A stretch of 64,000 nt of DNA, from positions 62,001-126,000 of the forward strand of contig NZ_JAQBOF010000037.1 of NCBI RefSeq assembly GCF_028288185.1, read 5' to 3'. Source of the DNA: Mucilaginibacter sp. (GTDB lineage Bacteria; Bacteroidota; Bacteroidia; Sphingobacteriales; Sphingobacteriaceae). Below the pieces are notes generated by a model. It saw nothing but the letters and a program-made list of their open reading frames with translations. It did not search any database and was not told the DNA's origin. Both the position numbers and the translations under genes were made by a program. Numbering within the stretch: position 1 is the first letter of the stretch; every line of letters starts with the position of its first letter. This document shows, in pieces, positions 1 through 64,000 of this stretch.

Positions 1-2
1 AG

Positions 3-587
3 AACCAGGCAGCCTACGCCCCGGAACCCGAAAGTATCGAACAGGAAGAAGCCTGGGAAGAAGAACAAGCCTCTTCATCCGCCAATTCGAAATTAATGGA
101 ATTTTTCGTTGAGGAATTGAAAGACCTGCTTTGGGCCGAAAGGGAACTGGTGGAAACGCTGCCCGATATGGCCAAAGCCGCGACCACCCAGGAACTGAAA
201 ACCGCCTTTACCAACCATCTGGCAGAAACCGAAACGCACGTAACCCGTTTGGAACAGATCTTTGGCCTATTAGGACTGGAACCGGAAACCACCAAATGCG
301 ATGCCATGTCTGGTATTATTGATGAGGGTGACGGCATCATCAGCGACACGGAAGAAGGCACTGCGCAACGTGATGTGGGTTTGATCTTCGCCGGGCAAAA
401 GGCCGAGCATTACGAGATCGCTTCTTACGGCGGCATGATCAGCCTGGCTAAAACGCTGGGCTATTATGACATTGCCGAAATGCTGGTGCTGACCATCGAC
501 GAGGAAAAATCCGCCGATGCTTTGTTAACGGAGATCGCCGAAAACCATGTCAATTATGAAGCCAGTACCGAACGGGCAGAAGACTGA
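3..587 (+). CDS. DUF892 (YciE/YciF-like) ferritin-like protein, 5' end outside window
   Basis: A predicted four-helix, ferritin-like stress protein. The core from the Met at 96 begins with the family's N-terminal FFVEELKDLLWAE segment, followed by LAETETHVTRLEQIF and a C-terminal AEHYEIASYGGMISLA helix. Glu and His residues recur at the spacing expected of a di-metal helical bundle. The reading frame stays open upstream to base 3 with an acidic, Glu/Pro-rich stretch, so the gene probably starts before the window with a low-complexity tail; the Met at 96 is a fallback start. The biochemical function of the family is not firmly known; it is associated with general stress responses. It is followed after 53 bases by a DUF4142 lipoprotein on the same strand, another stress-associated family. 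Confidence 0.85.
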   Translation, partial: NQAAYAPEPESIEQEEAWEEEQASSSANSKLMEFFVEELKDLLWAERELVETLPDMAKAATTQELKTAFTNHLAETETHVTRLEQIFGLLGLEPETTKCDAMSGIIDEGDGIISDTEEGTAQRDVGLIFAGQKAEHYEIASYGGMISLAKTLGYYDIAEMLVLTIDEEKSADALLTEIAENHVNYEASTERAED

Positions 588-640
588 TAAAACTTATCGA
601 ATAAAAACTTGTTAATACAGGCAACTAAAAATATAAACTC

Positions 641-1222
641 ATGAAAAAATTAACTTACATCACTCTGATCGCAAGTATTGCCTGCCTGGGTCAGGCTTGC
701 TCAGGGCCTAAAGACAGCAAGGCCAGCGCGGACAGCGCGAACATGGCTAAAGCGGACACCGCTAAAAAAGATTCATCGATGGCAGCCGTAGATAAAGACG
801 ATGCCAAATTCGCGGTAGCCGCCGCAAATGGCGGCATGGCCGAAGTCGAATTGGGCCAGCTGGCGCAGCAAAAAGCGGCGAATGCTAAGGTAAAGGATTT
901 CGGGGCCATGATGGTAACGGATCATACCAAAGCTAATGACGAAATGAAGGCTTTAGCGAAATCCAAGGGCATAACGCTGCCGGTAGCGATCGACACCGAT
1001 GAACAGAAGGTAAAAGATGACCTATCCGCAAAAACCGGTGTAGACTTCGATAAAGCCTATGTCAGCAATATGATCGATGACCATAAAAAAGATATCAAAG
1101 AATTTGAGGATGCCTCTAAAAATTGCAAAGATGCGGATCTTAAGGCATTCGCTACAAAGACTCTGCCTACCTTAAAGATGCACCTGAATGCCATTCAAAA
1201 GATCCATGACAGTATGAAATAG
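641..1222 (+). CDS. DUF4142 family lipoprotein
   Basis: A 193-residue predicted lipoprotein. Residues 1-20 form a signal peptide ending in a lipobox (LGQAC, Cys20), followed by a Lys/Asp/Ser/Ala-rich linker to about residue 50. Residues 55-190 match DUF4142: an all-helical domain with a conserved MVTDHTKANDEM segment and a DDHKKDIKEFE helix, and His residues spaced as in a ferritin-like bundle. Its role is unknown; it probably sits on a periplasmic membrane face. It follows the DUF892 gene and ends at a strong intrinsic terminator. G+C content looks higher than in genes beyond 4.3 kb. Confidence 0.88.
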   Translation: MKKLTYITLIASIACLGQACSGPKDSKASADSANMAKADTAKKDSSMAAVDKDDAKFAVAAANGGMAEVELGQLAQQKAANAKVKDFGAMMVTDHTKANDEMKALAKSKGITLPVAIDTDEQKVKDDLSAKTGVDFDKAYVSNMIDDHKKDIKEFEDASKNCKDADLKAFATKTLPTLKMHLNAIQKIHDSMK

Positions 1223-1249
1223 GTATCGGATTGAATAGTTTTTAGAAGG

Positions 1250-1278
1250 GCCGCTTAATGAAGCGGCTTTTCTTTTTT
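1250..1278 (+). terminator. Intrinsic terminator after the DUF4142 gene
   Basis: A 7-bp perfect stem (GCCGCTT / AAGCGGC) with a 4-base loop is followed by a T-rich run TTTTCTTTTTT. It overlaps the stop codon of the convergent minus-strand DUF3891 gene. Confidence 0.85.
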
Positions 1279-1995
1279 AAACACCCAGCGTTTCTCACTA
1301 ACCTTGGCTGCACGAAAAGCGGACCGGAATTCCGCGGCATTTTTAAAACTGAGCTGCGGGATCAAGCGGGTCTCAAAATAAAGCTCGAATCGTTCATCCT
1401 CAAACGGCCAGGGTTCAACGGTCAAATTTCCTGCGCCGGGCTGTACTAATTGGTAAGCGCAATCTTTCGGCCCTTTACTAATCTCGATGGTACGTCCTTC
1501 CGGTTGGTTCTCGTGCTGGCAAAGCAATAGCGACAAAGCATCGCACCATTCCAGCAAGCGGTAATCCCGTTGCGCTTCAGCAGCCGTCAGCCCCAGTACC
1601 TTCCGCCATTTTTTTTGCAGCAGCCGTTGCGCCTGCATGAATTTAGCGGCGTCAGGGTTATCAGCGCATTCCTTTCCATAAACAAACGCCAGGTGCATCG
1701 AGCAGAGCAGGGCAATGTACCTGCTTTTTGACAGTGCGAAATCCATCGTTTGCGTGCAATGGCGTTGCTCAAATTCCTTCATCTTAAAATTAACCGGCCC
1801 GCCCTGCGGCGTCAGCAAATTGTCCCGTTCCAGTTCTACCTGCGCGTCATCATGCTCGGCAATGGCCAACAAAGTTTCTATCCACCGTTCCGTTCGGATG
1901 TTATATTCCCATTGCGCCGCGATCTGCGCCGCCAGCAGGCCGTGCGCTCGCTGCGTAATGATTTCCCAACCTGTGATTGTATAGTTAACGATCAT
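1255..1995 (-). CDS. DUF3891 family protein
   Basis: The family-typical N-terminus MIVNYTITGWEIITQRAHG begins at the ATG at 1995. A longer reading frame extends to 2163, but it only reads the neighbouring gene out of frame. The 246-residue product has the family hallmarks: an early ITQRAHGLLAAQIA segment, a central helical part (FALSKSRYIALLCSMHLAF) and a C-terminal DERFELYFETRLIP segment. The function is unknown. The start lies 11 bases inside the end of the upstream CinA-like gene, so the two are probably translationally coupled. The C-terminal codons overlap the terminator of the convergent DUF4142 gene. Confidence 0.82.
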   Translation of the reverse strand: MIVNYTITGWEIITQRAHGLLAAQIAAQWEYNIRTERWIETLLAIAEHDDAQVELERDNLLTPQGGPVNFKMKEFEQRHCTQTMDFALSKSRYIALLCSMHLAFVYGKECADNPDAAKFMQAQRLLQKKWRKVLGLTAAEAQRDYRLLEWCDALSLLLCQHENQPEGRTIEISKGPKDCAYQLVQPGAGNLTVEPWPFEDERFELYFETRLIPQLSFKNAAEFRSAFRAAKVSEKRWVFKKEKPLH

Positions 1996-2476
1996 TTGAT
2001 GGATCCAGTTCAAGTGTAAGGAGTTCTGCAGCAGCTTCAACGGTTTGATGAATGATCTCTTCGCAAGTACCGGTAAATACCTTTCGGAAGCTGGCTTCTT
2101 TAGCTTTAATAAGGGCAAATACAAACATGGTCCCCACCGGCTTTTCGGGTGTTTCGCTGCCACCGGGTGTCGTCAGGCCGGTAACCGTTACCTGGATATC
2201 CGAGGGGATGAGCCCGCGCAGGCCATAAGCCATGGCGCGGGTAACTTCCATTGATTCCGGTGTGTATTTATCGATCAATTCCTGGGGCACTTTCAATAAC
2301 TGTACTTTAAGATCAGCATCATAACAAGCAAGCCCGCCCTTTAATACCTTTCCCGATTCTTCGGTCAGCGCGAATTCAGAACAGAGCCAGCCCGCAGTTG
2401 CGCTTTCGGCAAAGGCGACTGTCCAACCCCGTTCGGCCATTAATTTACTGCATTGACTGATCTTGCTTTCTGCCAT
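1985..2476 (-). CDS. pncC: CinA C-terminal-type nicotinamide-nucleotide amidase
   Basis: A 163-residue stand-alone CinA_C domain. Characterised members deamidate nicotinamide mononucleotide to nicotinate mononucleotide in pyridine-nucleotide salvage. Visible motifs are FAESATAGWLCSEF near residues 22-35 (the conserved ESxTxG motif), GGLACYDADLKVQLL, and TVTGLTTPGGSETPEKPVGT, the glycine-rich segment of the active site. Length fits stand-alone PncC proteins, without the N-terminal MoaB-like domain of full CinA. It starts the small operon with the DUF3891 gene. Confidence 0.85.
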   Translation of the reverse strand: MAESKISQCSKLMAERGWTVAFAESATAGWLCSEFALTEESGKVLKGGLACYDADLKVQLLKVPQELIDKYTPESMEVTRAMAYGLRGLIPSDIQVTVTGLTTPGGSETPEKPVGTMFVFALIKAKEASFRKVFTGTCEEIIHQTVEAAAELLTLELDPSNDR

Positions 2477-2682
2477 AATTATCCATTCGTTTCACTATTT
2501 AACAGTCCGGTAAAATCATTGTTTGCGTTAGCTGCGATTAGCATTAGCTACTGATTTCGGCAAGCATCAGCAAATAACGTTTCGCCAGGTCTTTCATATT
2601 TTTCTGTCTTTTCAACACCAAAGGGCAGCCTGTGTTTTTAAAAATTGATAAAACCATTGCCCGCAGTCGTAGTTTATAGGTT

Positions 2683-3528
2683 ATGGGAAAGACACCAGAA
2701 AAACAGAACAGGCAACCGGGGATTGAATCCAAAATGAACCCAGCACCGGAATATATCAAAGCGGGTTACCGGGGTGCCGCTAAATTGAAAGATAGGGTCG
2801 CGTTGATCACCGGGGGTGACAGCGGCATAGGCCGTGCGGTCAGCGTGCATTTCGCCCGCGAAGGGGCGGATATCGCCATTGTTTATTTGGACGAGGATAT
2901 TGACGCGGAGGAAACCAAAAAACTGGTGGAAGCAGAGGGGAAGAAATGTTTATTATTAAAAGGGGATGTCAAGAAAAGCAGTTTTTGTAAAAAAGCCGTG
3001 CAGCAAACCATCAAAAATTTGGGTGGTTTGAATATACTCGTCAATAACGCCGGTATGCAGGTGCCGCAAAAAGACCCGAAGGCTATTGATGAAAAACAAC
3101 TGGACGATACTTTTCGCACTAATATCTTTGCTTATTTCCATTTCGCCAATGAAGCACTGGAATATATGAAAGCGGGCGACTGCATCATCAATACTACTTC
3201 CGTAACCGCCTATCGTTCTTCGCCAAACCTCGTAGATTATTCCTCCACTAAAGGCGCGATCACCTCTTTTACCCGCTCGCTGGCTACTAATATTGTCAAA
3301 AAGAAGATCAGGGTCAATGCGGTCGCGCCGGGGCCGGTATGGACTCCGCTAATCGTTTCTACTTTCGATAAAGAGAAAATCAAATCCTTTGGCTCGGAAA
3401 CCGCGATGAAAAGAGCTGGACAGCCTTCGGAACTCGCCCCGGCTTATGTTTTCCTGGCCTCGGACGATGCTTCGTTCATTACCGGGCAGGTGATTCATGT
3501 AAACGGAGGCGAAGTGGTCAATGGCTAA
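2683..3528 (+). CDS. SDR-family oxidoreductase, YghA / general stress protein 39 type
   Basis: A 281-residue short-chain dehydrogenase with the long N-terminal extension of the YghA/GSP39 group (PGIESKMNPAPEYIKAGYRG, residues 13-32). It carries the Rossmann cofactor motif TGGDSGIGRA near residues 43-52, NNAG in the middle, the catalytic YSSTKG, and the C-terminal GQVIHVNGG. Substrates of this group are poorly defined; members are often stress-induced aldehyde or alcohol reductases. The stop overlaps the start of the DUF72 gene by 8 bases, indicating coupled translation. Base composition matches the stress-gene block to its left. Confidence 0.88.
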   Translation: MGKTPEKQNRQPGIESKMNPAPEYIKAGYRGAAKLKDRVALITGGDSGIGRAVSVHFAREGADIAIVYLDEDIDAEETKKLVEAEGKKCLLLKGDVKKSSFCKKAVQQTIKNLGGLNILVNNAGMQVPQKDPKAIDEKQLDDTFRTNIFAYFHFANEALEYMKAGDCIINTTSVTAYRSSPNLVDYSSTKGAITSFTRSLATNIVKKKIRVNAVAPGPVWTPLIVSTFDKEKIKSFGSETAMKRAGQPSELAPAYVFLASDDASFITGQVIHVNGGEVVNG

Positions 3529-4267
3529 CTATTATGCCGGCACCAGCGGTATGGTATTGCCGGTGCCTAATAAAAGCTATTATCCGCAGGAATTTAAAGA
3601 ACGAAGCAGGCTGTGCTATTATGGCTCGCTGTTCAACAGTATCGAGGTCAATTCTTCGTTTTACAAAATACCGCAGGCCAGGACTATCGCTAAATGGGCG
3701 CAGGATGTCCCCCCTGATTTCAGGTTTACTTTTAAGCTTTGGCGGGGAATCACGCACGAAAAAGGCCTGGTATTTAACCGGGACGATATATACCGGTTTA
3801 TGCAGGCTATAGATTCCGCAGGAGAAAAAAAAGGGTGCCTGCTGGTCCAGTTCCCGCCGGGTGCCAAAGCTCACCTCATGCCGCAGTTGACGGCATTAGT
3901 AAATTACATTCGCGATGCAGACCGGGAACAAAGGTGGAAGATTGCTTTGGAGTTCAGGCATGCCTCCTGGTACAACGATAACATCCGGGAATTTGCAGCA
4001 AATCATGTCTTGTCTATCGTTCTGCAGGATATCCCGGCTTCGGCCACACCACTTGACTTCGCGGACAACGTGACCATTTACCTGCGTTTTCACGGGCCTG
4101 GTGGAAAATACCGGGGCAGCTATGACGACTATATTTTACAGGAATACAGTACCTACATCCGTGATTGGCAGGGAGAAGGAAAAACGGTTTATGTGTATTT
4201 TAACAATACAATGGGTGACGCAGTGCAAAATCTTGCCACCCTTAACCGGCTGGTGAATAACCACTGA
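3521..4267 (+). CDS. DUF72 (YecE-like) family protein
   Basis: A 248-residue DUF72 protein, predicted TIM-barrel fold. Motifs include the N-terminal YYAGTSGMV, FNSIEVNSSFYKIP near residues 38-51, FRFTFKLWRGITHEK, LVQFPPG, ALEFRHASWY near residues 144-153, and the C-terminal YVYFNNTMGDAV. The family's biochemical role is not established. It overlaps the preceding SDR gene by 8 bases and ends at a bidirectional terminator shared with efp. It is the last gene of the G+C-richer block. Confidence 0.88.
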   Translation: MANYYAGTSGMVLPVPNKSYYPQEFKERSRLCYYGSLFNSIEVNSSFYKIPQARTIAKWAQDVPPDFRFTFKLWRGITHEKGLVFNRDDIYRFMQAIDSAGEKKGCLLVQFPPGAKAHLMPQLTALVNYIRDADREQRWKIALEFRHASWYNDNIREFAANHVLSIVLQDIPASATPLDFADNVTIYLRFHGPGGKYRGSYDDYILQEYSTYIRDWQGEGKTVYVYFNNTMGDAVQNLATLNRLVNNH

Positions 4268-4304
4268 ACCGGGGGAAGCACCAGGAAAGATGGGATATAA
4301 AATA

Positions 4305-4338
4305 AAAAAGCCTCCGATCTTTCAACCGGAGGCTTTTT
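4305..4338. terminator. Bidirectional terminator between DUF72 gene and efp
   Basis: A 12-bp perfect inverted repeat (AAAAAGCCTCCG / CGGAGGCTTTTT) with a 10-base loop. It has A-runs before and T-runs after, so it can serve both convergent genes. It also marks the visible change in base composition. Confidence 0.9.
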
Positions 4339-4347
4339 ATTTAATCC

Positions 4348-4908
4348 CTATTTTACTCGTTCAATATAATCCCCGGTACGGGTATCTACTTTTATTTTAT
4401 CGCCCTGGTTTATAAACAGCGGCACTTTTATTTCTACACCATTTTCTGTTGTAGCGGTTTTTAGCGCGCCCGATGAGGTATCGCCTTTAACTGCCGGCTC
4501 AGAATACGTAATTTCTAATTCAACGCTGTTAGGCATTTGTGCCATAATAGGCTCTTCGCTTTCAAACGATACAATAACATTCATGCCTTCTTTCAGAAAC
4601 CTTACAGACGGGCCCAATAGTGTTTTTGAAATATTAAACTGATCATAAGTAGTATTATTCATGATCACCATAAAATCACCATCATCATACAGATATTGGT
4701 AATCGCTGGTTTCTACCCGGCAAATTTCAACCTGTTCGTCAGTAGCTAAACGGGCCTCAACTATTTTTCCGGTTTTAATATTACGGAACTTATCTAAATA
4801 AAATGCCCCGCCTTTACCTGGTGTACGGTGCATAACTTCGGTAACGGTTACCAGTTCGCCATTATAACGTAATATATTCCCTACTTTAATTTCAGATGCC
4901 TTTGCCAT
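4348..4908 (-). CDS. efp: Elongation factor P
   Basis: A 186-residue EF-P, the ribosome factor that relieves stalling at polyproline stretches. The N-terminal KOW-like domain has the loop TPGKGGAF with Lys32 at the tip, the position that is post-translationally modified in many bacteria. The two following OB domains contain NTTYDQF and the C-terminal signature FINQGDKIKVDTRTGDYIERV. Length is normal. A well-formed promoter lies just upstream at 4937-4966. The gene is convergent with the DUF72 gene. Confidence 0.97.
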   Translation of the reverse strand: MAKASEIKVGNILRYNGELVTVTEVMHRTPGKGGAFYLDKFRNIKTGKIVEARLATDEQVEICRVETSDYQYLYDDGDFMVIMNNTTYDQFNISKTLLGPSVRFLKEGMNVIVSFESEEPIMAQMPNSVELEITYSEPAVKGDTSSGALKTATTENGVEIKVPLFINQGDKIKVDTRTGDYIERVK

Positions 4909-4936
4909 GAATATCCTTTTAAATTTTTTTGAAGCC

Positions 4937-4966
4937 CAAAGATATATTAAGTTATGGTAACATCAA
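4937..4966 (-). promoter_or_regulatory. Bacteroidota sigma-A-type promoter for efp
   Basis: Read on the minus strand: TTG, exactly 19 bases, then TATCTTTG. This fits the Bacteroidota consensus TTG-N19-TAnnTTTG. Transcription would start near 4930, leaving a leader of about 20 bases before the efp ATG. Confidence 0.8.
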
Positions 4967-4978
4967 CAAAGAACTAAT

Positions 4979-6634
4979 CTACTTCACCTCCGCATCAAAA
5001 GCACTATTCAAAATAACACCATTACGTTTAGCCTGTATCCAGATACGGTATTTACCCGGTTGCGGGAACGTATAGGGGAAACTTATCTGGTGCGCCATTG
5101 AGCCGTCTTTCATAGTCGTTATCTCCGGCATATTAACCATTAGCAGTTTATTGCGCTGGGGTTCATCCATAGCGTTTAAACGGGTTATAAAATGATTAAT
5201 GCTATCGGCAAATATGTTAGGTTGCGGTAAATATTTATCCAAAGGTTCATGAAAAGCTATCCTATCCAGTAACGCCTTTTGCGATGCCATCGAGTAGCTG
5301 CCCGCGGGATGCAGGTGTATGTAAACACTGCCGTCATCTTTTAATATTACGGCATGGGCCATCATACCCATATAGGGTTCTAATTTGGCGGGTTTATGAT
5401 CGGGATCCAATATTTCAAACTTGAGCATGGTTAGCTCGTTAGCCTTAATTTGCTGGCCGGGGCTCTGCATCCATACAGCGGTCGAGCCATCGTTTAATTT
5501 AGTTTCAACGCCCGGCAGGCCACAAATAGCAGCGCCTACCCTGATGGCATTTTTACTGCCTACGGGATTACTTATGTAATAAGTATCGTCTGGATCAGAT
5601 GCCGGGCCGGCGTTTGTTTTAAGGCTGGCGTTATGGAAAATATTTTCTTTAACTACCAATGTATCTACAATGGTTTCGGCAAAACCGCTAAGGCGAGTTA
5701 TATCTGCATAAACCCAATAAGTACCGGCAGGCAGATTGGGTACTTTAGCCACAAACGTAACCGAATCTAACCTGTGCGGGTGTAGGTGTGCAAATACGTC
5801 CAGATCGCCTGCTTTTATCAGGAACATGTGCATCAGCTTTCCGTGATCGGGTACCAGGTAATTCATTTTACGGGTAATGTTCATGCGGCGACTGCGACCC
5901 ATGCTGTTTAGTTGGGCGATATCAACAGTCAGTGTAAGCGTGCCGTTTTGCGCGTCTACTTTTGTAGCGGCCCGCAATGGCCGATATAAAAATTTATTGT
6001 AGCTATCGGCTGCCGAGTTCCACCAGGCGCGTCCGCCCCAAAGTATCAGTATCAATATAACCAACGCGCTAATGCTGCCAAAAACACGGCGTCTGCGCAA
6101 ACGTCTGGTCATTTCTTCGCCGGGATTAAGCTGGCTATCCCCCACACTCGAGCTGATTATAGTCACCATCAGCAACACCAAAAAAACCGACATCGCTAAC
6201 AACCCCCAGCCCAAACCGGCAGGCATTGATCTTTTAGCTGTCGATACGGCCATAACCGGCACTAATACAGTGCCCTTGCCTTTTGGCCCGTCAACCATAA
6301 CTTCAATGCTTGAGGTGCCAATGTTCATGAACCATATTTTTACATCAAAACGGCCCGGTTGAGTGTCTGATTGTTTGGCCAGATCGGCACGCGGGGTGCC
6401 GTCTGTTCCGGCGCTCCAGTACACAGGTTTGGCGCTTACCTGCACGCCCTTAACACCATCTTCCAAAAAAACAGTTACCATGGCAGTACCGGGTATTACA
6501 TCGGGCGGCATAATGCTTACTATCACTTTATAGGGGCCGGCATATCCTTCAAAGGTTACACCGGGGCTGCCTACGTGCGCGTAGCTTATGCATACTGTTA
6601 AAAGCAGTGTGATGCAAAAAATAATTTTCTTCAT
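4979..6634 (-). CDS. Membrane-anchored Met/His-rich protein with PmoB-like topology
   Basis: 551 residues. A signal peptide (1-19) ends in SYA, so the predicted mature N-terminus is His20. Residues 20-135 look like an extracytoplasmic beta-sandwich (PYKVIVSIMPPDVIPGT). Two transmembrane helices follow (about 138-160 and 184-200) around a basic loop RRLRRRR. A large outer domain (201-551) contains a duplicated unit: MHMFLI...FAHLHPHR (His269, 283, 285, 287) and MMAHAVIL...YIHLHPAG (His427, 440, 442). These Met/His clusters suggest copper binding. The order signal, beta domain, two helices, beta domain, with an N-terminal His, matches PmoB of particulate methane monooxygenase; however, the N-domain lacks PmoB's His-x-His. 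It lies 7 bases downstream of a PmoC-like membrane protein in the same operon. It could instead be a copper-handling protein. Confidence 0.6.
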   Translation of the reverse strand: MKKIIFCITLLLTVCISYAHVGSPGVTFEGYAGPYKVIVSIMPPDVIPGTAMVTVFLEDGVKGVQVSAKPVYWSAGTDGTPRADLAKQSDTQPGRFDVKIWFMNIGTSSIEVMVDGPKGKGTVLVPVMAVSTAKRSMPAGLGWGLLAMSVFLVLLMVTIISSSVGDSQLNPGEEMTRRLRRRRVFGSISALVILILILWGGRAWWNSAADSYNKFLYRPLRAATKVDAQNGTLTLTVDIAQLNSMGRSRRMNITRKMNYLVPDHGKLMHMFLIKAGDLDVFAHLHPHRLDSVTFVAKVPNLPAGTYWVYADITRLSGFAETIVDTLVVKENIFHNASLKTNAGPASDPDDTYYISNPVGSKNAIRVGAAICGLPGVETKLNDGSTAVWMQSPGQQIKANELTMLKFEILDPDHKPAKLEPYMGMMAHAVILKDDGSVYIHLHPAGSYSMASQKALLDRIAFHEPLDKYLPQPNIFADSINHFITRLNAMDEPQRNKLLMVNMPEITTMKDGSMAHQISFPYTFPQPGKYRIWIQAKRNGVILNSAFDAEVK

Positions 6635-6641
6635 AATAAAG

Positions 6642-7814
6642 TTACCGTTTAACTGATTTCATCCAACGGCCCCAGGTTAATCCCAGCCATGACGACAGGA
6701 TGCTTAATACAACAGCTATAGTCAAGCCGGTTATCAGCACGGTACCACCCTCCACATTATAAGGCGCAAATGCATAACGATATTGAAAGGCCGGGTCGGA
6801 GCCAAAGTACCATGATGTAGTACCAAAGAACCAGTTGCGGGCATATTCGGTAGTTAAAAAATCTCCGAATGGCCACTGTACGACAAATAGTATCAATGTA
6901 AAAGCCACTCCTAATGCCAGGGCCTTAATAAAAAAAATTTTATTTTGCAGACGCTGGTTAAGCCAATCAATAGCAATGGCCGGGAATATCAGCAGCAATG
7001 GAAAATGAAATGCTTGATAATGGGTGATATGATTAAATACCGGCCCCAGTTTTGGTTCGGCGTGGAATATCGGTAGTATCCATACCATAGCCGCCATTAC
7101 AATGGTGTAGATAGCAGCCATCCGCGTAGCGCCCCATTTACTGGTTGATGCCCGCGATATGGCCACCAAAAACAACGGGAATAAACCCGATGCCACTTGG
7201 TAAAACAGCGTTTTATGCATGGCGTAACGGCCAAGGTATTCGGAAGCGATGGTAAATAACATCACCAATAAAAAGCCCGATGATAATATAAAGCACCATG
7301 ATATAGCGTTAGCAGAATAAGTATTCACTGCCGATTTACGATTTTGGAGCGCTATTACACTCACCATGGCTCCAAATTGTATAGTTATCATTCCCAGTAA
7401 AAGCACGGTATGCGGCGGCGAAAGTATCTGTACATCCAGCCCAAAGGTATTGTGCCACCAGTCGTCAAACGGCGCAGAAGTGATCATGGCAAAAGCCCCC
7501 CAGATGCAAAACAAAGCTCCTAGCGATCCATAAAATACTTTCCAGAAATTTATAGACTGCTGTTTTTCTTCGGTACGGCCAGCAAAGGTTAAACGTAACA
7601 CATAATAGCCCGAGAATAGCCCCGATGTTATAGCACCGATGTATGTAGCCAAATGCGGTGGCGAAAACAAACCATCCCGACCAATACTGGTATGCCATGA
7701 GATATCCCAGATCAATCCCACCGTTATACAAAAGGATGCAAATACAACCGCATAAATGTAAACCGGCAGCGTGCGGGTGGTAGTATGATTTGGTGATAGG
7801 GTCATAGTACTCAT
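6642..7814 (-). CDS. Polytopic membrane protein with duplicated D-x3-H...H motif (PmoC-like)
   Basis: About 390 residues from the ATG at 7814; an upstream ATG at 7850 would add 12 residues. About 9-10 transmembrane helices are predicted by eye. Two internal motifs match each other: DISWHTSIGRDGLFSPPH (Asp37, His41, Asp47, His54) and DDWWHNTFGLDVQILSPPH (Asp117, His121, Asp127, His135). The spacings are D-x3-H-x12-H and D-x3-H-x13-H. From memory, the copper ligands of Methylococcus PmoC are Asp156/His160/His173 and Asn227/His231/His245, which have the same two spacings. A later His-rich segment holds His251, 262, 265 and 270. No gene clearly resembling PmoA adjoins. It is the first gene of a pair with the PmoB-like protein. 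The activity is unknown; the relationship is inferred from motif spacing only. Confidence 0.55.
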   Translation of the reverse strand: MSTMTLSPNHTTTRTLPVYIYAVVFASFCITVGLIWDISWHTSIGRDGLFSPPHLATYIGAITSGLFSGYYVLRLTFAGRTEEKQQSINFWKVFYGSLGALFCIWGAFAMITSAPFDDWWHNTFGLDVQILSPPHTVLLLGMITIQFGAMVSVIALQNRKSAVNTYSANAISWCFILSSGFLLVMLFTIASEYLGRYAMHKTLFYQVASGLFPLFLVAISRASTSKWGATRMAAIYTIVMAAMVWILPIFHAEPKLGPVFNHITHYQAFHFPLLLIFPAIAIDWLNQRLQNKIFFIKALALGVAFTLILFVVQWPFGDFLTTEYARNWFFGTTSWYFGSDPAFQYRYAFAPYNVEGGTVLITGLTIAVVLSILSSWLGLTWGRWMKSVKR

Positions 7815-7904
7815 AGAGATCTGTTTTATATTAATTAAGTGGCAACGCAAGCCATAGCTTTACGATGTACAACGCACTAAGGTACATCAAAAACTTAAAC
7901 ATAA

Positions 7905-7930
7905 AAAAGCCCCGCAAATGCAGGGCTTTT
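7905..7930 (-). terminator. Hairpin after the small Pro/Glu-rich gene
   Basis: AAAAGCCC...GGGCTTTT inverted repeat, with an inner GC/GC pairing around the AAAT loop, flanked by A- and T-runs. It lies downstream of the small minus-strand gene at 7953-8126 and upstream of the PmoC-like gene, insulating the latter. Confidence 0.75.
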
Positions 7931-7952
7931 AATAAATAATTAGTTTTTAAGC

Positions 7953-8126
7953 TTATACATCACCAACTTCTTTTTGAATGGATGGTGGCGGTAACTCCTG
8001 CGGCACCTCTTCTATTTCTTTTTCGGGCAAATCCGGCCCTTTTGGGTCTGCAGGTTGTTGTATCTCGGGACGCTCGGGTTGTACCGGCATTTCATCGGGT
8101 TCGTTTGGTACTGTTTGCTTTTTCAT
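7953..8126 (-). CDS. Small Pro/Glu-rich protein, 57 aa
   Basis: An ATG-initiated 57-codon frame beginning MKKQTVPNEPDEMPVQPERP and continuing with many Pro, Glu, Asp and Gln residues, probably disordered. The frame is clean, ends in TAA just before a terminator hairpin, and its codon use fits a real gene. Small proteins of this composition occur in related Sphingobacteriaceae, but I know of no function. It sits between the SRPBCC pair and the PmoC-like gene, on the same strand as both. Confidence 0.6.
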   Translation of the reverse strand: MKKQTVPNEPDEMPVQPERPEIQQPADPKGPDLPEKEIEEVPQELPPPSIQKEVGDV

Positions 8127-8186
8127 GGTATTAGTAAAATACCTATAAGGCTAAAATTGTTTCAGCAAAATCGCGTAAGCAACCTA

Positions 8187-8660
8187 TTAATCCTTATTTT
8201 CCCATTCTAAGGTACCTTCCTTTTTTCTATAAGGCGTGCCGTTGCCGGTAGTTAAGAAAACATGTATGCTACCCATAAAATAATCCCAAGCCGGTTCACA
8301 TACGTCATAACATTCAACGCTTTTATTCAAACCTTCATGCAGCATGGTTAATGTAGCGCCGTATTCATCGCTTGTAATTGTCCATATTATCTTAGTGCCT
8401 ACCCATTCATCTTTTTTCGCCAGCGTCTCCATATCAATATAGGCCTTTAGGCATAGCCATACAACTTTCTCATTCGGCACTGCTTCAAATATTTCGAAGG
8501 TCTTTTTTGTTCCGCCAAAGGCGATGTTAAATTGGTCGCCTTTTTGATTTGCCGCTCCCGATAGATCATCGCTCCACCAATCCTGGATGTGTTCGGTAAT
8601 CGCCGCGTATACTTCGCTAGCCGGGTTGTTTACCGTAAAGCTGTTTTTATAATTGTTCAT
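8187..8660 (-). CDS. SRPBCC/AHSA1-type protein (second of a tandem pair)
   Basis: A 157-residue helix-grip (START-like) protein. The N-terminus NSFTVNNPASEVYAAITEHIQDWWSDD is the typical AHSA1/SRPBCC opening, followed by KVVWLCLKAYIDMET and the C-terminal long helix CEPAWDYFMGSIHVFLTTG. Such proteins bind hydrophobic ligands or act as polyketide cyclase-like or stress proteins; the ligand is unknown. It is a paralogue of the next upstream gene (8678-9169), which shares the NPR/WWS.., YECYDIC..AW and LxTGxGxP segments. The 17-base gap implies a shared transcript. Confidence 0.8.
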   Translation of the reverse strand: MNNYKNSFTVNNPASEVYAAITEHIQDWWSDDLSGAANQKGDQFNIAFGGTKKTFEIFEAVPNEKVVWLCLKAYIDMETLAKKDEWVGTKIIWTITSDEYGATLTMLHEGLNKSVECYDVCEPAWDYFMGSIHVFLTTGNGTPYRKKEGTLEWENKD

Positions 8661-8677
8661 ATCGTAAATTTAATATA

Positions 8678-9169
8678 TTACTTCCCCTCAGATCCTAGCC
8701 TCTTTTCATCTTCAGTTTGTGGTTTCTCCTTGCCGTTAGGCATTCCTTTACCGGTGGCAATTAAATTGCGCAAACTGTTTTGTATGTAAGTAGTCCAGGC
8801 ATCATGGCATATATCATAACATTCGTAAGCAGGCACCAACCCGTGGTGAGTAAATTTCATCTGCGTTTTATTGCCTTCCTTAGAAATTTCAAAGCTGATG
8901 GTGTTACCTATCCATTCGGTTTTATCAGTAGTAAACTTAAAATAGTTTTCTAACACCTGCCAAACCACTTTTTGGTCGGGCACTAATTCTATAACTTTTA
9001 TTTTGCAGATGTGAACGTCCTGGAAATGATAGTTAAATGCCTCGTTCAATTTATCTGTAGGACCTTCAATTTCTTCGGACCACCATCCGCGAGGATTGTT
9101 AATGGCATCGAATACTTGTTTCGTAGTTTGGTCTACCAATAAGGTAGTAGTAAAATCTGGTGTGCTCAT
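8678..9169 (-). CDS. SRPBCC/AHSA1-type protein (first of a tandem pair)
   Basis: A 163-residue SRPBCC-domain protein. Visible family features are TKQVFDAINNPRGWWSEEIEG at the N-terminus, KVVWQVLENYFKF in the sheet, WIGNTISFEISKEGNKTQMKFTHHGL, and the C-terminal helix CHDAWTTYIQNSLRNLIATG. The tail after GKGMPNGKEKPQ is charged and probably flexible. It is divergent from a GlxA-type regulator starting at 9313, a common arrangement for a regulator and its target, so that protein may control this pair. No ligand can be assigned. Confidence 0.8.
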   Translation of the reverse strand: MSTPDFTTTLLVDQTTKQVFDAINNPRGWWSEEIEGPTDKLNEAFNYHFQDVHICKIKVIELVPDQKVVWQVLENYFKFTTDKTEWIGNTISFEISKEGNKTQMKFTHHGLVPAYECYDICHDAWTTYIQNSLRNLIATGKGMPNGKEKPQTEDEKRLGSEGK

Positions 9170-9267
9170 TGTAGTATGATCTTAGTTATTAATTATTTAA
9201 TTATGTTTAAGTAAAATTAGGGGCTTAATTTGATATTGTTCGGGTGTAAAATAGACATTATAACGGG

Positions 9268-9298
9268 TTGATTTGGACAACATTATCAATTACCTTTA
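9268..9298 (+). promoter_or_regulatory. Probable promoter of the GlxA-type regulator
   Basis: TTG at 9268-9270, a 20-base spacer, then TACCTTTA at 9291-9298, close to TAnnTTTG. The regulator's ATG follows 14 bases later. Confidence 0.5.
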
Positions 9299-9312
9299 TC
9301 AAAAAAATCATC

Positions 9313-10284
9313 ATGAAGCAAGTAACCATAGTTGTACCAAAAGGCAAGGTCACTTTAAGCAGCGTAACCGGATCGTTCGAGATACTGCGGTCAGCCAACG
9401 CGCATTGGCAAAAGCTTGGCAACAAAACGATGATGGAAATATGCATAGCCGGTTTTATGCCCGAATTGAAATTAGACGCAGGATTCTTCTCAATCCACCC
9501 GGTAAATATCAACGATATACAAAAAGCCGACTTAATCCTTATCCCCGCCACTGTTTATGATGAAAATTTGTTTAAAGAGAATGAAGAGTTGCTTAACTGG
9601 ATAAAAGAGCAATATAAAAAGGGCGCCGAAATAGCTACCATGTGCTCGGGTGCGTTTTTACTGGCCTCTACCGGTTTGCTTGACGGTAAAACCTGTTCTA
9701 CCCATTGGGTCCATGCAGCTAATTTTAAGCGGTTGTTTCCAAAAGTTGATCTGCTGCCGGATAAACTGCTCACTTCAGAAAAAGGAATATATACTAATGG
9801 CGGCGCTTACTCTTTTTTAAACCTGGTGCTTTTTTTAGTTGAAAAATATTTTGACCGGCAGACGGCCATTTACTGTTCAAAAATTTTCCAGATAGATATG
9901 GATAGAACGTCCCAATCGCCTTTTTTTATTTTCCAAAAGCAAAAGAATCATGGTGATGAATTGATAGACAAGGCACAAACTTATATCGAAGAAAACCTGA
10001 GTGGGAAGATATCCTTTGAGGAACTGGCATCCAAACTGGCTATCAGCAGGCGCAACTTTGATCGCCGGTTTATTAAAGCTACCGGTAACACCCCGGTTGA
10101 GTATTTGCAGCGTGTAAAAGTTGAAGTCGCCAAAAGCACTTTAGAAAAAGGCCGGAAAAGCATTTTTGAGGTAATGAACGAGGTAGGCTATGCAGACGAC
10201 AAAGCGTTTAGAGAGGTCTTTAAAAAAATAACCGGCTTATCGCCGCTGGATTATAAGGCCAGATATAATAAGGAAGCTGTTTAG
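9313..10284 (+). CDS. GlxA-family transcriptional regulator (DJ-1/PfpI + AraC HTH)
   Basis: 323 residues from the ATG at 9313. An upstream in-frame Met exists, but MKQVTIVVPKGKV is the natural domain start and lies behind a promoter-like element. Residues 1-180 form a class-I glutamine-amidotransferase-like (DJ-1/PfpI) domain with the nucleophile-elbow segment ATMCSGAFLLAS (Cys111). Residues 215-320 form an AraC/XylS DNA-binding domain with two helix-turn-helix units (FEELASKLAISRRNFDRRF and EVGYADDKAFREVFKKITG). The amidotransferase-like domain probably senses a ligand and need not be catalytic. It is divergent from the SRPBCC pair, its likely target. Confidence 0.9.
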   Translation: MKQVTIVVPKGKVTLSSVTGSFEILRSANAHWQKLGNKTMMEICIAGFMPELKLDAGFFSIHPVNINDIQKADLILIPATVYDENLFKENEELLNWIKEQYKKGAEIATMCSGAFLLASTGLLDGKTCSTHWVHAANFKRLFPKVDLLPDKLLTSEKGIYTNGGAYSFLNLVLFLVEKYFDRQTAIYCSKIFQIDMDRTSQSPFFIFQKQKNHGDELIDKAQTYIEENLSGKISFEELASKLAISRRNFDRRFIKATGNTPVEYLQRVKVEVAKSTLEKGRKSIFEVMNEVGYADDKAFREVFKKITGLSPLDYKARYNKEAV

Positions 10285-10335
10285 ACTCCTTAAAAAAAAT
10301 CACAAACAATTTAAGCCTTTGTTTATTATGTAATT

Positions 10336-10698
10336 ATGATAACAGTGATCGGCATATTTGAAAACCTTGAACTAGCGGATGAGGCCAGCTCTTATCTTAT
10401 AGCTAACAACTTTGAAAGCGAAAATATAGATATCCATACACATGCTGACGAGCCCGAAACAGATCGCATAGGTAACTTTTTCAGTCATTTTTTTGAAAAC
10501 GAAAAAGAAGCCACACACTATGCATCATTAGGAAGAAACGGCTCCATTGTAACCATACACGCCGCCTCAACCCGCGAGGCGCAGGAAGCCGTTGATGTTT
10601 TTAACCAGTATGGCGCGATAGAAGTTGATGCTTCAGCAACCGATACCCGTAGTTTGGTTATAGACCAGATTGTAGCCCAAGACATGCGTTTAAAATAG
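10336..10698 (+). CDS. General stress protein 17M-like small protein
   Basis: A 120-residue cytosolic protein. Its N-terminal half MITVIGIFENLELADEASSYL resembles the general-stress-protein 17M/YflT-like fold, in which a short beta strand precedes a helix that pairs residues and flanking turns. The middle is acidic (FFENEKEATHY). The second half has a matching beta-alpha unit (GSIVTIHAASTREAQEAVDVFNQYGAIEVD). The function is unknown. It follows the GlxA regulator on the same strand after 51 bases, but no co-regulation is evident. Confidence 0.6.
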   Translation: MITVIGIFENLELADEASSYLIANNFESENIDIHTHADEPETDRIGNFFSHFFENEKEATHYASLGRNGSIVTIHAASTREAQEAVDVFNQYGAIEVDASATDTRSLVIDQIVAQDMRLK

Positions 10699-10770
10699 CC
10701 AACCCCAGACTTTTGTTTAGCTATTTTTTGTAAGTTAGTACCGCGATGAGTATATAATATTCAGTAATAC

Positions 10771-12030
10771 ATGAACACTAATCCGGGCAAATTATCTTTA
10801 AAAATCAAAACCTTGTTTTGTGGTTTCAATCTGTTTTATCTTTTAGGGGTAACGCCCGCAATAGCCCAAAAAATGATCATCGAAAACCTGGATGGGCCGG
10901 TTACTGCAAACGAGATCAATGCGTTTAAGGCTCATATCAAAACAGCCCCTGCACCACCCGGAAACGGAAATGTATGGGTTTTTGGCAATGGCGGCAAAAG
11001 TATTGAGGCCTGCGGATTAATGTATGAGGTATCGCACGACAGAGAGATCATGGATCGAATGATCTATTATTGCGATGAAATGCTATCGCGCCGTAACGAT
11101 ATCTGGCCCGCTGATAAAGGCGGACAAAAAGCAGTTTGGACAGGCAAAGTCGAGCCTGTTTGGCCATCATCAAACCCTGACGTAAGCCCCGCGGGCGCGG
11201 GTGTTGAACAAGGCGATGAAATTGCCCATATGGCTTTTTGCGCCAAGCTGATATTACAAAACCCGGCATTATGGGATTTAAAGGTCGACATTGGCGATAC
11301 CTACCAATTTGGCGCAACATATAAACAACGCGCCCTGAAATATATTAAAGAAGGCGACTTCGTGATTGATAACTGGATATTGCCTCATTTTATCCGCGCG
11401 AGCGAAAACAACCACTACTATTTTCCTGGTGCACCCAATACTTATAAACCTAATGACCCTGCACCCTGGAACCAGGCCTGGATGGTTACTAATGCCTTAG
11501 TGCGATTAGTGGAATGCCATTTACTATTGAAGGATGGCGCTGAAAGAATAGCAAGTTATGATGCAATAGTTCAACCAAATATTGATTGGTTTAGGGCAAA
11601 TTGCAAACCTGCTACATCTGCCAAAGGGACGGCCTGCTATACCTGGGCCTATGCCTACCCAAAAGGAATAGAAGACACCAACCATGCCGCTTATGATAGC
11701 GAGGGCCTTTGGATAGCTTACGATAGCGGCAGGTATCATTTAACATTTAATGATATAGTACCTTATGCCAATACCTATTGCGATCTGGTAATGGGCACTG
11801 TAACCAACGGCAAGTTTGCCGGCAGGGTTGACGGCACAACCGGTACCGGGCACGGCGGCGGCGATAACTATGTACGCGATGAATATCTTTATCTTACCGA
11901 GTTTAGGCCGGATATGTTTATAGAGATGGCTCAAACAGAGATCAATACCAATAAAGTAGCTGTATCAATACCCATAACTGCCCGACTGCTTTGGGAAAAA
12001 GATCGCCGGTTTAAAAAGAAAAGTAAATAG
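10771..12030 (+). CDS. Secreted protein of unknown function, possible alpha/alpha-barrel glycan enzyme
   Basis: 419 residues with a signal peptide (about 1-33, ending TPAIAQ). The rest is Trp-, Tyr- and His-rich with repeated helical segments (YYCDEMLSRRND, FCAKLILQNPALWDL, NALVRLVECHLLL), typical of (alpha/alpha) toroid enzymes such as polysaccharide lyases or GH88/GH105-like proteins. I cannot assign a family. A Gly-rich stretch GRVDGTTGTGHGGGDNYVRDEY near residue 360 could line a binding site. It is followed by a DUF1080 hydrolase with a similar upstream sequence (TTTTGTArGTTAGyA), suggesting shared control and a role in periplasmic sugar metabolism. Confidence 0.6.
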   Translation: MNTNPGKLSLKIKTLFCGFNLFYLLGVTPAIAQKMIIENLDGPVTANEINAFKAHIKTAPAPPGNGNVWVFGNGGKSIEACGLMYEVSHDREIMDRMIYYCDEMLSRRNDIWPADKGGQKAVWTGKVEPVWPSSNPDVSPAGAGVEQGDEIAHMAFCAKLILQNPALWDLKVDIGDTYQFGATYKQRALKYIKEGDFVIDNWILPHFIRASENNHYYFPGAPNTYKPNDPAPWNQAWMVTNALVRLVECHLLLKDGAERIASYDAIVQPNIDWFRANCKPATSAKGTACYTWAYAYPKGIEDTNHAAYDSEGLWIAYDSGRYHLTFNDIVPYANTYCDLVMGTVTNGKFAGRVDGTTGTGHGGGDNYVRDEYLYLTEFRPDMFIEMAQTEINTNKVAVSIPITARLLWEKDRRFKKKSK

Positions 12031-12153
12031 CCTACTATTAAGATCAATGGAAGTGCATTTATAGTTTTCGGGACAAGGCAGATCACGTGTTTTTTATTAA
12101 GATATTTTGTAGGTTAGCAGTAGGATAACCATCCGGCTAAAACCTTTATAAAT

Positions 12154-13002
12154 ATGAAATACGCTAACTTGTTTTTTACATTGCTTCTTTGTGTTGTGGC
12201 TTTGGGTTTTACCACCATCCAACAAAAATCTGTATGGAAACCATTATTTAATGGCAAGGACCTAACTGGCTGGGATAGCTACATTGGCCCTGACCAGGAT
12301 GATAAAGGCAATCATATCAATAACGTCCCAATCGGCCTTAACAATGACCCCCGGCATGTGTTTACTATTGTTAAATTGGATGGTGAAAATGTGATCCGAG
12401 TATCCGGCGAGAACTGGGGCGCTATATCTACCAAAAAAGAATATGAAAACTACCATCTGCAATTACAATATAAATGGGGCTCACTTGTATGGGGGCAGAA
12501 AAAAGGCAAGAATAAAGATAGCGGGTTACTGTATCACTCCGTAGGTAAATACGGTGCAGATTATGGTGCCTGGATGCGGTCGCACGAGTTCCAGATAGAG
12601 CAAACCAATAGCGGCGAGTATTGGGGCGTGGCCGGTGGCCTGGCCGATATCCCCGCTAATAAAAAGCCTGATAACAATTATGAGTATAGCCCTACCGGTA
12701 CCTTATATACCTTTGCCGAAGAAACCCAACAAAGCCGTCATTGCCAAAAAAGAGGTGGCGACGCAGAAAACCCAACCGGCCAATGGAACACGCTCGATCT
12801 GTATTGCCATGGCGACACTGCTATCCACCTAATAAACGGGAAAGTGATGATGGTGCTATATCATTTAAAACAAAGCGATAAGGGACAAAACATACTACCG
12901 CTAGTTAAAGGAAAAATACAGTTGCAATCAGAGGGGGCTGAAATATTTTACCGAAATATAAAAATTCAGGATGTTCATCAATTACCAATAGAGTTAATGT
13001 AG
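12154..13002 (+). CDS. DUF1080 (3-keto-disaccharide hydrolase-like) secreted protein
   Basis: 282 residues with an N-terminal signal peptide (about 1-20). The domain opens with the family signature WKPLFNGKDLTGWDSY near residues 28-43, followed by beta-strand-rich sequence (YENYHLQLQYKWGS, DSGLLYHSVGKYG, SHEFQIEQTNSGEYWG) and a C-terminal IQLQSEGAEIFYRNIKI typical of the concanavalin-like fold. Several DUF1080 proteins cleave 3-keto-glycosides made by Gfo/Idh/MocA-type oxidoreductases; one of those (15144-16499) is nearby, so a shared pathway is plausible. Confidence 0.88.
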   Translation: MKYANLFFTLLLCVVALGFTTIQQKSVWKPLFNGKDLTGWDSYIGPDQDDKGNHINNVPIGLNNDPRHVFTIVKLDGENVIRVSGENWGAISTKKEYENYHLQLQYKWGSLVWGQKKGKNKDSGLLYHSVGKYGADYGAWMRSHEFQIEQTNSGEYWGVAGGLADIPANKKPDNNYEYSPTGTLYTFAEETQQSRHCQKRGGDAENPTGQWNTLDLYCHGDTAIHLINGKVMMVLYHLKQSDKGQNILPLVKGKIQLQSEGAEIFYRNIKIQDVHQLPIELM

Positions 13003-13132
13003 GCCATTTCGCCTAACCAATCTAGCATTTAAAGCTCGAATATTGTTAAATAATGTTAACAATAACTCCTTTTTAGCGTAAATTACTTTATATCAACAAA
13101 TCCATGCATTTCTTTGGGTATCTTTGCAAAAC

Positions 13133-13990
13133 ATGAGGCAACTGAAAATCACCCAATCTATCACTAACCGCGAGTCACAATCGCTTGACAAATATTTAAC
13201 AGAGATCGCTAAAGTTGGTCTGATCACGGCACAGGAAGAGGTTGTTTTAGCACAAAAAATCCGCGAGGGCGACCAAGCGGCATTAGAGCGCTTAACAAAA
13301 GCAAATCTCCGTTTTGTGGTTTCGGTAGCCAAACAGTACCAAAATCAAGGCCTTACACTTGGCGATTTAATTAACGAAGGCAACTGCGGTTTAATAAAAG
13401 CGGCGGGCCGATTTGATGAAACCAAAGGCTTTAAATTTATATCTTACGCGGTTTGGTGGATACGCCAATCTATTTTAACAGCAGTTGCAGAACAATCCCG
13501 CGTAGTGCGTTTGCCACTTAACCAGGTTGGGGCATTGAATAAGATCCGTCATGCATCTTCCAAATTGGAGCAATTACTGGAGCGCCCGGCCACAACAGAA
13601 GAGTTGGCCGAGGATTTAGAAACCACACCCGAAAAAATATCTGATTCGTTAGCTAATTCCGGCCGTCATTTATCAATGGATGCTCCTTTCATAGCCGGCG
13701 AAGACAACACGCTTTTGGATGTATTGCAAAATGATGCAGAGGCCACGGATCACGATCTGATGACAGATTCGTTGGCAAGCGAAATCAAACGCTCATTGGG
13801 TATACTTGCAGAAAGAGAAAGAGAAGTACTTACCCTGTTTTTCGGACTAAATAGCCGTTCGGCACATTCGCTGGAAGAAATCGGTGAAAAATACGACTTG
13901 ACGAGAGAACGTGTAAGACAAATAAAAGATAAAGCGTTGGCGCGTTTGCGTCATAACTCTAAATCTATGCTATTGCAAAGTTATTTGTAA
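13133..13990 (+). CDS. RpoD-like RNA polymerase sigma factor (divergent paralogue?)
   Basis: 285 residues from the ATG at 13133, with the Bacteroidota start [15 protein letters not shown]. Regions in order: 1.2 ([14 protein letters not shown]), 2 ([35 protein letters not shown]), 3 ([19 protein letters not shown]) and 4 ([27 protein letters not shown]). Length matches the Bacteroidota primary sigma factor, but usual invariant positions differ: [14 protein letters not shown] where I expect NEGNLGLIKAAQRF. This could be a second, specialised copy. A TATCTTTG -7 element sits at 13119-13126, so the transcript may be nearly leaderless, though no good -33 TTG is present. The genome's main rpoD is not in this window. 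Confidence 0.85.
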
Positions 13991-14010
13991 TACTCTTTTA
14001 AAAACTCACA

Positions 14011-15051
14011 TCACTTTTTAGCAAAATCAGCTGCCGATTTATTAAGCTGTTTTGCTGTAAGTGTATTGCCTCCATTATTAATAACTATCCGGTATATAAA
14101 AGTAACCGATTCTCCCTTTTTTAAGGTAAGGTTTTTGGCTGATTTACCATTGGTAAAAATCTTTTCTCCCAATGGGTTAGCCGCAAAAAGGCCATAGCCC
14201 CTGGCATGCCAAAAGGTAGGGTAGTTTGGATTTCGGGGATGATCAATAATTGCGATACTTACCGAGTCGGCACCCATTTTACCATACACTTTGCACCAAA
14301 CACCACGGGTACTCCAGGCATCATCGCCGGTTTTACCCTGGCTGGTTAAGTAGTTGCCATTGGCCAGGTTATCTGTACCACCTTTTACTACAGTTACAAT
14401 CCCTTTATCATCTGTAAATTTTTGGTCTACTTTACTTGGCATCTGCAACTCATGTGCCAAGCGAAGGCCCAGCATGCCGTCCTTAGCATCGTTAAATTTG
14501 GCTTCAACATTGGCTTTTAAAGTGGTGATCCTGTCAATAATACGTTGGTTAGCGTTGCCGCTAAATTCAAACCGTGTAGTTTCTTCCAATATCACATCTT
14601 TAGCCTGGTTTGTCCAGTTGGCGTGGTAGGCTATTACGCCTGTGTTGCCGCTTTGGGCCTCTAATATCTTATCGGTACGTATCCAGCCGTACTGGCTTTT
14701 TTTGGCCGCCGGTATAGCATAACTGTTGTTCCAGAAATCAAGTCCGTTTAAATTTTCATAATTGAACCAAAGACCAATATGATGCGGATGATCCGTTGGG
14801 TCCCCTGTTCGTTTATCTAACGGAAAACTACGCGTAACCACCGTTCCGCCGGCATCATGCAACGGATACAGCACCGGTTTTTCCAATGAATCAGGATATA
14901 AAAAACTGGTGAACAACTTGCCGCCAATTATCACATCTATCTTTTTATCCTTTGTAGATCTAACCACCGCTACTGGTTGCTGTTGTGCAATGGCTACGGT
15001 TGATACCGCCGTCATCATTAGGGCTAATGTTACTTGTTTGATCTGGTTCAT
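14011..15051 (-). CDS. DUF6807 family secreted protein (legacy name 'PmoA' is misleading)
   Basis: 346 residues, signal peptide about 1-22 (ending AIAQ). Family features include YPLHDAGGTVVTRSFPL and DHPHHIGLWFNYENLNGLDFWNN near residues 88-110, with a His/Asp cluster, and a beta-rich C-terminal half (KGESVTFIYRIVIN). This family (DUF6807) was once labelled methane oxygenase PmoA, but it is a soluble secreted protein unrelated to the membrane enzyme. In Bacteroidota it commonly neighbours Gfo/Idh/MocA oxidoreductases, as here (15144-16499), suggesting a role in glycoside or keto-sugar metabolism. The reaction is unknown. Confidence 0.82.
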   Translation of the reverse strand: MNQIKQVTLALMMTAVSTVAIAQQQPVAVVRSTKDKKIDVIIGGKLFTSFLYPDSLEKPVLYPLHDAGGTVVTRSFPLDKRTGDPTDHPHHIGLWFNYENLNGLDFWNNSYAIPAAKKSQYGWIRTDKILEAQSGNTGVIAYHANWTNQAKDVILEETTRFEFSGNANQRIIDRITTLKANVEAKFNDAKDGMLGLRLAHELQMPSKVDQKFTDDKGIVTVVKGGTDNLANGNYLTSQGKTGDDAWSTRGVWCKVYGKMGADSVSIAIIDHPRNPNYPTFWHARGYGLFAANPLGEKIFTNGKSAKNLTLKKGESVTFIYRIVINNGGNTLTAKQLNKSAADFAKK

Positions 15052-15083
15052 CTTTTAATAATATATCGAACATCAAATAACAA

Positions 15084-15124
15084 ATGCCGAATATCGCGGA
15101 ACTTCAGCGTTCGATATTCGGCAT
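15084..15124. repeat. Inverted repeat (ATGCCGAATATCG type) in intergenic DNA
   Basis: A 13-bp perfect inverted repeat, ATGCCGAATATCG / CGATATTCGGCAT, with a 15-base loop, lies between the DUF6807 and Gfo/Idh/MocA genes. A related element with TTCGATAT ends lies at 36014-36062. Confidence 0.8.
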
Positions 15125-15143
15125 CCACTATCAATATTTCAGG

Positions 15144-16499
15144 TTAATATTTAAACACTTTACCACCAGCCATTACCTCCTGCGTAGCCTCGTCAAAGGT
15201 AGCTTTTTGGCCTGTATGTGCTGCCGCATTAGTCATTATAAGAGCTATAGCGTGGCTGTATCCAGCTTCAACCGGCGCATTAGGCTGTTTACGGCTGCGC
15301 ACACACTCCATCCAGTTACGCACATGGTTTGATGTTAATACGTCGCCACCTGTATTTGCTGATGTTACAACTTTCTCCGTATTTTTTAATTCTATGGTTG
15401 GCAATAGATTGGCTTTCATGCCCATGGCTTTCGCCATCTTTTCTGTAAGGCCACCAGTTGGGGTTACCTTATTGGTCATCAGGTTTAATTCACCACCATT
15501 TGAGTAATATATTTCAGAAGGATCATCATCGCCATTATGCATCCGCGAGGCAAATGTCACCTGGAAACCTAATGATGGGTCGTTTGCAGGCCCATAATCA
15601 AAAGCAGCCGTTATGGTATCCCAGTTACGGCGGCCATCTTTCCACATATAAATACCGCCGTTAGCTGTTACGCTACGCGGATGTTTCAACCCGCTGAACC
15701 AATGCACCGTATCAATCTGGTGGCTCATCCATTGCCCCGGTAATCCTGATGAATAAGGCCAAAACAAGCGGAACTCTAAATATTTACGCGGATCGAAGGC
15801 TTCATAAGGCCGGTTCATCAGCCAGCGTTTCCAGTCGGTATCTTGTTCTTTTAATACAGTTAATAACTCGGGCCTTCTCCAGCGTCCCGGTTGGTTTACA
15901 TTCCACTTTAATTCAACCATGGTTATTGGCCCAAACTGCCCCGATTTTATAAAATCGTCGGCTGCATGGTAGTTAGCACCACTACGGCGTTGTGAGCCTA
16001 TTTGTACAATTTTGCCTGTTTCTTTTACTGCTTTTAATGCAAAACGGGCATCTTCCATGGTTTCGGCAAAAGGTTTTTCGCAGTAAACATCGCACCCGGC
16101 GCGCACGGCTTCGGCGCAATGCCTCGCGTGTTGAAAATCGGCAGTGCTCATAAACACCGCGTCTACCGCTTTTGCGTTATACATTTCCTCGTTATTTCGA
16201 TACGCTTTTACGTCATTATTCATTTTCTGTTTCCAGGCGGCGGCACCTTCCTCGCGGCGTTTGTTCCAGATATCAGATACGGCAACTACTTCAAAGTTTA
16301 GTTCTTTATAATGGTTCATGAAGGAGGGCATGTGCGAGCTTTTATGCCTGTCAGAAAACCCGACTACACCAACCCGCACACGGTCATTAGCGCCAATAAT
16401 ACGGTTATAACTTTTAGCGCTGAAACCGGTTTTAGCCAACATTACACCCGCGCCCGCTATTGATGCCTGCCTGATAAAAGTACGACGTGATTTTTCCAT
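15144..16499 (-). CDS. Gfo/Idh/MocA-family oxidoreductase with Tat signal
   Basis: 451 residues. The N-terminus MEKSRRTFIRQASIAGAGVM has a twin-arginine signal (SRRTFI), so the folded enzyme is exported with its cofactor. The Rossmann fold follows (RVRVGVVGFSDRHKSS; VDAVFMSTADFQHARHCAEAVRAG; DVYCEKPFAETMEDA with the conserved EKP), then a C-terminal sheet domain (FRLFWPYSSGLPGQWMSHQIDTVHWF). Periplasmic members oxidise sugar hydroxyls with tightly bound NAD(P). It is the first gene of a pair with the DUF6807 gene and is near a DUF1080 hydrolase, fitting a 3-keto-glycoside route. The substrate is unknown. Confidence 0.9.
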   Translation of the reverse strand: MEKSRRTFIRQASIAGAGVMLAKTGFSAKSYNRIIGANDRVRVGVVGFSDRHKSSHMPSFMNHYKELNFEVVAVSDIWNKRREEGAAAWKQKMNNDVKAYRNNEEMYNAKAVDAVFMSTADFQHARHCAEAVRAGCDVYCEKPFAETMEDARFALKAVKETGKIVQIGSQRRSGANYHAADDFIKSGQFGPITMVELKWNVNQPGRWRRPELLTVLKEQDTDWKRWLMNRPYEAFDPRKYLEFRLFWPYSSGLPGQWMSHQIDTVHWFSGLKHPRSVTANGGIYMWKDGRRNWDTITAAFDYGPANDPSLGFQVTFASRMHNGDDDPSEIYYSNGGELNLMTNKVTPTGGLTEKMAKAMGMKANLLPTIELKNTEKVVTSANTGGDVLTSNHVRNWMECVRSRKQPNAPVEAGYSHAIALIMTNAAAHTGQKATFDEATQEVMAGGKVFKY

Positions 16500-16775
16500 A
16501 ATTTTTTAATATTTTATTGGTTGCAACAATCTTAGTATGTACGGCTGAGGTTTAAATGCAGCCCAATTGGTTGTTGCTTATAGTTTATAACAAGGGCAAG
16601 TTAATCAAAAGAAAAAAAATCAGGTATTGGAATAAAAATTTATTTATGCAAACGTTACCATTTGCCAAACAAAATTGGTTTATAACACCCCAGCCAATGG
16701 TTACAAAGCAAACCGGTATTAGTGCCTGCAATAATTATTTAAAGAATTGGTACATTGCATTATAAACTATATCCC

Positions 16776-17420
16776 GTGAAAAAAAAGCTTATTCTACTAT
16801 TTTTACTGTTAGCAAATTGCGCTATAGCACAAACCAACGATAATTGGGCGCTAAAAGAAAACAATAACGGAATAAAAATATTTACCCGCGATTTAGAGTC
16901 ATCAAAAATTAAAGCGATAAAAGTAGAGTGCAAATTAGAGGCAACCCTATCGCAAGTTGTGGCAGCACTAATGGATATTAAAAACAGTGAAGAGTGGCTT
17001 TACCATACTACGGGTAATTATTTGATCAAACAGGTATCACCGGCAGAGTTGTATTACTATTCGCTAATTGAGATGCCATGGCCGGTGAGCAACCGCGATT
17101 TTATTGCGCATCTTAAAGTATCACAGGATGCGGTTACCAAAACTGTAACGATAGATGCACCTTGCGTAGCCGATATGGTACCGGTAAAATCAAAAATAGT
17201 ACGCATTACTAATTCCAATGGGAAATGGGTATTATATGCATCTGGCAAGGACCATGTAAAAATTATTTATACGCTTCATGCCGACCCCGGTGGCAACATA
17301 CCCGCCTGGTTAACCAATTTATTTGTGACCCAGGGCCCTTTGCAAAGTTTTAAAAAATTTAAAATACATTTACAAAAACCAATTTATAGAAATGCCCGGC
17401 TTGATTATATCATTGATTGA
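16776..17420 (+). CDS. Secreted START-domain lipid-binding protein
   Basis: 214 residues from the GTG at 16776, which gives a proper signal peptide (KKKLILLFLLLANCAIAQ). A TTG seven codons upstream is less likely. The rest is a START domain: WALKENNNGIKIFTRDL, VVAALMDIKNSEEWLYHTTG, YYSLIEMPWPVSNRDFIAHL near the middle, and the C-terminal helix WLTNLFVTQGPLQSFKKFKIHL. START domains bind lipids or other hydrophobic ligands; bacterial periplasmic members are uncharacterised. The gene ends 28 bases before a sulfatase, suggesting one transcript. Confidence 0.85.
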   Translation: MKKKLILLFLLLANCAIAQTNDNWALKENNNGIKIFTRDLESSKIKAIKVECKLEATLSQVVAALMDIKNSEEWLYHTTGNYLIKQVSPAELYYYSLIEMPWPVSNRDFIAHLKVSQDAVTKTVTIDAPCVADMVPVKSKIVRITNSNGKWVLYASGKDHVKIIYTLHADPGGNIPAWLTNLFVTQGPLQSFKKFKIHLQKPIYRNARLDYIID

Positions 17421-17448
17421 TAAGTTGGCTTTAAAACCATACCTAAAA

Positions 17449-18984
17449 ATGAAGGCAAAATATTTTACACTAGCTTTATTCTTGCTTTCTTCGGTAACAC
17501 AGGTTATCGCACAAAACGCGATATTAAGCCAGCCTATGGGTTCTTTAAAGTTGCTTAATATAGGCAATGGCAAACCACGCAATATCGTATTTATTTTGGC
17601 CGATGACCATCGGTATGACGCGTTGGGCTTTTTAAAAACGCAGGATTTTATTGAAACGCCCAACCTGGACCGTATGGCCCGCGAGGGCGCTTACCTGCCA
17701 AACGCGTTTGTAAATAATTCGCTTTGTTCGCCCTCAAGGGCATCTATTTTAACAGGGTTGTACTCGCATAAACATACTGTTGTTGACAACGAGCATAAGG
17801 TGCCGGCAAACCTGATATTCTTCCCGCAATATTTACAGCAAATTGGTTATCAAACCGCCATGGTGGGCAAATGGCATGCAGGGAATGACGGCGACCAGCC
17901 ACAACGCGGCTTTACTTATTGGGTATCATTTAAAGGGCAGGGATCTTACCTGCCCGAAAAGAACGGCTTAAACGTTAACGGCAAACATGTGCCCCAAAAA
18001 GGCTATATCACTGATGAGCTGACCGATTATGCGCTTAACTTTTTAAGTCACCGGCAAAAAGATAAGCCTTTTATGCTGTACCTGGCACATAAAGGCGTAC
18101 ATGCCGATTTTATCCCTGCCGAACGCGATAAGGGTCGTGCACAAAAATTTGAATTTAAACCACCCTATACCATGAACCCCAAAAATGTAGAAGGTGCACC
18201 AATGTGGGTTCAAAATCAACGCAACTCATGGCATGGGGTTGACTTTCCTTACCATAGCACTTTAGATATCGGCGCTTATTATAAACGCTATGCCGAAACA
18301 CTGTATAGTGTTGATGCGTCGGTAGGTAAAGTGATGGATTATTTGAAAAAAGAAGGATTGTTAGAATCGACCCTTATTATTTATATGGGCGATAATGGTT
18401 TCCAGTTTGGCGAACATGGGTTGATTGATAAACGCACCGCTTACGAGGCGTCAATGCGGGTACCGATGCTGGCTTATTGCCCCGAGTTGATCAAGCCCGG
18501 AACTGTTGTTAAAGAGGTGGTAGCCAATATTGATATTGCTCCTACTTTGCTTGATGCAGCCGGATTAAAAGCCCCTCAATATATGGATGGCATGAGCTAC
18601 CTGCCTTTATTAGAGGGTAAAAAACCCGCAACATGGCGCACGGGATTTTTATACGAATATTATTGGGAACGATCTTTCCCGCAAACACCAACTATGCACG
18701 CCTTACGTAATGATCAATATAAATATATCCACTACTATGGCATTTGGGATACTGATGAGCTTTATGACTTGCAAGCCGATCCGATGGAAACAAAAAATTT
18801 GATCAGGAACTCAAAATACGCGACTGTAGTAAAATCAATGAACCAACAATTGTTTAAAGCTCTGGATGACTCGCAAGGCATGTACTTGCCATTACATACA
18901 GATGTGGGTGGACAATCAAATTTTCGCAGTAAAAAAGGGCCTGCGGAGGCTAAGTTCCCGGCATATTTAATAAAAGATAAATAA
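17449..18984 (+). CDS. Secreted sulfatase (arylsulfatase family, S1-type)
   Basis: 511 residues from the ATG at 17449; an earlier in-frame start only adds sequence in front of the signal peptide (MKAKYFTLALFLLSS...AQ). It hydrolyses sulfate esters, probably on a sulfated glycan in the periplasm. Motifs are metal-binding ADDHR (51-55), the maturation site CSPSR (Cys93, to be converted to formylglycine; Arg97), MVGKWHAG, GDNGFQFGEHGLIDKRTAYEASMRVPM, and the C-terminal ELYDLQADPMETKNL. The Cys-type site needs an anaerobic-type or FGE maturase encoded elsewhere. It follows the START-domain gene closely. Confidence 0.93.
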   Translation: MKAKYFTLALFLLSSVTQVIAQNAILSQPMGSLKLLNIGNGKPRNIVFILADDHRYDALGFLKTQDFIETPNLDRMAREGAYLPNAFVNNSLCSPSRASILTGLYSHKHTVVDNEHKVPANLIFFPQYLQQIGYQTAMVGKWHAGNDGDQPQRGFTYWVSFKGQGSYLPEKNGLNVNGKHVPQKGYITDELTDYALNFLSHRQKDKPFMLYLAHKGVHADFIPAERDKGRAQKFEFKPPYTMNPKNVEGAPMWVQNQRNSWHGVDFPYHSTLDIGAYYKRYAETLYSVDASVGKVMDYLKKEGLLESTLIIYMGDNGFQFGEHGLIDKRTAYEASMRVPMLAYCPELIKPGTVVKEVVANIDIAPTLLDAAGLKAPQYMDGMSYLPLLEGKKPATWRTGFLYEYYWERSFPQTPTMHALRNDQYKYIHYYGIWDTDELYDLQADPMETKNLIRNSKYATVVKSMNQQLFKALDDSQGMYLPLHTDVGGQSNFRSKKGPAEAKFPAYLIKDK

Positions 18985-19077
18985 ATTGCACGCCGACTAT
19001 TTATAATAGTCCATTTGGGGATTTTGACAGTGTTTGAATACTAGAATAACAATCAAAAGCCCGAAGAGATTTAAATG

Positions 19078-19452
19078 TTAAATAAAATTACCCCCGCCTG
19101 AATGTGTGCGTACTTTAGCTATAAAATGCTCCAAATCAAAAGGTTTATGAATAATATCATCTGCACCGCATTCATCTCTAATTGATTCCAGTTCGCTATT
19201 GGCCGAAACCAGGATAACCGGTATATGTTTAAGGTCGGCCTGACCTTTAATGTAGGCACACATGGATTGGCCGTTCTCGCCCTTTAAGTTAAGATCAAGC
19301 ATCACCAGGTCAACCTCTTTAGCATGCAGTTTGCGCCTTGCCATACCCGTATCATCAAGGCTAATTACCTTGTAACCCTCAATCTCCAGCAATATGCTCA
19401 TCATTTCGCCTATTACAGGCTCGTCTTCAATTACAAGGACCCTCTTCTTCAT
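19078..19452 (-). CDS. Single-domain response regulator (CheY-like receiver)
   Basis: A 124-residue stand-alone receiver. Acidic pocket EDE near residues 9-11, phospho-acceptor Asp53 in MLDLN, Ser in ILVSANS, and the conserved Lys in IHKPFDLEHF. There is no output domain. No histidine kinase adjoins; its partner must be elsewhere. It lies convergent with the sulfatase and divergent from GH127. Confidence 0.9.
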   Translation of the reverse strand: MKKRVLVIEDEPVIGEMMSILLEIEGYKVISLDDTGMARRKLHAKEVDLVMLDLNLKGENGQSMCAYIKGQADLKHIPVILVSANSELESIRDECGADDIIHKPFDLEHFIAKVRTHSGGGNFI

Positions 19453-19570
19453 ACCAAGTGTTAAGCAATATATGGACCAATGTTTTTTACAAGTCGCTTT
19501 AAAACAAAAACATTAATTTAGGCTATAATTATAACCATAGCATAAATCTGCTATACCTCATTTAAAAAAT

Positions 19571-21454
19571 ATGCGCCAATTAAAACCATTGATAGCTATA
19601 ATGCTTATATCGCTTTGCGTTTTCTGTAATGACAGCTTCGCTCAAAATAACAACAGGCAAAAAGTAAATGATGTATTATACCCATCCATCGAAGTACATT
19701 TTACCGGTTACCTGGCTGATAAGCTAAGCGGCTCTATTAATAACCGTATTCTGGCGCAGGATGTTAACAGGCTGATAGAGCCCTTTAAACCCGAACATAG
19801 AACCGAGACTCACCTATGGCAAAATGAGTTTTGGGGTAAATGGTTTACCTCGGCGGTATTGGCTTATAAGTATCGTCTGGATGCCCGCTTAAAAGCTGTG
19901 CTTGATCATGCAGTTACCGGATTACTGGCTACCCAAACCCCCGATGGCTATATAGGTAATTATGCCCAGGCGCACCGTTTAGAAGAATGGGACATTTGGG
20001 GCCGGAAATATTGCATGCTGGGGTTATTAGCCTATTATGACCTTACCAAAGACAAAAAAAGCCTGACAGGCGCTTCCCGCATTTTTGACAATTTAATAGA
20101 TGATCTGCATAAAAAAGACGGCATTATTGTAACCAAAGGCAATTACCGGGGTATGGCGGCATCATCAGTACTAGAACCGGTTTGTCAATTGTACACCCGC
20201 ACCGGCGATAAAAAGTTCCTGGATTTCGCATTGGAGATAGTTAGGCAATGGGAAACCCCCGAAGGGCCGAATTTAATAAGCAAAGCCAATGTAAATGTGG
20301 CTGATCGTTTCCCGAAACCTAAAAATTGGTACAGCCCTGAGCAGGGACAGAAAGCATATGAAATGATGTCGTGTCACGAGGGCTTGCTGGAACTTTACCG
20401 CATAACTGGTAACGAAACTTATAAAAAAGCAGTTGAAGATTGTTGGGCAAATATCAAAAAAACAGAGATAGATATTGTAGGTTCGGGCGCGTCAACCGAA
20501 ATGTGGTTTGGGGGCAAGGCAATTGAAAATACACCGATCAATCATTTCCAGGAAACTTGCGTTACTGTAACCTGGCTCAAGCTTACCGAGCAGTTACTGC
20601 GCCTAACCGGCGAGGCTAAATATGCTGATGAAGCCGAAAAAACTTATTACAATGCATTGCTAGGTTCCATGAGTCATAACGGCGCGTCATGGGCAAAGTA
20701 TACGCCACTAAATGGCCAGCGTCTGCCGGGCAGCGAACAATGCGGCATGGGCCTAAACTGTTGCGAAGCCAGCGGTCCGAGGGGTCTGTTTGCTACCCCG
20801 ATGCATTTTGTAATGGAAAGGCTGGAAGGTTTACAGATAAATTATTTTGCCGATGGCACTTATAAATTAAACACCCCTAAAGGACAGGTAATTAATTTGG
20901 CAGAACATACCTCTTACCCCAAATCAGGGGTAGTAGAAATAACTGTCGATCTGCAAAAACCGGAGGATATGGCTATTGATGTACGCATACCTGCCTGGAG
21001 CAAAACTACTAAGCTAACTGTAAACAATGTAGCTATTGAGGTACAGCCAGGTCAATATACCCAACTAAAACGCAACTGGAAAACAGGTGATAAAATATCC
21101 TTTACCCTGGATATGAGGGGCCGCGTAGTTGAAACCGGAACAAATATCCGCAGCGCGACTATTGTACGCGGGCCGATTGTTTTGGCACGGGACACTCGTT
21201 TCGAAGGCGCAAACATTATTGCCGTACTAAAACCTGTTGCCGATAAAAATGGCTATATCAACCTAACCGAAGTACCTAATCAGGCAAGTGATGGTATGCT
21301 GTATAAAGCAAATTTCATCCCCGAATCGTACACTGAAAGCGCGAAAGGCCCGGTAGCTATCACACTTTGTGATTATGCCTCGGCAGGAAATAATAATGAG
21401 AATTCGTTTTTTGAAGTTTGGTGGCCGCAATTGCTGCAGCCGGCGGCTCATTAA
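19571..21454 (+). CDS. Secreted GH127 beta-L-arabinofuranosidase (DUF1680)
   Basis: 627 residues with a signal peptide (about 1-25, ending DSFAQ). It releases beta-L-arabinofuranose from plant arabinans or hydroxyproline-linked glycans. The Zn/Cys catalytic set of GH127 is visible: ETC (Glu328, Cys330) and the CC pair Cys397-Cys398 in GLNCCEAS, in the same order as in HypBA1 (Glu338, Cys340, Cys417, Cys418). The (alpha/alpha) barrel contains HLWQNEFWGKWFTSA and GYIGNYA; beta domains follow from about residue 450. Length is typical. It ends 4 bases inside the convergent desaturase-like gene. Confidence 0.9.
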   Translation: MRQLKPLIAIMLISLCVFCNDSFAQNNNRQKVNDVLYPSIEVHFTGYLADKLSGSINNRILAQDVNRLIEPFKPEHRTETHLWQNEFWGKWFTSAVLAYKYRLDARLKAVLDHAVTGLLATQTPDGYIGNYAQAHRLEEWDIWGRKYCMLGLLAYYDLTKDKKSLTGASRIFDNLIDDLHKKDGIIVTKGNYRGMAASSVLEPVCQLYTRTGDKKFLDFALEIVRQWETPEGPNLISKANVNVADRFPKPKNWYSPEQGQKAYEMMSCHEGLLELYRITGNETYKKAVEDCWANIKKTEIDIVGSGASTEMWFGGKAIENTPINHFQETCVTVTWLKLTEQLLRLTGEAKYADEAEKTYYNALLGSMSHNGASWAKYTPLNGQRLPGSEQCGMGLNCCEASGPRGLFATPMHFVMERLEGLQINYFADGTYKLNTPKGQVINLAEHTSYPKSGVVEITVDLQKPEDMAIDVRIPAWSKTTKLTVNNVAIEVQPGQYTQLKRNWKTGDKISFTLDMRGRVVETGTNIRSATIVRGPIVLARDTRFEGANIIAVLKPVADKNGYINLTEVPNQASDGMLYKANFIPESYTESAKGPVAITLCDYASAGNNNENSFFEVWWPQLLQPAAH

Positions 21455-22233
21455 ATAGTCGCACCTTTTTTATTGATACGATTTTGCTGAACCCGGTCGT
21501 ATTCTTCTACATAATTAGGATGTTCGGTGCCCATCAACCTATCCCAAAATCTAAAATATAAACCATAGTTACCTGTAAACTTACTATGGTGCAGATTGTG
21601 ATGTACAGAAGTATTGGTAAATTCAAACAAAATGGTTTTTCTTAACCACTTGGGGGCAATTTCATACCCAAGGTGTCCGTAAACATTAATCATAAAGGCA
21701 ATAAATACAAATAAGCTTATGGAAATGACATTCATCGGCAAAATAACAGTAATTAGCAGTAGCACTAAACTCTCTACGCAGGCCTCAAAAATATGGAATG
21801 AATATGATGTCCACGGTGAAGGGTTGGTAGATCTATGATGTAATAAATGCGCGTGCCTGAATAGTTTAGGGTGATGTAGCAGGCGGTGTGTCCAGTAAAA
21901 ATACGTGTCGTGTATAATCAAACTTATCACAACGCTAACATATAACCACCATGCGGGATATGCATGCGGACTTGTATAAACACGCGTTATATTTTTAACC
22001 GGGCTGTATAAAACTAAGCAGGCAGCTGCTGCAAAAACAATGGTGGACTGTAAAGAGTGGAGTATCTCGCGCCTAAAATCATGTCGTGATGCTGCCTTAT
22101 TTTGTATTTTTGATGCGTCAAACCATTCATTAAGCCATACGTAGCATAATACAAAAGGGATACCCGCCACCAAAAAATACCTGATGGCTGATGTGCTGAA
22201 GATTTTTATAAATGGATCAAATACCTGGTGCAT
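21451..22233 (-). CDS. Sterol desaturase / fatty acid hydroxylase superfamily membrane protein
   Basis: 260 residues, integral membrane, with the di-iron histidine boxes HDTYFYWTHRLLHH, HAHLLHHRSTNPSPW and SVHHNLHH. These proteins use two iron atoms and O2 to hydroxylate or desaturate lipids; the lipid substrate cannot be told. About four hydrophobic segments are visible (RYFLVAGIPFVLCYV, IVFAAAACLVLY, YVSVVISLIIHDT, VLLLITVILPMNVISISLFV). The C-terminus overlaps the convergent GH127 gene by 4 bases. Confidence 0.9.
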   Translation of the reverse strand: MHQVFDPFIKIFSTSAIRYFLVAGIPFVLCYVWLNEWFDASKIQNKAASRHDFRREILHSLQSTIVFAAAACLVLYSPVKNITRVYTSPHAYPAWWLYVSVVISLIIHDTYFYWTHRLLHHPKLFRHAHLLHHRSTNPSPWTSYSFHIFEACVESLVLLLITVILPMNVISISLFVFIAFMINVYGHLGYEIAPKWLRKTILFEFTNTSVHHNLHHSKFTGNYGLYFRFWDRLMGTEHPNYVEEYDRVQQNRINKKGATI

Positions 22234-22413
22234 AGTCTTTTAACGCCTTACAAATATCGGGTAATTTATGAGTTTTGATAGATAATAACTTAAATTAATA
22301 AACATACCTTATTTTAGTTTCAATAGCTATTTAAAACAAGCACTCCAAAAAAATGGAGCCATTTATTGAGAATGTTAATAGGATATTAATAAGTTAGCGT
22401 TGAGGAAATAAAA

Positions 22414-23217
22414 ATGGATTTAAAAGATAAAGTAATAGTTGTAACCGGTGGTACCGGCGTGTTGGGGCAATCGTTTATTAATGGTATCCATAAAGCAGGC
22501 GGCTCAGTTTGTATTTTAGGGCGAAATAAAGAAGAAGCTGAAAAAAGAGCCAACCAAATAAACAACGCCGGCGGCAAAGCCCTTGCGCTGGTGGCCGATG
22601 TTTTAAATGAACAACAGCTTGAAGAAGCAAAAGACAAAATATTAACTCAATTTGGCGCAATATATGGCCTGGTAAATGCCGCCGGGGGCAATATGCCCGA
22701 AGGAGTATTACAGCCTGAGCAAAGTGTATTTGATCTGAACATTTCCGGTATGCAGCGTGTAACCGACCTTAACCTTTGGGGAACCATTATACCTACACAA
22801 GTTTTTGGAAAAACCATTGCCGAATCTGGCGGCGGTAGTATTGTAAACATATCGTCAATGAGTGCCAGGCAGGCCATAACCAAAGTTTTGGGCTACAGCT
22901 TAGGTAAAGCTGCTATTGATTGCTATACGCAATGGTTCGCGGTTGAAATGGCCAACCGCTATGGTGATAAAATAAGAATGAACGCTATTGCGCCGGGCTT
23001 TTTTTTAACGGAACAAAACCGCACTTTATTAACTAATTCGGACGGCTCATATACCGCCCGTGGTAAGCTCGTACTGCAACAAACACCCTACAAACGTTTT
23101 GGTTCGCCTGATGAACTAAATGGCGCGTTAATATGGCTATTAAGCGATGCCTCCAAATTTGTTACAGGTACGGTGATTAATGTAGATGGTGGATTCTCTA
23201 TTTTTAGTGGTGTATAA
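22414..23217 (+). CDS. SDR oxidoreductase, D-mannonate/fructuronate oxidoreductase-like
   Basis: A 267-residue short-chain dehydrogenase. Cofactor motif TGGTGVLG near residues 12-19, VNAAGGN, Ser of ISSMSARQA, catalytic YSLGKAA, C-terminal VTGTVINVDGGFS. The GNMPEG insert after NAAG and the overall pattern resemble the SDR-type D-mannonate oxidoreductase of Bacillus-like uronate catabolism, which would reduce D-fructuronate to D-mannonate. No uxuA or uxaC neighbour is present, so the assignment is tentative. It is convergent with another SDR gene. Confidence 0.7.
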   Translation: MDLKDKVIVVTGGTGVLGQSFINGIHKAGGSVCILGRNKEEAEKRANQINNAGGKALALVADVLNEQQLEEAKDKILTQFGAIYGLVNAAGGNMPEGVLQPEQSVFDLNISGMQRVTDLNLWGTIIPTQVFGKTIAESGGGSIVNISSMSARQAITKVLGYSLGKAAIDCYTQWFAVEMANRYGDKIRMNAIAPGFFLTEQNRTLLTNSDGSYTARGKLVLQQTPYKRFGSPDELNGALIWLLSDASKFVTGTVINVDGGFSIFSGV

Positions 23218-23225
23218 ACACTTGC

Positions 23226-23990
23226 TTATTTTATCCCGCTAGGTAAGGCGCTAACAGATGTCCAGCCACCATCAACTATCAGGCTTTGCCCAGTTATATG
23301 TTTCGCCTCCTCTGACACCAAAAACAAAGCCGTGTTGGCTATATCACTTACGTAAGCAGGGCGCCCCATCGGTGTAATTTCAGACCATACGCGTTCATAA
23401 TCTTTTTCTTCCATCGTGCGTTCTGTAAGCGTAGCACCAGGGGCAATTGTATTTACGTTAATTTTATGTTGCGACAGTTCAATCACCAGATTTTTAGCCA
23501 GCATTTCTAAAGCGGCTTTGGTCATGGCATAAGCAGCCAGGCTTTTAAGTGCCTGATGTCCTACTACTGATGAAGTGAACAATATTGCTCCGCCATTAGG
23601 TTGCAGCTTCATTTTGTTGGATGCCGCCTGCGCCAAAAAGAACGATCCGCCCAAATTAACATGCAAAACTTTAAAAAAAGATTCCTGGGAGTAGGTAGCG
23701 AAATCGCCGTATAAGGTAATTCCTGCATTGGCAATTACAATATCTAAATGCCCGTAAGCATCTATAGCCGCGTCAACCATCTTATTAATAAATGCAACGT
23801 TACTGGCATCGCCCGGAAAAGCAACACAAGCACCTTCGGCCTTAATTTGTAAGGCGGCGCTTTCGGCTAACTGGGTGTTCAGGTCATTTAATAATACAGT
23901 TGCTCCGTTTGCGGCCAATAGCCTGCATATTTCAAAGCCAATACCCTGGCCTGCGCCGGTAACAATAGCTACTTTATTTTTAAAATTCAT
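23226..23990 (-). CDS. SDR-family oxidoreductase
   Basis: A 254-residue classical SDR: TGAGQGIG (12-19), NAGITL, SSVVGHQ, catalytic YAMTKAAL, and the C-terminal ITGQSLIVDGGWTS. Resembles glucose-1-dehydrogenase or 3-oxoacyl-reductase-like enzymes; the substrate is not determinable. It is convergent with the mannonate-oxidoreductase-like SDR with an 8-base gap, and the two may act in the same sugar pathway. The proteins are not close copies of each other. Confidence 0.85.
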   Translation of the reverse strand: MNFKNKVAIVTGAGQGIGFEICRLLAANGATVLLNDLNTQLAESAALQIKAEGACVAFPGDASNVAFINKMVDAAIDAYGHLDIVIANAGITLYGDFATYSQESFFKVLHVNLGGSFFLAQAASNKMKLQPNGGAILFTSSVVGHQALKSLAAYAMTKAALEMLAKNLVIELSQHKINVNTIAPGATLTERTMEEKDYERVWSEITPMGRPAYVSDIANTALFLVSEEAKHITGQSLIVDGGWTSVSALPSGIK

Positions 23991-24050
23991 AGTTTATAAA
24001 AGTCGTGCACTAATTTGAGCATTTACAAACCCGTTTGCAATAGCTAATTT

Positions 24051-25385
24051 TTAGAACGACTCATTTAAATTCAAGAAGAAGCCTTTGTTGCCATATTTAC
24101 CAAAAGCATAATCGAGGGCCAGGTTGGTGCGGGTAGCTTTATTAAACAACACCCGTAAACCGGCACCATATCCCGGTTGGAATACCTGGAACAGTTTAGT
24201 ACCATGCTCGTCATTAGCGGTTTGCATACTGGCGAAGGTTACACCGCTGATAAATTTATTTTTTAAAATAGGGAATCGAAACTCCACCTCTGTATCATTA
24301 AACTGGGTCCCTTTAAAATATTGGCTGGTATACCCCCTGCCGCTTCTGGAAGAGCCATCTTTTGCCGTACCCGGCAATTCCAGATAAGGTACATTGCCGG
24401 TTACCAAATACGACCCCCAGTTCCAAAATGCAAGCACGGTTTCGGGACTTACATCTGACAGGCTTACATATTTGCGAAGGTCCGTAGTAACCTGCACCGA
24501 ATTTTTTGTGCTACCTATCCAAGTTTGGTTTACCCGGATACCTGCATCAAAATAAATACCTTTATAAGCACGGTTTGGATTATCGCGGGTAGTATAAGCT
24601 ATGTTAAAAAGGAAACCATCTGCCGCGTAATGATCCTGCGGGAAACCGTGCTCATTATTATAAACGCTTGATGGTGTGGCATTGTTAGTAGTGTCTTTGT
24701 TGGTAATGTTACGCCTTATCTCGAACGATAATCCAGCGCCAACAAACAACCCTTCGGCAACTTCTTTATATACCTTTTCTCTGATATTATAATAGTATGA
24801 ATGGATAGCGTAAACCTTGTGCGCGGCATCAGCCAACAAGTTTTGAGGAGCGGTCCCACCATTTGCAGCTTGACCAATACCCAGTCCATAATCAGGTGCT
24901 ACCGTTTTTGCGACAACCATATTGCCCTGTAAATTCCACCTATTGCCCGGTGTAAATATGTTATGGTTTAAATAAAAGTAAATAATCCCCTTACTGGTGA
25001 TGGAAGCTGATGTTGCAGCAATTGATAAGAGTGTTTTTGGATCGTTGCCCAGTTTTTTACCAGCTACGGCCTTTATACCTATCTGCGCACCGATTGTAGG
25101 ATTGGCGGCGATATTTGGCACAATGGTAATACCCGATCTTCTATGTAAGGTATCAGCCTTCTTTTTCGGGTTAAAAACATTACTGAGCAGGTCACCAAAA
25201 TCATATTGTTGGTTAGTGTTCTCAATCGACGCTTTTGCTTTCAAAGCTTTTACGCGTAGAGAATCTTCTTTTAGTGAATCAGCAGGAGTAATTACCTGGG
25301 CATAAGCAAATACCGGAAGAATAAAAAAAAGTAATAATAATAAATTGGGTAAGTAATTCTTTTTATTAGATAACCGATGCCACAT
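24051..25385 (-). CDS. Outer-membrane BamA/TamA-like beta-barrel (surface antigen D15 type)
   Basis: 444 residues with a signal peptide (about 1-30, ending FAYAQ). After a linker come alternating beta strands and a C-terminal Phe (LNLNESF), typical of an outer-membrane barrel. Segments such as ITIVPNIAANPTIGAQIG, FLFNIAYTTRDNPNRAYKGIYFDAG and GRGYTSQYFKG match the bacterial surface antigen (D15/Omp85) family; the RGY motif recalls the VRGY element of Omp85 barrels. No POTRA domains are visible in this short protein, so it is a barrel-only relative, probably not BamA itself. The function is unknown. Confidence 0.75.
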   Translation of the reverse strand: MWHRLSNKKNYLPNLLLLLFFILPVFAYAQVITPADSLKEDSLRVKALKAKASIENTNQQYDFGDLLSNVFNPKKKADTLHRRSGITIVPNIAANPTIGAQIGIKAVAGKKLGNDPKTLLSIAATSASITSKGIIYFYLNHNIFTPGNRWNLQGNMVVAKTVAPDYGLGIGQAANGGTAPQNLLADAAHKVYAIHSYYYNIREKVYKEVAEGLFVGAGLSFEIRRNITNKDTTNNATPSSVYNNEHGFPQDHYAADGFLFNIAYTTRDNPNRAYKGIYFDAGIRVNQTWIGSTKNSVQVTTDLRKYVSLSDVSPETVLAFWNWGSYLVTGNVPYLELPGTAKDGSSRSGRGYTSQYFKGTQFNDTEVEFRFPILKNKFISGVTFASMQTANDEHGTKLFQVFQPGYGAGLRVLFNKATRTNLALDYAFGKYGNKGFFLNLNESF

Positions 25386-25482
25386 GTTGTCAATTTATAC
25401 CCGGCTGTATTAACCGGATACATCTTAAACCAACATATTGATTAAATGTTTAAACCTAAATGAGCCAATAATTGGATGGCTC

Positions 25483-27918
25483 CTATTTTGTAAACCTAAA
25501 AATCGTATAAGAATTAGCCGGGAAACTATAGTCGATTTTATTACCGGTGATTTGTATAGTGGTTTCTTTAGTCGATATTTTTTCAGGGTCTTGCGGTGTG
25601 TTTTCACCTTTTGGATCGCCTGTTAAGGTATAAACCTTTATTAATGGCCTTCCCGAAAACCCTGTTAAATCAACCGATGATCTAATAGCGTTGGCAGAGG
25701 TATTTACCGTATGTATTACCAGCTCATTACCTGCATCGTTACGAGTTGCGGTAACATCCAGATCACCCTCAACACTACTAAAAACCCTTAACGGCTGATG
25801 ATTTTTTGCAGCCATTTGCTCGCTGTAAAACGGCGGCATGCCCCAAACTTGCGCAGGCGTAAAAAACACCTGCCCCTGATCCCAATCGTTATCATTTTGG
25901 CCTAATGCCTGTAAGCCATTAGCCGCGCATGATGTCAATACAAAATCGCCATGTCGGCGTACCGCATTTAGTGTAGTAGCGTGGCCTAACGCGCGTTGCA
26001 TGTTATGCAGGCCGCCATTTTCTTCAAATATGGTACATTTTAGTCTAGTGTTTGGGTCCCATTTCATGAATAGGTCATGCATTATTTGCAGGTTTTTGTC
26101 GACTGTTATACCGGCGCGCGCCTCATCTGCATCTGTATGCAGATCCCAATAATCGGCTTTGCCATTAACGGCTTTAAACACAATTTCCATATTTGGCGAT
26201 CTTGGCCGCCACCAAGCCGCGCAAATAACTTTTATATCCGGATTTTTGGCATGGATAGCATCATACAGCAAATTAAACCGCTCAGTATAATGCTTGTAGT
26301 CATTTTCCAGATCGCCCCAAATAACTTCTTCATTGCCTAGCTCTATATAATGCAAAGGGTATGGTTTTGGATGCCCGTTTGCTGCCCGTCTTTTACCCCA
26401 TGAGGTTGTTGTGGAACCGGTAAGATACTCTACCATATCAGCTATATCTTGCGGCGTTTCCTCAACATTTATAGCAAATGCTCCTTCAAATCCGGCTGCC
26501 TCGCAATAGGCAACAAACTCTTCAATACCAAAGCCATTACTGGTATAAGGGTACCAGTGCCCGTTATATTGTGGCCGTTTATCTCGCGGGCCTATCATGT
26601 TTTTCCATTTATAGTCAGGCGCATTTACCATTGTCCCACCGTAGCGTACAAAGTTTAACCCTTCTTGCTGCATTTTGGTGGCTATATCAGCACGAATAGG
26701 CAAACCCTTAAATTGGTCAGCACCTGTCGACATCAGGACAGCCTGGTCAATAGTTAATTTGCCCTTGCCTTCAATAAATAGGGCAAATCTTGTTTTTGTA
26801 TCGGTTGTGTTTGAAGTTAGCGCAATAGGGTATTTTTTCCATGTTGGTGATACGTTAACTATTTTTTGCGATGCATAGGTTTTACTGCCATCGGCACTTT
26901 GCAAGACAATGGTAACCGGGCCGTTTAATTGCCCCGCCCGCAGGCAAACATATCCTTGAAATTTTTGGCCACCCTTTATCGCAATACCCCAGCGGTTCAA
27001 CCCGTTATTCGCTATGCCAACTTTGCCTTTCCCGGTAATATTTTCTATAACCTGGGCTTGTTTGCTATTGTAAGCGTTAATGGTGTCCAGCGCAAATCTG
27101 GCCTTCGCTCCCTGGGTTTCAATAGCATCCCAAACGCGGCTTATTTGTATAGGAGGCGTAGTTTTAAATTCGTTTTTTATGGTGGATGTGCCATCGGCAA
27201 TAACTATATCTTTAAATGCTGCGGCGGCATTGTAGGTGCGTAACCCTATCTTTCCTGTCAGTATCGGGTTGTCATTGTCAACATAGTCAATAGCAGGTTG
27301 GGTCTCGTTATTCAGATAAATCAAAATATGCGCGCCTTGCATAGTCACCTTTACATGCTGCCACTGCTTACCATCAAAAGTTGCTTTAGCTTCGGCCAGT
27401 GGTTTATAGTTATGTACATGCTTGCCTAAAATCACATTATGACGGCTAGCCGATATGCTGACCTCATAACCGTCAAAATTATCGGCACCGCTGCCCTCAT
27501 TATTTACCCTAACTATAAACCCGGCATTAAAACCATTACGGGTAAACTTGATATCTGCTTCAAGACTACCATCTTTTACTACCGTGTTCTCCCGAATAAA
27601 CTTATAGCCCTCGCCCGAATTTACTGCCACCCCACTTTCGTAAGACCGCCAGTTTCCTTGCAATATTTTCCAATCATTAAACTTTGGGGATGGTGCCGGT
27701 TCTTCAAAACTTTCGCCGTATAGTCGCTGATCATACAGACCGCCATAAATTTCATGGTTAACATCTTCAATACATGAGCCATACATTTTAGCTGGTATCT
27801 TATTCATCACCTTAGATGCATCCACAATTATATGCGCGTTTTGTCCAAGGGCTGTCAGCGAAAAAAATGCAATTAAACTAACTGCAAGTAGTTGTTTTGT
27901 ACTATTTATATTGATCAT
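25483..27918 (-). CDS. Secreted GH51 alpha-L-arabinofuranosidase with N-terminal CBM-like domain
   Basis: 811 residues, signal peptide about 1-25. It removes alpha-L-arabinofuranose from arabinan or arabinoxylan. A carbohydrate-binding-like jelly-roll insert (about 70-410) precedes the TIM barrel. Catalytic acid/base is Glu530 in the motif GNEE (528-531); the nucleophile lies in TIFEENGG. Substrate-binding segment FVRYGGTMVNAPDYKWKN is present. The C-terminal beta domain ends in PANSYTIFRF. It is divergent from a frameshifted AraC regulator. With GH127 and the sulfatase it suggests use of arabinose-containing plant polysaccharide. Confidence 0.93.
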   Translation of the reverse strand: MININSTKQLLAVSLIAFFSLTALGQNAHIIVDASKVMNKIPAKMYGSCIEDVNHEIYGGLYDQRLYGESFEEPAPSPKFNDWKILQGNWRSYESGVAVNSGEGYKFIRENTVVKDGSLEADIKFTRNGFNAGFIVRVNNEGSGADNFDGYEVSISASRHNVILGKHVHNYKPLAEAKATFDGKQWQHVKVTMQGAHILIYLNNETQPAIDYVDNDNPILTGKIGLRTYNAAAAFKDIVIADGTSTIKNEFKTTPPIQISRVWDAIETQGAKARFALDTINAYNSKQAQVIENITGKGKVGIANNGLNRWGIAIKGGQKFQGYVCLRAGQLNGPVTIVLQSADGSKTYASQKIVNVSPTWKKYPIALTSNTTDTKTRFALFIEGKGKLTIDQAVLMSTGADQFKGLPIRADIATKMQQEGLNFVRYGGTMVNAPDYKWKNMIGPRDKRPQYNGHWYPYTSNGFGIEEFVAYCEAAGFEGAFAINVEETPQDIADMVEYLTGSTTTSWGKRRAANGHPKPYPLHYIELGNEEVIWGDLENDYKHYTERFNLLYDAIHAKNPDIKVICAAWWRPRSPNMEIVFKAVNGKADYWDLHTDADEARAGITVDKNLQIMHDLFMKWDPNTRLKCTIFEENGGLHNMQRALGHATTLNAVRRHGDFVLTSCAANGLQALGQNDNDWDQGQVFFTPAQVWGMPPFYSEQMAAKNHQPLRVFSSVEGDLDVTATRNDAGNELVIHTVNTSANAIRSSVDLTGFSGRPLIKVYTLTGDPKGENTPQDPEKISTKETTIQITGNKIDYSFPANSYTIFRFTK

Positions 27919-28077
27919 GATATAATATCTGGTATGTATTGAATTAACATGCTCAAAAATCTAATATCCAAATGGACACTGGTTGAACAAATTTGATGTT
28001 TTTTAATTCAATTTTGACTAAAGTATTTTTCCGGGAATAAAATTCAGTAAGTTTAACAAACCGGTAACTATTGCTTT

Positions 28078-28937
28078 ATGAGAATTTTTCGTGAGAACAT
28101 TGTTAGTCCAGAAAATCTTTTTGTTGTTAAAGCAGAGGAATTTAAGTTTAATGATTTCCCGTTTCATTCGCACCCCGAGTATGAAATAATTTTAATATTG
28201 GAAAGCGCCGGCCAACGAATAGTGGGCGATAGTATTACAGAATTTATCGCGATTGATCTTTGCATGTTCGGCGCTAATTTGCCGCATACATTTTACACAA
28301 AAGGATTAGGCAACGAGGCAGTAAAGCAAGTTGTAATCCAATTTCATGAAAACTTTCTCGGTCCCGGTTTTTTCGACAGGAAACATTTTAAACAGATCAA
28401 GGATCTGTTGCAGCGGTCATCGCAAGGTATTGTATTTACAGGGCAAACAAGACTAACCTTAACACAAAAAATAACTGCCCTGGTTGAGAAAAACCCAGCC
28501 GAAACGGTTATTGGCTTATTAGATATTTGCATTTGCTTTCCATTTCTCAGGAATACACGCTCTTATCCAGCCCCGGATTTCTTAACAATCTTAACTTTGA
28601 TGAATCAACCCGGATGAGCAATGTTTACGACTACATTCTGGATAATTTTAAACGCGACCTATCGCTTAATGAAGTTGCCACGATAGCTAACTTATCGTCA
28701 TCTGCTTTCTGCAGATACTTTAAAAAGTTTACCCGTAAAACTTTGTCAGAGTTTTTAATCGATCTGCGTATTGGTTATGCTTGTAAATTACTGCAAAATA
28801 ATAACATGGGTATCTCGCAGATCAGTCTTGACGCGGGATTTAATAATGTATCCTATTTCAACCGGAAGTTTAAGGTACTAAAAGGCGAAACCCCGATGGA
28901 ATATCAGCGCCATTTCATTGTAAAAAAGGCTAATTAA
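28078..28937 (+). pseudogene. AraC-family regulator split by a one-base frameshift
   Basis: Frame 1 (28078-) encodes the N-terminal cupin-type sensing domain (FPFHSHPEYEIILILES, ANLPHTFYTKGLG) and leads into GLLDICICFPF; a different frame continues the expected family sequence (HLLSISQEYTLL) and the AraC HTH domain with both helix-turn-helix units (LSLNEVATIANLSSSAFCRYFKKF and ISQISLDAGFNNVSYFNRKFKVLKG) to 28937. Adding one T at the run 28526-28528 would restore LLDILHLL and a single 287-residue protein. It is divergent from the GH51 gene and would be its likely regulator. This is either a real knock-out or a homopolymer sequencing error. Confidence 0.85.
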
Positions 28938-28962
28938 TTCCACCGGGGAATCCAGATTAAAT

Positions 28963-29502
28963 TTATGCGGTAACCGTATCATTCAATTTTGTTTTTCGCT
29001 TTAATATCAACGCCGCCAACAAAGCAACTATCAAACCTACAGGTACTATTTCGCAATAGGTCATGATGGCGTTGAAAAATGGATTCTTATACATCCGGCT
29101 AAACTCGGCCATCTCCTTAGCTTTTTTAGCTATTACCACAGTACTTGCGCCAGATGCTTTTAGCTTATCAAGCACATGCGCGGTATAGATCTCGGCAAAA
29201 TTTGATATAAAGCAATAATAATCTATCAACCATAACACTACATAAATAGTTGATGCCACCATCACAATTAATATACCTACCTGGAAAGCCTTGCCAAAAC
29301 TAATTTGGCCGTGCAGATTATTATCCCGATAGTTTTTAACGCCCACAAAAACCAACGAAAATGCTACGATCATAGCTGTGTAGCCATATATCTCGCCATT
29401 ATCAAAATCCATTTTATTGCTGCACAGGTAAATATAAAACACGGCCCAGCCACCGGCTATCAGCCCGGCTATCGCGCCACAAACAAGTACAATCTTTTTC
29501 AT
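28963..29502 (-). CDS. DUF4199 membrane protein
   Basis: 179 residues, four hydrophobic helices (residues about 5-27, 38-56, 72-93, 149-168) with a charged stretch between. The segment YTAMIVAFSLVFVGVKNYRDN and QISFGKAFQVG are the typical DUF4199 signature. Function unknown. It lies downstream of a LuxR-type HTH membrane protein on the same strand (gap about 120 bases), a pairing seen in Bacteroidota; the two may form one transcript. Confidence 0.85.
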   Translation of the reverse strand: MKKIVLVCGAIAGLIAGGWAVFYIYLCSNKMDFDNGEIYGYTAMIVAFSLVFVGVKNYRDNNLHGQISFGKAFQVGILIVMVASTIYVVLWLIDYYCFISNFAEIYTAHVLDKLKASGASTVVIAKKAKEMAEFSRMYKNPFFNAIMTYCEIVPVGLIVALLAALILKRKTKLNDTVTA

Positions 29503-29625
29503 CTTAAATAAGTTTAGTGTTAAACATTAATAGTCCAAAATTCAATTATCGGCTTAACTTTTCGGTCATACTTTAGGGTGATTTTAATAAAATAGAGCCA
29601 ATTCGTTCTTTAGGATGAGTTTATT

Positions 29626-30099
29626 TTAACTTATCAAACGTAAACGCTTTGCTTTTTCGATAGCTTGGGTACGGCGTTCGGCCTCCAATTTTTCAAATAA
29701 ATTTGCCGAGTGTGTTTTAATAGTATTTAATGATACAAATAAACGCCCGGCAATTTCCTGGTTACTCAGGCCATCGGCCATTAGCTGCAAAACTTCCAGC
29801 TCGCGTTTGCTTATTCGCAATTGGTCAACGGCATCCTGATTTAAAATGAAGCCTGCGTTGTTATCTACAAAAATCTGCTTCTCAACCACAACGGTTTTAA
29901 CTTTGGGTTTGATGAGTTTCTGGGCAAGCCATATACCCAACGCGGTAAAGATGAGGGCTATCGCACCGGCATAAACTTCAAAGGCGTGGTCAAAAATTAC
30001 AAATCGAAGTTCCAGCCATTGTAATAAAAACAATAGCAGGGCAAGCGCTACGCCATAAACTATAATTTGCTTGTATTTTACCCGGATGCTAAACGCCAT
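29626..30099 (-). CDS. Membrane-anchored LuxR-type helix-turn-helix protein
   Basis: 157 residues: two N-terminal transmembrane helices (about 10-28 and 41-61), a linker, and a LuxR/FixJ DNA-binding domain (about 93-157: ISKRELEVLQLMADGLSNQEIAGRLFVSLNTIKTH). There is no receiver domain, so the protein is a membrane-tethered transcription factor of unknown signal. It precedes the DUF4199 gene. Confidence 0.88.
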   Translation of the reverse strand: MAFSIRVKYKQIIVYGVALALLLFLLQWLELRFVIFDHAFEVYAGAIALIFTALGIWLAQKLIKPKVKTVVVEKQIFVDNNAGFILNQDAVDQLRISKRELEVLQLMADGLSNQEIAGRLFVSLNTIKTHSANLFEKLEAERRTQAIEKAKRLRLIS

Positions 30100-30153
30100 T
30101 TCACTATTATTTATCTAAAAATAAAGTATTTTAAATGAAATGCCTATAAAACA

Positions 30154-30185
30154 AAAAACCTCAAGGCTTTCGGCTTGAGGTTTTT
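30154..30185 (-). terminator. Terminator after the sorbosone-dehydrogenase-like gene
   Basis: AAAAACCTCAAG / CTTGAGGTTTTT inverted repeat with an 8-base loop, reading leftward into a T-run. It lies just past the stop of the gene ending at 30202. Confidence 0.85.
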
Positions 30186-30201
30186 GATCAGTAGTTATAT
30201 T

Positions 30202-31443
30202 TTATTTGTAAACGATCTTAAAAATAGCACCCTTCACATCATCAGCTACATATAAAGCGCCATCAGGCCCTTGTGCTAACCCCATAGGACGATATTTCAT
30301 CGGGCCGGTTGGATGCTCCAGGTCTGAGCCTGTAAAGTTGTCAGCAAATATCTCCCAATCGCTTGATAGCTTGCCGTTAACAAATGGTACAAAAGCTACC
30401 AGGTACCCTTTAACCGGCGAGTTAGCACGACCATGGAAAACTACGAACGCGCCGTTTTTATAACGCTTAGGAAACATATTACCGGTATAAAACAACAGGT
30501 CATTGGGTGCCAGGTGGCCCGGGAACGCAACCGCTGGGTCGGCATATTTATCGGTAGGTGTTTTGCCATCGCCGCCATACTCGGGCGATACCATTTTCTT
30601 TTTTAGTTGCTGATCGTAATACGCATACGGCCAGCCGGCGTCTAAGCCTTGTTTTAGCTCGTAAATAGTTTCAGCAGGCAGCTCCGAGCTTTTTTGGCCG
30701 GAAAAATAAGGCGGCGATAGTTTATCAAAACTGCGGCCATGTTGCGTAGCAAATACTGTTTTTGATGCCGGATTGTAATCAATACCAACCGCGTTTTTTA
30801 TCCCGGTTGAAAAGCGAACGCCATCGCTAAAACCTTGGTTCAATTTATTGGCTTTAAACTTCCATATACCTGCTGCCGAATCTAAAATAGGGCAACCCGG
30901 TATACCCGAGGCAGAGCCTGTTTGCCTGCATGCGTCTGAATAAGAGCCAATGGTTACATATAAGTTATTTTGATCGTCAAGAGCGATGGATTTTGAATTA
31001 TCGTGCACTTTGTCCAATAATCCCTGAACAATTACTTCAGGTTTATCGGCATTAATCACCTCGTCCCTATCATTCAGTTTATATCTGAACACGCCTGTAT
31101 TTGAAGTTGAATACAAATAATGATCTTTTATTTTAATGCCCGTACCGGGATAGTCGGCAAACGCCAGTTTTTTATCCAGCCTGCCATCGTGGTTGGTATC
31201 GCTCAAAAAATAGATCCCTTTACCTTTGCTTTTTCTTGTCGAATTTAAATTTACATAAACATCGCCATTTTTAGTAACTACCAAATGCCTTAATGGTCCC
31301 AGCGAATCGGCAAGGATAGTGGCCGAAAAGCCTGCTGGTAGTTTCAAATCTGCATTGTAAACAGTTAATTTATTGGCGATGAATCCTGTTAATCCAATAG
31401 CCGCAACCATAAAACCGGCTGCCCAAACAAATACTTTATTCAT
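30202..31443 (-). CDS. Sorbosone-dehydrogenase-like beta-propeller protein (secreted)
   Basis: 413 residues with an N-terminal signal or anchor helix (about 5-26). The body is a six-bladed propeller of the glucose/sorbosone dehydrogenase family: PLRHLVVTKNGDVYVNL, IYFLSDTNHDGRLDKK, VHDNSKSIALDDQNNLYVTIGSYSD, GIKNAVGIDYNPASKTVFATQHGRSFD and QGPDGALYVADD are blade signatures. A CXnC pair (SDACRQTGSASGIPGCP) is seen in related proteins. Known relatives use PQQ as cofactor to oxidise aldoses; here the cofactor cannot be confirmed. It lies downstream of the SGNH hydrolase gene on the same strand and ends at a terminator. Confidence 0.85.
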   Translation of the reverse strand: MNKVFVWAAGFMVAAIGLTGFIANKLTVYNADLKLPAGFSATILADSLGPLRHLVVTKNGDVYVNLNSTRKSKGKGIYFLSDTNHDGRLDKKLAFADYPGTGIKIKDHYLYSTSNTGVFRYKLNDRDEVINADKPEVIVQGLLDKVHDNSKSIALDDQNNLYVTIGSYSDACRQTGSASGIPGCPILDSAAGIWKFKANKLNQGFSDGVRFSTGIKNAVGIDYNPASKTVFATQHGRSFDKLSPPYFSGQKSSELPAETIYELKQGLDAGWPYAYYDQQLKKKMVSPEYGGDGKTPTDKYADPAVAFPGHLAPNDLLFYTGNMFPKRYKNGAFVVFHGRANSPVKGYLVAFVPFVNGKLSSDWEIFADNFTGSDLEHPTGPMKYRPMGLAQGPDGALYVADDVKGAIFKIVYK

Positions 31444-31522
31444 TGATTGTTGTATAATAATTGATGTCTATATTTAAGTCGAAGCAAGATACACATTAAC
31501 GCTAATCTGTCAATTATCTATC

Positions 31523-32215
31523 CTAATCGTTACCTTCCAGGCGTTTCACCACGTAAGGGGCTATTATATTTTTAGAGCTTTCCACACCCGGATGGATACC
31601 ATCGGGTATCGCCTTTAAATAAGCATCCTGACTCTGATCCAATAGTTTTTTCCAATGCGGATAGTGGTCTATCAGCAATAATTTCCTTGCTTTAGCAACA
31701 TCCCGATACATTTGGTAATATTTCAGCAGATCGGGGCGCTGTTGGGCATGTATGTTTAATGGTATATTCATAACCTGCAAAATAACCTCGCAATCGGGAT
31801 TATAAATTTTAATACGATCGATGATATAATTTAAATTTAGCCTGGCCAATTCAACGCTTGTTTTATAATTTAAAAAAGCATCGTTCATGCTAAACTCCAT
31901 CAGTACTGCATCGGGGGCTTTTTTAATTACACTGTCCTCCAGATTCTGCACACCCCATGTCGACCACATGCCGCTCTTGGCCGAGTTAATGGTAGTTAAC
32001 AACCCATGATATTTATTATTTAACGCGCGGTTAACAGAATCTACCCAGGCATGGCCACCAACTGCCGCTGTTAGGCTGGTGCCATAAGTTACCAATGTTT
32101 GGTGTTTACCTGCTGCCAAATTCTTCACTAATCTGCTTTGAGCAAAAGTTGCATTGATTTGAAAACATATCAAGAGTATACAAACAGTTACACCTATTTT
32201 AAAAGTATTTTTCAC
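31523..32215 (-). CDS. Secreted SGNH/GDSL-type hydrolase
   Basis: 230 residues, signal peptide about 1-25. Block I is YGTSLTA (GDSL equivalent, catalytic Ser), block II SAKSGMWS with the oxyanion Gly, block III FSMNDAF (Asn), and block V PDGIHPGVES (Asp and His of the triad). Such enzymes are esterases, for example acetyl-esterases acting on decorated glycans; the exact substrate is unknown. It lies 80 bases upstream of the sorbosone-dehydrogenase-like gene and divergent from GH144. Confidence 0.9.
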   Translation of the reverse strand: MKNTFKIGVTVCILLICFQINATFAQSRLVKNLAAGKHQTLVTYGTSLTAAVGGHAWVDSVNRALNNKYHGLLTTINSAKSGMWSTWGVQNLEDSVIKKAPDAVLMEFSMNDAFLNYKTSVELARLNLNYIIDRIKIYNPDCEVILQVMNIPLNIHAQQRPDLLKYYQMYRDVAKARKLLLIDHYPHWKKLLDQSQDAYLKAIPDGIHPGVESSKNIIAPYVVKRLEGND

Positions 32216-32312
32216 TGGCTTATATTAAATGGTTAGGACAAATATGTAAAAACAGTTGGTTAGTACAATGACATAACTTGCATATACCAGTGATAACATA
32301 TAAATTTCGCAA

Positions 32313-33653
32313 ATGGATGTAAAAAAAATATTGCTTGGTGTTGCATGTTTGGTATTGAGTTGCACCCAAAACTATGCTCAGACACCTATTACCGCAGATC
32401 TGACCATAAAAAAGGGTTTAACCGATAATCAACTGCTTGACCTGGTACAAAAGCAAACCTTTAGATATTTCTGGGACTACGCGCATCCAACAAGTGGCAT
32501 GGCGCGCGAGCGGAGCCATCTTAATCTACTGCCAATAAACAATGTGGTAACCAGTGGCGGGACTGGTTTTGGCATAATGGCCGCTATTGTTGCTGCCGAT
32601 CGCCAATTTATATCTCGCAAGGAAGCCGCCGAACATACCCTTAAAATTGTAGATTTTTTATTAAAGGCCGATAGATTTCATGGCGCTTTCTCACACTGGC
32701 TAAATGGCGAAACCGGCAAAACGATACCTTTTAGCAAAAAAGATGACGGAGCCGATATTGTTGAAACCTCTTATCTTTTCCAAGGGCTATTAGCCGCGCA
32801 GCAATACTATAAAGCTAACAACCCAGTTGAAAAGGACTTGCGTGTTAAAATACAGCAGTTATGGAATGGTGTTGAGTGGGACTGGTTCACCCGCAACCAA
32901 AACGTATTATACTGGCACTGGAGCCCCAATTATAATTGGGATATGAACATGCCGATAAGAGGCTGGAATGAATGCCTGATCACTTACGTTATGGCGGCAT
33001 CATCGCCAATGTACGCTATTGGCAAATCAGTTTATACAGAAGGTTGGTCTAAGAGCAATACGTTTATCAATGGTAAAACTTATTACATTAATCTAACCTT
33101 GCCATTGGGCCCCGATTATGGCGGACCATTGTTTTGGACACAATATTCATTTATGGGTCTAAATCCAAAAGGACTAAAAGACCAATATGCAGATTATTGG
33201 CAGCAGGCTACTAACCATACATTAATTAACCGCCGGTATTGTATTGACAACCCGTTAAAGTATAAAGGCTATGGCGACAATTGCTGGGGATTAACCGCCA
33301 GTGATAGCTGGAAAGGCTATTCGGGCCACTCGCCAACTAATGATCTTGGGGTGATTACACCTACTGCTGCTTTATCGGCATTCCCGTATGCTCCGCAATA
33401 TTCCATGCAGGCATTGAAGCATTTTTATGAAGATCTGGGTTCGCAAATTTGGGGCGAATATGGATTTGTAGATGCCTTTAGTGAGCAGCATGAATGGTAT
33501 GCAAAATCATATTTAGCTATTGACCAGGGGCCAATAATTGTAATGATAGAAAATTATAGAAGTGGCCTGCTTTGGAAATTATTTATGAGTAACCCGGATG
33601 TTAAAAAAGGTTTGAAAAAATTAGGCTTTACTACAACGGTGTTAAAGAGATGA
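32313..33653 (+). CDS. Secreted GH144-type glucoamylase-like protein (beta-1,2-glucanase family)
   Basis: 446 residues with a signal peptide (about 1-22, ending NYAQ). The (alpha/alpha) toroid sequence (QTFRYFWDYAHPTSGMARERSH, TGFGIMAAIVAADRQFISRKEA, ETSYLFQGLLAAQQYY, YWHWSPNYNWDMNMPIRGWNECL, GPLFWTQYSFMGLNP) matches the glucoamylase-like PF10091 proteins that include GH144 endo-beta-1,2-glucanases. These cut beta-1,2-glucans; conserved Asp and Glu residues in the toroid core are present but I did not map catalytic ones. A secreted protein of unknown family (33824-36007) follows. Confidence 0.85.
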   Translation: MDVKKILLGVACLVLSCTQNYAQTPITADLTIKKGLTDNQLLDLVQKQTFRYFWDYAHPTSGMARERSHLNLLPINNVVTSGGTGFGIMAAIVAADRQFISRKEAAEHTLKIVDFLLKADRFHGAFSHWLNGETGKTIPFSKKDDGADIVETSYLFQGLLAAQQYYKANNPVEKDLRVKIQQLWNGVEWDWFTRNQNVLYWHWSPNYNWDMNMPIRGWNECLITYVMAASSPMYAIGKSVYTEGWSKSNTFINGKTYYINLTLPLGPDYGGPLFWTQYSFMGLNPKGLKDQYADYWQQATNHTLINRRYCIDNPLKYKGYGDNCWGLTASDSWKGYSGHSPTNDLGVITPTAALSAFPYAPQYSMQALKHFYEDLGSQIWGEYGFVDAFSEQHEWYAKSYLAIDQGPIIVMIENYRSGLLWKLFMSNPDVKKGLKKLGFTTTVLKR

Positions 33654-33823
33654 TATTCATCAACTTAGATTATTCACCTCTGTAAAAAACCTGTCGCAAA
33701 TAACCAGGCATAGCAAAAATTGCTACCTTGCTTCAGAAGAGTTATAAACCTCTTACTGTATTGGATATGTATTTGTAATCTGTGATTACGCTTTGCAAAC
33801 AGATATCCGCCAAACGTAATTTT

Positions 33824-36007
33824 ATGAAGAAAACTATACTCTTTTTTGGTTTTATGGCTACTGCTTTTGCGGCTCTAGCACAGGTAAAACCAGCAACGAC
33901 AGAACTGCCACAAAAAACCACTTTCCAAACCGGCAGCCCATGGATACCGCAAATTGATGTACGATCAGACATCGCCATAGTTTATGGAACGAATGACCGC
34001 CCGAATATGACGTTTGAGCAGCGTGTACAATCATGGCGCGATCATGGTTACCAAACCGCTTTTATGACGGGTATTGCCTGGGGTAGTTATGATGATTTCT
34101 TTTTAGGCAAATGGGATGGCAAAAATCACCTTGACCTGGCACAGGTTGAGCAAAATGGCAAGCCTATTATGCACGGGCGCAATATCCCCTACGTTGTACC
34201 TACCGATGTATTTATTGAATACATGAAAAAAGCTGTAATGAAACGGGTTATCGATGTCGGCATTAAAGAGATTTTTTTAGAGGAGCCAGAGTTTTGGGCG
34301 CGTGGTGGTTATAGCGTTCCGTTTAAAGAGGAGTGGCAAAAGTTTTACGGCTTCCCATGGAAACCACAGGATGAAAGTGCAGAGAACACCTATCTGTCAA
34401 GCAAACTTAAATACCAGTTGTATTACAATGCCATTAAACAAGTATCAGATTACGCAAAGGACTATGCTAAAAGCAAAGGAATCAACATTAAAATATACAT
34501 AGCTACACACTCTCTGGTTAACTATTCGTCATGGCGCATTGTAAGCCCTGAGGCTAGTTTGGCATCATTGCCGGGTATAGATGGCTATATAGCCCAGGTT
34601 TGGACAGGCACATCCCGCGAGGCTACTTATTTTAACGGCGACCGGAAAGAACGTGTTTTTGAAAACGCGTTTTTAGAGTATGGTTCAATGGTATCCATGA
34701 CAGCTCCAACCAAACGAAAACTTTTCTTTTTAACAGATCCTATTGAAGATGCACGCCGCGATTGGGCAGATTATAAACGTAATTACCAGGCCACTTTCAG
34801 CGCTAAATTGTTATACCCGGTAGTTGCCAATTACGAGGTGATGCCATGGCCGGAACGTATTTATACCGGTAAGTATAAAATGGCCAATAGCGACTCAAGC
34901 GTAAACATCCCTAAGTACTATTCTACCCAGATGCAGATCATGGTTAACTCTTTAAACAGCATACCTGAGTCTACTAATAAAGTATCGGGCGTAAATGGGA
35001 TCGGGGTGTTAATGAGCAACTCTTTAATGTTCCAGCGTTTCCCAACGCATAATGGTTTTGAAGATCCTCAATTTTCTATATTTTATGGCCAAACCCTGCC
35101 ATTGGTAAAACGAGGTGTACCGGTACAAACCGTACACATGGAGAACCTGGGTTATGCCGCAACTTTAAAGGATATTAAGGTTTTGGTGATGAGCTATTCG
35201 AACATGAAACCAAATTCGGCATTGGTGCATGAGCAATTGGCGGCCTGGGTGAAAAAGGGCGGGGTGCTGATATATTGCGGCAAAGATGATGATCCATATC
35301 AATCTGTTATGGAATGGTGGAACACCAAAGGGAACAGCTTTACCGCGCCATCACAACACCTGTTTAAACTGCTTAATATAGATCCATCAAGCGGCAAGCA
35401 AAAATTTAAAGTTGGCTTGGGTGCCGTTTACGTGATAAGAGAAAACCCTAAAGACTTTGTAATGCAGGCCAATAACGATGGCAAGTACCTTAATACCGTT
35501 AAAGAGGCTTACGAAACCGATAGCAAAGCCGGTAAGCTGGTATTTAAAAACAGCTTGTATTTAGAGCGTGGACCTTATGATATAATAGCCGTGCTGAATG
35601 AAAATGAAGACACCAAACCATACACTGTTAAAGGCCCTGTTATTGACCTGTTCGACCCTAAATTACCGGTGCTTGCAGAAAAGGTGGTAAACCCCGGCGA
35701 GCAATCTTATTTATATGATGTTAAGCGTGTAGTAAATAAAGCCAAGCCCCAAATACTGGCATCAGCGTCAAGAGTATATGAGGAGAAGGTAGCCGGCAAA
35801 CAATACAGCTTTGTAGCCAAAAGCCCTATCAATACGTTAAATAGCATGCGTGTATTATTACCTGCACAAGCCAAAAATATTACCATTACTGATAGTCGGG
35901 GTCAAACCATTACCAATTTCCAATCATCATGGGATGCATCGTCAAACACGTTGTATTTGGGTTATGATAATAGCCCTGATGGCATCCATGTGAGTCTTAG
36001 CTGGTAA
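33824..36007 (+). CDS. Large secreted protein of unassigned family (possible TIM-barrel glycosidase)
   Basis: 727 residues from the ATG at 33824, which begins a signal peptide (MKKTILFFGFMATAFAALAQ); an earlier in-frame start adds unlikely sequence. The N-terminal half looks like a TIM barrel: IAIVYGTNDRPNMTFEQR, WRDHGYQTAFMTGIAWGS, KEIFLEEPEFWARGGYS (a Glu-Glu-Pro-Glu cluster that could be catalytic) and VNGIDGYIAQVWTG-like strands. From about residue 400 a Rossmann/amidotransferase-like module follows (KVLVMSYSNMKPNSA; WVKKGGVLIYCGKDDD), as seen in GH42-type enzymes, then beta domains. I cannot name a family. It follows GH144 after 170 bases. Confidence 0.6.
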   Translation: MKKTILFFGFMATAFAALAQVKPATTELPQKTTFQTGSPWIPQIDVRSDIAIVYGTNDRPNMTFEQRVQSWRDHGYQTAFMTGIAWGSYDDFFLGKWDGKNHLDLAQVEQNGKPIMHGRNIPYVVPTDVFIEYMKKAVMKRVIDVGIKEIFLEEPEFWARGGYSVPFKEEWQKFYGFPWKPQDESAENTYLSSKLKYQLYYNAIKQVSDYAKDYAKSKGINIKIYIATHSLVNYSSWRIVSPEASLASLPGIDGYIAQVWTGTSREATYFNGDRKERVFENAFLEYGSMVSMTAPTKRKLFFLTDPIEDARRDWADYKRNYQATFSAKLLYPVVANYEVMPWPERIYTGKYKMANSDSSVNIPKYYSTQMQIMVNSLNSIPESTNKVSGVNGIGVLMSNSLMFQRFPTHNGFEDPQFSIFYGQTLPLVKRGVPVQTVHMENLGYAATLKDIKVLVMSYSNMKPNSALVHEQLAAWVKKGGVLIYCGKDDDPYQSVMEWWNTKGNSFTAPSQHLFKLLNIDPSSGKQKFKVGLGAVYVIRENPKDFVMQANNDGKYLNTVKEAYETDSKAGKLVFKNSLYLERGPYDIIAVLNENEDTKPYTVKGPVIDLFDPKLPVLAEKVVNPGEQSYLYDVKRVVNKAKPQILASASRVYEEKVAGKQYSFVAKSPINTLNSMRVLLPAQAKNITITDSRGQTITNFQSSWDASSNTLYLGYDNSPDGIHVSLSW

Positions 36008-36013
36008 TCAATA

Positions 36014-36062
36014 ATATCGAACACCGAATATTGAATAATGAAGGATTTTTGGTGTTCGATAT
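36014..36062. repeat. Inverted repeat (ATATCGAACACC type)
   Basis: A 12-bp perfect inverted repeat ATATCGAACACC / GGTGTTCGATAT with a 25-base loop, directly after a stop codon. It shares the TTCGATAT core and flanking sequence with the element at 15084-15124. Confidence 0.8.
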
Positions 36063-36084
36063 TTATAAGCTCAAAGAAGTGTTT

Positions 36085-36269
36085 TGTTTCACGCGAGAGT
36101 GAAACAGATGAAACAAGATTTTGACTTAATATATTGAAAATAAGTGATTTGTGAAAAACCCGTGAAACAAAATGAAACAACCTTTCGTCAGTGCTTTTAC
36201 ACGTATATTTTTAATAAAATCCTTAATATCAAATAATTGAAATTTGTCGGTTTTGTGAAGAGTGAAACA
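36085..36269. promoter_or_regulatory. Cluster of GTGAAACA half-sites resembling split parS
   Basis: TGTTTCAC (36085-36092) and GTGAAACA (36099-36106) face each other across GCGAGA. Further GTGAAACA copies lie at 36162-36169 and 36262-36269, and looser ATGAAACA copies between. The two halves together are the parS consensus, but separated by 6 bases. This stretch is the 270-base gap between two genes; a role as a protein-binding site is plausible but not shown. Confidence 0.4.
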
Positions 36270-36278
36270 GAAGATAAA

Positions 36279-36965
36279 CTACTTCTTCATAATATAAAAA
36301 CAGATCTCCCGGCGGGTTTCAAACCCCATAGTTTCATAAACTTTAATAGCGCGCTCATTATCGGTCCGTACATGTAAAAACGGGATATTGCCTGCGGCTA
36401 TTATACGGTTAATGTGGAATTGCAGTAATACCTTTGCGTATCCTTTCCCGGTATGATCTGGATGTGTACAAACCGCGCTAACCTCGGCATAAGGCGATGG
36501 ATGCATACGCTGCCCTGCCATGGCCACAAGTTTATTATTATCAAAAATGCCGTAGTAAAATCCAAAATCAATAGTACGTTCTGCAAACGGGCCGGGGTTG
36601 GTAAGTTTTGTAAGTGCGAGCATTTGAGGGATATGCTCATCCGTTAGTGCAAGCAGCTCTATAGATACATCGGTAGGTGTAGCATCCCCGGTATATACCA
36701 TCTGCAAACATTTTATGGCATTTAAAACATTCCATATTTTGGGTATTTCTCTTTCAACTGGTGATACAAAACCTACAGGGCCGCTATGAGTAATAAGATC
36801 ATAAAGCTGCTGAAAATTATCCGGGCGATATTCTTTAAAACCTATAAATGGCGAAACTTCTTTATCAAAATATTTAATTTGTTCGTTACCTTTAGCCAGC
36901 TGTTTGTTGCCCGTAGCCAAAGCATTGTAGGCCGGGTTATCTAATACATGTTCCATCATAAGCAA
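36279..36965 (-). CDS. GNAT-family N-acetyltransferase
   Basis: 228 residues. The C-terminal half is a GNAT domain: FYYGIFDNNKLVAMAGQRMH, SAVCTHPDHTGKGYAKVLLQ (acetyl-CoA pyrophosphate loop, R/Q-x-x-G-x-G/A variant HTGKGYA) and FLHVRTDNERAIKVYETMGFE. The N-terminal 100 residues (DNPAYNALATGNKQLAKGN...) fit the FR47-like/GCN5 relatives that carry an extra domain. The substrate is unknown. It is divergent from a lipoprotein gene at 37046. Confidence 0.9.
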   Translation of the reverse strand: MLMMEHVLDNPAYNALATGNKQLAKGNEQIKYFDKEVSPFIGFKEYRPDNFQQLYDLITHSGPVGFVSPVEREIPKIWNVLNAIKCLQMVYTGDATPTDVSIELLALTDEHIPQMLALTKLTNPGPFAERTIDFGFYYGIFDNNKLVAMAGQRMHPSPYAEVSAVCTHPDHTGKGYAKVLLQFHINRIIAAGNIPFLHVRTDNERAIKVYETMGFETRREICFYIMKK

Positions 36966-37045
36966 ACCTATAAAAAAAGAATTTGAATGTTGGTTAAGGT
37001 GTCATTTACAGCACATTTTTACTATTTAATTACCGTTAGATCATA

Positions 37046-37525
37046 ATGAAATATATTACCTTAATCTGCATTGCAGCATTATTTATAACTGCCTGCTCAT
37101 CGCCACAAAAAAAAGAAGGTGGTGCTGATGGTGCTATTAACAGCTACGCGATACCTAAACAAACCGAAAATGCTAAAACTGTTGCGTATACATTGCATTT
37201 TATAAATAAACAGGGAAAGGATAGCACCCTTATTGACCTGTTAATACACGGCGAGCAGGTAACCGGCCTTATAAATTGGTACCCCTATCAAAAAGAAGGC
37301 CGTAACGGCGTTATAGAAGGCAGATTAAAGAATGATACTATTCATGCCATTTGGGGGTTTCCGCGAGGGCTGGATAAAGACACCATAGGTGTTGAGTTTT
37401 TATTGAAAGACAAACAACTATCACAAAAGCCGCTTAAACTAAACACCAAAACCGGTAGGCAGCAAACTGATGAAACTACAGGTTTTTCTATAAAATACAA
37501 ACCCGCGCCTAAAAATCATCGCTAA
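37046..37525 (+). CDS. Hypothetical lipoprotein
   Basis: 159 residues. Signal and lipobox LFITACSS (Cys17). The mature part has a beta-rich pattern (TVAYTLHFINKQGKDSTLIDLLIHGEQVTGLINW, RNGVIEGRLKNDTIHAIWGF) and no recognisable catalytic motif. It ends one base before a convergent small membrane-protein gene. Confidence 0.75.
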   Translation: MKYITLICIAALFITACSSPQKKEGGADGAINSYAIPKQTENAKTVAYTLHFINKQGKDSTLIDLLIHGEQVTGLINWYPYQKEGRNGVIEGRLKNDTIHAIWGFPRGLDKDTIGVEFLLKDKQLSQKPLKLNTKTGRQQTDETTGFSIKYKPAPKNHR

Positions 37526-37684
37526 TTAATAACCGGTTTTACGTTCATATAGCTCGCGCATAATTAAACCTAATAAAATGCCAAATGCAATACCCAGTGC
37601 CAGGTGATGCATGGCTTCGCCAACAGCAATACCTATAACCAAACCAATAATAAACAGGTTTCTTTTTCTCTTGTGCTTATCCAC
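37526..37684 (-). CDS. Small glycine-rich membrane protein (about 52 aa)
   Basis: Likely start GTG at 37684 (VDKHKRKRNLFIIG); an ATG at 37708 would give 60 residues. Basic N-terminus followed by two hydrophobic segments (LFIIGLVIGIAVGEAMHH, LALGIAFGILLGLIM). Function unknown. The frame is clean and ends at the convergent lipoprotein stop; moderately likely to be real. Confidence 0.5.
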   Translation of the reverse strand: MDKHKRKRNLFIIGLVIGIAVGEAMHHLALGIAFGILLGLIMRELYERKTGY

Positions 37685-37713
37685 CCGGTAAAAGTAACAA
37701 ACAAACATAAAAA

Positions 37714-37738
37714 CCCGGCTCTTATACAGAGGCCGGGC
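37714..37738 (-). terminator. Hairpin between two small minus-strand genes
   Basis: CCCGGCTCT / AGAGGCCGGG stem with a single bulge, followed on the minus strand by TTTTT. It would end the transcript of the gene at 37765-38004. Confidence 0.65.
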
Positions 37739-37764
37739 TAAAGTAAATATAGGGAAAAGAGTAA

Positions 37765-38004
37765 TTAGCGTACAGGCATTGCTTTAATGAAAACTCCGCT
37801 GGCATCAAATCGCACAACATACCTGGTACTGCTTGATATTATAAATACCGAATACTCCGATGCAGCTGTAGTTTTTGGTTTTGCACCTTCGCGCAGCTTA
37901 TGCCGCAATAAATTATCAAAAGGTTGTAAATAATAAACGGAGCCTGTTAACAACAACACAATTATGCCATAACTAAAATATCGTTTCCTGAACACAAACT
38001 GCAC
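37765..38004 (-). CDS. Hypothetical single-pass protein, 79 aa
   Basis: 79 residues with an N-terminal basic segment (FRKRYFSYG) and one hydrophobic helix (IIVLLLTGSVYYL), then a small C-terminal part ending in SSTRYVVRFDASGVFIKAM with a beta pattern. No family recognised. It is likely a real gene because it is followed by a terminator and has a clean frame. Confidence 0.5.
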   Translation of the reverse strand: MQFVFRKRYFSYGIIVLLLTGSVYYLQPFDNLLRHKLREGAKPKTTAASEYSVFIISSSTRYVVRFDASGVFIKAMPVR

Positions 38005-38105
38005 ATCAGCCAGCCTGCTGCATGTATAATAAAAACGGTGAGTCTAGAGCGATACATCTGCTAAAAAATTATGCTTTATAAATATATTAATTAATGCTTT
38101 ACCCA

Positions 38106-40064
38106 TTATTTTATGATAGTTAAACTGCCTGTCATTTTTTTAGCCCCGTTTTTAGGGTCTATTATATAATAGTAAACGCCAAATGGTAAACTCCTCCCGT
38201 CAAACTTACCATCCCAGGGGATAGTATAGCCGTTTGATGAAAATACTTTTACCCCATAACGGTTAAATACTTCTATAGTAGCGTTAGTATAAGTGTTTAA
38301 ATATTTTATATCCCAGGTATCATTGATGCCATCATTATTGGGCGTAAACGCGTTGGGCACTACGGGCTTCTTTACTACATGTACATCAACCTGTGCTGAC
38401 GCCGAACATCCTTTGTCCGAAGTGACCGTCAGCGTATATCTTGTATCAACTGTTGGGCTAAAAGAAGGGTTAAGTATGTTGGGATTACCAATACCGGTAG
38501 TTGGCGACCATAGGTATTTTAAACTATCGCTGGCAACTTTAGGGTTTAAAGTGTTTTGCTCTCCTTCCAGCATATTGGCTGTTGCCGGCAATGTTATAAC
38601 AGGGAGAGGACTAACAGCAATAACAAAAGGTGTAGTAGTTGTACACCCGCTATTATCAGCTACAAAAACGCAACTTATTGTAAAAGTACCTGTTCCGGAG
38701 ATCTTAGGATCAAAAACACCTTGTGACGATATGCCGGTACCGCTAAATGTTGCGCTTCCGGGCACATTTGATTGAGCTGTTATAGTTGCCGTACCACCTT
38801 CCTGGCATAATACTACCGGACTTACAAGCGGATTGTTATTTACCATTAACGTAACCGCAGGCGTAGGATTTATGATTACATCCTGCCGCGTGGTAGTATA
38901 AGAGCACCCACTGGCTGTATAGACAACTAGTACCGCATGATAGATTTGTGGCAACGCTGTATTATTTATCCCGTAAAAATGCCGGTATTTTTTATCGCTG
39001 CGTATAGTGGTCTTTTTAAACACTATTGAATCTGTTGGATGATTATCAATATCATAATACCATATCAGCTTGGCTATTTTGGCATTAACAGTATCTGATT
39101 GATCAATAAAAGTTACGCTATCGCCGCCGCAGAGCATAGTCCGGTTTTCAATATCGAATTTTGCAACCGGCGTGTTGGTTATTGTAAATGTCTTTGTCTT
39201 GCCTACAGGCGCACAGCCGTTTGACGAAGTAACTTTTAGCGTAGCTGTATAGACCCCGGTATTGGTGTACTTATGCGTAGGGTTTTGAGCTGTTGAGGTG
39301 TTTGGATTTAACGGGGTAGAGGCCGCGTCACCAAAGTTCCAGTTATAAGTAAGACCGGTAGTGTTGGCAGTAGCAGTTATATCTGTAAATTGCGTAATAT
39401 CATAAGGGCAAACATTAAAATTGACAGCAACTACTTTAATTGTTTGTGTACGAAGATCACTTACGCAACCTTTATTTGATATGATTTCCAGGGTTACTTT
39501 ATAACTGCCGCTTATTGCATAAGTATGGGTAAATGGGGCACCGGTAGTACGGGTAAGTGTGGTACCATCGCCAAAATTCCACTGCCATTGCGCAATTGGA
39601 TCAACATTAGTGGACTTATCTGTAAATGTAACAATCGAATCAGGGCACGTTGATGCTGATGCATTAAAATCCGCTACAAGTTTTGGCACAATGTGCATTA
39701 TTTGTACCGCTGATGTTGAAGAACAGCCAGCACTATTGTAAACAGTTAGTTTTACATCATAATCGCCAGGAGTAGTATAAGTATGCGTTGGGCTTGGAGA
39801 TGTGGATGTTTGCCCATCGCCAAAATCCCAGAACCGGGTAGTTATGGCGAGTGTGGATGTTGAAGCATCTTTAAAATCAAGGGTACTAACCAGGCAATTA
39901 GCATTAGTATTATTAGCTACAGTAAAAGCTGCTATTGGCATATCGGCTAAACTGCCAGAGCATAGTTGTGCATAGCTTGCGCCGGGTTTGCCTGCAAGCA
40001 AACCCATAAGAATAAAAAATAAATTATATTTTTTTATAAAAGCTAATATACCTTTTATGCGCAT
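38106..40064 (-). CDS. Secreted PKD-repeat protein with T9SS type B sorting domain
   Basis: About 652 residues from the ATG at 40064. A longer frame to 40130 would run through a perfect terminator hairpin, so it is rejected. Signal peptide (about 1-33, ending SYAQ), then PKD-like repeats with the diagnostic FGDG motif (TRFWDFGDGQTST, WQWNFGDGTTLT, YNWNFGDAASTP), further Ig-like segments, and a C-terminal gliding-motility-associated (CHU_C) domain: VPNAFTPNNDGINDTWDI, FNRYGVKVFSS, WDGKFDGRSLPFGVYYYII. This directs secretion by the type IX system and cell-surface attachment. A probable adhesin-type surface protein; the ligand is unknown. Confidence 0.9.
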   Translation of the reverse strand: MRIKGILAFIKKYNLFFILMGLLAGKPGASYAQLCSGSLADMPIAAFTVANNTNANCLVSTLDFKDASTSTLAITTRFWDFGDGQTSTSPSPTHTYTTPGDYDVKLTVYNSAGCSSTSAVQIMHIVPKLVADFNASASTCPDSIVTFTDKSTNVDPIAQWQWNFGDGTTLTRTTGAPFTHTYAISGSYKVTLEIISNKGCVSDLRTQTIKVVAVNFNVCPYDITQFTDITATANTTGLTYNWNFGDAASTPLNPNTSTAQNPTHKYTNTGVYTATLKVTSSNGCAPVGKTKTFTITNTPVAKFDIENRTMLCGGDSVTFIDQSDTVNAKIAKLIWYYDIDNHPTDSIVFKKTTIRSDKKYRHFYGINNTALPQIYHAVLVVYTASGCSYTTTRQDVIINPTPAVTLMVNNNPLVSPVVLCQEGGTATITAQSNVPGSATFSGTGISSQGVFDPKISGTGTFTISCVFVADNSGCTTTTPFVIAVSPLPVITLPATANMLEGEQNTLNPKVASDSLKYLWSPTTGIGNPNILNPSFSPTVDTRYTLTVTSDKGCSASAQVDVHVVKKPVVPNAFTPNNDGINDTWDIKYLNTYTNATIEVFNRYGVKVFSSNGYTIPWDGKFDGRSLPFGVYYYIIDPKNGAKKMTGSLTIIK

Positions 40065-40093
40065 AGTCCAGTAACAAATCAACCCGGCTTTAA

Positions 40094-40125
40094 AATAAGC
40101 GCCCCGACTAATCGGGGCGCTTATT
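40094..40125 (-). terminator. 14-bp perfect hairpin downstream of the propeller gene
   Basis: AATAAGCGCCCCGA / TCGGGGCGCTTATT with a 4-base loop. It lies about 170 bases downstream of the minus-strand gene ending at 40298 and upstream of the PKD gene. Confidence 0.8.
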
Positions 40126-40297
40126 TTCATTAACTAAGATACCACAATCCATCGCACAATATCTATTTTGAAGTGACATTATGGCTTAAAATTAGTTAAA
40201 CGTAAGCTTAGCGCAAAAATGTATCGGTGAATAAGTATTTTGTATAGATGAATGAAATTTCACTGGCAAACAGGTGTTCCATTTTGAAAGTGGAACA

Positions 40298-41443
40298 CTA
40301 CATCACCCTCCCCAATCCAAACTGGTCGCCGGCCCTAACTGGTTTGCCATCTTTAAAATCAATTTCCAGTACCTTTTCGCTTTCAACTGTATTGTAATGT
40401 TCGTCTTTAAGTACGGTTAGTATTTTACGGGTTTTTACATCAATAACCTCGCCGCTTGATGGGTAGGCATACTTACCATCTAAAGTAAATGTTACCCATC
40501 CCGGCATATCTTGCAAGGGTATGGTGGTTAATTGTTGGTACGGCTCTACACCGCTAAAAATATGCAGGCGCATGTTTGCGCCATCAGACAACCAAATTTC
40601 TTTTTCATCGGGCGTTAGGCCAATACCATGACTTGGACAACCGTGGCGCCTTACGCTGCCCTTATCCCAGCCTTCAACTACAACTTGCTTTATTTTTTTG
40701 CCGGTTGTTAAATCGCCAACCTCAAAGCCCAGCAGTTCATTACAATTAACAAAAATGCGGGTTTCTTTGCCGTTAACCGTAAATGGTCTCACAAAATTGC
40801 TGAATGGCCCAACCTCGGCAGTAACTGTATTTGTTTTTGTATCAGCAATTTTTACCGTTGTATTTTTAATATCGGCCAAATAAACATGCTTGCCCGATAA
40901 TGCATATATAGTATTGTGTGATGCGTTAAAACCATCCAGTCGTTTAATGATGTCGCCTGTTTCGCAATCTACAACGTTCCAGTAATGGCTCTCCAATGAT
41001 GGCAAATACATGGTTTTACCATCAGGGGCTATAGATAAGCGGTCGCAGCCGTTGGGGATTGGTTTTTCCCAGATCAATTTACCGGTTATCAGGTCCAGGC
41101 GCTGCAAACCTTCAAGCGTGGTTACATAAACGCTATGCAGCGCAATGCTTACCGCGATGCCTTTAATATTTGAGGGTTGTCCGTTTTTAGGGTGATAGCC
41201 TTTAAACGGAATACGTTTTACAAACTTATGCCCATGATCTATATCAAATATCAATAAGCCGTGGCCGCCGTAACCTAAATAATCGCGCACGCCCGGTACC
41301 GCCGCAAATAAATATCGCCCGTTCATTAAAAATGGCACTGCATTTGAAGCAACGTTTGCTTTAGCAAACGGGCGCCATGATGCAGCTAGTAGAATGACAG
41401 CGCACGACAGGAGCGCGATAAAAATGCGGATATTGGTTTTCAT
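40298..41443 (-). CDS. YncE-like beta-propeller protein (secreted)
   Basis: 381 residues with an N-terminal signal or anchor (about 5-30). Repeated propeller-blade patterns: GYGGHGLLIFDIDHGHKFVKRI, VYVTTLEGLQRLDLITGKLIWEK, GDIIKRLDGFNASHNTIYALSG, VYLADIKNTTVKIADTKTNTV, IGLTPDEKEIWLSDGANMRLHIFSG, WVTFTLDGKYAYPSSGEVIDVKT. This is a YVTN/YncE-type propeller; relatives are periplasmic or membrane-attached and of unknown function. It stands alone, with an AhpC-AhpD operon divergent on the other side. Confidence 0.8.
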   Translation of the reverse strand: MKTNIRIFIALLSCAVILLAASWRPFAKANVASNAVPFLMNGRYLFAAVPGVRDYLGYGGHGLLIFDIDHGHKFVKRIPFKGYHPKNGQPSNIKGIAVSIALHSVYVTTLEGLQRLDLITGKLIWEKPIPNGCDRLSIAPDGKTMYLPSLESHYWNVVDCETGDIIKRLDGFNASHNTIYALSGKHVYLADIKNTTVKIADTKTNTVTAEVGPFSNFVRPFTVNGKETRIFVNCNELLGFEVGDLTTGKKIKQVVVEGWDKGSVRRHGCPSHGIGLTPDEKEIWLSDGANMRLHIFSGVEPYQQLTTIPLQDMPGWVTFTLDGKYAYPSSGEVIDVKTRKILTVLKDEHYNTVESEKVLEIDFKDGKPVRAGDQFGLGRVM

Positions 41444-41516
41444 AACTTACTTTGATTGAGGGTTATATTGGTGATGTTAAGATAGGTAGTGGTATTGATA
41501 ATTGCAAGGGAATTAC

Positions 41517-41547
41517 AAACCCGCTTTTCCGCTTGCGGAAGAGGTTT
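41517..41547. repeat. REP-like hairpin (CTTTTCCGCTTGCGGAAGAG)
   Basis: An imperfect hairpin AACC..CTTTTCCGC TT GCGGAAGAGGTT lies between the propeller and ahpC genes. A relative (CTCTTTCTCGCTTGCGAAAGAGAGG) lies within 52420-52565. Confidence 0.6.
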
Positions 41548-41600
41548 ATTAAGCACCATGTTTTCATCATCTACAAAAACTATTTAATATTGTTTAGCAT

Positions 41601-41615
41601 ATAGATATAATCTAT
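41601..41615 (+). promoter_or_regulatory. OxyR-like operator upstream of ahpC
   Basis: The 15 bases ATAGATATAATCTAT match the OxyR half-site consensus ATAG-n-T-nnn-A-n-CTAT at every defined position. It is embedded in the longer palindrome TATAGAT-ATA-ATCTATA and ends 42 bases before the -7 element of ahpC, the position from which OxyR usually activates. Only one dimer site is apparent. Confidence 0.6.
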
Positions 41616-41657
41616 ACTATATTTAAAATTGCAATATTTTCGCATCGGCAAATTCCG

Positions 41658-41665
41658 TATATTTG
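41658..41665 (+). promoter_or_regulatory. TATATTTG -7 element of ahpC
   Basis: TATATTTG fits TAnnTTTG, 29 bases before the ahpC start codon. No clear TTG lies at -33, which would suit an activator-dependent promoter. Confidence 0.55.
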
Positions 41666-41694
41666 CATAAAATTTAAAAACACACATTTATAAT

Positions 41695-42240
41695 ATGATT
41701 ACTATAGGACAAAAATTTCCGGCATATTCTAAAACAGCAGTTGTTAGTTTAGAAAAAGGAAAAGAATTTGAAACATTAACATCTGATTATTTAGTTAATG
41801 ATGATAACGTTTGGACAGTTATGTTTTGGTGGCCAAAAGATTTTACTTTTGTTTGCCCTACAGAAATTGCCGAGTTTAATAAAAACTTTGGCGAGTTTAG
41901 AGACCGCGAAACCCGTTTAATTGGCGCATCGACTGATTCTGAATTTGTACATGCTGCATGGAGAACTCATCATGAGGATTTGCGCGATCTTAAATTCCCG
42001 ATGCTGGCCGACACATCAAAGTCATTGGCCGAAGATCTGGGCATTTTAGAGCCTAACGAAAAAATTGCTTACCGTGCTACTTTTATAATTGACCCTACCG
42101 GCATAGTACGTTGGGTGTGTGTTAACGATTTGAGCGTTGGCCGTAACGTTAAAGAAGTTTTACGTGTACTGGATGGTTTACAAACCGATGAGCTTTGCCC
42201 ATGTAACTGGGAAAAAGGCCAGGAAACGTTAACCGTTTAA
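41695..42240 (+). CDS. ahpC: Peroxiredoxin AhpC (actinobacterial-type)
   Basis: 181 residues. Peroxidatic Cys54 in WPKDFTFVCPTEIAEF; resolving Cys168 and Cys170 in DELCPCNW, the three-Cys layout of mycobacterial AhpC rather than the enterobacterial one. It reduces hydroperoxides and peroxynitrite. The downstream gene (42299-42883) is an AhpD-type protein, the partner that re-reduces this type of AhpC; no AhpF is present. A hairpin follows the stop and an OxyR-like box precedes the promoter. Confidence 0.95.
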   Translation: MITIGQKFPAYSKTAVVSLEKGKEFETLTSDYLVNDDNVWTVMFWWPKDFTFVCPTEIAEFNKNFGEFRDRETRLIGASTDSEFVHAAWRTHHEDLRDLKFPMLADTSKSLAEDLGILEPNEKIAYRATFIIDPTGIVRWVCVNDLSVGRNVKEVLRVLDGLQTDELCPCNWEKGQETLTV

Positions 42241-42249
42241 AAACTAAAG

Positions 42250-42274
42250 ATCCCCGACAAAACGGGGATTTTTT
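42250..42274 (+). terminator. Intrinsic terminator between ahpC and ahpD
   Basis: ATCCCCG / CGGGGAT stem with a 6-base loop followed by TTTTT. It lies inside the ahpC-ahpD pair and probably lets only some transcripts read through, giving more AhpC than AhpD. Confidence 0.75.
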
Positions 42275-42298
42275 ATTACCATAAATTATACAAATACC

Positions 42299-42883
42299 AT
42301 GAGCGAAAGTACAGAAACTATAAACGAACTATTGCAAAGCATTGGCGTAGACACAGCTTATCGTACAGCCAGCCTATCTTTGCTTGAACAAGGCGAGTCG
42401 CGCTATTTACGCGATTTGAAGTTGAATTTCACCAGCACGTTAACCTCTGAACATTTAAGCACTAAAGAGTGCGCTTTGCTTGGATTAAGCGTTGCTGTTA
42501 ATAACAACAACCTGCCGCTTACTAATTTTTACACCAAATATGCTACAGAGCAAGGCGCAACCGATGAAGATATAGCCGAGGCGACTGCTTGCGCATCATT
42601 ACTGGCATCAAACAATATATTTTACCGTTTCAGGCATTTTACCCAGAAAGAAAAATACAGCCAGATACCTGCCCGCATACGTATGCAGATTATGATGAAA
42701 CCTATAACCGGCAAAGAGTTTTTTGAATTAATGAGCTTAACCATATCTGCGGTAAACGGCTGCGAAATGTGTGTTAATGCCCATGAAGATTCCCTAATAA
42801 AATTAGGCACAACCGAAGAGCGGATATTTGATGCCGTACGTATTGCATCATTAGTTACCGCGGCGGGTAAAATAATATTCTGA
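42299..42883 (+). CDS. ahpD: AhpD-type alkylhydroperoxidase (carboxymuconolactone decarboxylase fold)
   Basis: 194 residues. The catalytic CxxC with following His is seen in NGCEMCVNAHEDSL (Cys155, Cys158, His162), with helical sequence on either side (YLRDLKLNFTSTLTSEHLSTKECALLGLSVAV). AhpD transfers reducing equivalents to AhpC in the absence of AhpF; here it follows an AhpC of matching type. Length is a little over the mycobacterial protein. Confidence 0.92.
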   Translation: MSESTETINELLQSIGVDTAYRTASLSLLEQGESRYLRDLKLNFTSTLTSEHLSTKECALLGLSVAVNNNNLPLTNFYTKYATEQGATDEDIAEATACASLLASNNIFYRFRHFTQKEKYSQIPARIRMQIMMKPITGKEFFELMSLTISAVNGCEMCVNAHEDSLIKLGTTEERIFDAVRIASLVTAAGKIIF

Positions 42884-42928
42884 TTGATCGATTTTTTTTA
42901 GATATTTATACTTAAATTGTAACAACAG

Positions 42929-42966
42929 GATCGTTTCTTGTCTAAACAAGTAAGAAACGATCTTAT
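42929..42966 (+). terminator. Hairpin after ahpD
   Basis: GATCGTTTCTT / AAGAAACGATC, 11-bp stem with a 12-base loop, followed by TTATT. It ends the ahpCD region; the T-run is weak so it might be a protein site instead. Confidence 0.6.
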
Positions 42967-43008
42967 TATACGTTTAACAGTTATCATTTATTTAAAAGTC
43001 AATCCCTA

Positions 43009-43473
43009 ATGGCCGATAAAAAAATAACAATCCTTTATGTTGATGATGAAGAAAACAACCTGTTTTCTTTTAAAGCAGCTTTCCGCATAAAATACCAGGT
43101 ATTTACTGCAATTAGCGGCAACGAAGCCTTAAAGTTTCTGGAAGAAAAACCCGTACACCTAATTATTACAGACCAGCGCATGCCTAATATGACAGGGGTT
43201 GAGTTTTTAGAGAAGGTTATTGAAAAGTTTCCGGATCCAATGCGTATTTTATTAACCGGTTATGCTGACATGGGGGCGGTTGTTGACGCGGTTAATAAAG
43301 GCAAAATATTTCATTACCTTACCAAACCATGGAACGAGGAAGAGCTTGACATGACCATTACCCGGGCGTATGATGCTTACCTGCAAAAGTTGAAATTGAA
43401 AGAAGAGAATGAAAAACTGGGTACGTCCAATGATCAGTTGGAGTTTCTGTTAAGGCAAAAATTGCTGTCGTAA
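43009..43473 (+). CDS. Receiver-domain response regulator (RpfG-like REC, no output domain)
   Basis: 154 residues: REC domain with DDEEN acidic pocket (12-16), phospho-acceptor Asp55 in ITDQRMPNMTG, Thr in LLTGYAD, and conserved Lys in YLTKPWNEEEL. This sequence type is that of the N-terminal REC in two-component hybrid proteins; the C-terminal part (QKLKLKEENEKLG) looks like a coiled coil. It is convergent with the five-gene signalling cluster at 43478-50350, only 4 bases from its end, and could belong to the same circuit. Confidence 0.9.
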   Translation: MADKKITILYVDDEENNLFSFKAAFRIKYQVFTAISGNEALKFLEEKPVHLIITDQRMPNMTGVEFLEKVIEKFPDPMRILLTGYADMGAVVDAVNKGKIFHYLTKPWNEEELDMTITRAYDAYLQKLKLKEENEKLGTSNDQLEFLLRQKLLS

Positions 43474-43477
43474 ACCT

Positions 43478-43897
43478 TTAATCCAATTCTATTCCAAATT
43501 CTGTAGCTATTTTATTTAACAGTTGGGTTATACCATTGGCTGTTATGGGCTTAGTTATCCGTGTTCTGAATGATCGGTAAGAGTTGATCTTGTTTATGTC
43601 GGATATCTCTATCGATGAGGTGAGTGCTGCTATATAGTATTTATCCTGTATGGCTTGATCTAATTTTTCAAATTCTTCTACAAACTGGAAACCGTTCATC
43701 AACGGCATATAAATATCCAGGAAAACCAGTATGATCTTTGCATCTTCATCATGGTTATCCTCCTGGATATAGGCCAGCGCTTGCGGGGCATCTAAAAAAC
43801 TTTTAATACTATAGTTTTTGTTTGCATTCGCAATCACCTTTCGGGCAATAAAATGATCCAGTTCGGTATCATCAATAATAATAAATGACAATTCCAT
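43478..43897 (-). CDS. Response regulator, stand-alone receiver
   Basis: 139 residues: acidic pocket DDTE (9-12), phospho-acceptor Asp61 in VFLDIYMPLMNG, Ser/Thr in AALTSS, and Lys in ITKPITANG. No output domain. It is the last gene of the five-gene cluster (50350 to 43478) and follows the receiver-kinase gene by 8 bases, so it likely is its target or feedback element. Confidence 0.9.
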   Translation of the reverse strand: MELSFIIIDDTELDHFIARKVIANANKNYSIKSFLDAPQALAYIQEDNHDEDAKIILVFLDIYMPLMNGFQFVEEFEKLDQAIQDKYYIAALTSSIEISDINKINSYRSFRTRITKPITANGITQLLNKIATEFGIELD

Positions 43898-43905
43898 GCG
43901 ACACT

Positions 43906-44991
43906 TTATTTAGTAGGAATAGTTACTTTAAAAGTAGTTCCTTTATTTAAAACAGAGTTAACCTCTATTTGGCCATTTAGTTTTAACAGCGCACTTTTAA
44001 CATTATATAAACCAAAGCCAGATCCTGCTTCTTGCGAACTGGCTCTGTAAAACAGGTTAAATATCTCGCCTAAATGATTGCCTAAAATACCAATACCGGT
44101 ATCGCTTACCTGTATTGTGGCTACGCCTCTATGTACCTCGATATTTAACTCTACCATTTTGGCATCGTTATTTTTATTTTGGTATTTAAACGCGTTTGAT
44201 AATAGGTTATTCAAAATAAGCTTTAGCGGTACAGTATCACTTCTAAAAGGCTCGCGCTGGTTTATATTTATTTTAAAATTTATACTGGCCGTATTAGAAA
44301 AAGCTTTATAAATGTCTTTAAATTCATCTATCAACTTTTTAAAGTCAATGTCGCCTATATGCAATTCGCCGCGTTGCAAACTGTAATAATCATGCATACT
44401 CAGGATGTAGGTGTCTAACTTTTTCAATGATTTCTCCATTAAAAAAAGCATTTCCTTCATTTCTGTTATATCATGCATATCCCGGGCAACATTTATGGCA
44501 CCCAAAATACCCGATAATGGGCCACGTATATCATGACTTACACTATAAGCAAACTTATCTAACTCATTATAGGCTCTTTGCAGCTCTTCATTTTTTATAG
44601 AGAGCATAGAATTTGCCTGGTAAAACTTGTTTGCTTCCTCAATAGCAGAAACTATTTCGGCCTCGACCCATGGTTTTTTAACAAATCTGAAGATGTTACC
44701 CCTGTTTATAGAATCAATAACCGACTCAATATCAGTATAAGCAGTTATCAATATCCGCATGGGTAGCGGATGGGTAACTCTAATCTCTTCAAAAAACTCA
44801 ACGCCGGTTTTAACGGGCATACGCTGATCACAAAATATAACTCTTATGTCAGGATGTTTTTCCAGGTGCTCTAATGCAACGGGGATGGTTACTGCAGTGA
44901 ATACCTGGTAATCTAGTCTTAAAGTAGCTTTAAAACCTGTAAGATTATCCATCTCATCATCTATATACAGTATTTTAATTTTCTCTGCCAT
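43906..44991 (-). CDS. Hybrid receiver-histidine kinase
   Basis: 361 residues. N-terminal REC (Asp55 in IFCDQRMPVKTG, Lys in VKKPWVEAEI), a coiled-coil linker, HisKA with phospho-acceptor His153 in SVSHDIRGPLSG, then HATPase_c (LILNNLLSNAFKYQNKNN, VSDTGIGILGNHLGEIFN, GFGLYNVKSA). Soluble and without an obvious input other than phosphorylation of its REC, so it may receive signal from the 7TMR-DISM kinase (45061-47199) upstream. The REC resembles that of 43009-43473. Confidence 0.92.
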   Translation of the reverse strand: MAEKIKILYIDDEMDNLTGFKATLRLDYQVFTAVTIPVALEHLEKHPDIRVIFCDQRMPVKTGVEFFEEIRVTHPLPMRILITAYTDIESVIDSINRGNIFRFVKKPWVEAEIVSAIEEANKFYQANSMLSIKNEELQRAYNELDKFAYSVSHDIRGPLSGILGAINVARDMHDITEMKEMLFLMEKSLKKLDTYILSMHDYYSLQRGELHIGDIDFKKLIDEFKDIYKAFSNTASINFKININQREPFRSDTVPLKLILNNLLSNAFKYQNKNNDAKMVELNIEVHRGVATIQVSDTGIGILGNHLGEIFNLFYRASSQEAGSGFGLYNVKSALLKLNGQIEVNSVLNKGTTFKVTIPTK

Positions 44992-45060
44992 TGTGGTGAG
45001 TTTTATGTGCAGTTAGTATTTGGTTCAATCAATTTTAATAGGATTATCTGTTTACGAAAA

Positions 45061-47199
45061 TCAAACAACTTTTGTGTCAAAAATAACCGGGATCTTTATA
45101 ATAAGTGCTGCGCCTTTACCCGGGTCAGAGTTAACTGTAATTTGCCCATTATGCTTTTTAATAGTATTATAGGCTATACTCATCCCTAAACCAGTTCCTT
45201 CGCCAACTTCTTTAGTAGTAAAAAATGGTTCAAACATCTTTTTTAGTGTTTGCTCATTCATACCTATTCCATTGTCGGCTATGGTAATAATTACACTTTC
45301 GTCATCGGCAGTTGTGTTTATTTTTATTTCGCCGCCTGTCTTATCACCAAACTTCCTTTCAACAGCATATATAGCGTTTGATATAATATTTAAAAACACC
45401 TGGTTAAGCTTTCCTGCGTAACACTCTACCAATGGCAGTTCACCAAATTCTGTTATCACTTTTATATTATTGTTTAATAAATTATTGGCAACAACCAGTG
45501 TTGATTCCAATCCTTCATTAAGATTTGTTCTTTTAAGGTCATCCTCATCCAGGCGCGAAAATATTTTAAGTCCCTTAACTATCTCAGCTGTACGCGATGC
45601 CCCTTCGTCTATACCTTTTATTAAATGCCTTATCTCCACCACCAGGTAATCAAAATCTATCTCCTCTTTATATTCTTCTATCTTTTTCTTCTTCTCCTCA
45701 GCCGGCAGGTCAGACTGGCTCACGCTTTCAATAGTTGCCATCACTTCCAGTATCATCTCAACATCGCGTTTAAGCGGATTAATATTTGATGTGACAAAAT
45801 TGATAGGATTATTAATTTCGTGCGCAATACCAGCAGTTAACTGACCGAGTGACGCCATTTTTTCTGACTCGACTAATTGCGACTGTGTCTGTTTCAAATC
45901 TTCTAATGATTCATTTAACTCGTGCGTACGTTCTTCAACTTTTAATTCCAACACTACATTTTGTTCACGTATAATGCGTTCATTTTCTTGCAATACCCGC
46001 ACCGTTTCTTCTTGTGATTTTTCTTTGTCGGCTTTAAAAACATTTATACGGTCTGCAAGAGCTAGCGATAGCAGAGTTACTTCGATAGCTGTGCCCACCT
46101 GCATGGTATTATTGGTGAAGTTATTATAGCTTAATATACCCAGATTACGCAATACAAATAATATCAGGCCCGCTAAAAATATAGTCCATGCCAATGCAAA
46201 AAACTTAGCCGGCCTATAGCCCTTTATAGAAAGCGTAATTACTGCAACATAAATGCTTAGTGATAAACATAAAGCAGAAATATCAATGGCCCGGTAACCA
46301 ATTAACGGATGGCCGGAAAGCCTTATACCTATGGCTATAACATACATTACTATAACCGCTTTAAATATATACCCCATTACAGGCATCCTGTCTTTTATTC
46401 CTAAAAACGAGCGGGAGAAAAGCATGAGCGAAATACCCGCCAATGCAGGGAATATTATTATGCAGTTGTTAAACAATAACGGCGAATTAGGGAAAAGGAA
46501 CCGATAAGTATAGCCTGATAGCGTAGTTTGAGTAAGCCCTATAAACAACGTATACAATACATAATACAGGTAACTGATATCTTTAGTTGAGATGTAAACG
46601 AACAAGTTATAAAGCATCATTACCAGCAATATGCCTACAAGGCAACCCCATAACATATCATTGGTAAGTTTTGATTCGGCTATTTTTTGTGGTGTGCCCA
46701 ATACAATTGGCAGTACCATTTCCTGGCCGCTTTGTACTTTTAAATAATAAGTACCTATACTATCTTTGGATGTGTTTATATCAAATAAAAAATCCTGGTG
46801 CTTATATTTTCTTTTTGCAAAAGGGTCATTATCACTTAATCTTTCCATTTTATATACACCATTAACAGGGTAATAAAACTCGCATACATCCAGTGTAGGA
46901 TACTCCAGATTAAGCAGCATTTGATTGCTTGCGCTTTCATTCTTTATAATAAACCGCAACCAAAAATCAGATTTACTTAACTGCAGATTGGGTACCTGGG
47001 TTTGTGATGGTATAAACTTTGTTGATTTGCGTACTTCGTCAATATCAAGTTTATTGGTAGTGTCCTCCAGTATGGCTACATTTTTACCGATAACTAAATT
47101 CTGGCCTTTAAAAATAATTACCTGCTGCGCATTTACCTTTGTAAAAAAGACAGAAAGAACAGCAAATACAATCAAGTAGAAGTTTTTCATATTAATCAT
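45061..47199 (-). CDS. 7TMR-DISM sensor histidine kinase
   Basis: 712 residues. Signal peptide (about 1-24), a 7TMR-DISM extracellular domain (about 30-170, beta sandwich with LPIVLG), seven transmembrane helices (about 180-385), a coiled-coil region ([25 protein letters not shown]), HisKA with His460 in GIAHEINNP, and HATPase_c ([44 protein letters not shown]). 7TMR-DISM receptors are believed to bind small ligands or carbohydrates outside the cell. The start codon overlaps the stop of the ThiF-nitroreductase gene by TAATG, so both are coupled; this links sensing to that enzyme's product. Confidence 0.93.
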
Positions 47200-49505
47200 T
47201 ACTTATTTAATACCAATACCTGCTCTAAAGGTAACCTATGCGATTTTAATACCGGTTCTTCGGCTATAGCTATTTTAGTTAAAAACACCTCGGCCCGGTT
47301 ATTGCCTAAGTTCACTATTTTATCAAATTTTTTCCTTAGTTCTGTAAGTTCTTTAATAGCGCGGGCATCTAATCCTTCGCCATTGCCATGCAATATCCTT
47401 GAGAACAGGTAAAATGGTGAGATAACCGGGTGTACCGCCAAATTAAGATTAGTTGCCTCCAGCCAAAAACGTTCCATGGCGCGGCCGCCTTCAAAAAAGT
47501 TTGCCAGGTTATATTCGGGTAGGGTGATCATGCATATAGCCGATGCTGTTTTAATTATCTTATGCGCCAACCCATCAAAGCCATAGCCGCCCTCCAGTTT
47601 ATTTATGGTGGTAATTACTTTTTCGTTCCGGATGATATTTAGAGCCGCTAATTGCGAATTGGTAAAACCCAGTGTTTTGGTGTCGATGCCGTCTCTTGTA
47701 CGCTCGGCATCTTCTGATGTCCAGCGCATTTCATGATTGATAAAATCATTATGCCCGGCCGGGTTTAAAAGCCGCGCCCTATCGCAGGCACCAATAACCG
47801 TACCTAATTCTTTTAGTGTATCCTCATCAGTAAAAAACTGAAACTTAGCGCCGGGGATAGTTTCGGCAATGCCGCCCAACTGCTCAATGATGCTAACTGG
47901 TATGGCAGTTTTGGGTGCCGGGTTACGGTTGGTATGGCGCTTATAAATAGCCCGATCTAATTTAATCAGTTCGGGTTTTGGGCTTTCTGCTTTTTTGAAG
48001 CGGATAGCGGCTACCAGCCTTTCGTTCTGTTCATTAGGCAGAAACTCATATACAGGTTCCAGGCCTAATGTTAGGGCATGAATATTTAAATTCTCATAAG
48101 CGGCACCAAATGATATGAACGATGCCGTTTTTTGGAAATCACCAAATGAGAAAGAGCGATACTCGTCATGATAAAGGAACAGTGTACCTTTATGATACAA
48201 CCATTTCCACGGCTGGTCATTACCTGTTGAGGGGGCAGCGCAAGCTGCATTAACCAACTCAACGATGATATTATCATCAAGGTCAACGGTATTTAAATTA
48301 TTTTTAGGCTGATATTTTTGTGCGAGTAGACGCATCTCATCAACCGGCATTGGCGAGAATGGATTTTTGGGTACTTGCGTAACAAATGGCTTGGGGTTTC
48401 TATCCCCTACGATTTCGTCCAGATCAACATAATACCTGCCTGAGTCATGAAACTGATCCAGTAAAATACGCCTGCAAACATCGGCACCAACCGCACCGCC
48501 CAACACTACCGAGCTTGCCAATTGCGGCCAGGTATTAATGGTTTGTTCTACCTCTATCATAGATGCCTTAATGCGCAACGACACATTTTCAATACCCAGC
48601 ATTTGTAATATAATGGGTATTTTCTCCTCGTTAGTTAATTCTTTAATTGTTGAAGTATCTACACCTTCAACCGTGCCGTGTAGTATGGGCCTGTCTGGTT
48701 CTAAATCAAAACGTTCCACATCTAACATGCCCCTGTCGCTGGTATCCATTACTACCGGTATCCTAAGCTCGCGGGCTTTAATACGCGAGTTTATTTTTAC
48801 ATCCAACCCATCACACTCATCTACCAAAATATCAAGCTTGCCATTTTGCAAGAAGAAATCGTCCATGTTCTTATCCGTCAAGCCGTCAAAAAAGCAAGTC
48901 ACTTTTAAAAACGGGTCTATTTCGGCAATCTCGCGGGCGGTAACAACCACTTTCGGTAATCCTAAACTATGCACCCCGGCACGTATGCGATTTAAATTAC
49001 TTAGTTCCAATTCGTCAAAATCGGCCAGGCGTAGTTCGCCAAATCCACGCTCCATAGCTAACGTCAACGCTATGGATTGCCCCACCGAAAGGCCAATTAT
49101 ACCGATCTTTTTGGTGCCTAATATATCCCGTTCGGCACGGGTAATTTTATATTGGTTGCGGTTGGTACGTACTTCAATAAACTCATCTTCATCCAAAATA
49201 TGCACCAGGCGTTGGCTCCATGGATAATATACCCATGCACCATATTCATTTATATCTGTCCCGTTTAAAAAATCATTGATACGGTTGGGGTATTCTTCTT
49301 TCGGTATTTTTATGGATGGGTTCCTGCTTTTTATTAGCTCGTATAACTGGCCATACATTTCGTCAGTAACAAATGGTACCTTTTCACCGGCAAGCAGGTC
49401 ATTAAATACTTCTTTATCCACCGCGTTATTAAGCCGTAATATTTGCGGCTGATGTATTTGTTTTAATTGGTTGGTACCGGCAACCAGGCTGGTTAAATTC
49501 TTCAT
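47199..49505 (-). CDS. ThiF-like E1 domain fused to nitroreductase (Rv1355c type)
   Basis: 768 residues. The first ~390 residues hold an E1-like ThiF/MoeB domain: KKIGIIGLSVGQSIALTLAME (ATP-binding GxGxxG variant), LRLADFDELELSNLNR, VDECDGLDVKINSR and VVMDTSDRGM. The second half (about 415-730) is nitroreductase-like: VNAACAAPSTGNDQPWKW, RAIYKRHTNRNP, GRAMERFWLEATNLNLAVHPV. This matches the Rv1355c family, named MoeY in Mycobacterium, of unknown reaction. The E1 domain normally activates a C-terminal carboxylate by adenylation; the nitroreductase would use FMN. It lies between the acyltransferase-like gene and the 7TMR-DISM kinase. Confidence 0.85.
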   Translation of the reverse strand: MKNLTSLVAGTNQLKQIHQPQILRLNNAVDKEVFNDLLAGEKVPFVTDEMYGQLYELIKSRNPSIKIPKEEYPNRINDFLNGTDINEYGAWVYYPWSQRLVHILDEDEFIEVRTNRNQYKITRAERDILGTKKIGIIGLSVGQSIALTLAMERGFGELRLADFDELELSNLNRIRAGVHSLGLPKVVVTAREIAEIDPFLKVTCFFDGLTDKNMDDFFLQNGKLDILVDECDGLDVKINSRIKARELRIPVVMDTSDRGMLDVERFDLEPDRPILHGTVEGVDTSTIKELTNEEKIPIILQMLGIENVSLRIKASMIEVEQTINTWPQLASSVVLGGAVGADVCRRILLDQFHDSGRYYVDLDEIVGDRNPKPFVTQVPKNPFSPMPVDEMRLLAQKYQPKNNLNTVDLDDNIIVELVNAACAAPSTGNDQPWKWLYHKGTLFLYHDEYRSFSFGDFQKTASFISFGAAYENLNIHALTLGLEPVYEFLPNEQNERLVAAIRFKKAESPKPELIKLDRAIYKRHTNRNPAPKTAIPVSIIEQLGGIAETIPGAKFQFFTDEDTLKELGTVIGACDRARLLNPAGHNDFINHEMRWTSEDAERTRDGIDTKTLGFTNSQLAALNIIRNEKVITTINKLEGGYGFDGLAHKIIKTASAICMITLPEYNLANFFEGGRAMERFWLEATNLNLAVHPVISPFYLFSRILHGNGEGLDARAIKELTELRKKFDKIVNLGNNRAEVFLTKIAIAEEPVLKSHRLPLEQVLVLNK

Positions 49506-49540
49506 TAAATTGTTATTCTTTCTTTGTTGCTAAACTTTTT

Positions 49541-50350
49541 TTAAATAAAATCCCACTCTTTTTTGGTCACTTTGGCACTTAACAGGTTCTTTTCGGCATT
49601 GATAATAGTCTGTTTCAGATCCCATTGATCCAGGTTAGGTATTTTAGCTTCATAATGTATAACTATTTTCTTTCCCCTTAATTCTTCGGTGCGTACGGTA
49701 TTTAAGTTCTCTCTTACTTTAATTATAGCTGCCTTTTCTTCGGGATGGGCTTTAGTAAGTTCAGGTACATCTTTCAATAGCATGGCTGTAGCTATCAGGT
49801 CAAGCTTGGGATAATAAAATGTTCCATTGTTGCCAATGCTGTCCTCTAACTCCATACCCACCGTTTGTACCGGCTTTACAGTATAGGGCGCACATAGTGC
49901 AAATAGCGATTGAAGGCCGATCTGGTGCGCAATAACAACCGCCGCGCGTATTAAAAAAATACTACCTACGCCGTACCCGGCAATTTCGCGCGAGTTCCAT
50001 AATCCACAAAGTTCGCCGGTTCCATATTTTGCAAATTTCCAAACCAGGTTATATATTTCGGGGTCAATAGCACCTGTTGCCATCTCAATAGGCAAAAACT
50101 CTGTTCCGCCTGATACATGGACACGTGCACCACCAAAAACCCGCTTCCTGTCTAACGACTCTACGACCATAACAAAAACAGCAGGGTTGTTTACCCATTT
50201 GTTTTTACTGTATGATACCTTGGTTACACCAATGCTGGTTAAAACTTTGGTATGTCCTTCGATAAATAAAGCACAGGTTTCGGGCTCATCAATCGCCCTA
50301 AATGCTCTTAGTCTTACTTCCGGGTTTTCTTTATTTATACCACCATCCAT
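49541..50350 (-). CDS. GNAT-fold acyltransferase / autoinducer-synthase-like protein
   Basis: About 269 residues from the ATG at 50350; a longer frame to 50416 adds a hydrophobic stretch that is probably not translated. The segment VRLRAFRAIDEPETCALFIEGH, FGGARVHVSGG, GTGELCGLWNSREIAGYGVG and AVVIAHQIGLQSLFALCAPYTVKPVQTVGMELED parallel GNAT-type acyl-amino-acid and LuxI-like synthases (ELxxLWxSRxxxxxGVG). I infer a small-molecule acyltransferase; substrates are unknown. It is first in the cluster with the ThiF-nitroreductase fusion (35 bases), the 7TMR-DISM kinase, the hybrid kinase and a receiver. Confidence 0.6.
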   Translation of the reverse strand: MDGGINKENPEVRLRAFRAIDEPETCALFIEGHTKVLTSIGVTKVSYSKNKWVNNPAVFVMVVESLDRKRVFGGARVHVSGGTEFLPIEMATGAIDPEIYNLVWKFAKYGTGELCGLWNSREIAGYGVGSIFLIRAAVVIAHQIGLQSLFALCAPYTVKPVQTVGMELEDSIGNNGTFYYPKLDLIATAMLLKDVPELTKAHPEEKAAIIKVRENLNTVRTEELRGKKIVIHYEAKIPNLDQWDLKQTIINAEKNLLSAKVTKKEWDFI

Positions 50351-50727
50351 TTGTTGTTTATAAAAAAGAATATCAATAGTTATTATTAAAAAGGTAAGCC
50401 TTAAACGACAAAACAATTAGGTATGTTTCACCAAAAAGTTTTATAAAACTAAGCCGATCAGAAGTTAATTATATAGTCTTTTGCTTATAGGTTTAATTCT
50501 GGAAATTAATAAATATTTTTTTAACGTATGGCTCTAAACAGTTTAAACTGCATTTATTTACGCTTAATATTTAATATCTACTAACAGGCTAAATTAAGTA
50601 TTAATTAAATATCGTCTTTATTATTTAGCCCCTATAAATATAATTAAATTTATTTTTAATACGTTGTTATACAGTTAGGTATTAAATTAACGTTATTGCC
50701 TATTATTGTACAACGTAAAATACAAGA
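50351..50727. other. AT-rich divergent intergenic region
   Basis: About 375 bases between the acyltransferase-like gene (minus) and the pepsin-like lipoprotein gene (plus). It contains AGTTTTATAAAACT (a short palindrome near 50437) and a TATTATTG element at 50701-50708, close to the plus-strand start. Otherwise only AT-rich sequence is seen; promoters for both genes must lie here. Confidence 0.5.
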
Positions 50728-51834
50728 ATGAGAAAAAGTTACTTAGGGCATCCACCCACTTTATTGTCCTTACTGTTTTTAATACTATTGGTGGTTTCCT
50801 GTAAAAAAGACCCGCAAGTAACACCCCCCTCTATCGAGCCGGTTAATTTTGCAAAATTGGGTTTGTATGAACAAGCTAGCGGCAACAACAGGCGCATATT
50901 TATGGCTGTTTCAAAACTGGGAGATATAACCACTGTTAACTATGGCTTAGTATTTGATACCGGGTCTACCGGGATGACTATTGATGCTAACGGAATTATA
51001 CCCGCATCTATGATCACTTCAAACGGTTTCCAGATAGTCGGCGACTCAGTAAACGTAAGCGGCATTACTATTACTTCGCAACAGGCTATAATAACCTATG
51101 GTGGTGTTGACGGCTCTATACAAGAGTATGGTAACCTGGCTTATGCAAAAGTAACCATTGGCGATGGTAACGGTAATTTAGTAACCCCACGCATACCTAT
51201 ATTTTTATATTATAAAATTGTTAATCCCACTACTAATCAACAATTGGCGGCACACTCGGCCGATGTTTTTGGCGTCGGCCCTGGAGTTAGCGCCACCAGC
51301 CGCAAAATAGCCAGTCCGTTGAGTTACTTTTCAATGGCCAATAATGTTGCCAGCGGTTTCCGTTTGGCAATGCTTAACTCTGCAAATTTTAGCAGCACTG
51401 CAACTTATACTCCCGGCTTGCTTTATATTGGCTTAACACCTAATGATCTTAATTCATCAGGCTTTATAATGCACCCACTTACTTATAATGCCATAGGCGG
51501 CTACTCGCCCAACATTGCCTCAACCATAACTTATAACGGGCAAAGCATACCGGGTACTATTTTATTTGATACCGGCACACCGGCAACTACTATTATTGAA
51601 AACAATGCGGCTACTACTAATTCGGCAGCTCTACCTGCAAATACAACGGTAGCTATAACAACAGGGCAGGGCTTTAGCTACCAATACACTACCAGCAGTA
51701 ATTATAACTTAACGCAAGTTCAAAATCCGTCTTACTCGCACGATACCCGTACCATTTTCAGTATAGACTTTTTCCTGAGCAATGAATACCTGCTTGATTA
51801 CACTAATCATCGCCTTGGATTAAAAAATAATTAA
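50728..51834 (+). CDS. Pepsin-like aspartic protease lipoprotein
   Basis: 368 residues. Signal with lipobox LVVSC (Cys25). Two aspartate motifs, DTGST (Asp77) and DTGTP (Asp281), are about 200 residues apart, as in two-lobed pepsin-family (A1) enzymes. Each is preceded by hydrophobic residues and followed by hydrophobics. SADVFGVGPG near residue 177 resembles the pepsin FDGILGLG segment, and the C-terminus SIDFFLSNEYLLDYTNHRLGL resembles pepsin's GDxFLRxYYxVFDxxNNxxGxA. Pepsin-type proteases are uncommon in bacteria. Activity is inferred, and a Tyr flap residue is not mapped. A Crp-like gene follows after 11 bases. Confidence 0.75.
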   Translation: MRKSYLGHPPTLLSLLFLILLVVSCKKDPQVTPPSIEPVNFAKLGLYEQASGNNRRIFMAVSKLGDITTVNYGLVFDTGSTGMTIDANGIIPASMITSNGFQIVGDSVNVSGITITSQQAIITYGGVDGSIQEYGNLAYAKVTIGDGNGNLVTPRIPIFLYYKIVNPTTNQQLAAHSADVFGVGPGVSATSRKIASPLSYFSMANNVASGFRLAMLNSANFSSTATYTPGLLYIGLTPNDLNSSGFIMHPLTYNAIGGYSPNIASTITYNGQSIPGTILFDTGTPATTIIENNAATTNSAALPANTTVAITTGQGFSYQYTTSSNYNLTQVQNPSYSHDTRTIFSIDFFLSNEYLLDYTNHRLGLKNN

Positions 51835-51845
51835 AATATTTAGGT

Positions 51846-52415
51846 ATGTACACCATCCTGCTGGAACACATACGTAAGTACGTAGCTATAACCGATGATG
51901 AGGCCGGCCTGATCTGCTCAAAACTCAAGGTTACCGCCATTAAAAAAAAGGCGTTTTTATTAATTCCGGGCAAAGTATGTAAGGCCAATTATTTTGTAAG
52001 CAAGGGGCTTTTGCGGTTATACTTCATCAACAAAAAAGAGCAGGAGCAAATAACCCAATTTGGATTAGAGTGCTGGTGGATAACTGATTATGATAGCCTT
52101 GACACCCAAAAACCATCAGGCTTTTATATACAGGCGGTTGAGGATGCCGAAGTAATTGCCTGGACACAGGAAACGCAAGCCGAATTAACCCATGCTATAC
52201 CTCAGTTAGAAACTTATTTCAGAAAAATATTACAACGGGCCTATACGGCTGCCCAACGCAGGATAGTTTACATTCTTGACTATACGGACGAAGAGCGTTA
52301 TCGTTTGTTTAGTACCAGCTATCCTGGCTTTTTACAACGCGTACCGCAATATATGCTCGCATCGTACTTAGGTTTTACACCGCAGTTTTTGAGTAAGATA
52401 AGGGCGAAGAAGTAA
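51846..52415 (+). CDS. Crp/Fnr-family transcriptional regulator
   Basis: 189 residues. Cyclic-nucleotide-binding-type beta roll (KKKAFLLIPGKVCKANYFVSKGLLRLYF; EQEQITQFGLECWWITDYDSL), a helix, and a short C-terminal HTH (RYRLFSTSYPGFLQRVPQYMLASYLGFTPQFLSKIRA). It has no visible Fe-S cysteines, so the ligand is unknown; many Bacteroidota members of this type work without cAMP. It follows the pepsin-like gene by 11 bases and precedes an AhpD-like gene, which are often its target. Confidence 0.9.
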   Translation: MYTILLEHIRKYVAITDDEAGLICSKLKVTAIKKKAFLLIPGKVCKANYFVSKGLLRLYFINKKEQEQITQFGLECWWITDYDSLDTQKPSGFYIQAVEDAEVIAWTQETQAELTHAIPQLETYFRKILQRAYTAAQRRIVYILDYTDEERYRLFSTSYPGFLQRVPQYMLASYLGFTPQFLSKIRAKK

Positions 52416-52419
52416 GGCA

Positions 52420-52565
52420 GCGGTTACTCAACCCACCTACGCTGCGCTAGGCGACCTCTCTTCGCCTTTGGCGGAAAGATGGTTAATAAATTACGGCTAA
52501 ACCCCTCTTTCTCGCTTGCGAAAGAGAGGGTGATTGAGCGAAGTGATGATCGGGTGAGTAATCGC
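52420..52565. repeat. Short REP-like intergenic element
   Basis: About 146 bases bounded by an imperfect inverted repeat GCGGTTACTCAACCC / GGGTGAGTAATCGC. Inside are GGCGACCTCTCTTCGCC and the hairpin CCTCTTTCTCGC...GCGAAAGAGAGG. It lies right after a stop codon. A related hairpin is at 41517-41547. Confidence 0.65.
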
Positions 52566-52647
52566 CTCACCGCTCATTTCTTAATCCTGATTAACTTTTT
52601 GCAACCTGTTTAATGCTCACCTTTGCATGTATAAAAAACATACAGTC

Positions 52648-53097
52648 ATGAGTAAAAGAATAAATATTCTGCAAGCAGAACCCGATGCCTATAAAGCAGT
52701 AATGGGTTTAGAAAACTATGTTGCCAATGGCGGCATCAGTAAAACACATTTTGAATTGATAAAAATACGCGCGTCACAAATAAACGGCTGCGCCTATTGC
52801 CTGGACATGCATACCCGCGATGCCCGCAAAGCCGGCGAAACCGAGCAACGCATCTACGTTTTAAATGCCTGGCGCGATACCTCTTTTTTTACGGAGGAAG
52901 AAAAGGCAATACTTGCTCTTACCGAGGAAGTGACGTTGATAAGCCATGCAGGAGTATCAGACCAAACCTATCAGCAAGCTGCCAGCGTATTAGATGAACA
53001 TTATCTGGCTAAAGTTATTATAGCTATTACGGTGATTAATGTCTGGAACAGGATCAGCATAAGCACACGTTTGGAACCGAAGAGAGTTGAAGCGTAA
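52648..53097 (+). CDS. Carboxymuconolactone decarboxylase-family (AhpD-like) protein
   Basis: 149 residues from the ATG at 52648; an upstream in-frame start at 52627 is less likely. The CxxC-x3-H of AhpD-like proteins is visible: NGCAYCLDMHTRDARKAG (Cys48, Cys51, His55). Helices flank it (FELIKIRASQ; EQRIYVLNAWRDTSFFTEEEKAIL). Likely an alkylhydroperoxidase or disulfide reductase. It follows the Crp/Fnr-like regulator (51846-52415), a pairing frequent in Bacteroidota, and may be its target. It differs from the ahpC-linked AhpD at 42299. Confidence 0.88.
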   Translation: MSKRINILQAEPDAYKAVMGLENYVANGGISKTHFELIKIRASQINGCAYCLDMHTRDARKAGETEQRIYVLNAWRDTSFFTEEEKAILALTEEVTLISHAGVSDQTYQQAASVLDEHYLAKVIIAITVINVWNRISISTRLEPKRVEA

Positions 53098-53244
53098 TTA
53101 TATTGATATAAATCACAGGAATAAACAGGTCTCTGTTTCAGTTTATATCCGGTTTTAGCTTATTCATTTTTATTAAATTTATCTCAAACAAAAACATTTG
53201 TTTTCTATTATAGTTATATATAGCTTCACACCAATAGCTTTTAT

Positions 53245-53622
53245 ATGCCTATGAGCGATATTAATACCAAACGGAAGATCATTATTTTTGATGATGATGA
53301 GGATATATTGTCTATCTGTAACTATATTTTAGAAGAAAAAGGGTGGGAAGTACACACCTTTACAGATTGTAATTCAATAGCCGAGCGGGTATCGGGCATA
53401 ATGCCTGACGTTATACTGATGGATAACTGGATACCTGATGCAGGCGGCATTATTGCTACACAGACCCTAAAAAAAACTGATGACCTTAAAAGTATACCGG
53501 TTATTTATTTTTCGGCAAACAGCGATATTCAGTTATTGGCCAACTTTGCCGGTGCCGAAACTTACCTGGCTAAACCCTTTGATTTGGAAGAACTGGAGCG
53601 CGTAATAAGCACTGTTGCCTAA
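53245..53622 (+). CDS. Single-domain response regulator
   Basis: 125 residues: acidic pocket FDDDED (15-20), phospho-acceptor Asp60 in ILMDNWIPDAGG, Ser in IYFSANSD, conserved Lys in YLAKPFDLEEL. A second ATG at 53251 is an alternative start. No kinase adjoins. It is convergent with the outer-membrane barrel gene, separated by a 60-bp palindrome. Confidence 0.9.
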   Translation: MPMSDINTKRKIIIFDDDEDILSICNYILEEKGWEVHTFTDCNSIAERVSGIMPDVILMDNWIPDAGGIIATQTLKKTDDLKSIPVIYFSANSDIQLLANFAGAETYLAKPFDLEELERVISTVA

Positions 53623-53627
53623 CCAAC

Positions 53628-53687
53628 ATAAACCAAAAAAGAAAACCCCCGGCTATTAATAGCCGGGGGTTTTCTTTTTTGGTTTAT
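53628..53687. terminator. 60-bp perfect palindrome, bidirectional terminator
   Basis: The left arm runs from 53628 and includes the A-run, GAAAACCCCCGGCTAT and its mirror ATAGCCGGGGGTTTTC, ending with the T-run at 53687, centred at 53657/53658 with no mismatch. The A and T runs let it terminate both convergent transcripts (53622 and 53708). Confidence 0.9.
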
Positions 53688-53707
53688 CGTTTTAGATGAT
53701 TAGATTA

Positions 53708-56683
53708 TTATTGAGGGCCGCCACCAAAACCGCCGCCGCCATTTCCGCCACCGCCGAAACCACCGCCACCTTGCCTGTCACCACGTGGAGGGCGATCACC
53801 ACCACGATCACGTCCACCGCCATCGCCTCTTTTAAATTCACCGTCTTGTGTTGGTGCACGGCCTGCAAACTTTTGCAAGCGCAGCGCAAACGTTAACATA
53901 TAATAACGGCCCAACCTGTTAACACTGGTTTGGGTTGTGCTGCTGCCATCACTGGCCACAGAAAATCCGGTATTTTGATTAAACAGATCAACCACAGCCA
54001 TACGTAAAGTAGCTCTGTTTTGTGGCAGGAACCTACGCTCTAAATAAGCGCTCAATATATTAGGATTAGTTACAGGTATAGTATAACCAGCGTTTATTTG
54101 TTTTGCATAATCATAACTGAATGTCCAGTTGCCAAAATAGTTTTTACCTGTCAAACCAAGAGTTAACGCCCTTATATTGGTGTTTTGGCTTAATGAACTT
54201 GTGCCTGCTAAAGAGTTATCGGTTTTGCTTATAGAATAATTAGCGCTTGCCTGGGCATCAATTACATTGGTTATGTCTAACCTAAACCGTGCGCCCGGAG
54301 TAAATGTTAATGTTTTTGCCAGGTTTTCTAATGTTGGCGATTGTATGCCATTAGCATCTACAACATCTACAAATGCAGGATACCTTGTATAGCTAATATT
54401 ACCGTTAAAGGTTACTGTATATTTACGCTCATTCCAAGGTTTTGAATATAATGCTTGTGCCGATGCTGAATAATAACCATCAGCATTTAAATATCTTGTT
54501 AAAGTAGTATTCGAAAAATCTTTCAGATCAGGGTTGGCTGTAATTACAGCAGAGCTAAGTGTTCTGTAACTGGTAGTACGGGTTGCTACATAATGATCGA
54601 TCTTGTTAAACGAGGCATTTAAAAACAGGATATTGCCTGATGCTATACCAAATGAATTATATCGCAACGAAAAATTATTAACAAATTGTTGTTCCAGATC
54701 GGGGTTACCCTGTACCGGATATGATGCACTTGAAAGATCGACAACCGGTTGCAATTGGTTAAAAGATGGTTGACTACTTGACCCGTTATAATTAAAGCTC
54801 AATGACTCGTTTCGTGAAAAATTATATATGAAACGTGCAGCCGGTATGTAGTTTAGCTGGCTTTTATGGGTATTTATATTGTTGGTTATTGAACGGCCAT
54901 CTAAAACAGACGGCTGCACACCAATACCTAAAGTATAATTGTATTTAATATCAATAACACGGTAGTTAAGACCAACTCTGTTGGTTACAAAAGTGTAATT
55001 GTAATTATTGCTTAGCTTTTGGTAGTTGTTAAAAGTATTGGCTGCAGATAAGGTATCTGTTTCTTTATCATTTGATGTATAAGAATGATTAAAACTATAG
55101 TTTAATTCCAGATAAGATATAGCACCAATTGGCTCCAGGTAAGACATGTTGCCACCGTAGGTTGTGGTATGATTATTTGTATTGATAACCTGGTTAGCCG
55201 GCACATTTGGCGAACCAACAGTGTAAGTTGCTACCGGATTATTATAAGATGTTGTTTGGGCAGTACTTGCATTAGCAAACAAACTAAAGTTACGGCCCTT
55301 TTTAGCGAAACGGTGATTAAATAAAGCATTAATGCTAAAATTAGGCGATGTTGAATTACTTAAAATATTTGTTTTGTATGCTTTATCTACCGATCCCGAA
55401 TTTTTTGAAAGTACATCTTCTAAAGACGATGAGTTTGTACTTGCATAAGTAAATGAAGGTGATATTTTTAAATAGTTTATCGTATCGGGCTTGTACTCAA
55501 GGTTAAAATTAAACCTGTGGTTTATAGGGTTATCATTTGCTAATGTTTGATTGTTGGTGGTAGTACCCAAACCGCTATTGGTACGTAATGTGTTGCTATT
55601 AGTAAATGTAGAGTTATCAGAAAAACTATAGCTGCCATATACAGATATGAATTTACCCCATTGGTCGCGATAGTTGGTTCCTACTGCACGTGCGATAGTA
55701 ATACCATCTTTAGTGCTGGCTAAACCGGTATTACCACCACCTTGCCTGCCGCCGCCACGGTTACCACCGCCGCCGCCATTATTACCACCACCGCCGCCAC
55801 CGCCAAAATTGAAGGTGTTTGAATTAATATTATTGATATTGCCTAAAACTGTCACCTGCCTGTTGCCCTTAAAATTGAACAAGTTTACAGAACCTATGTA
55901 TCGGTTCTCATTAGTTATACCCGGTGCTGCAGGCAAAGCATCTTTACCAGCACCGGCAGTTGCTTGTAAAGAGTACCCGTAGTTTTTATCAGCCCGAATA
56001 GTAAAGTTTAATATTTTGTTAGGCTCGCCGGTTTTAACACCTGTAAGGTTAGCCTGGTCGCCGTAATCATCAATTATCTGTACACTCTCTAAGATATCGG
56101 CAGGGATATTTTTTGTGGCCGATTGTACATCGCCACCCATAAAATCTTTACCGTTAATACGCACTTTAGTAATTGATTTTCCCTGCGCGCTAACGTTGCC
56201 ATTCGCGTCAACATCAACGCCCGGCATTTTCTTTAAAACGTCTTCAACCGGGGCGTTTTCACGTACCGGATAGGCTGCAATTTTATAATCAATCGTATCC
56301 TCTTTAAATTTAACTGGGTTAACGCCAACAATAGTAACCTCTTTAAGTTGCTTAGCTTCGCTTTTTAAAATTATTGGGGGGATAACAAACGTATTGTTGT
56401 CTGTTGGCGAAAAAGAGTAGTGCTTTATAACGCCCTGGTAACCAAACGATGATATAGTGAGTGTTATTTTGCTGCCTTTTATATTTAAAAAACTAAATTT
56501 TCCATCTATATCGGTAGCTACCTGAGTGCTATCACCAAGGTCGGTTTTTAACTTAACAGTACTGCCGGGCAATGATTGTTTTGTAGAATCTATTAGCTTT
56601 CCCTGGACCCCGCGGCCCGTTTGTGCATAGCTATTGCCAACAAATAAAACAATAAAAATTAGAGGTGTAAATATATATTTCAT
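53708..56683 (-). CDS. Outer-membrane beta-barrel protein with CarboxypepD_reg-like N-terminal domain
   Basis: About 991 residues from the ATG at 56683; a start at 56701 adds six residues. Signal peptide (about 1-20, ending SYAQ), a CarboxypepD_reg-like beta domain (GVQGKLIDSTKQSLPGSTVKLK...DIDGKFSFLN), a plug-like region (APVEDVLKKMPGVDVDANGNV), then many beta strands of an OMP barrel. Two unusual Gly-rich stretches are visible: near residue 310-345 (GGGGGGGNNGGGGG) and at the C-terminus (GGGFGGGGNGGGG). This resembles TonB-dependent receptor-like proteins of the outer-membrane beta-barrel family; the substrate is unknown. It ends at the palindromic terminator. Confidence 0.8.
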   Translation of the reverse strand: MKYIFTPLIFIVLFVGNSYAQTGRGVQGKLIDSTKQSLPGSTVKLKTDLGDSTQVATDIDGKFSFLNIKGSKITLTISSFGYQGVIKHYSFSPTDNNTFVIPPIILKSEAKQLKEVTIVGVNPVKFKEDTIDYKIAAYPVRENAPVEDVLKKMPGVDVDANGNVSAQGKSITKVRINGKDFMGGDVQSATKNIPADILESVQIIDDYGDQANLTGVKTGEPNKILNFTIRADKNYGYSLQATAGAGKDALPAAPGITNENRYIGSVNLFNFKGNRQVTVLGNINNINSNTFNFGGGGGGGNNGGGGGNRGGGRQGGGNTGLASTKDGITIARAVGTNYRDQWGKFISVYGSYSFSDNSTFTNSNTLRTNSGLGTTTNNQTLANDNPINHRFNFNLEYKPDTINYLKISPSFTYASTNSSSLEDVLSKNSGSVDKAYKTNILSNSTSPNFSINALFNHRFAKKGRNFSLFANASTAQTTSYNNPVATYTVGSPNVPANQVINTNNHTTTYGGNMSYLEPIGAISYLELNYSFNHSYTSNDKETDTLSAANTFNNYQKLSNNYNYTFVTNRVGLNYRVIDIKYNYTLGIGVQPSVLDGRSITNNINTHKSQLNYIPAARFIYNFSRNESLSFNYNGSSSQPSFNQLQPVVDLSSASYPVQGNPDLEQQFVNNFSLRYNSFGIASGNILFLNASFNKIDHYVATRTTSYRTLSSAVITANPDLKDFSNTTLTRYLNADGYYSASAQALYSKPWNERKYTVTFNGNISYTRYPAFVDVVDANGIQSPTLENLAKTLTFTPGARFRLDITNVIDAQASANYSISKTDNSLAGTSSLSQNTNIRALTLGLTGKNYFGNWTFSYDYAKQINAGYTIPVTNPNILSAYLERRFLPQNRATLRMAVVDLFNQNTGFSVASDGSSTTQTSVNRLGRYYMLTFALRLQKFAGRAPTQDGEFKRGDGGGRDRGGDRPPRGDRQGGGGFGGGGNGGGGFGGGPQ

Positions 56684-56922
56684 AAGATTTATGGTACTCA
56701 TATTTTAATAATTAAATATGCTAAAAAACATATCAGACGCAAATGTTCAATTTAAATTACGTTTAATAATTAACCTTAATACTATTGTTACATTATTAAT
56801 GCCATTTAGCTTATTAATACCATAATTGTTACAGACAACAACGTTATATAACTTTAAACAACACAAGGAGTTAATTATTAGGTTGATATGGTAACTAAAT
56901 AACCATTAAATTGTTTAATACT

Positions 56923-56936
56923 ATTAGTTAACTAAT
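56923..56936. promoter_or_regulatory. Palindrome ATTAGTTAACTAAT upstream of pdxJ
   Basis: A 14-bp perfect palindrome 34 bases before the pdxJ start codon, in an AT-rich intergenic region of about 290 bases. It might be an operator for pdxJ or the divergent barrel gene; this is only a sequence observation. Confidence 0.3.
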
Positions 56937-56970
56937 AATGATATTTGCGCTTCCAAAATAGTGATATAAT

Positions 56971-57687
56971 ATGGCCCGGTTATCTGTCAACATCAATAAA
57001 ATAGCTACCCTGCGTAATTCGCGCGGTGGTAACAACCCAAATCTGATACAAGTTGCAAAAGATTGCGAGCGCTTTGGCGCGCAGGGCATAACCGTGCATC
57101 CCCGCCCGGATGAAAGGCATATCCGTTACAATGATGTTTTTGAACTGAAAAAAACAGTTACTACCGAATTTAATATTGAAGGTAATTGCGAGGAACAAAA
57201 ATTTATTGACCTGGTATTAGCTAACAAACCAGAGCAAGTAACATTAGTGCCTGATGTGCTGGGGCAGATCACTTCAAACCATGGTTGGGATACCATTAAA
57301 AATCAACAATATTTAAAAGGAATGATAGCGGTCTTTAAAAATGCCGGTATCCGTGTTTCTATTTTTGTTGACCCGGTAGTTGAAATGGTTGAAGCCGCCG
57401 TCACAACCGGCACCGACCGTATAGAACTTTATACCGAAGCCTATGCGCACCAATACTTGCAGGATAAAGAAAAAGCCATAGCACCTTATATTAAAGCTGC
57501 CGAAACTGCGCAAAAAGTTGGTTTAGGCATTAACGCCGGGCATGACCTTGACCTAAATAACCTGAAGTATTTTGCCGAAAATATACCTGCGCTTGACGAA
57601 GTTAGCATTGGCCATGCGCTGATAACAGACGCTTTATATTATGGATTAGAAAATACTATCCAAATGTATTTAAGGCAACTGGTTTAA
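56971..57687 (+). CDS. pdxJ: Pyridoxine 5'-phosphate synthase
   Basis: 238 residues, full length. PdxJ condenses 1-deoxy-D-xylulose 5-phosphate with 3-amino-2-oxopropyl phosphate to form pyridoxine 5'-phosphate (DXP-dependent vitamin B6 synthesis). Motifs: [17 protein letters not shown] at the N-terminus, [15 protein letters not shown] near residue 41, [57 protein letters not shown] and [13 protein letters not shown]. It precedes gcvP, a PLP enzyme, but they are separated by a gap of 160 bases with its own promoter. Confidence 0.97.
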
Positions 57688-57791
57688 AACCAAAGTTACA
57701 GCATCAAAAAGATATATTTTATTCTGCCTTTTAAGCCTCAAAACAAATATAATTTCCCATGTAATTTTAGGGTTACTATTTGGTTATCAAA

Positions 57792-57822
57792 TTGATTGTC
57801 AACGGGTAAAATTGTACCTTTG
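57792..57822 (+). promoter_or_regulatory. Promoter of gcvP
   Basis: TTG at 57792-57794, a 20-base spacer and TACCTTTG at 57815-57822, matching the Bacteroidota consensus. Transcription would start near 57829, about 20 bases before the ATG. Confidence 0.75.
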
Positions 57823-57847
57823 CGATATACAATAACAGATACTTTTC

Positions 57848-60757
57848 ATGGCATTAAACACCGCTTACGAGGAAAAATTTGAGGGCAGGCACATTGCACC
57901 TAATCAGGCAGATACCGCAGAAATGCTTAAAGCTACAGGCGTAAATACGCTTGACGAGCTGATAGCGCAAACGGTACCGGCAAAAATACGATTGAAAAAT
58001 CCGCTTAACCTGCCAGCTGCAAAAAGCGAGTTTACCTACTTAAAAGATCTTAAACAAACAGCATCAAAAAACAAAGTTTATCGCAGCTACATTGGCCAGG
58101 GATATTATGATGTTATTGTACCGGGTGTTATCCAACGTAATATATTAGAAAACCCCGGATGGTACACCCAGTACACCCCGTACCAGGCAGAGATAGCACA
58201 AGGCCGTTTACAGGCTTTGTTAAACTTCCAAACCATGGTTATTGACTTAACCGGGATGGAAATTGCCAATGCGTCTTTATTAGATGAAGGCACCGCGGCA
58301 GCCGAGGCCATGTTTATGCAATATACCTTGCGTAAAAAAGAAGAGGCTAAAACCTTCTTTGTATCAGAAGAAGTATTCCCCCAAACCATAGATATTTTAA
58401 AAACCAGGGCAGAGCCTTATGGCATTACCCTGCAAATTGGCGACCACCGTACGGTTAAGTTAACTGATGATATGTTTGGTGCCATAGTTCAATATCCAGC
58501 CGGCCACGGTGCTGTTTATAACTATGCTGATTTTGCGGCCAAAGGCCACGAAAAAGGCATTAAGTTAACCGTTGTTGCCGATATTATGAGCTTGGTTCTC
58601 CTAACTCCTCCGGGCGAATGGGGTGCTGACATTGTAGTGGGTAGCACCCAACGCTTTGGTGTACCAATGGGCTTTGGCGGTCCGCATGCTGCATTTTTTG
58701 CAACTAAAGACGAATACAAACGCTCTATACCGGGCCGTATAATTGGTGTTACTATTGACAGCGCGGGCAACTACGCTTTACGTATGGCGCTGCAAACCCG
58801 CGAGCAACATATCCGCAGAGATAAAGCAACTTCAAACATCTGTACCGCGCAGGCTTTATTGGCTATTATGGCCGGTATGTATTCGGTATATCATGGCCCT
58901 AAAGGGTTAAAGCTGATTGCCGAACGTGTGCACGGGCTGGCAATATTACTTTCACAAAGCTTAACCGCTTTAGGCTTTAAACAATTAAACGAAGCTTATT
59001 TTGATACCGTTAAGTTTGATCTGGGCGATCTGGCTGGTTCTATCCACTCGGAAGCTTTAAACAACGAGGTCAACCTGAATTATAATGGATCGGTAGTTAC
59101 TATTTCTGTTGATGAAACTACATCGCCTGATGATATAAAAACCTTGGTGCGCCTATTTGCTAAAGTAAAAGGCAAAACCATTGCCGCTATTGATTTTGAC
59201 GGATTGCAGGCTAATTTAACCACAGTTATCCCTGCTGATCTGCAACGTACATCAGCTTATTTAACGCATGGCATTTTTAATTCGCACCATTCAGAACATG
59301 AAATGCTGCGTTATATTAAATCTTTAGAGACTAAAGATCTTTCGCTTTGCCATTCGATGATAGCACTGGGTTCATGTACCATGAAACTAAACGCTACTAC
59401 CGAAATGGTACCAGTTACCTGGGCCGAGTTTAGCCGAATGCACCCTTTTGCACCGGTTGACCAGGTTGGTGGTTACATGCAATTATTTGATGAGTTGAAC
59501 CGCTGGCTAAGCGAGATCACCGGCTTTGCAGCCATGAGCTTGCAGCCAAATGCAGGCGCGCAAGGCGAGTACGCGGGCCTAATGGTTATCCGCGCTTATC
59601 ATCATGACCGTGGCGATCATCACCGTAACATCGTATTGATCCCATCATCGGCACATGGTACCAACCCTGCATCTGCAGCAATGGCAGGCATGAAGATCGT
59701 AGTTGTTAAATGCGATGATAACGGAAATATTGACGTTGCCGACATGAAAGCAAAAGCAGAGCAATACAGCGCGGAGCTTTCTTGCCTGATGGTTACGTAT
59801 CCATCAACCCACGGTGTTTTTGAAGAATCTATTATTGATATCTGCCAGATCATACATGATAATGGCGGACAAGTTTATATGGACGGCGCTAACATGAACG
59901 CGCAGGTTGGTTTAACCAGCCCCGCTAATATTGGTGCCGATGTTTGCCACTTAAACCTGCATAAAACATTCTGTATACCACATGGCGGTGGCGGCCCGGG
60001 CATGGGCCCTATCGGTGTGGCTAAACACCTTGTTCCGTATTTACCGGGACACGCCGTTGTTGATATCGACAATGGTAAAGCTATCCACGCGGTATCTGCA
60101 GCGCCTTGGGGTTCGGCTTCTATCCTCATCATATCGCATGCTTATATAGCGATGATGGGCGGCGATGGTTTAACCAACGCCACTAAATACGCCATACTTA
60201 ATGCCAACTATATTAAAACAAGGTTAGAGAGTCATTACCCGGTATTATACACCGGCTCGCATGGCCGTTGCGCTCACGAAATGATACTGGATTGCCGATC
60301 ATTTAAAGCAGCAGGTATTGAGGTGGTTGATATTGCTAAACGTTTAATGGACTATGGTTTCCATGCGCCGACAGTATCGTTCCCGGTTGCGGGTACGGTA
60401 ATGATCGAGCCTACGGAATCAGAGCCAAAACATGAATTGGATCGTTTTTGCGATGCGATGATAGCTATCCGTAAAGAAATTGCCGCTGTTGAAGCTGGTG
60501 CATCAGACAAAACAGATAACCCGCTTAAAAACGCGCCGCATACCGTGAGCGTTATTACAGGTAACGAATGGGAACATCCATACAGCCGCCAAAAAGCAGC
60601 CTTCCCGCTGCCTTATGTTGCAGCCTATAAATTCTGGCCGTCAGTAGGCCGGGTTAATGATACCTACGGCGACAGAACGCTGATATGCTCATGCCCGCCA
60701 TTAACTGATTATGAGTTTGAAGAAAGCGAAGTAACAACGCCGGAATACGGAACTTGA
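57848..60757 (+). CDS. gcvP: Glycine dehydrogenase (decarboxylating), P-protein of the glycine cleavage system
   Basis: 969 residues, the full-length homodimeric type. It decarboxylates glycine with PLP and transfers the aminomethyl group to the H-protein. The N-terminal half contains [21 protein letters not shown] and the segment [35 protein letters not shown]; the C-terminal half contains the PLP-binding Lys706 in [22 protein letters not shown] and the segment [13 protein letters not shown]. Other gcv genes (H, T) are not in the window. It is followed by a hairpin terminator and then repeat-rich DNA. Confidence 0.98.
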
Positions 60758-60796
60758 TTTTCTGATGTGCAGATATGCAGATATGCAGATAAGAAG

Positions 60797-60832
60797 ATGT
60801 GCAGATGATGATGAATTGTCTGCACATTTTTT
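60797..60832 (+). terminator. Intrinsic terminator of gcvP (left copy)
   Basis: ATGTGCAGA / TCTGCACAT, 9-bp stem with a 13-base loop and six T's. The stem's right arm and T-run lie within the 32-base direct repeat (60808-60839) that recurs at 61166-61197. Confidence 0.75.
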
Positions 60833-60842
60833 GTTAATATAT

Positions 60843-61148
60843 GTTAGTGCGGATTTTCAATTGGGAGCGTTCGAAAGATTAAAGAGCCATCGGCTCGACA
60901 TGTATTGTAGCAACGGGTTTTAACCCGTTGGAGAATATGCCCCTTAATAATGAGTGTCGTAGACACGATACATATTATAATGTAGCTTGCGAATTATCCC
61001 TTTTTAATATGGACCGAACCTATGGTTCTTCGACTCGTTTTTGTTTCAATTTTCAACGGATTAAAATCCGTTGCTACAATATGGTGCGAAGCTACGCTTC
61101 TTATGATTTAAATCTTTCGAACGCTCCCAATTGAAAATCCTGACTAAC
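60843..61148. repeat. 306-bp nested palindromic element with 38-bp terminal inverted repeats
   Basis: The ends (60843-60880 and 61111-61148) are 38-base inverted repeats differing at two positions. The interior has several short hairpins with 5-bp stem and 3-base loop (GAGCC-ATC-GGCTC, GTGTC-GTA-GACAC, GAACC-TAT-GGTTC, GAAGC-TAC-GCTTC), and two mirrored near-palindromes (CAACGGGTTTTAACCCGTTG and CAACGGATTAAAATCCGTTG), each with TGTAGC next to it. No ORF of its own. It resembles Bacteroidota REP-type elements mobilised in trans by a REP-associated tyrosine transposase. It sits between two copies of a 32-base sequence that includes the gcvP terminator. Confidence 0.8.
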
Positions 61149-61165
61149 GGGAAGATATGCAGATA

Positions 61166-61197
61166 ATGATGAATTGTCTGCACATTTTTTGTTAATA
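61166..61197 (+). repeat. Second copy of the 32-base terminator-bearing repeat
   Basis: Identical over 32 bases to 60808-60839, which contains the gcvP terminator's right arm. The left arm here is degenerate by one mismatch (ATATGCAGA). The two copies bracket the nested palindromic element. Confidence 0.8.
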
Positions 61198-61265
61198 GGA
61201 TTTTAACATATTACATATTAATTTTATCCGCACATTTGCATATCCACACATTTGCACATCAAAAC

Positions 61266-61586
61266 ATGATCGCCCAAACCCCGCAAACACCCTATTACGC
61301 CGTAATATTTACCTCAATCCGCACCGAAGGCAATAACGGTTATGCCGCCATGGCTGATACTATGGACGAACTGGCCAAACAGCAAGAAGGTTATTTAGGC
61401 ATTGAATCCGCCCGAAACGAAATTGGAATAACTGTATCTTACTGGCAATCGCTTGAAGCTATCCGCAACTGGAAAGCCAATACCGATCATTTGATCGCCC
61501 AAAAATATGGCCGCGAGAAATGGTATGCTAATTATAAAGTGCGAATCTGTAAGGTGGAACGGGATTATGAGTTTGAGGGAGAATAA
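61266..61586 (+). CDS. Antibiotic biosynthesis monooxygenase-type (ABM) domain protein
   Basis: About 106 residues from the ATG at 61266; the longer frame from 61236 reads repeat DNA. Ferredoxin-like ABM fold: YYAVIFTSIRTEGNNGYAAMADTMDELAKQQEGYLGIESARN, then ITVSYWQSLEAIRNWKANTDHLIAQKYGREKWYANYKVRICKVERDYEFE. Small ABM proteins may act as monooxygenases or bind small molecules; here the function is unknown. It lies between two repeat elements and just upstream of the GIY-YIG cassette. Confidence 0.85.
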   Translation: MIAQTPQTPYYAVIFTSIRTEGNNGYAAMADTMDELAKQQEGYLGIESARNEIGITVSYWQSLEAIRNWKANTDHLIAQKYGREKWYANYKVRICKVERDYEFEGE

Positions 61587-61598
61587 CACTTACCACCA

Positions 61599-62019
61599 CG
61601 TCATAACAAGCGCAGCGTGGTGATCTCTACACGACAGGTAGACACTATTCAGTTATTGAATCGTATAGGTCTGTCCAACCAGGATTTAATTCGCTTATCA
61701 AATTATTCTTGTACGTCCGGCTTCTGTCTTTCAGAGATTTCTCAGCAGCGATCGCTTCCTCAATATGTGGATAGAAATAATAATATACTAACTTATCACA
61801 ATTATATCTGGCAGTAAAACTTTTGGGATAAACTTTGTTTTTGTGCTCCCATATTCTTCCGACTATATCAGACGAAACACCGATATATAAAACAGTATGC
61901 ATCTTGTTAGTCACGATATAAACACAGCCACCTCGTTTGAAAACCATACTGCAAAATAAGAAAACATTTGTTACCTGGCGTGTAGAGATCGCCACACTCG
62001 TACCTCGTTCGCGATGACG
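61599..62019. mobile_element. GIY-YIG cassette bounded by imperfect inverted repeats (candidate mobile unit)
   Basis: Left end 61599-61640 and right end 61972-62019 are inverted repeats of 42 and 48 bases, with GATCTCTACACG-x-CAGGTA conserved exactly, CGTCAT at the outer ends, and a 6-base indel between. The only gene inside is a GIY-YIG nuclease homologue whose reading frame runs into one repeat. Size is 421 bases. No transposase-like gene or target duplication is visible. Such GIY-YIG/inverted-repeat units are known in Bacteroidota genomes as repeats; whether this one moves is an inference. Confidence 0.6.
61645..61947 (-). CDS. GIY-YIG nuclease-family protein
   Basis: About 100 residues from the ATG at 61947 (MVFKRGGCVYIVTNKMHTVLYIGV); an upstream frame to 61995 arises from repeat DNA. 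The nuclease motif is GGCVYIVTNK...LYIGVSS (GIY-YIG variant), followed by the conserved Arg in VGRIWEHKNKVYPKSFTARYN, and the family's C-terminal EEAIAAEKSLKDRSRTYKNNLI with Glu. It belongs to the small YhbQ/endonuclease-like GIY-YIG group found in Bacteroidota repeats. The cellular role is unknown; it lies inside an inverted-repeat cassette. Confidence 0.9.
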   Translation of the reverse strand: MVFKRGGCVYIVTNKMHTVLYIGVSSDIVGRIWEHKNKVYPKSFTARYNCDKLVYYYFYPHIEEAIAAEKSLKDRSRTYKNNLISELNPGWTDLYDSITE

Positions 62020-62094
62020 CGCGGGGAAATTATTGAAATTAATTATTTAAATTTTGTAGCGGGCGTAGCAGGTGTAGCGCTACACTATAAAATG

Positions 62095-62172
62095 CTAAGA
62101 CACCGTCAACTCACCCCTTAGATCAACCGCTACCAAACGTTTTACTTCTTTAGGGTCATACTTGGCTATCAT
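62095..62172 (-). pseudogene. Relic of a type I asparaginase 3' end
   Basis: On the minus strand this encodes IAKYDPKEVKRLVAVDLRG, then ELTVS and a stop, closely matching the last residues (FDDPKEVKRLLEVDLRGELTVS) of the intact ansA 490 bases downstream. The rest of the gene is missing. It is a leftover of a duplicated or alternative asparaginase copy. Confidence 0.85.
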
Positions 62173-62179
62173 TACAAAT

Positions 62180-62581
62180 TAAGGCAACATCGCTCAATAG
62201 AATGGTGGCGCTGGTTTGTCACCACATTTTGAGTTAAGTTTTTTAACCGGCGGAATGGCTGCAGTTAACGCACCAATGAGTATGCATAAAAAGTTGTAAA
62301 AAGTGGTGGATTTTGGTAGCTATACGGCAACTAAACATGCATAAATGGTGGCTGCAGGTGCATATATGGCAACTATCGGTGATTTTTTGTAAAATGCTAT
62401 TAATCAGAAATCTACCAACAAAAAATTGAAAAAAAATTAATTATTTCGCCAAAAAAATTTTGAAAAACCGGGATAAAAAACGGGTTATTATTTTCTGCAA
62501 TTCCGGCATCTCCAATCCACTAATTTAGAACTTCTTCCACCTTAGTGCGATTATAAGCAATGTAGAGTATGCCCCTTAAAT
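62180..62581. other. AT-rich intergenic stretch with no gene
   Basis: About 400 bases between the asparaginase relic and ansA. Mostly low-complexity A/T runs, and no convincing ORF on either strand. GTGG/CCAC repeats occur around 62203-62224. I see no RNA gene signature. Confidence 0.5.
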
Positions 62582-63601
62582 TTACGACACTGTCAACTCA
62601 CCCCTTAAATCAACCTCTAACAAGCGTTTCACTTCTTTAGGGTCATCAAACTGGCCCAATAGGTACATCATTTTAGTTACGGCTGCCTCAAAGGTCATGT
62701 CATAACCGTTGGCGACACCAATTTCTTTTAGATGCTTGCTGGTTTCGTAACGGCCAAGCTCCACGGTACCTACTTTACATTGGGATATGTCAAGGATCAC
62801 TTTGCCGCTGTCTATGGCACCTTTAAGCAGGTCTATAAACCACTGGTCGGTTGTGGTATTGCCGGCACCGAAGGTTTCCATTACAATGCCGCGTACATCG
62901 GCACTTAAAATGGCCTCTACAACTTTAGGGCTAATGCCGGGGTATAGTTTTAGTACCGCCACCTCGTTAACCAGGTTTTTATGCTTGATCAGCGGTGCAT
63001 CGACAGGTTGTCTAATATCATTAACACTAAAGCGCAGGTGTACGCCAGACTCGGCAAGTATTGGGTAGTTTGGCGACCGGAATGCTTCGAACTTTGATGA
63101 ATTATATTTAAATGAGCGGTTACCCCTAAACAGTTTATAATCAAAATAGATACAAACCTCAGGTACCCGTGCACGATCGTTCTTTTTTGCATTGGCTATT
63201 TCAATAGCCGTCATCAGATTTTCCTTCGCATCCGTACGGATAGCGCTGATAGGCAATTGCGACCCGGTAAAAATTACGGGCTTAGCCAAATTCTCCAGCA
63301 TAAAACTTAACGCCGATGCGGTATAGGCCATAGTATCAGATCCGTGAAGAATTACAAACCCATCAACATCATCATAATTGCTTTCAATTAAACCGGCAAG
63401 CTCGCTCCATATCTCGGGGTTCATGTTTGATGAGTCAATGATCTCCTCGAACGAATGCACCTTAATTTTACAATTAAGTTTCTCCAGTTCAGGCACGTTA
63501 TCCATTATCTGTTCAAAGTTAATGGGTTTAAGCACCTTGGTTACAGGATCGGTCATCATACCTATTGTACCACCGGTATAGATGATGAGTATCTGGCTCA
63601 T
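62582..63601 (-). CDS. ansA: Type I L-asparaginase
   Basis: 339 residues, cytoplasmic type I (no signal peptide). It hydrolyses L-asparagine to aspartate and ammonia. Motifs: YTGGTIGMM with the catalytic Thr9, HGSDTMAYTAS with Asp89 and Thr90, IFTGSQLPISAIRTDAKENL with Lys. Length is typical. It lies 33 bases after the tatD gene on the same strand, so it may be cotranscribed with it. A second 3'-end relic of this gene family lies at 62095-62172. Confidence 0.96.
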   Translation of the reverse strand: MSQILIIYTGGTIGMMTDPVTKVLKPINFEQIMDNVPELEKLNCKIKVHSFEEIIDSSNMNPEIWSELAGLIESNYDDVDGFVILHGSDTMAYTASALSFMLENLAKPVIFTGSQLPISAIRTDAKENLMTAIEIANAKKNDRARVPEVCIYFDYKLFRGNRSFKYNSSKFEAFRSPNYPILAESGVHLRFSVNDIRQPVDAPLIKHKNLVNEVAVLKLYPGISPKVVEAILSADVRGIVMETFGAGNTTTDQWFIDLLKGAIDSGKVILDISQCKVGTVELGRYETSKHLKEIGVANGYDMTFEAAVTKMMYLLGQFDDPKEVKRLLEVDLRGELTVS

Positions 63602-63634
63602 TAAGTCGGGATTATGCGTAATTAAATATCATCC

Positions 63635-64000
63635 TCACACACCAAAAATTTGCTTGGAATTGGCGGTTGTTATATTGGCTACTGTTTGTATATCCGTTTG
63701 ATATATCTCCGCTACTTTTTGAGCAACATAGATCAAATAAGAACTTTCATTGGGTTTCCCCCTGTGTGGAACGGGCGAAAGATACGGAGAATCTGTTTCT
63801 AAAACGATATGGCTTAAATCAAATTGAGGTAATATTTTATCCAGCCCGCCATTTTTATAGGTAACAACGCCGCCTATCCCCAGGTAAAAACCAAGATCAA
63901 TAGCCTGTTGGCCCTGCTTTGCATTACCGGTAAAGCAATGGAAAATACCATGCAAGTCATCATCTTTTTCCTGCTCCAGCACCTCAAATACTTCATCAAA
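63635..64000 (-). CDS. TatD-family hydrolase, partial (C-terminal part)
   Basis: The frame is open to the window's right edge (sequence there reads FDEVFEVLEQEKDDDLHG), so the N-terminal part is missing. The C-terminal part has the metal-binding segment GIFHCFTGNAKQGQQAIDLGFYLGIGG and the signature ETDSPYLSPVPHRGKPNESSY (Asp as metal ligand, PHRGKPN box). TatD proteins are metal-dependent DNases or hydrolases. It precedes ansA by 33 bases on the same strand. Confidence 0.9.
   Translation of the reverse strand, partial: FDEVFEVLEQEKDDDLHGIFHCFTGNAKQGQQAIDLGFYLGIGGVVTYKNGGLDKILPQFDLSHIVLETDSPYLSPVPHRGKPNESSYLIYVAQKVAEIYQTDIQTVANITTANSKQIFGV

Follow-up and report, generated by a model that had tools for sequence, protein, structure and literature searches.

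Two adjacent genes on the minus strand of the window (the whole stretch of 64,000 nucleotides that was analysed) encode a polytopic membrane protein (positions 6642–7814) and a partner protein (4979–6634), and both open reading frames lie where a sequence-only reading of this DNA had placed them. The gene for the polytopic protein precedes that of the partner across a gap of 7 bases and starts at the ATG at 7814; an alternative TTG at 7850 would extend it. The polytopic protein comprises 390 amino acids, is modeled by AlphaFold2 with ten long helices, and carries two metal motifs, the CuC-like Asp37-x3-His41-(Arg46 Asp47)-x12-His54 (7653–7706, minus strand) and the CuD-like Asp117-x3-His121-(Asp127)-x13-His135 (7410–7466, minus strand). 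The partner, 551 amino acids long, consists of a signal peptide, a beta domain, two transmembrane helices, and two further beta domains, all encoded on the minus strand. Specifically, its predicted mature N-terminal residue, His20 (6575–6577), opens a first periplasmic beta domain (residues 20–137; 6224–6577), which is followed by transmembrane helices 139–166 and 177–213 of the AlphaFold2 model (5996–6220), a second periplasmic region (residues 214–345; 5600–5995) with Asp263-His264, His269, and His283-x-His285-Pro, and a third (residues 346–551; 4982–5599) with His427 and His440-x-His442. The named residues of the second region and the three histidines of the third are invariant in all 46 aligned partner rows, that is, the window protein and 45 partners, with rows left out when they were cut by locus ends, were nearly identical, or came from loci lacking a recognized partner. 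The mean pLDDT of the models is 87.6 for the polytopic protein and 81.7 for the partner, with confidence below 50 around His20 in the latter.

The sequence-only reading had picked out the six motif residues and equated their spacings with those of methane monooxygenase PmoC; the residues stand as described in the translation, and the spacings agree with the ligands given in the accessible part of PMC12576850, Asp156/His160/His173 for CuC and Asn227/His231/His245 for CuD. At the second site the polytopic protein has Asp where PmoC has Asn, with identical spacing. The likeness to PmoC, AmoC, and HmoC (PF04896) extends beyond the tandem [DN]x3H...H motifs, with their 12 and 13 residues between His pairs, to an acid six residues past each first His and an Arg preceding the acid of the first motif. 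In an alignment of 57 Bacteroidota and Actinomycetota sequences, 18 of the 20 invariant columns fall inside the two motif blocks, and all six ligands, the equivalent of Arg165 in PmoC, and the Asp that follows it are identical throughout, as are the CuC-type Asp-x3-His-x12-His spacing and the CuD-type x3/x13 spacing with Asp instead of Asn; this conservation is partly built in, as the scan peptide patterns contain Trp36, Asp37, Ala114, Pro115, Asp117, and Trp120 (the ligand histidines are absent from them) and the rows were selected by a motif expression, although this expression did find an open reading frame in 89 of 90 loci, all but L089, a chance hit. The alignment joins four actinobacterial rows to 53 polytopic rows, namely the window protein and the 52 of 66 other references that survived an 85% identity filter. 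Four relatives lie outside it, from Rubrobacter (L095), Mycolicibacterium (L196, whose first His pair is separated by 14 residues instead of 12), and Streptomyces (L195), together with FR1. In the Rubrobacter case the matching frame differs from the annotated gene and RE replaces RD. Loss of the Asp and His residues among homologs, which would have spoken against a copper-enzyme relationship, is thus not seen in the 57 sequences. Nor are the motifs predicted to lie on opposite membrane faces: in the AlphaFold2 model, Asp and the first His sit at the ends of helices 18–43 and 98–124 and the third ligand opens the next helix, so that, by helix parity, both hairpins are placed on one face.

The motif pair also exceeds what chance would give. 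A loose tandem form occurs in 186 of 3,771 open reading frames of at least 100 amino acids, drawn from 186 redundant sequences chosen for holding such genes, and the core D..[WL]H....RD......H is common to PmoC and 185 of these 186 frames, the remaining one being the Rubrobacter relative. A stricter tandem pattern that also demands the additional acid and a Pro is found in 46 of the 57 family sequences, in 11 of 12 PmoC, AmoC, or HmoC proteins, and in none of 3,679 other open reading frames or 114,000 shuffled proteins. Profile comparison by hhalign gives a probability of 30–49% against PmoC, aligns the ligands at both sites, and reaches scores of 35.8–38.1 that none of 200 shuffles equaled for any of three profiles (31.1 at most); the similarity is carried by the N-terminal half of the polytopic protein. 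Together with the strict pattern, these comparisons uphold the proposed relationship of the metal motifs to PmoC.

The polytopic chain, longer than its PmoC-type counterparts, has no hit at the curated PF04896 cut-off, and no Pfam or NCBIfam model of its family emerged from scans with the window proteins; two NCBIfam AmoC models match below cut-off, and AmoC is the first Pfam match, over the first motif and again below cut-off, in two of four actinobacterial relatives, at E values for the AmoC matches (0.014–0.094) at which unrelated families also turn up. AmoC is not among the families matched by the 53 polytopic rows at E ≤ 0.1. Zip and polysaccharide synthesis families for these rows, and thiolase and an IcmG/DotF model for the actinobacterial rows, are surely chance neighbors of such library matches. 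Among PDB sequences, neither single-sequence nor profile searches returned a relative of either protein, pMMO included.

The predicted fold points to the same enzyme group. When the polytopic model was compared with 998 chains by VIA-align, the best 13 were all A subunits of pMMO or AMO, with Z scores of 9.2–14.4 and up to 209 residues aligned, against 8.7 for the next entry, where the tool's own caution is that helical models without relatives reached a best Z of about 14. The top PmoA match (Z 14.4, 4.0 Å) covers 205 of 241 PmoA residues, almost the entire chain. The structural comparison with PmoC or AmoC that had been proposed divides: Foldseek against the PDB and viral models found nothing significant, and VIA-align found the pMMO/AMO group, its listed matches containing A subunits and no PmoC chain. 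Profiles agree in part, in that the C-terminal half of the polytopic protein shows a weak similarity to PmoA (PF02461; 0 of 60 shuffles as good) and the whole protein was equaled by 1 of 60 shuffles. PmoA itself lacks the PmoC ligand pattern. Because the fold matches are to the A subunit and the ligand motifs are those of PmoC, a single chain seems to unite the predicted PmoA-like fold and the PmoC-like metal sites. The profiles of PmoA and PmoC have no similarity to each other (5 of 60 shuffles scored as well) and so do not show a common descent of the two.

Convergence, in which an unrelated polytopic metal protein came by chance to have two helix hairpins like the PmoC sites, might account for the empty single-sequence and profile searches, the moderate hhalign probabilities, and the lack of a significant Foldseek match. 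We consider this very improbable, since the order of the motifs, the one-residue difference between the two sites, and the second shell are all those of PmoC, and an independent fold match leads to the same enzymes.

The partner departs further from its proposed counterpart. The reading of it as PmoB-like holds for the order of its parts, which matches PmoB and AmoB (signal peptide, beta domain, two transmembrane helices, beta region), and for the predicted N-terminal His: His20 is invariant in all 46 rows, each with Ala, Ser, or Gly at −1. Homology to PmoB (PF04744) is not supported: profile comparisons failed for the whole protein and domain by domain, and PmoB is absent among the best 50 structural matches listed for the partner model. 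The CuB ligands of PmoB are His33, His137, and His139 (PMC12576850, accessible part). Of the corresponding signature, an N-terminal His and an HxH in the first domain, the partner has the His only; no conserved His follows His20 within residues 21–137 of the 46 rows, in agreement with the absence of PmoB's later His-x-His noted at the outset. Unlike PmoB, it carries two HxHP regions after the transmembrane helices.

The first partner domain is predicted to be a beta sandwich like those of the periplasmic copper proteins CrdA and FetP. The CrdA match (Z 11.0, 2.6 Å over 102 residues) is tied with a CBM56 module (Z 10.3) and FetP (Z 10.2), and because of the tie with CBM56 the likeness to CrdA is that of a common sandwich. 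The partner also differs from CrdA in having a membrane anchor and a PmoC-like companion, and in lacking the Met-rich motif described for CrdA in the accessible part of PMC9182242. Of the 46 partners, 8 have weak YtkA matches, the best at E 9e-4, among chance-like families. A domain fused in the actinobacterial relatives aligns weakly with the first partner domain (score 22.0, against at most 16.5 in 40 shuffles) and slightly better with the second (25.8).

CopC–CopD and YcnJ are copper carrier or import systems. An analogous, noncatalytic role, with the partner as the copper-binding subunit and the polytopic protein as transporter or store of the metal, is possible but doubtful: the CrdA-like sandwich, tied as it is, and the YtkA matches are in keeping with it, but CopC and CopD models went unmatched in Pfam scans of the window proteins and of the partner and polytopic rows at E ≤ 0.1, and the Arg and Asp in the second shell of the PmoC sites have been retained.

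The two genes form a steady unit. With 387 places confirmed when 84,980 species were scanned, the family cannot be called rare, and its culturable hosts include Mucilaginibacter and Dyadobacter. To the question of whether the genes always pair, the answer is nearly always: partner and C-like gene are neighbors in 78 of the 79 loci, and full-length matches of both fall in the same five of 395 genomes of the phylum. For the third partner region, a similar pair of domains turns up in two genomes that lack the C-like gene. No third gene stands beside the pair in more than 25 of the 79 loci, and the three-gene CAB operon was not encountered. A separate PmoA had been judged missing, and indeed PF02461, like PF04896 and PF04744, is unmatched in the 94%-complete Mucilaginibacter genome, each being detected in a control plasmid. 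Two AmoC matches below cut-off in Bacteroidota genomes were dismissed as chance, their frames resembling sugar-nucleotide and glycosyltransferase genes as named from sequence. In viral contigs, a scan with a single PmoC protein gave no match and an alignment-based scan gave matches; five PmoC were kept from 80 phage loci after redundancy filtering.

Gene neighborhoods differ between phyla. Metal-related genes lie in six of seven opened actinobacterial plasmid loci, the exception being Rubrobacter, although the ATPases there are annotated as heavy-metal rather than copper ATPases and the plasmids are rich in resistance genes. The Mycolicibacterium vanbaalenii member lies directly downstream of a copC gene. 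In the Bacteroidota, a heavy-metal ATPase accompanies the pair in 1 of 79 loci and six other metal-gene queries found nothing in the 79. Partner-domain matches on 15 plasmid records gave no clear copper locus in the three regions opened; one such region, in Planococcus, contains YdhK and DUF305 genes. The metal loci on actinobacterial plasmids, the sole functional context found, point to copper or metal handling, and with the upstream copC they lend weight to a carrier or importer, against which nearly all Bacteroidota pairs lack adjoining metal genes.

The same evidence bears on a true copper monooxygenase, reduced to a merged PmoA/PmoC-type subunit and a PmoB-like partner and hydroxylating a small or lipid substrate at CuC/CuD. 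Such an enzyme would explain why both ligand sets are kept with their second shell, the PmoA-like predicted fold, the PmoB-like order of the partner with its predicted N-terminal His, and the stand-alone two-gene unit in Bacteroidota; CuC is, moreover, a current active-site candidate of pMMO in the accessible part of PMC9544873. We nevertheless regard it as unlikely, given that the first partner domain lacks the CuB HxH, PmoB homology is not detected, most loci have no conserved substrate gene beside the pair, and the actinobacterial relatives occupy metal loci. Monooxygenase activity of the pair is possible, and copper handling is at least as likely.

Collectively, comparison shows that the polytopic subunit has the CuC and CuD ligand sets of PmoC with their second shell, and that the other subunit is its steady partner. 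The earlier proposal of a divergent copper membrane monooxygenase-type complex is supported in part, by the PmoC-like motifs, the predicted fold group, the single membrane face, ligand conservation, and pairing; homology of the partner to PmoB is not supported. Our sequence comparisons and models slightly favor a two-subunit, periplasm-facing copper membrane complex branching distantly from the CuMMO superfamily stem; we rate it little above even since the match to CrdA is a tie and no neighboring ATPase is named as a copper ATPase. The explanations overlap, and the probabilities attached to them need not sum to one. In such a complex, the partner would bind periplasmic copper through His20 and its HxHP triads and pass it to the two copper sites of the polytopic subunit, where it would carry out redox chemistry with O2. 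In the actinobacterial relatives, mostly near metal-handling genes, the likeliest substrate would be copper itself, through Cu(I) oxidation, storage, or delivery. Judging from sequence and model, it is rather improbable that the pair is a minimal active copper monooxygenase or oxidase working on CuC/CuD alone, without CuB, its polytopic chain resembling the common ancestor of PmoA and PmoC.

A description of this two-gene family was not found in the literature searched; the amoC of PMC6440738 is, in the accessible part of that paper, a soluble-type alkene monooxygenase gene. The active site of pMMO is unsettled, with CuC as one candidate (PMC9544873, accessible part), and a relative lacking CuB that has retained both CuC and CuD, second shell included, is a natural experiment on that question. 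O2 activation by the pair would mean that CuB is dispensable; a role confined to copper handling would mean that the CuC/CuD fold may originally have served to handle the metal. Were the pair a minimal active enzyme, the debate over where the active site of pMMO lies could be put to the test in a simpler, culturable system.

The polytopic gene (6642–7814, minus strand, 390 aa) and its partner (4979–6634, minus strand, 551 aa) are separated by 7 bases. Upstream are a terminator-like stem (7930–7905), although the terminator scan's total is not above that of shuffles, and, on the same strand, two adjoining small genes (8187–9169) that by the look of their sequence we take to encode SRPBCC/AHSA1-type proteins; downstream is a gene named elongation factor P-like from its sequence (4348–4908). 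Library scans with the two proteins reached no Pfam or NCBIfam family, and a search of PDB sequences returned no relative of either. The sequence-only reading held that the polytopic protein bears tandem metal motifs with PmoC spacings, and this stands: Asp37-x3-His41-x12-His54 and Asp117-x3-His121-x13-His135 are spaced as are the CuC (Asp156, His160, and His173) and CuD (Asn227, His231, and His245) ligands of PmoC in the accessible part of PMC12576850, which also places PmoC Arg165 and Phe177 near the copper site. Arg46 corresponds exactly to Arg165 and Tyr58 corresponds to Phe177; Arg46 and Tyr58 are both invariant in an alignment of 57 rows, 53 from Bacteroidota and four from Actinobacteria. 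Moreover, in both motifs of both families an acid stands at the sixth residue past the first His. A strict form of the tandem pattern occurs in 46 of 57 family members and in 11 of 12 PmoC-type proteins; it is missing from all 3,679 other ORFs of the collected sequences and from all 114,000 shuffles. The spacing does vary in the widest family, however: a 616-aa relative from Mycolicibacterium vanbaalenii (L196, 6871–9632) has 14, not 12, residues between the first His pair.

Profile comparison places this similarity in the first half of the protein. Against a profile of 12 PmoC, AmoC, and HmoC sequences (7 plasmid, 5 viral contig), hhalign scores are 35.8 for the Bacteroidota, 37.9 for the Actinomycetota, and 38.1 for both together, versus maxima of 30.7, 24.9, and 31.1 among 200 column shuffles; both motifs align with their ligands in register, and hhalign's own probability is only 30–49%. 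Residues 1–195 carry the PmoC similarity (equaled by 0 of 60 shuffles), whereas residues 190–390 have none (38 of 60) and weakly resemble PmoA (score 23.9, against at most 19.9 in 60 shuffles); with the whole protein, 1 of 60 shuffles equals the PmoA score. In Pfam, AmoC ranks first for two of the four aligned actinobacterial members (E 0.044 and 0.094, residues 27–53 and 30–67), and two NCBIfam AmoC models match (best E 0.014 and 0.034). None of these reaches the cut-off, and chance matches turn up at such E levels too; in their favor is the agreement of three AmoC models, the Pfam matches lying over the first motif.

The predicted fold points to the same enzymes. The AlphaFold2 model from the 53-row alignment has ten long helices (mean pLDDT 87.6, pTM 0.88; block means of 59–88 around the two metal loops). 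When VIA-align compared it with 998 Foldseek candidate chains, the 13 best entries were without exception pMMO or AMO, from 6cxh_B (Z 14.4, 4.0 Å, 205 of 241 residues) and 9cl6_B, an AMO (Z 13.9), down to 3chx_B (Z 9.2), ahead of the first unrelated chain (Z 8.7). By the tool's own note, a Z near 14 is not in itself decisive for a helical protein, but 13 entries from the very group to which the metal motifs pointed are hard to call chance. The group was matched through its A subunit, as which the 13 chains were identified by sequence or, for some entries, by entry and range; because one best chain per entry is displayed, the absence of PmoC chains tells nothing against PmoC. In the model, helices 1 and 3 lead into the metal hairpins, which therefore lie on one membrane face, not on opposite faces, the arrangement named as counting against the relationship. 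This side holds 6 Lys+Arg in 90 residues, versus 10 in 58 for the other termini and loops, and would therefore be periplasmic.

In all but one of the 79 loci the partner lies downstream on the same strand, at a distance of at most 3.1 kb, and full-length matches to each gene occur in the same five of 395 phylum genomes. In the remaining locus (L016), a C-like gene with full motif residues has no recognizable partner in the 8 kb fetched on each side. All 46 rows of the partner have His20, with Ala, Ser, or Gly just before it, which makes the proposed PmoB-like start of the mature protein at a free His a fair prediction. No further His of the first domain is conserved in these rows, and PmoB's CuB site, whose His-x-His was likewise reported missing, is therefore absent. 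Past the two TM helices, His264/His269/His283/His285 and His427/His440/His442 are invariant (46 of 46). Helicobacter pylori CrdA, described in the accessible part of PMC9182242 as a periplasmic copper-binding protein, is the best structural match of the first domain (Z 11.0), but a CBM56 module (10.3) and FetP, a copper protein (10.2), tie with it. A plain copper carrier is a serious rival for the pair's function. Two genomes have an HxHP domain pair like the partner's without the polytopic gene (L193, 661–1818; L194, 814–1818), behind CPMHPE...CPKCGM, a heavy-metal-binding type motif. Genes that we take to be DUF305-like and TolC-like adjoin it.

One scan of 84,980 species gave 387 confirmed places of the family, and the 79 loci come from the best 80. 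By the genera in their record titles, 78 are Bacteroidota; the other is titled just "bacterium." Occurrence is scattered: within the genus 4 of 61 genomes have the family, and within the phylum full-length matches lie in 5 of 395, both counts including the window's own genome; a sixth phylum match (E 5.8e-4) spans 90 positions outside the motifs. The closest named relative, a Mucilaginibacter genome, is 94% identical across the polytopic protein. We found no description of the family in searches of an open-licence library, subscription papers and preprints being beyond reach. Two loci have two C-like genes: in L087 (genome G308; 1378–2673 and 2804–4093, 300 of 406 alignment columns identical) they are in tandem before a single partner gene, recalling the C-A-B layout of pMMO, and in L056 (5909–7132 and 8834–10042, 252 of 392) the partner lies between them. 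Remoter relatives occur on eight actinobacterial plasmid records; four aligned ones match the Bacteroidota family in profile comparison with probability 98.7 (E 1.6e-16). In these four, the PmoC-like part runs into a hydrophobic segment that closes with Ala-x-Ala; HDPGQG, a beta-type domain, and a final hydrophobic helix come next. The arrangement looks like a fusion to a partner-like domain; profile support for that domain's kinship is weak.

The genomic contexts of the two groups disagree. Among the seven plasmid records read (all but Streptomyces FR1), six have metal-related genes near the relative: a multicopper oxidase and cupredoxin in Streptomyces F2; a cupredoxin and heavy-metal ATPase in S. 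mirabilis; a copper-binding four-helix protein and two heavy-metal ATPases in Leifsonia; heavy-metal ATPases and a metal regulator within 15 kb in M. chubuense; copC just upstream in M. vanbaalenii; and, the weakest, a BlaI/MecI/CopY-type regulator and YHS in M. aubagnense. None was found in Rubrobacter. In contrast, the Bacteroidota pair is isolated: 1 of the 79 loci has a heavy-metal ATPase within some 8 kb, queries for copC, cupredoxin, CopY, metal regulators, DUF305, and TolC found nothing in the 79 at E 1e-6 (distant relatives would escape), and no third gene family is near the pair in more than 25. The bigger neighbor sets, an NlpC/P60-type gene immediately upstream (25 loci) and a penicillin-acylase-like gene (18 loci), look like shared synteny among related genomes. 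Cell-wall hydrolase genes also lie near the polytopic gene in Actinobacteria (ripB/ripC or NlpC/P60 in L093, L094, L095, and L196), and this recurrence in both phyla may be chance.

The 79 loci share no gene that hints at a carbon substrate. Given this and the metal genes beside the plasmid relatives, we conclude that the pair is a putative copper membrane complex performing copper redox chemistry, its likely substrate being copper itself. A true monooxygenase, with which the pMMO/AMO-type fold would agree and the lack of CuB and of a shared carbon-substrate gene would not, is a serious rival. As for the claimed divergent copper membrane monooxygenase (CuMMO)-type complex, the pair does seem built on the PmoC/PmoA plan, but two defining features, CuB in the partner and a CAB operon, are lacking and the curated AmoC cut-off is not reached, and for these reasons we do not count it among the CuMMOs. 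Divergent archaeal CuMMOs, in the accessible part of PMC9038741, keep CuB and CuC and miss the CuD site; the present pair is the reverse in what is lost. Collectively, it is best called a novel form related to the CuMMO superfamily rather than a member, and plasmid pMYCCH.01 of M. chubuense NBB4 (L094, 4959–6428; L098, 1536–4599), on which a true hmoCAB operon occurs alongside a fused family relative, offers a natural pair for comparison.
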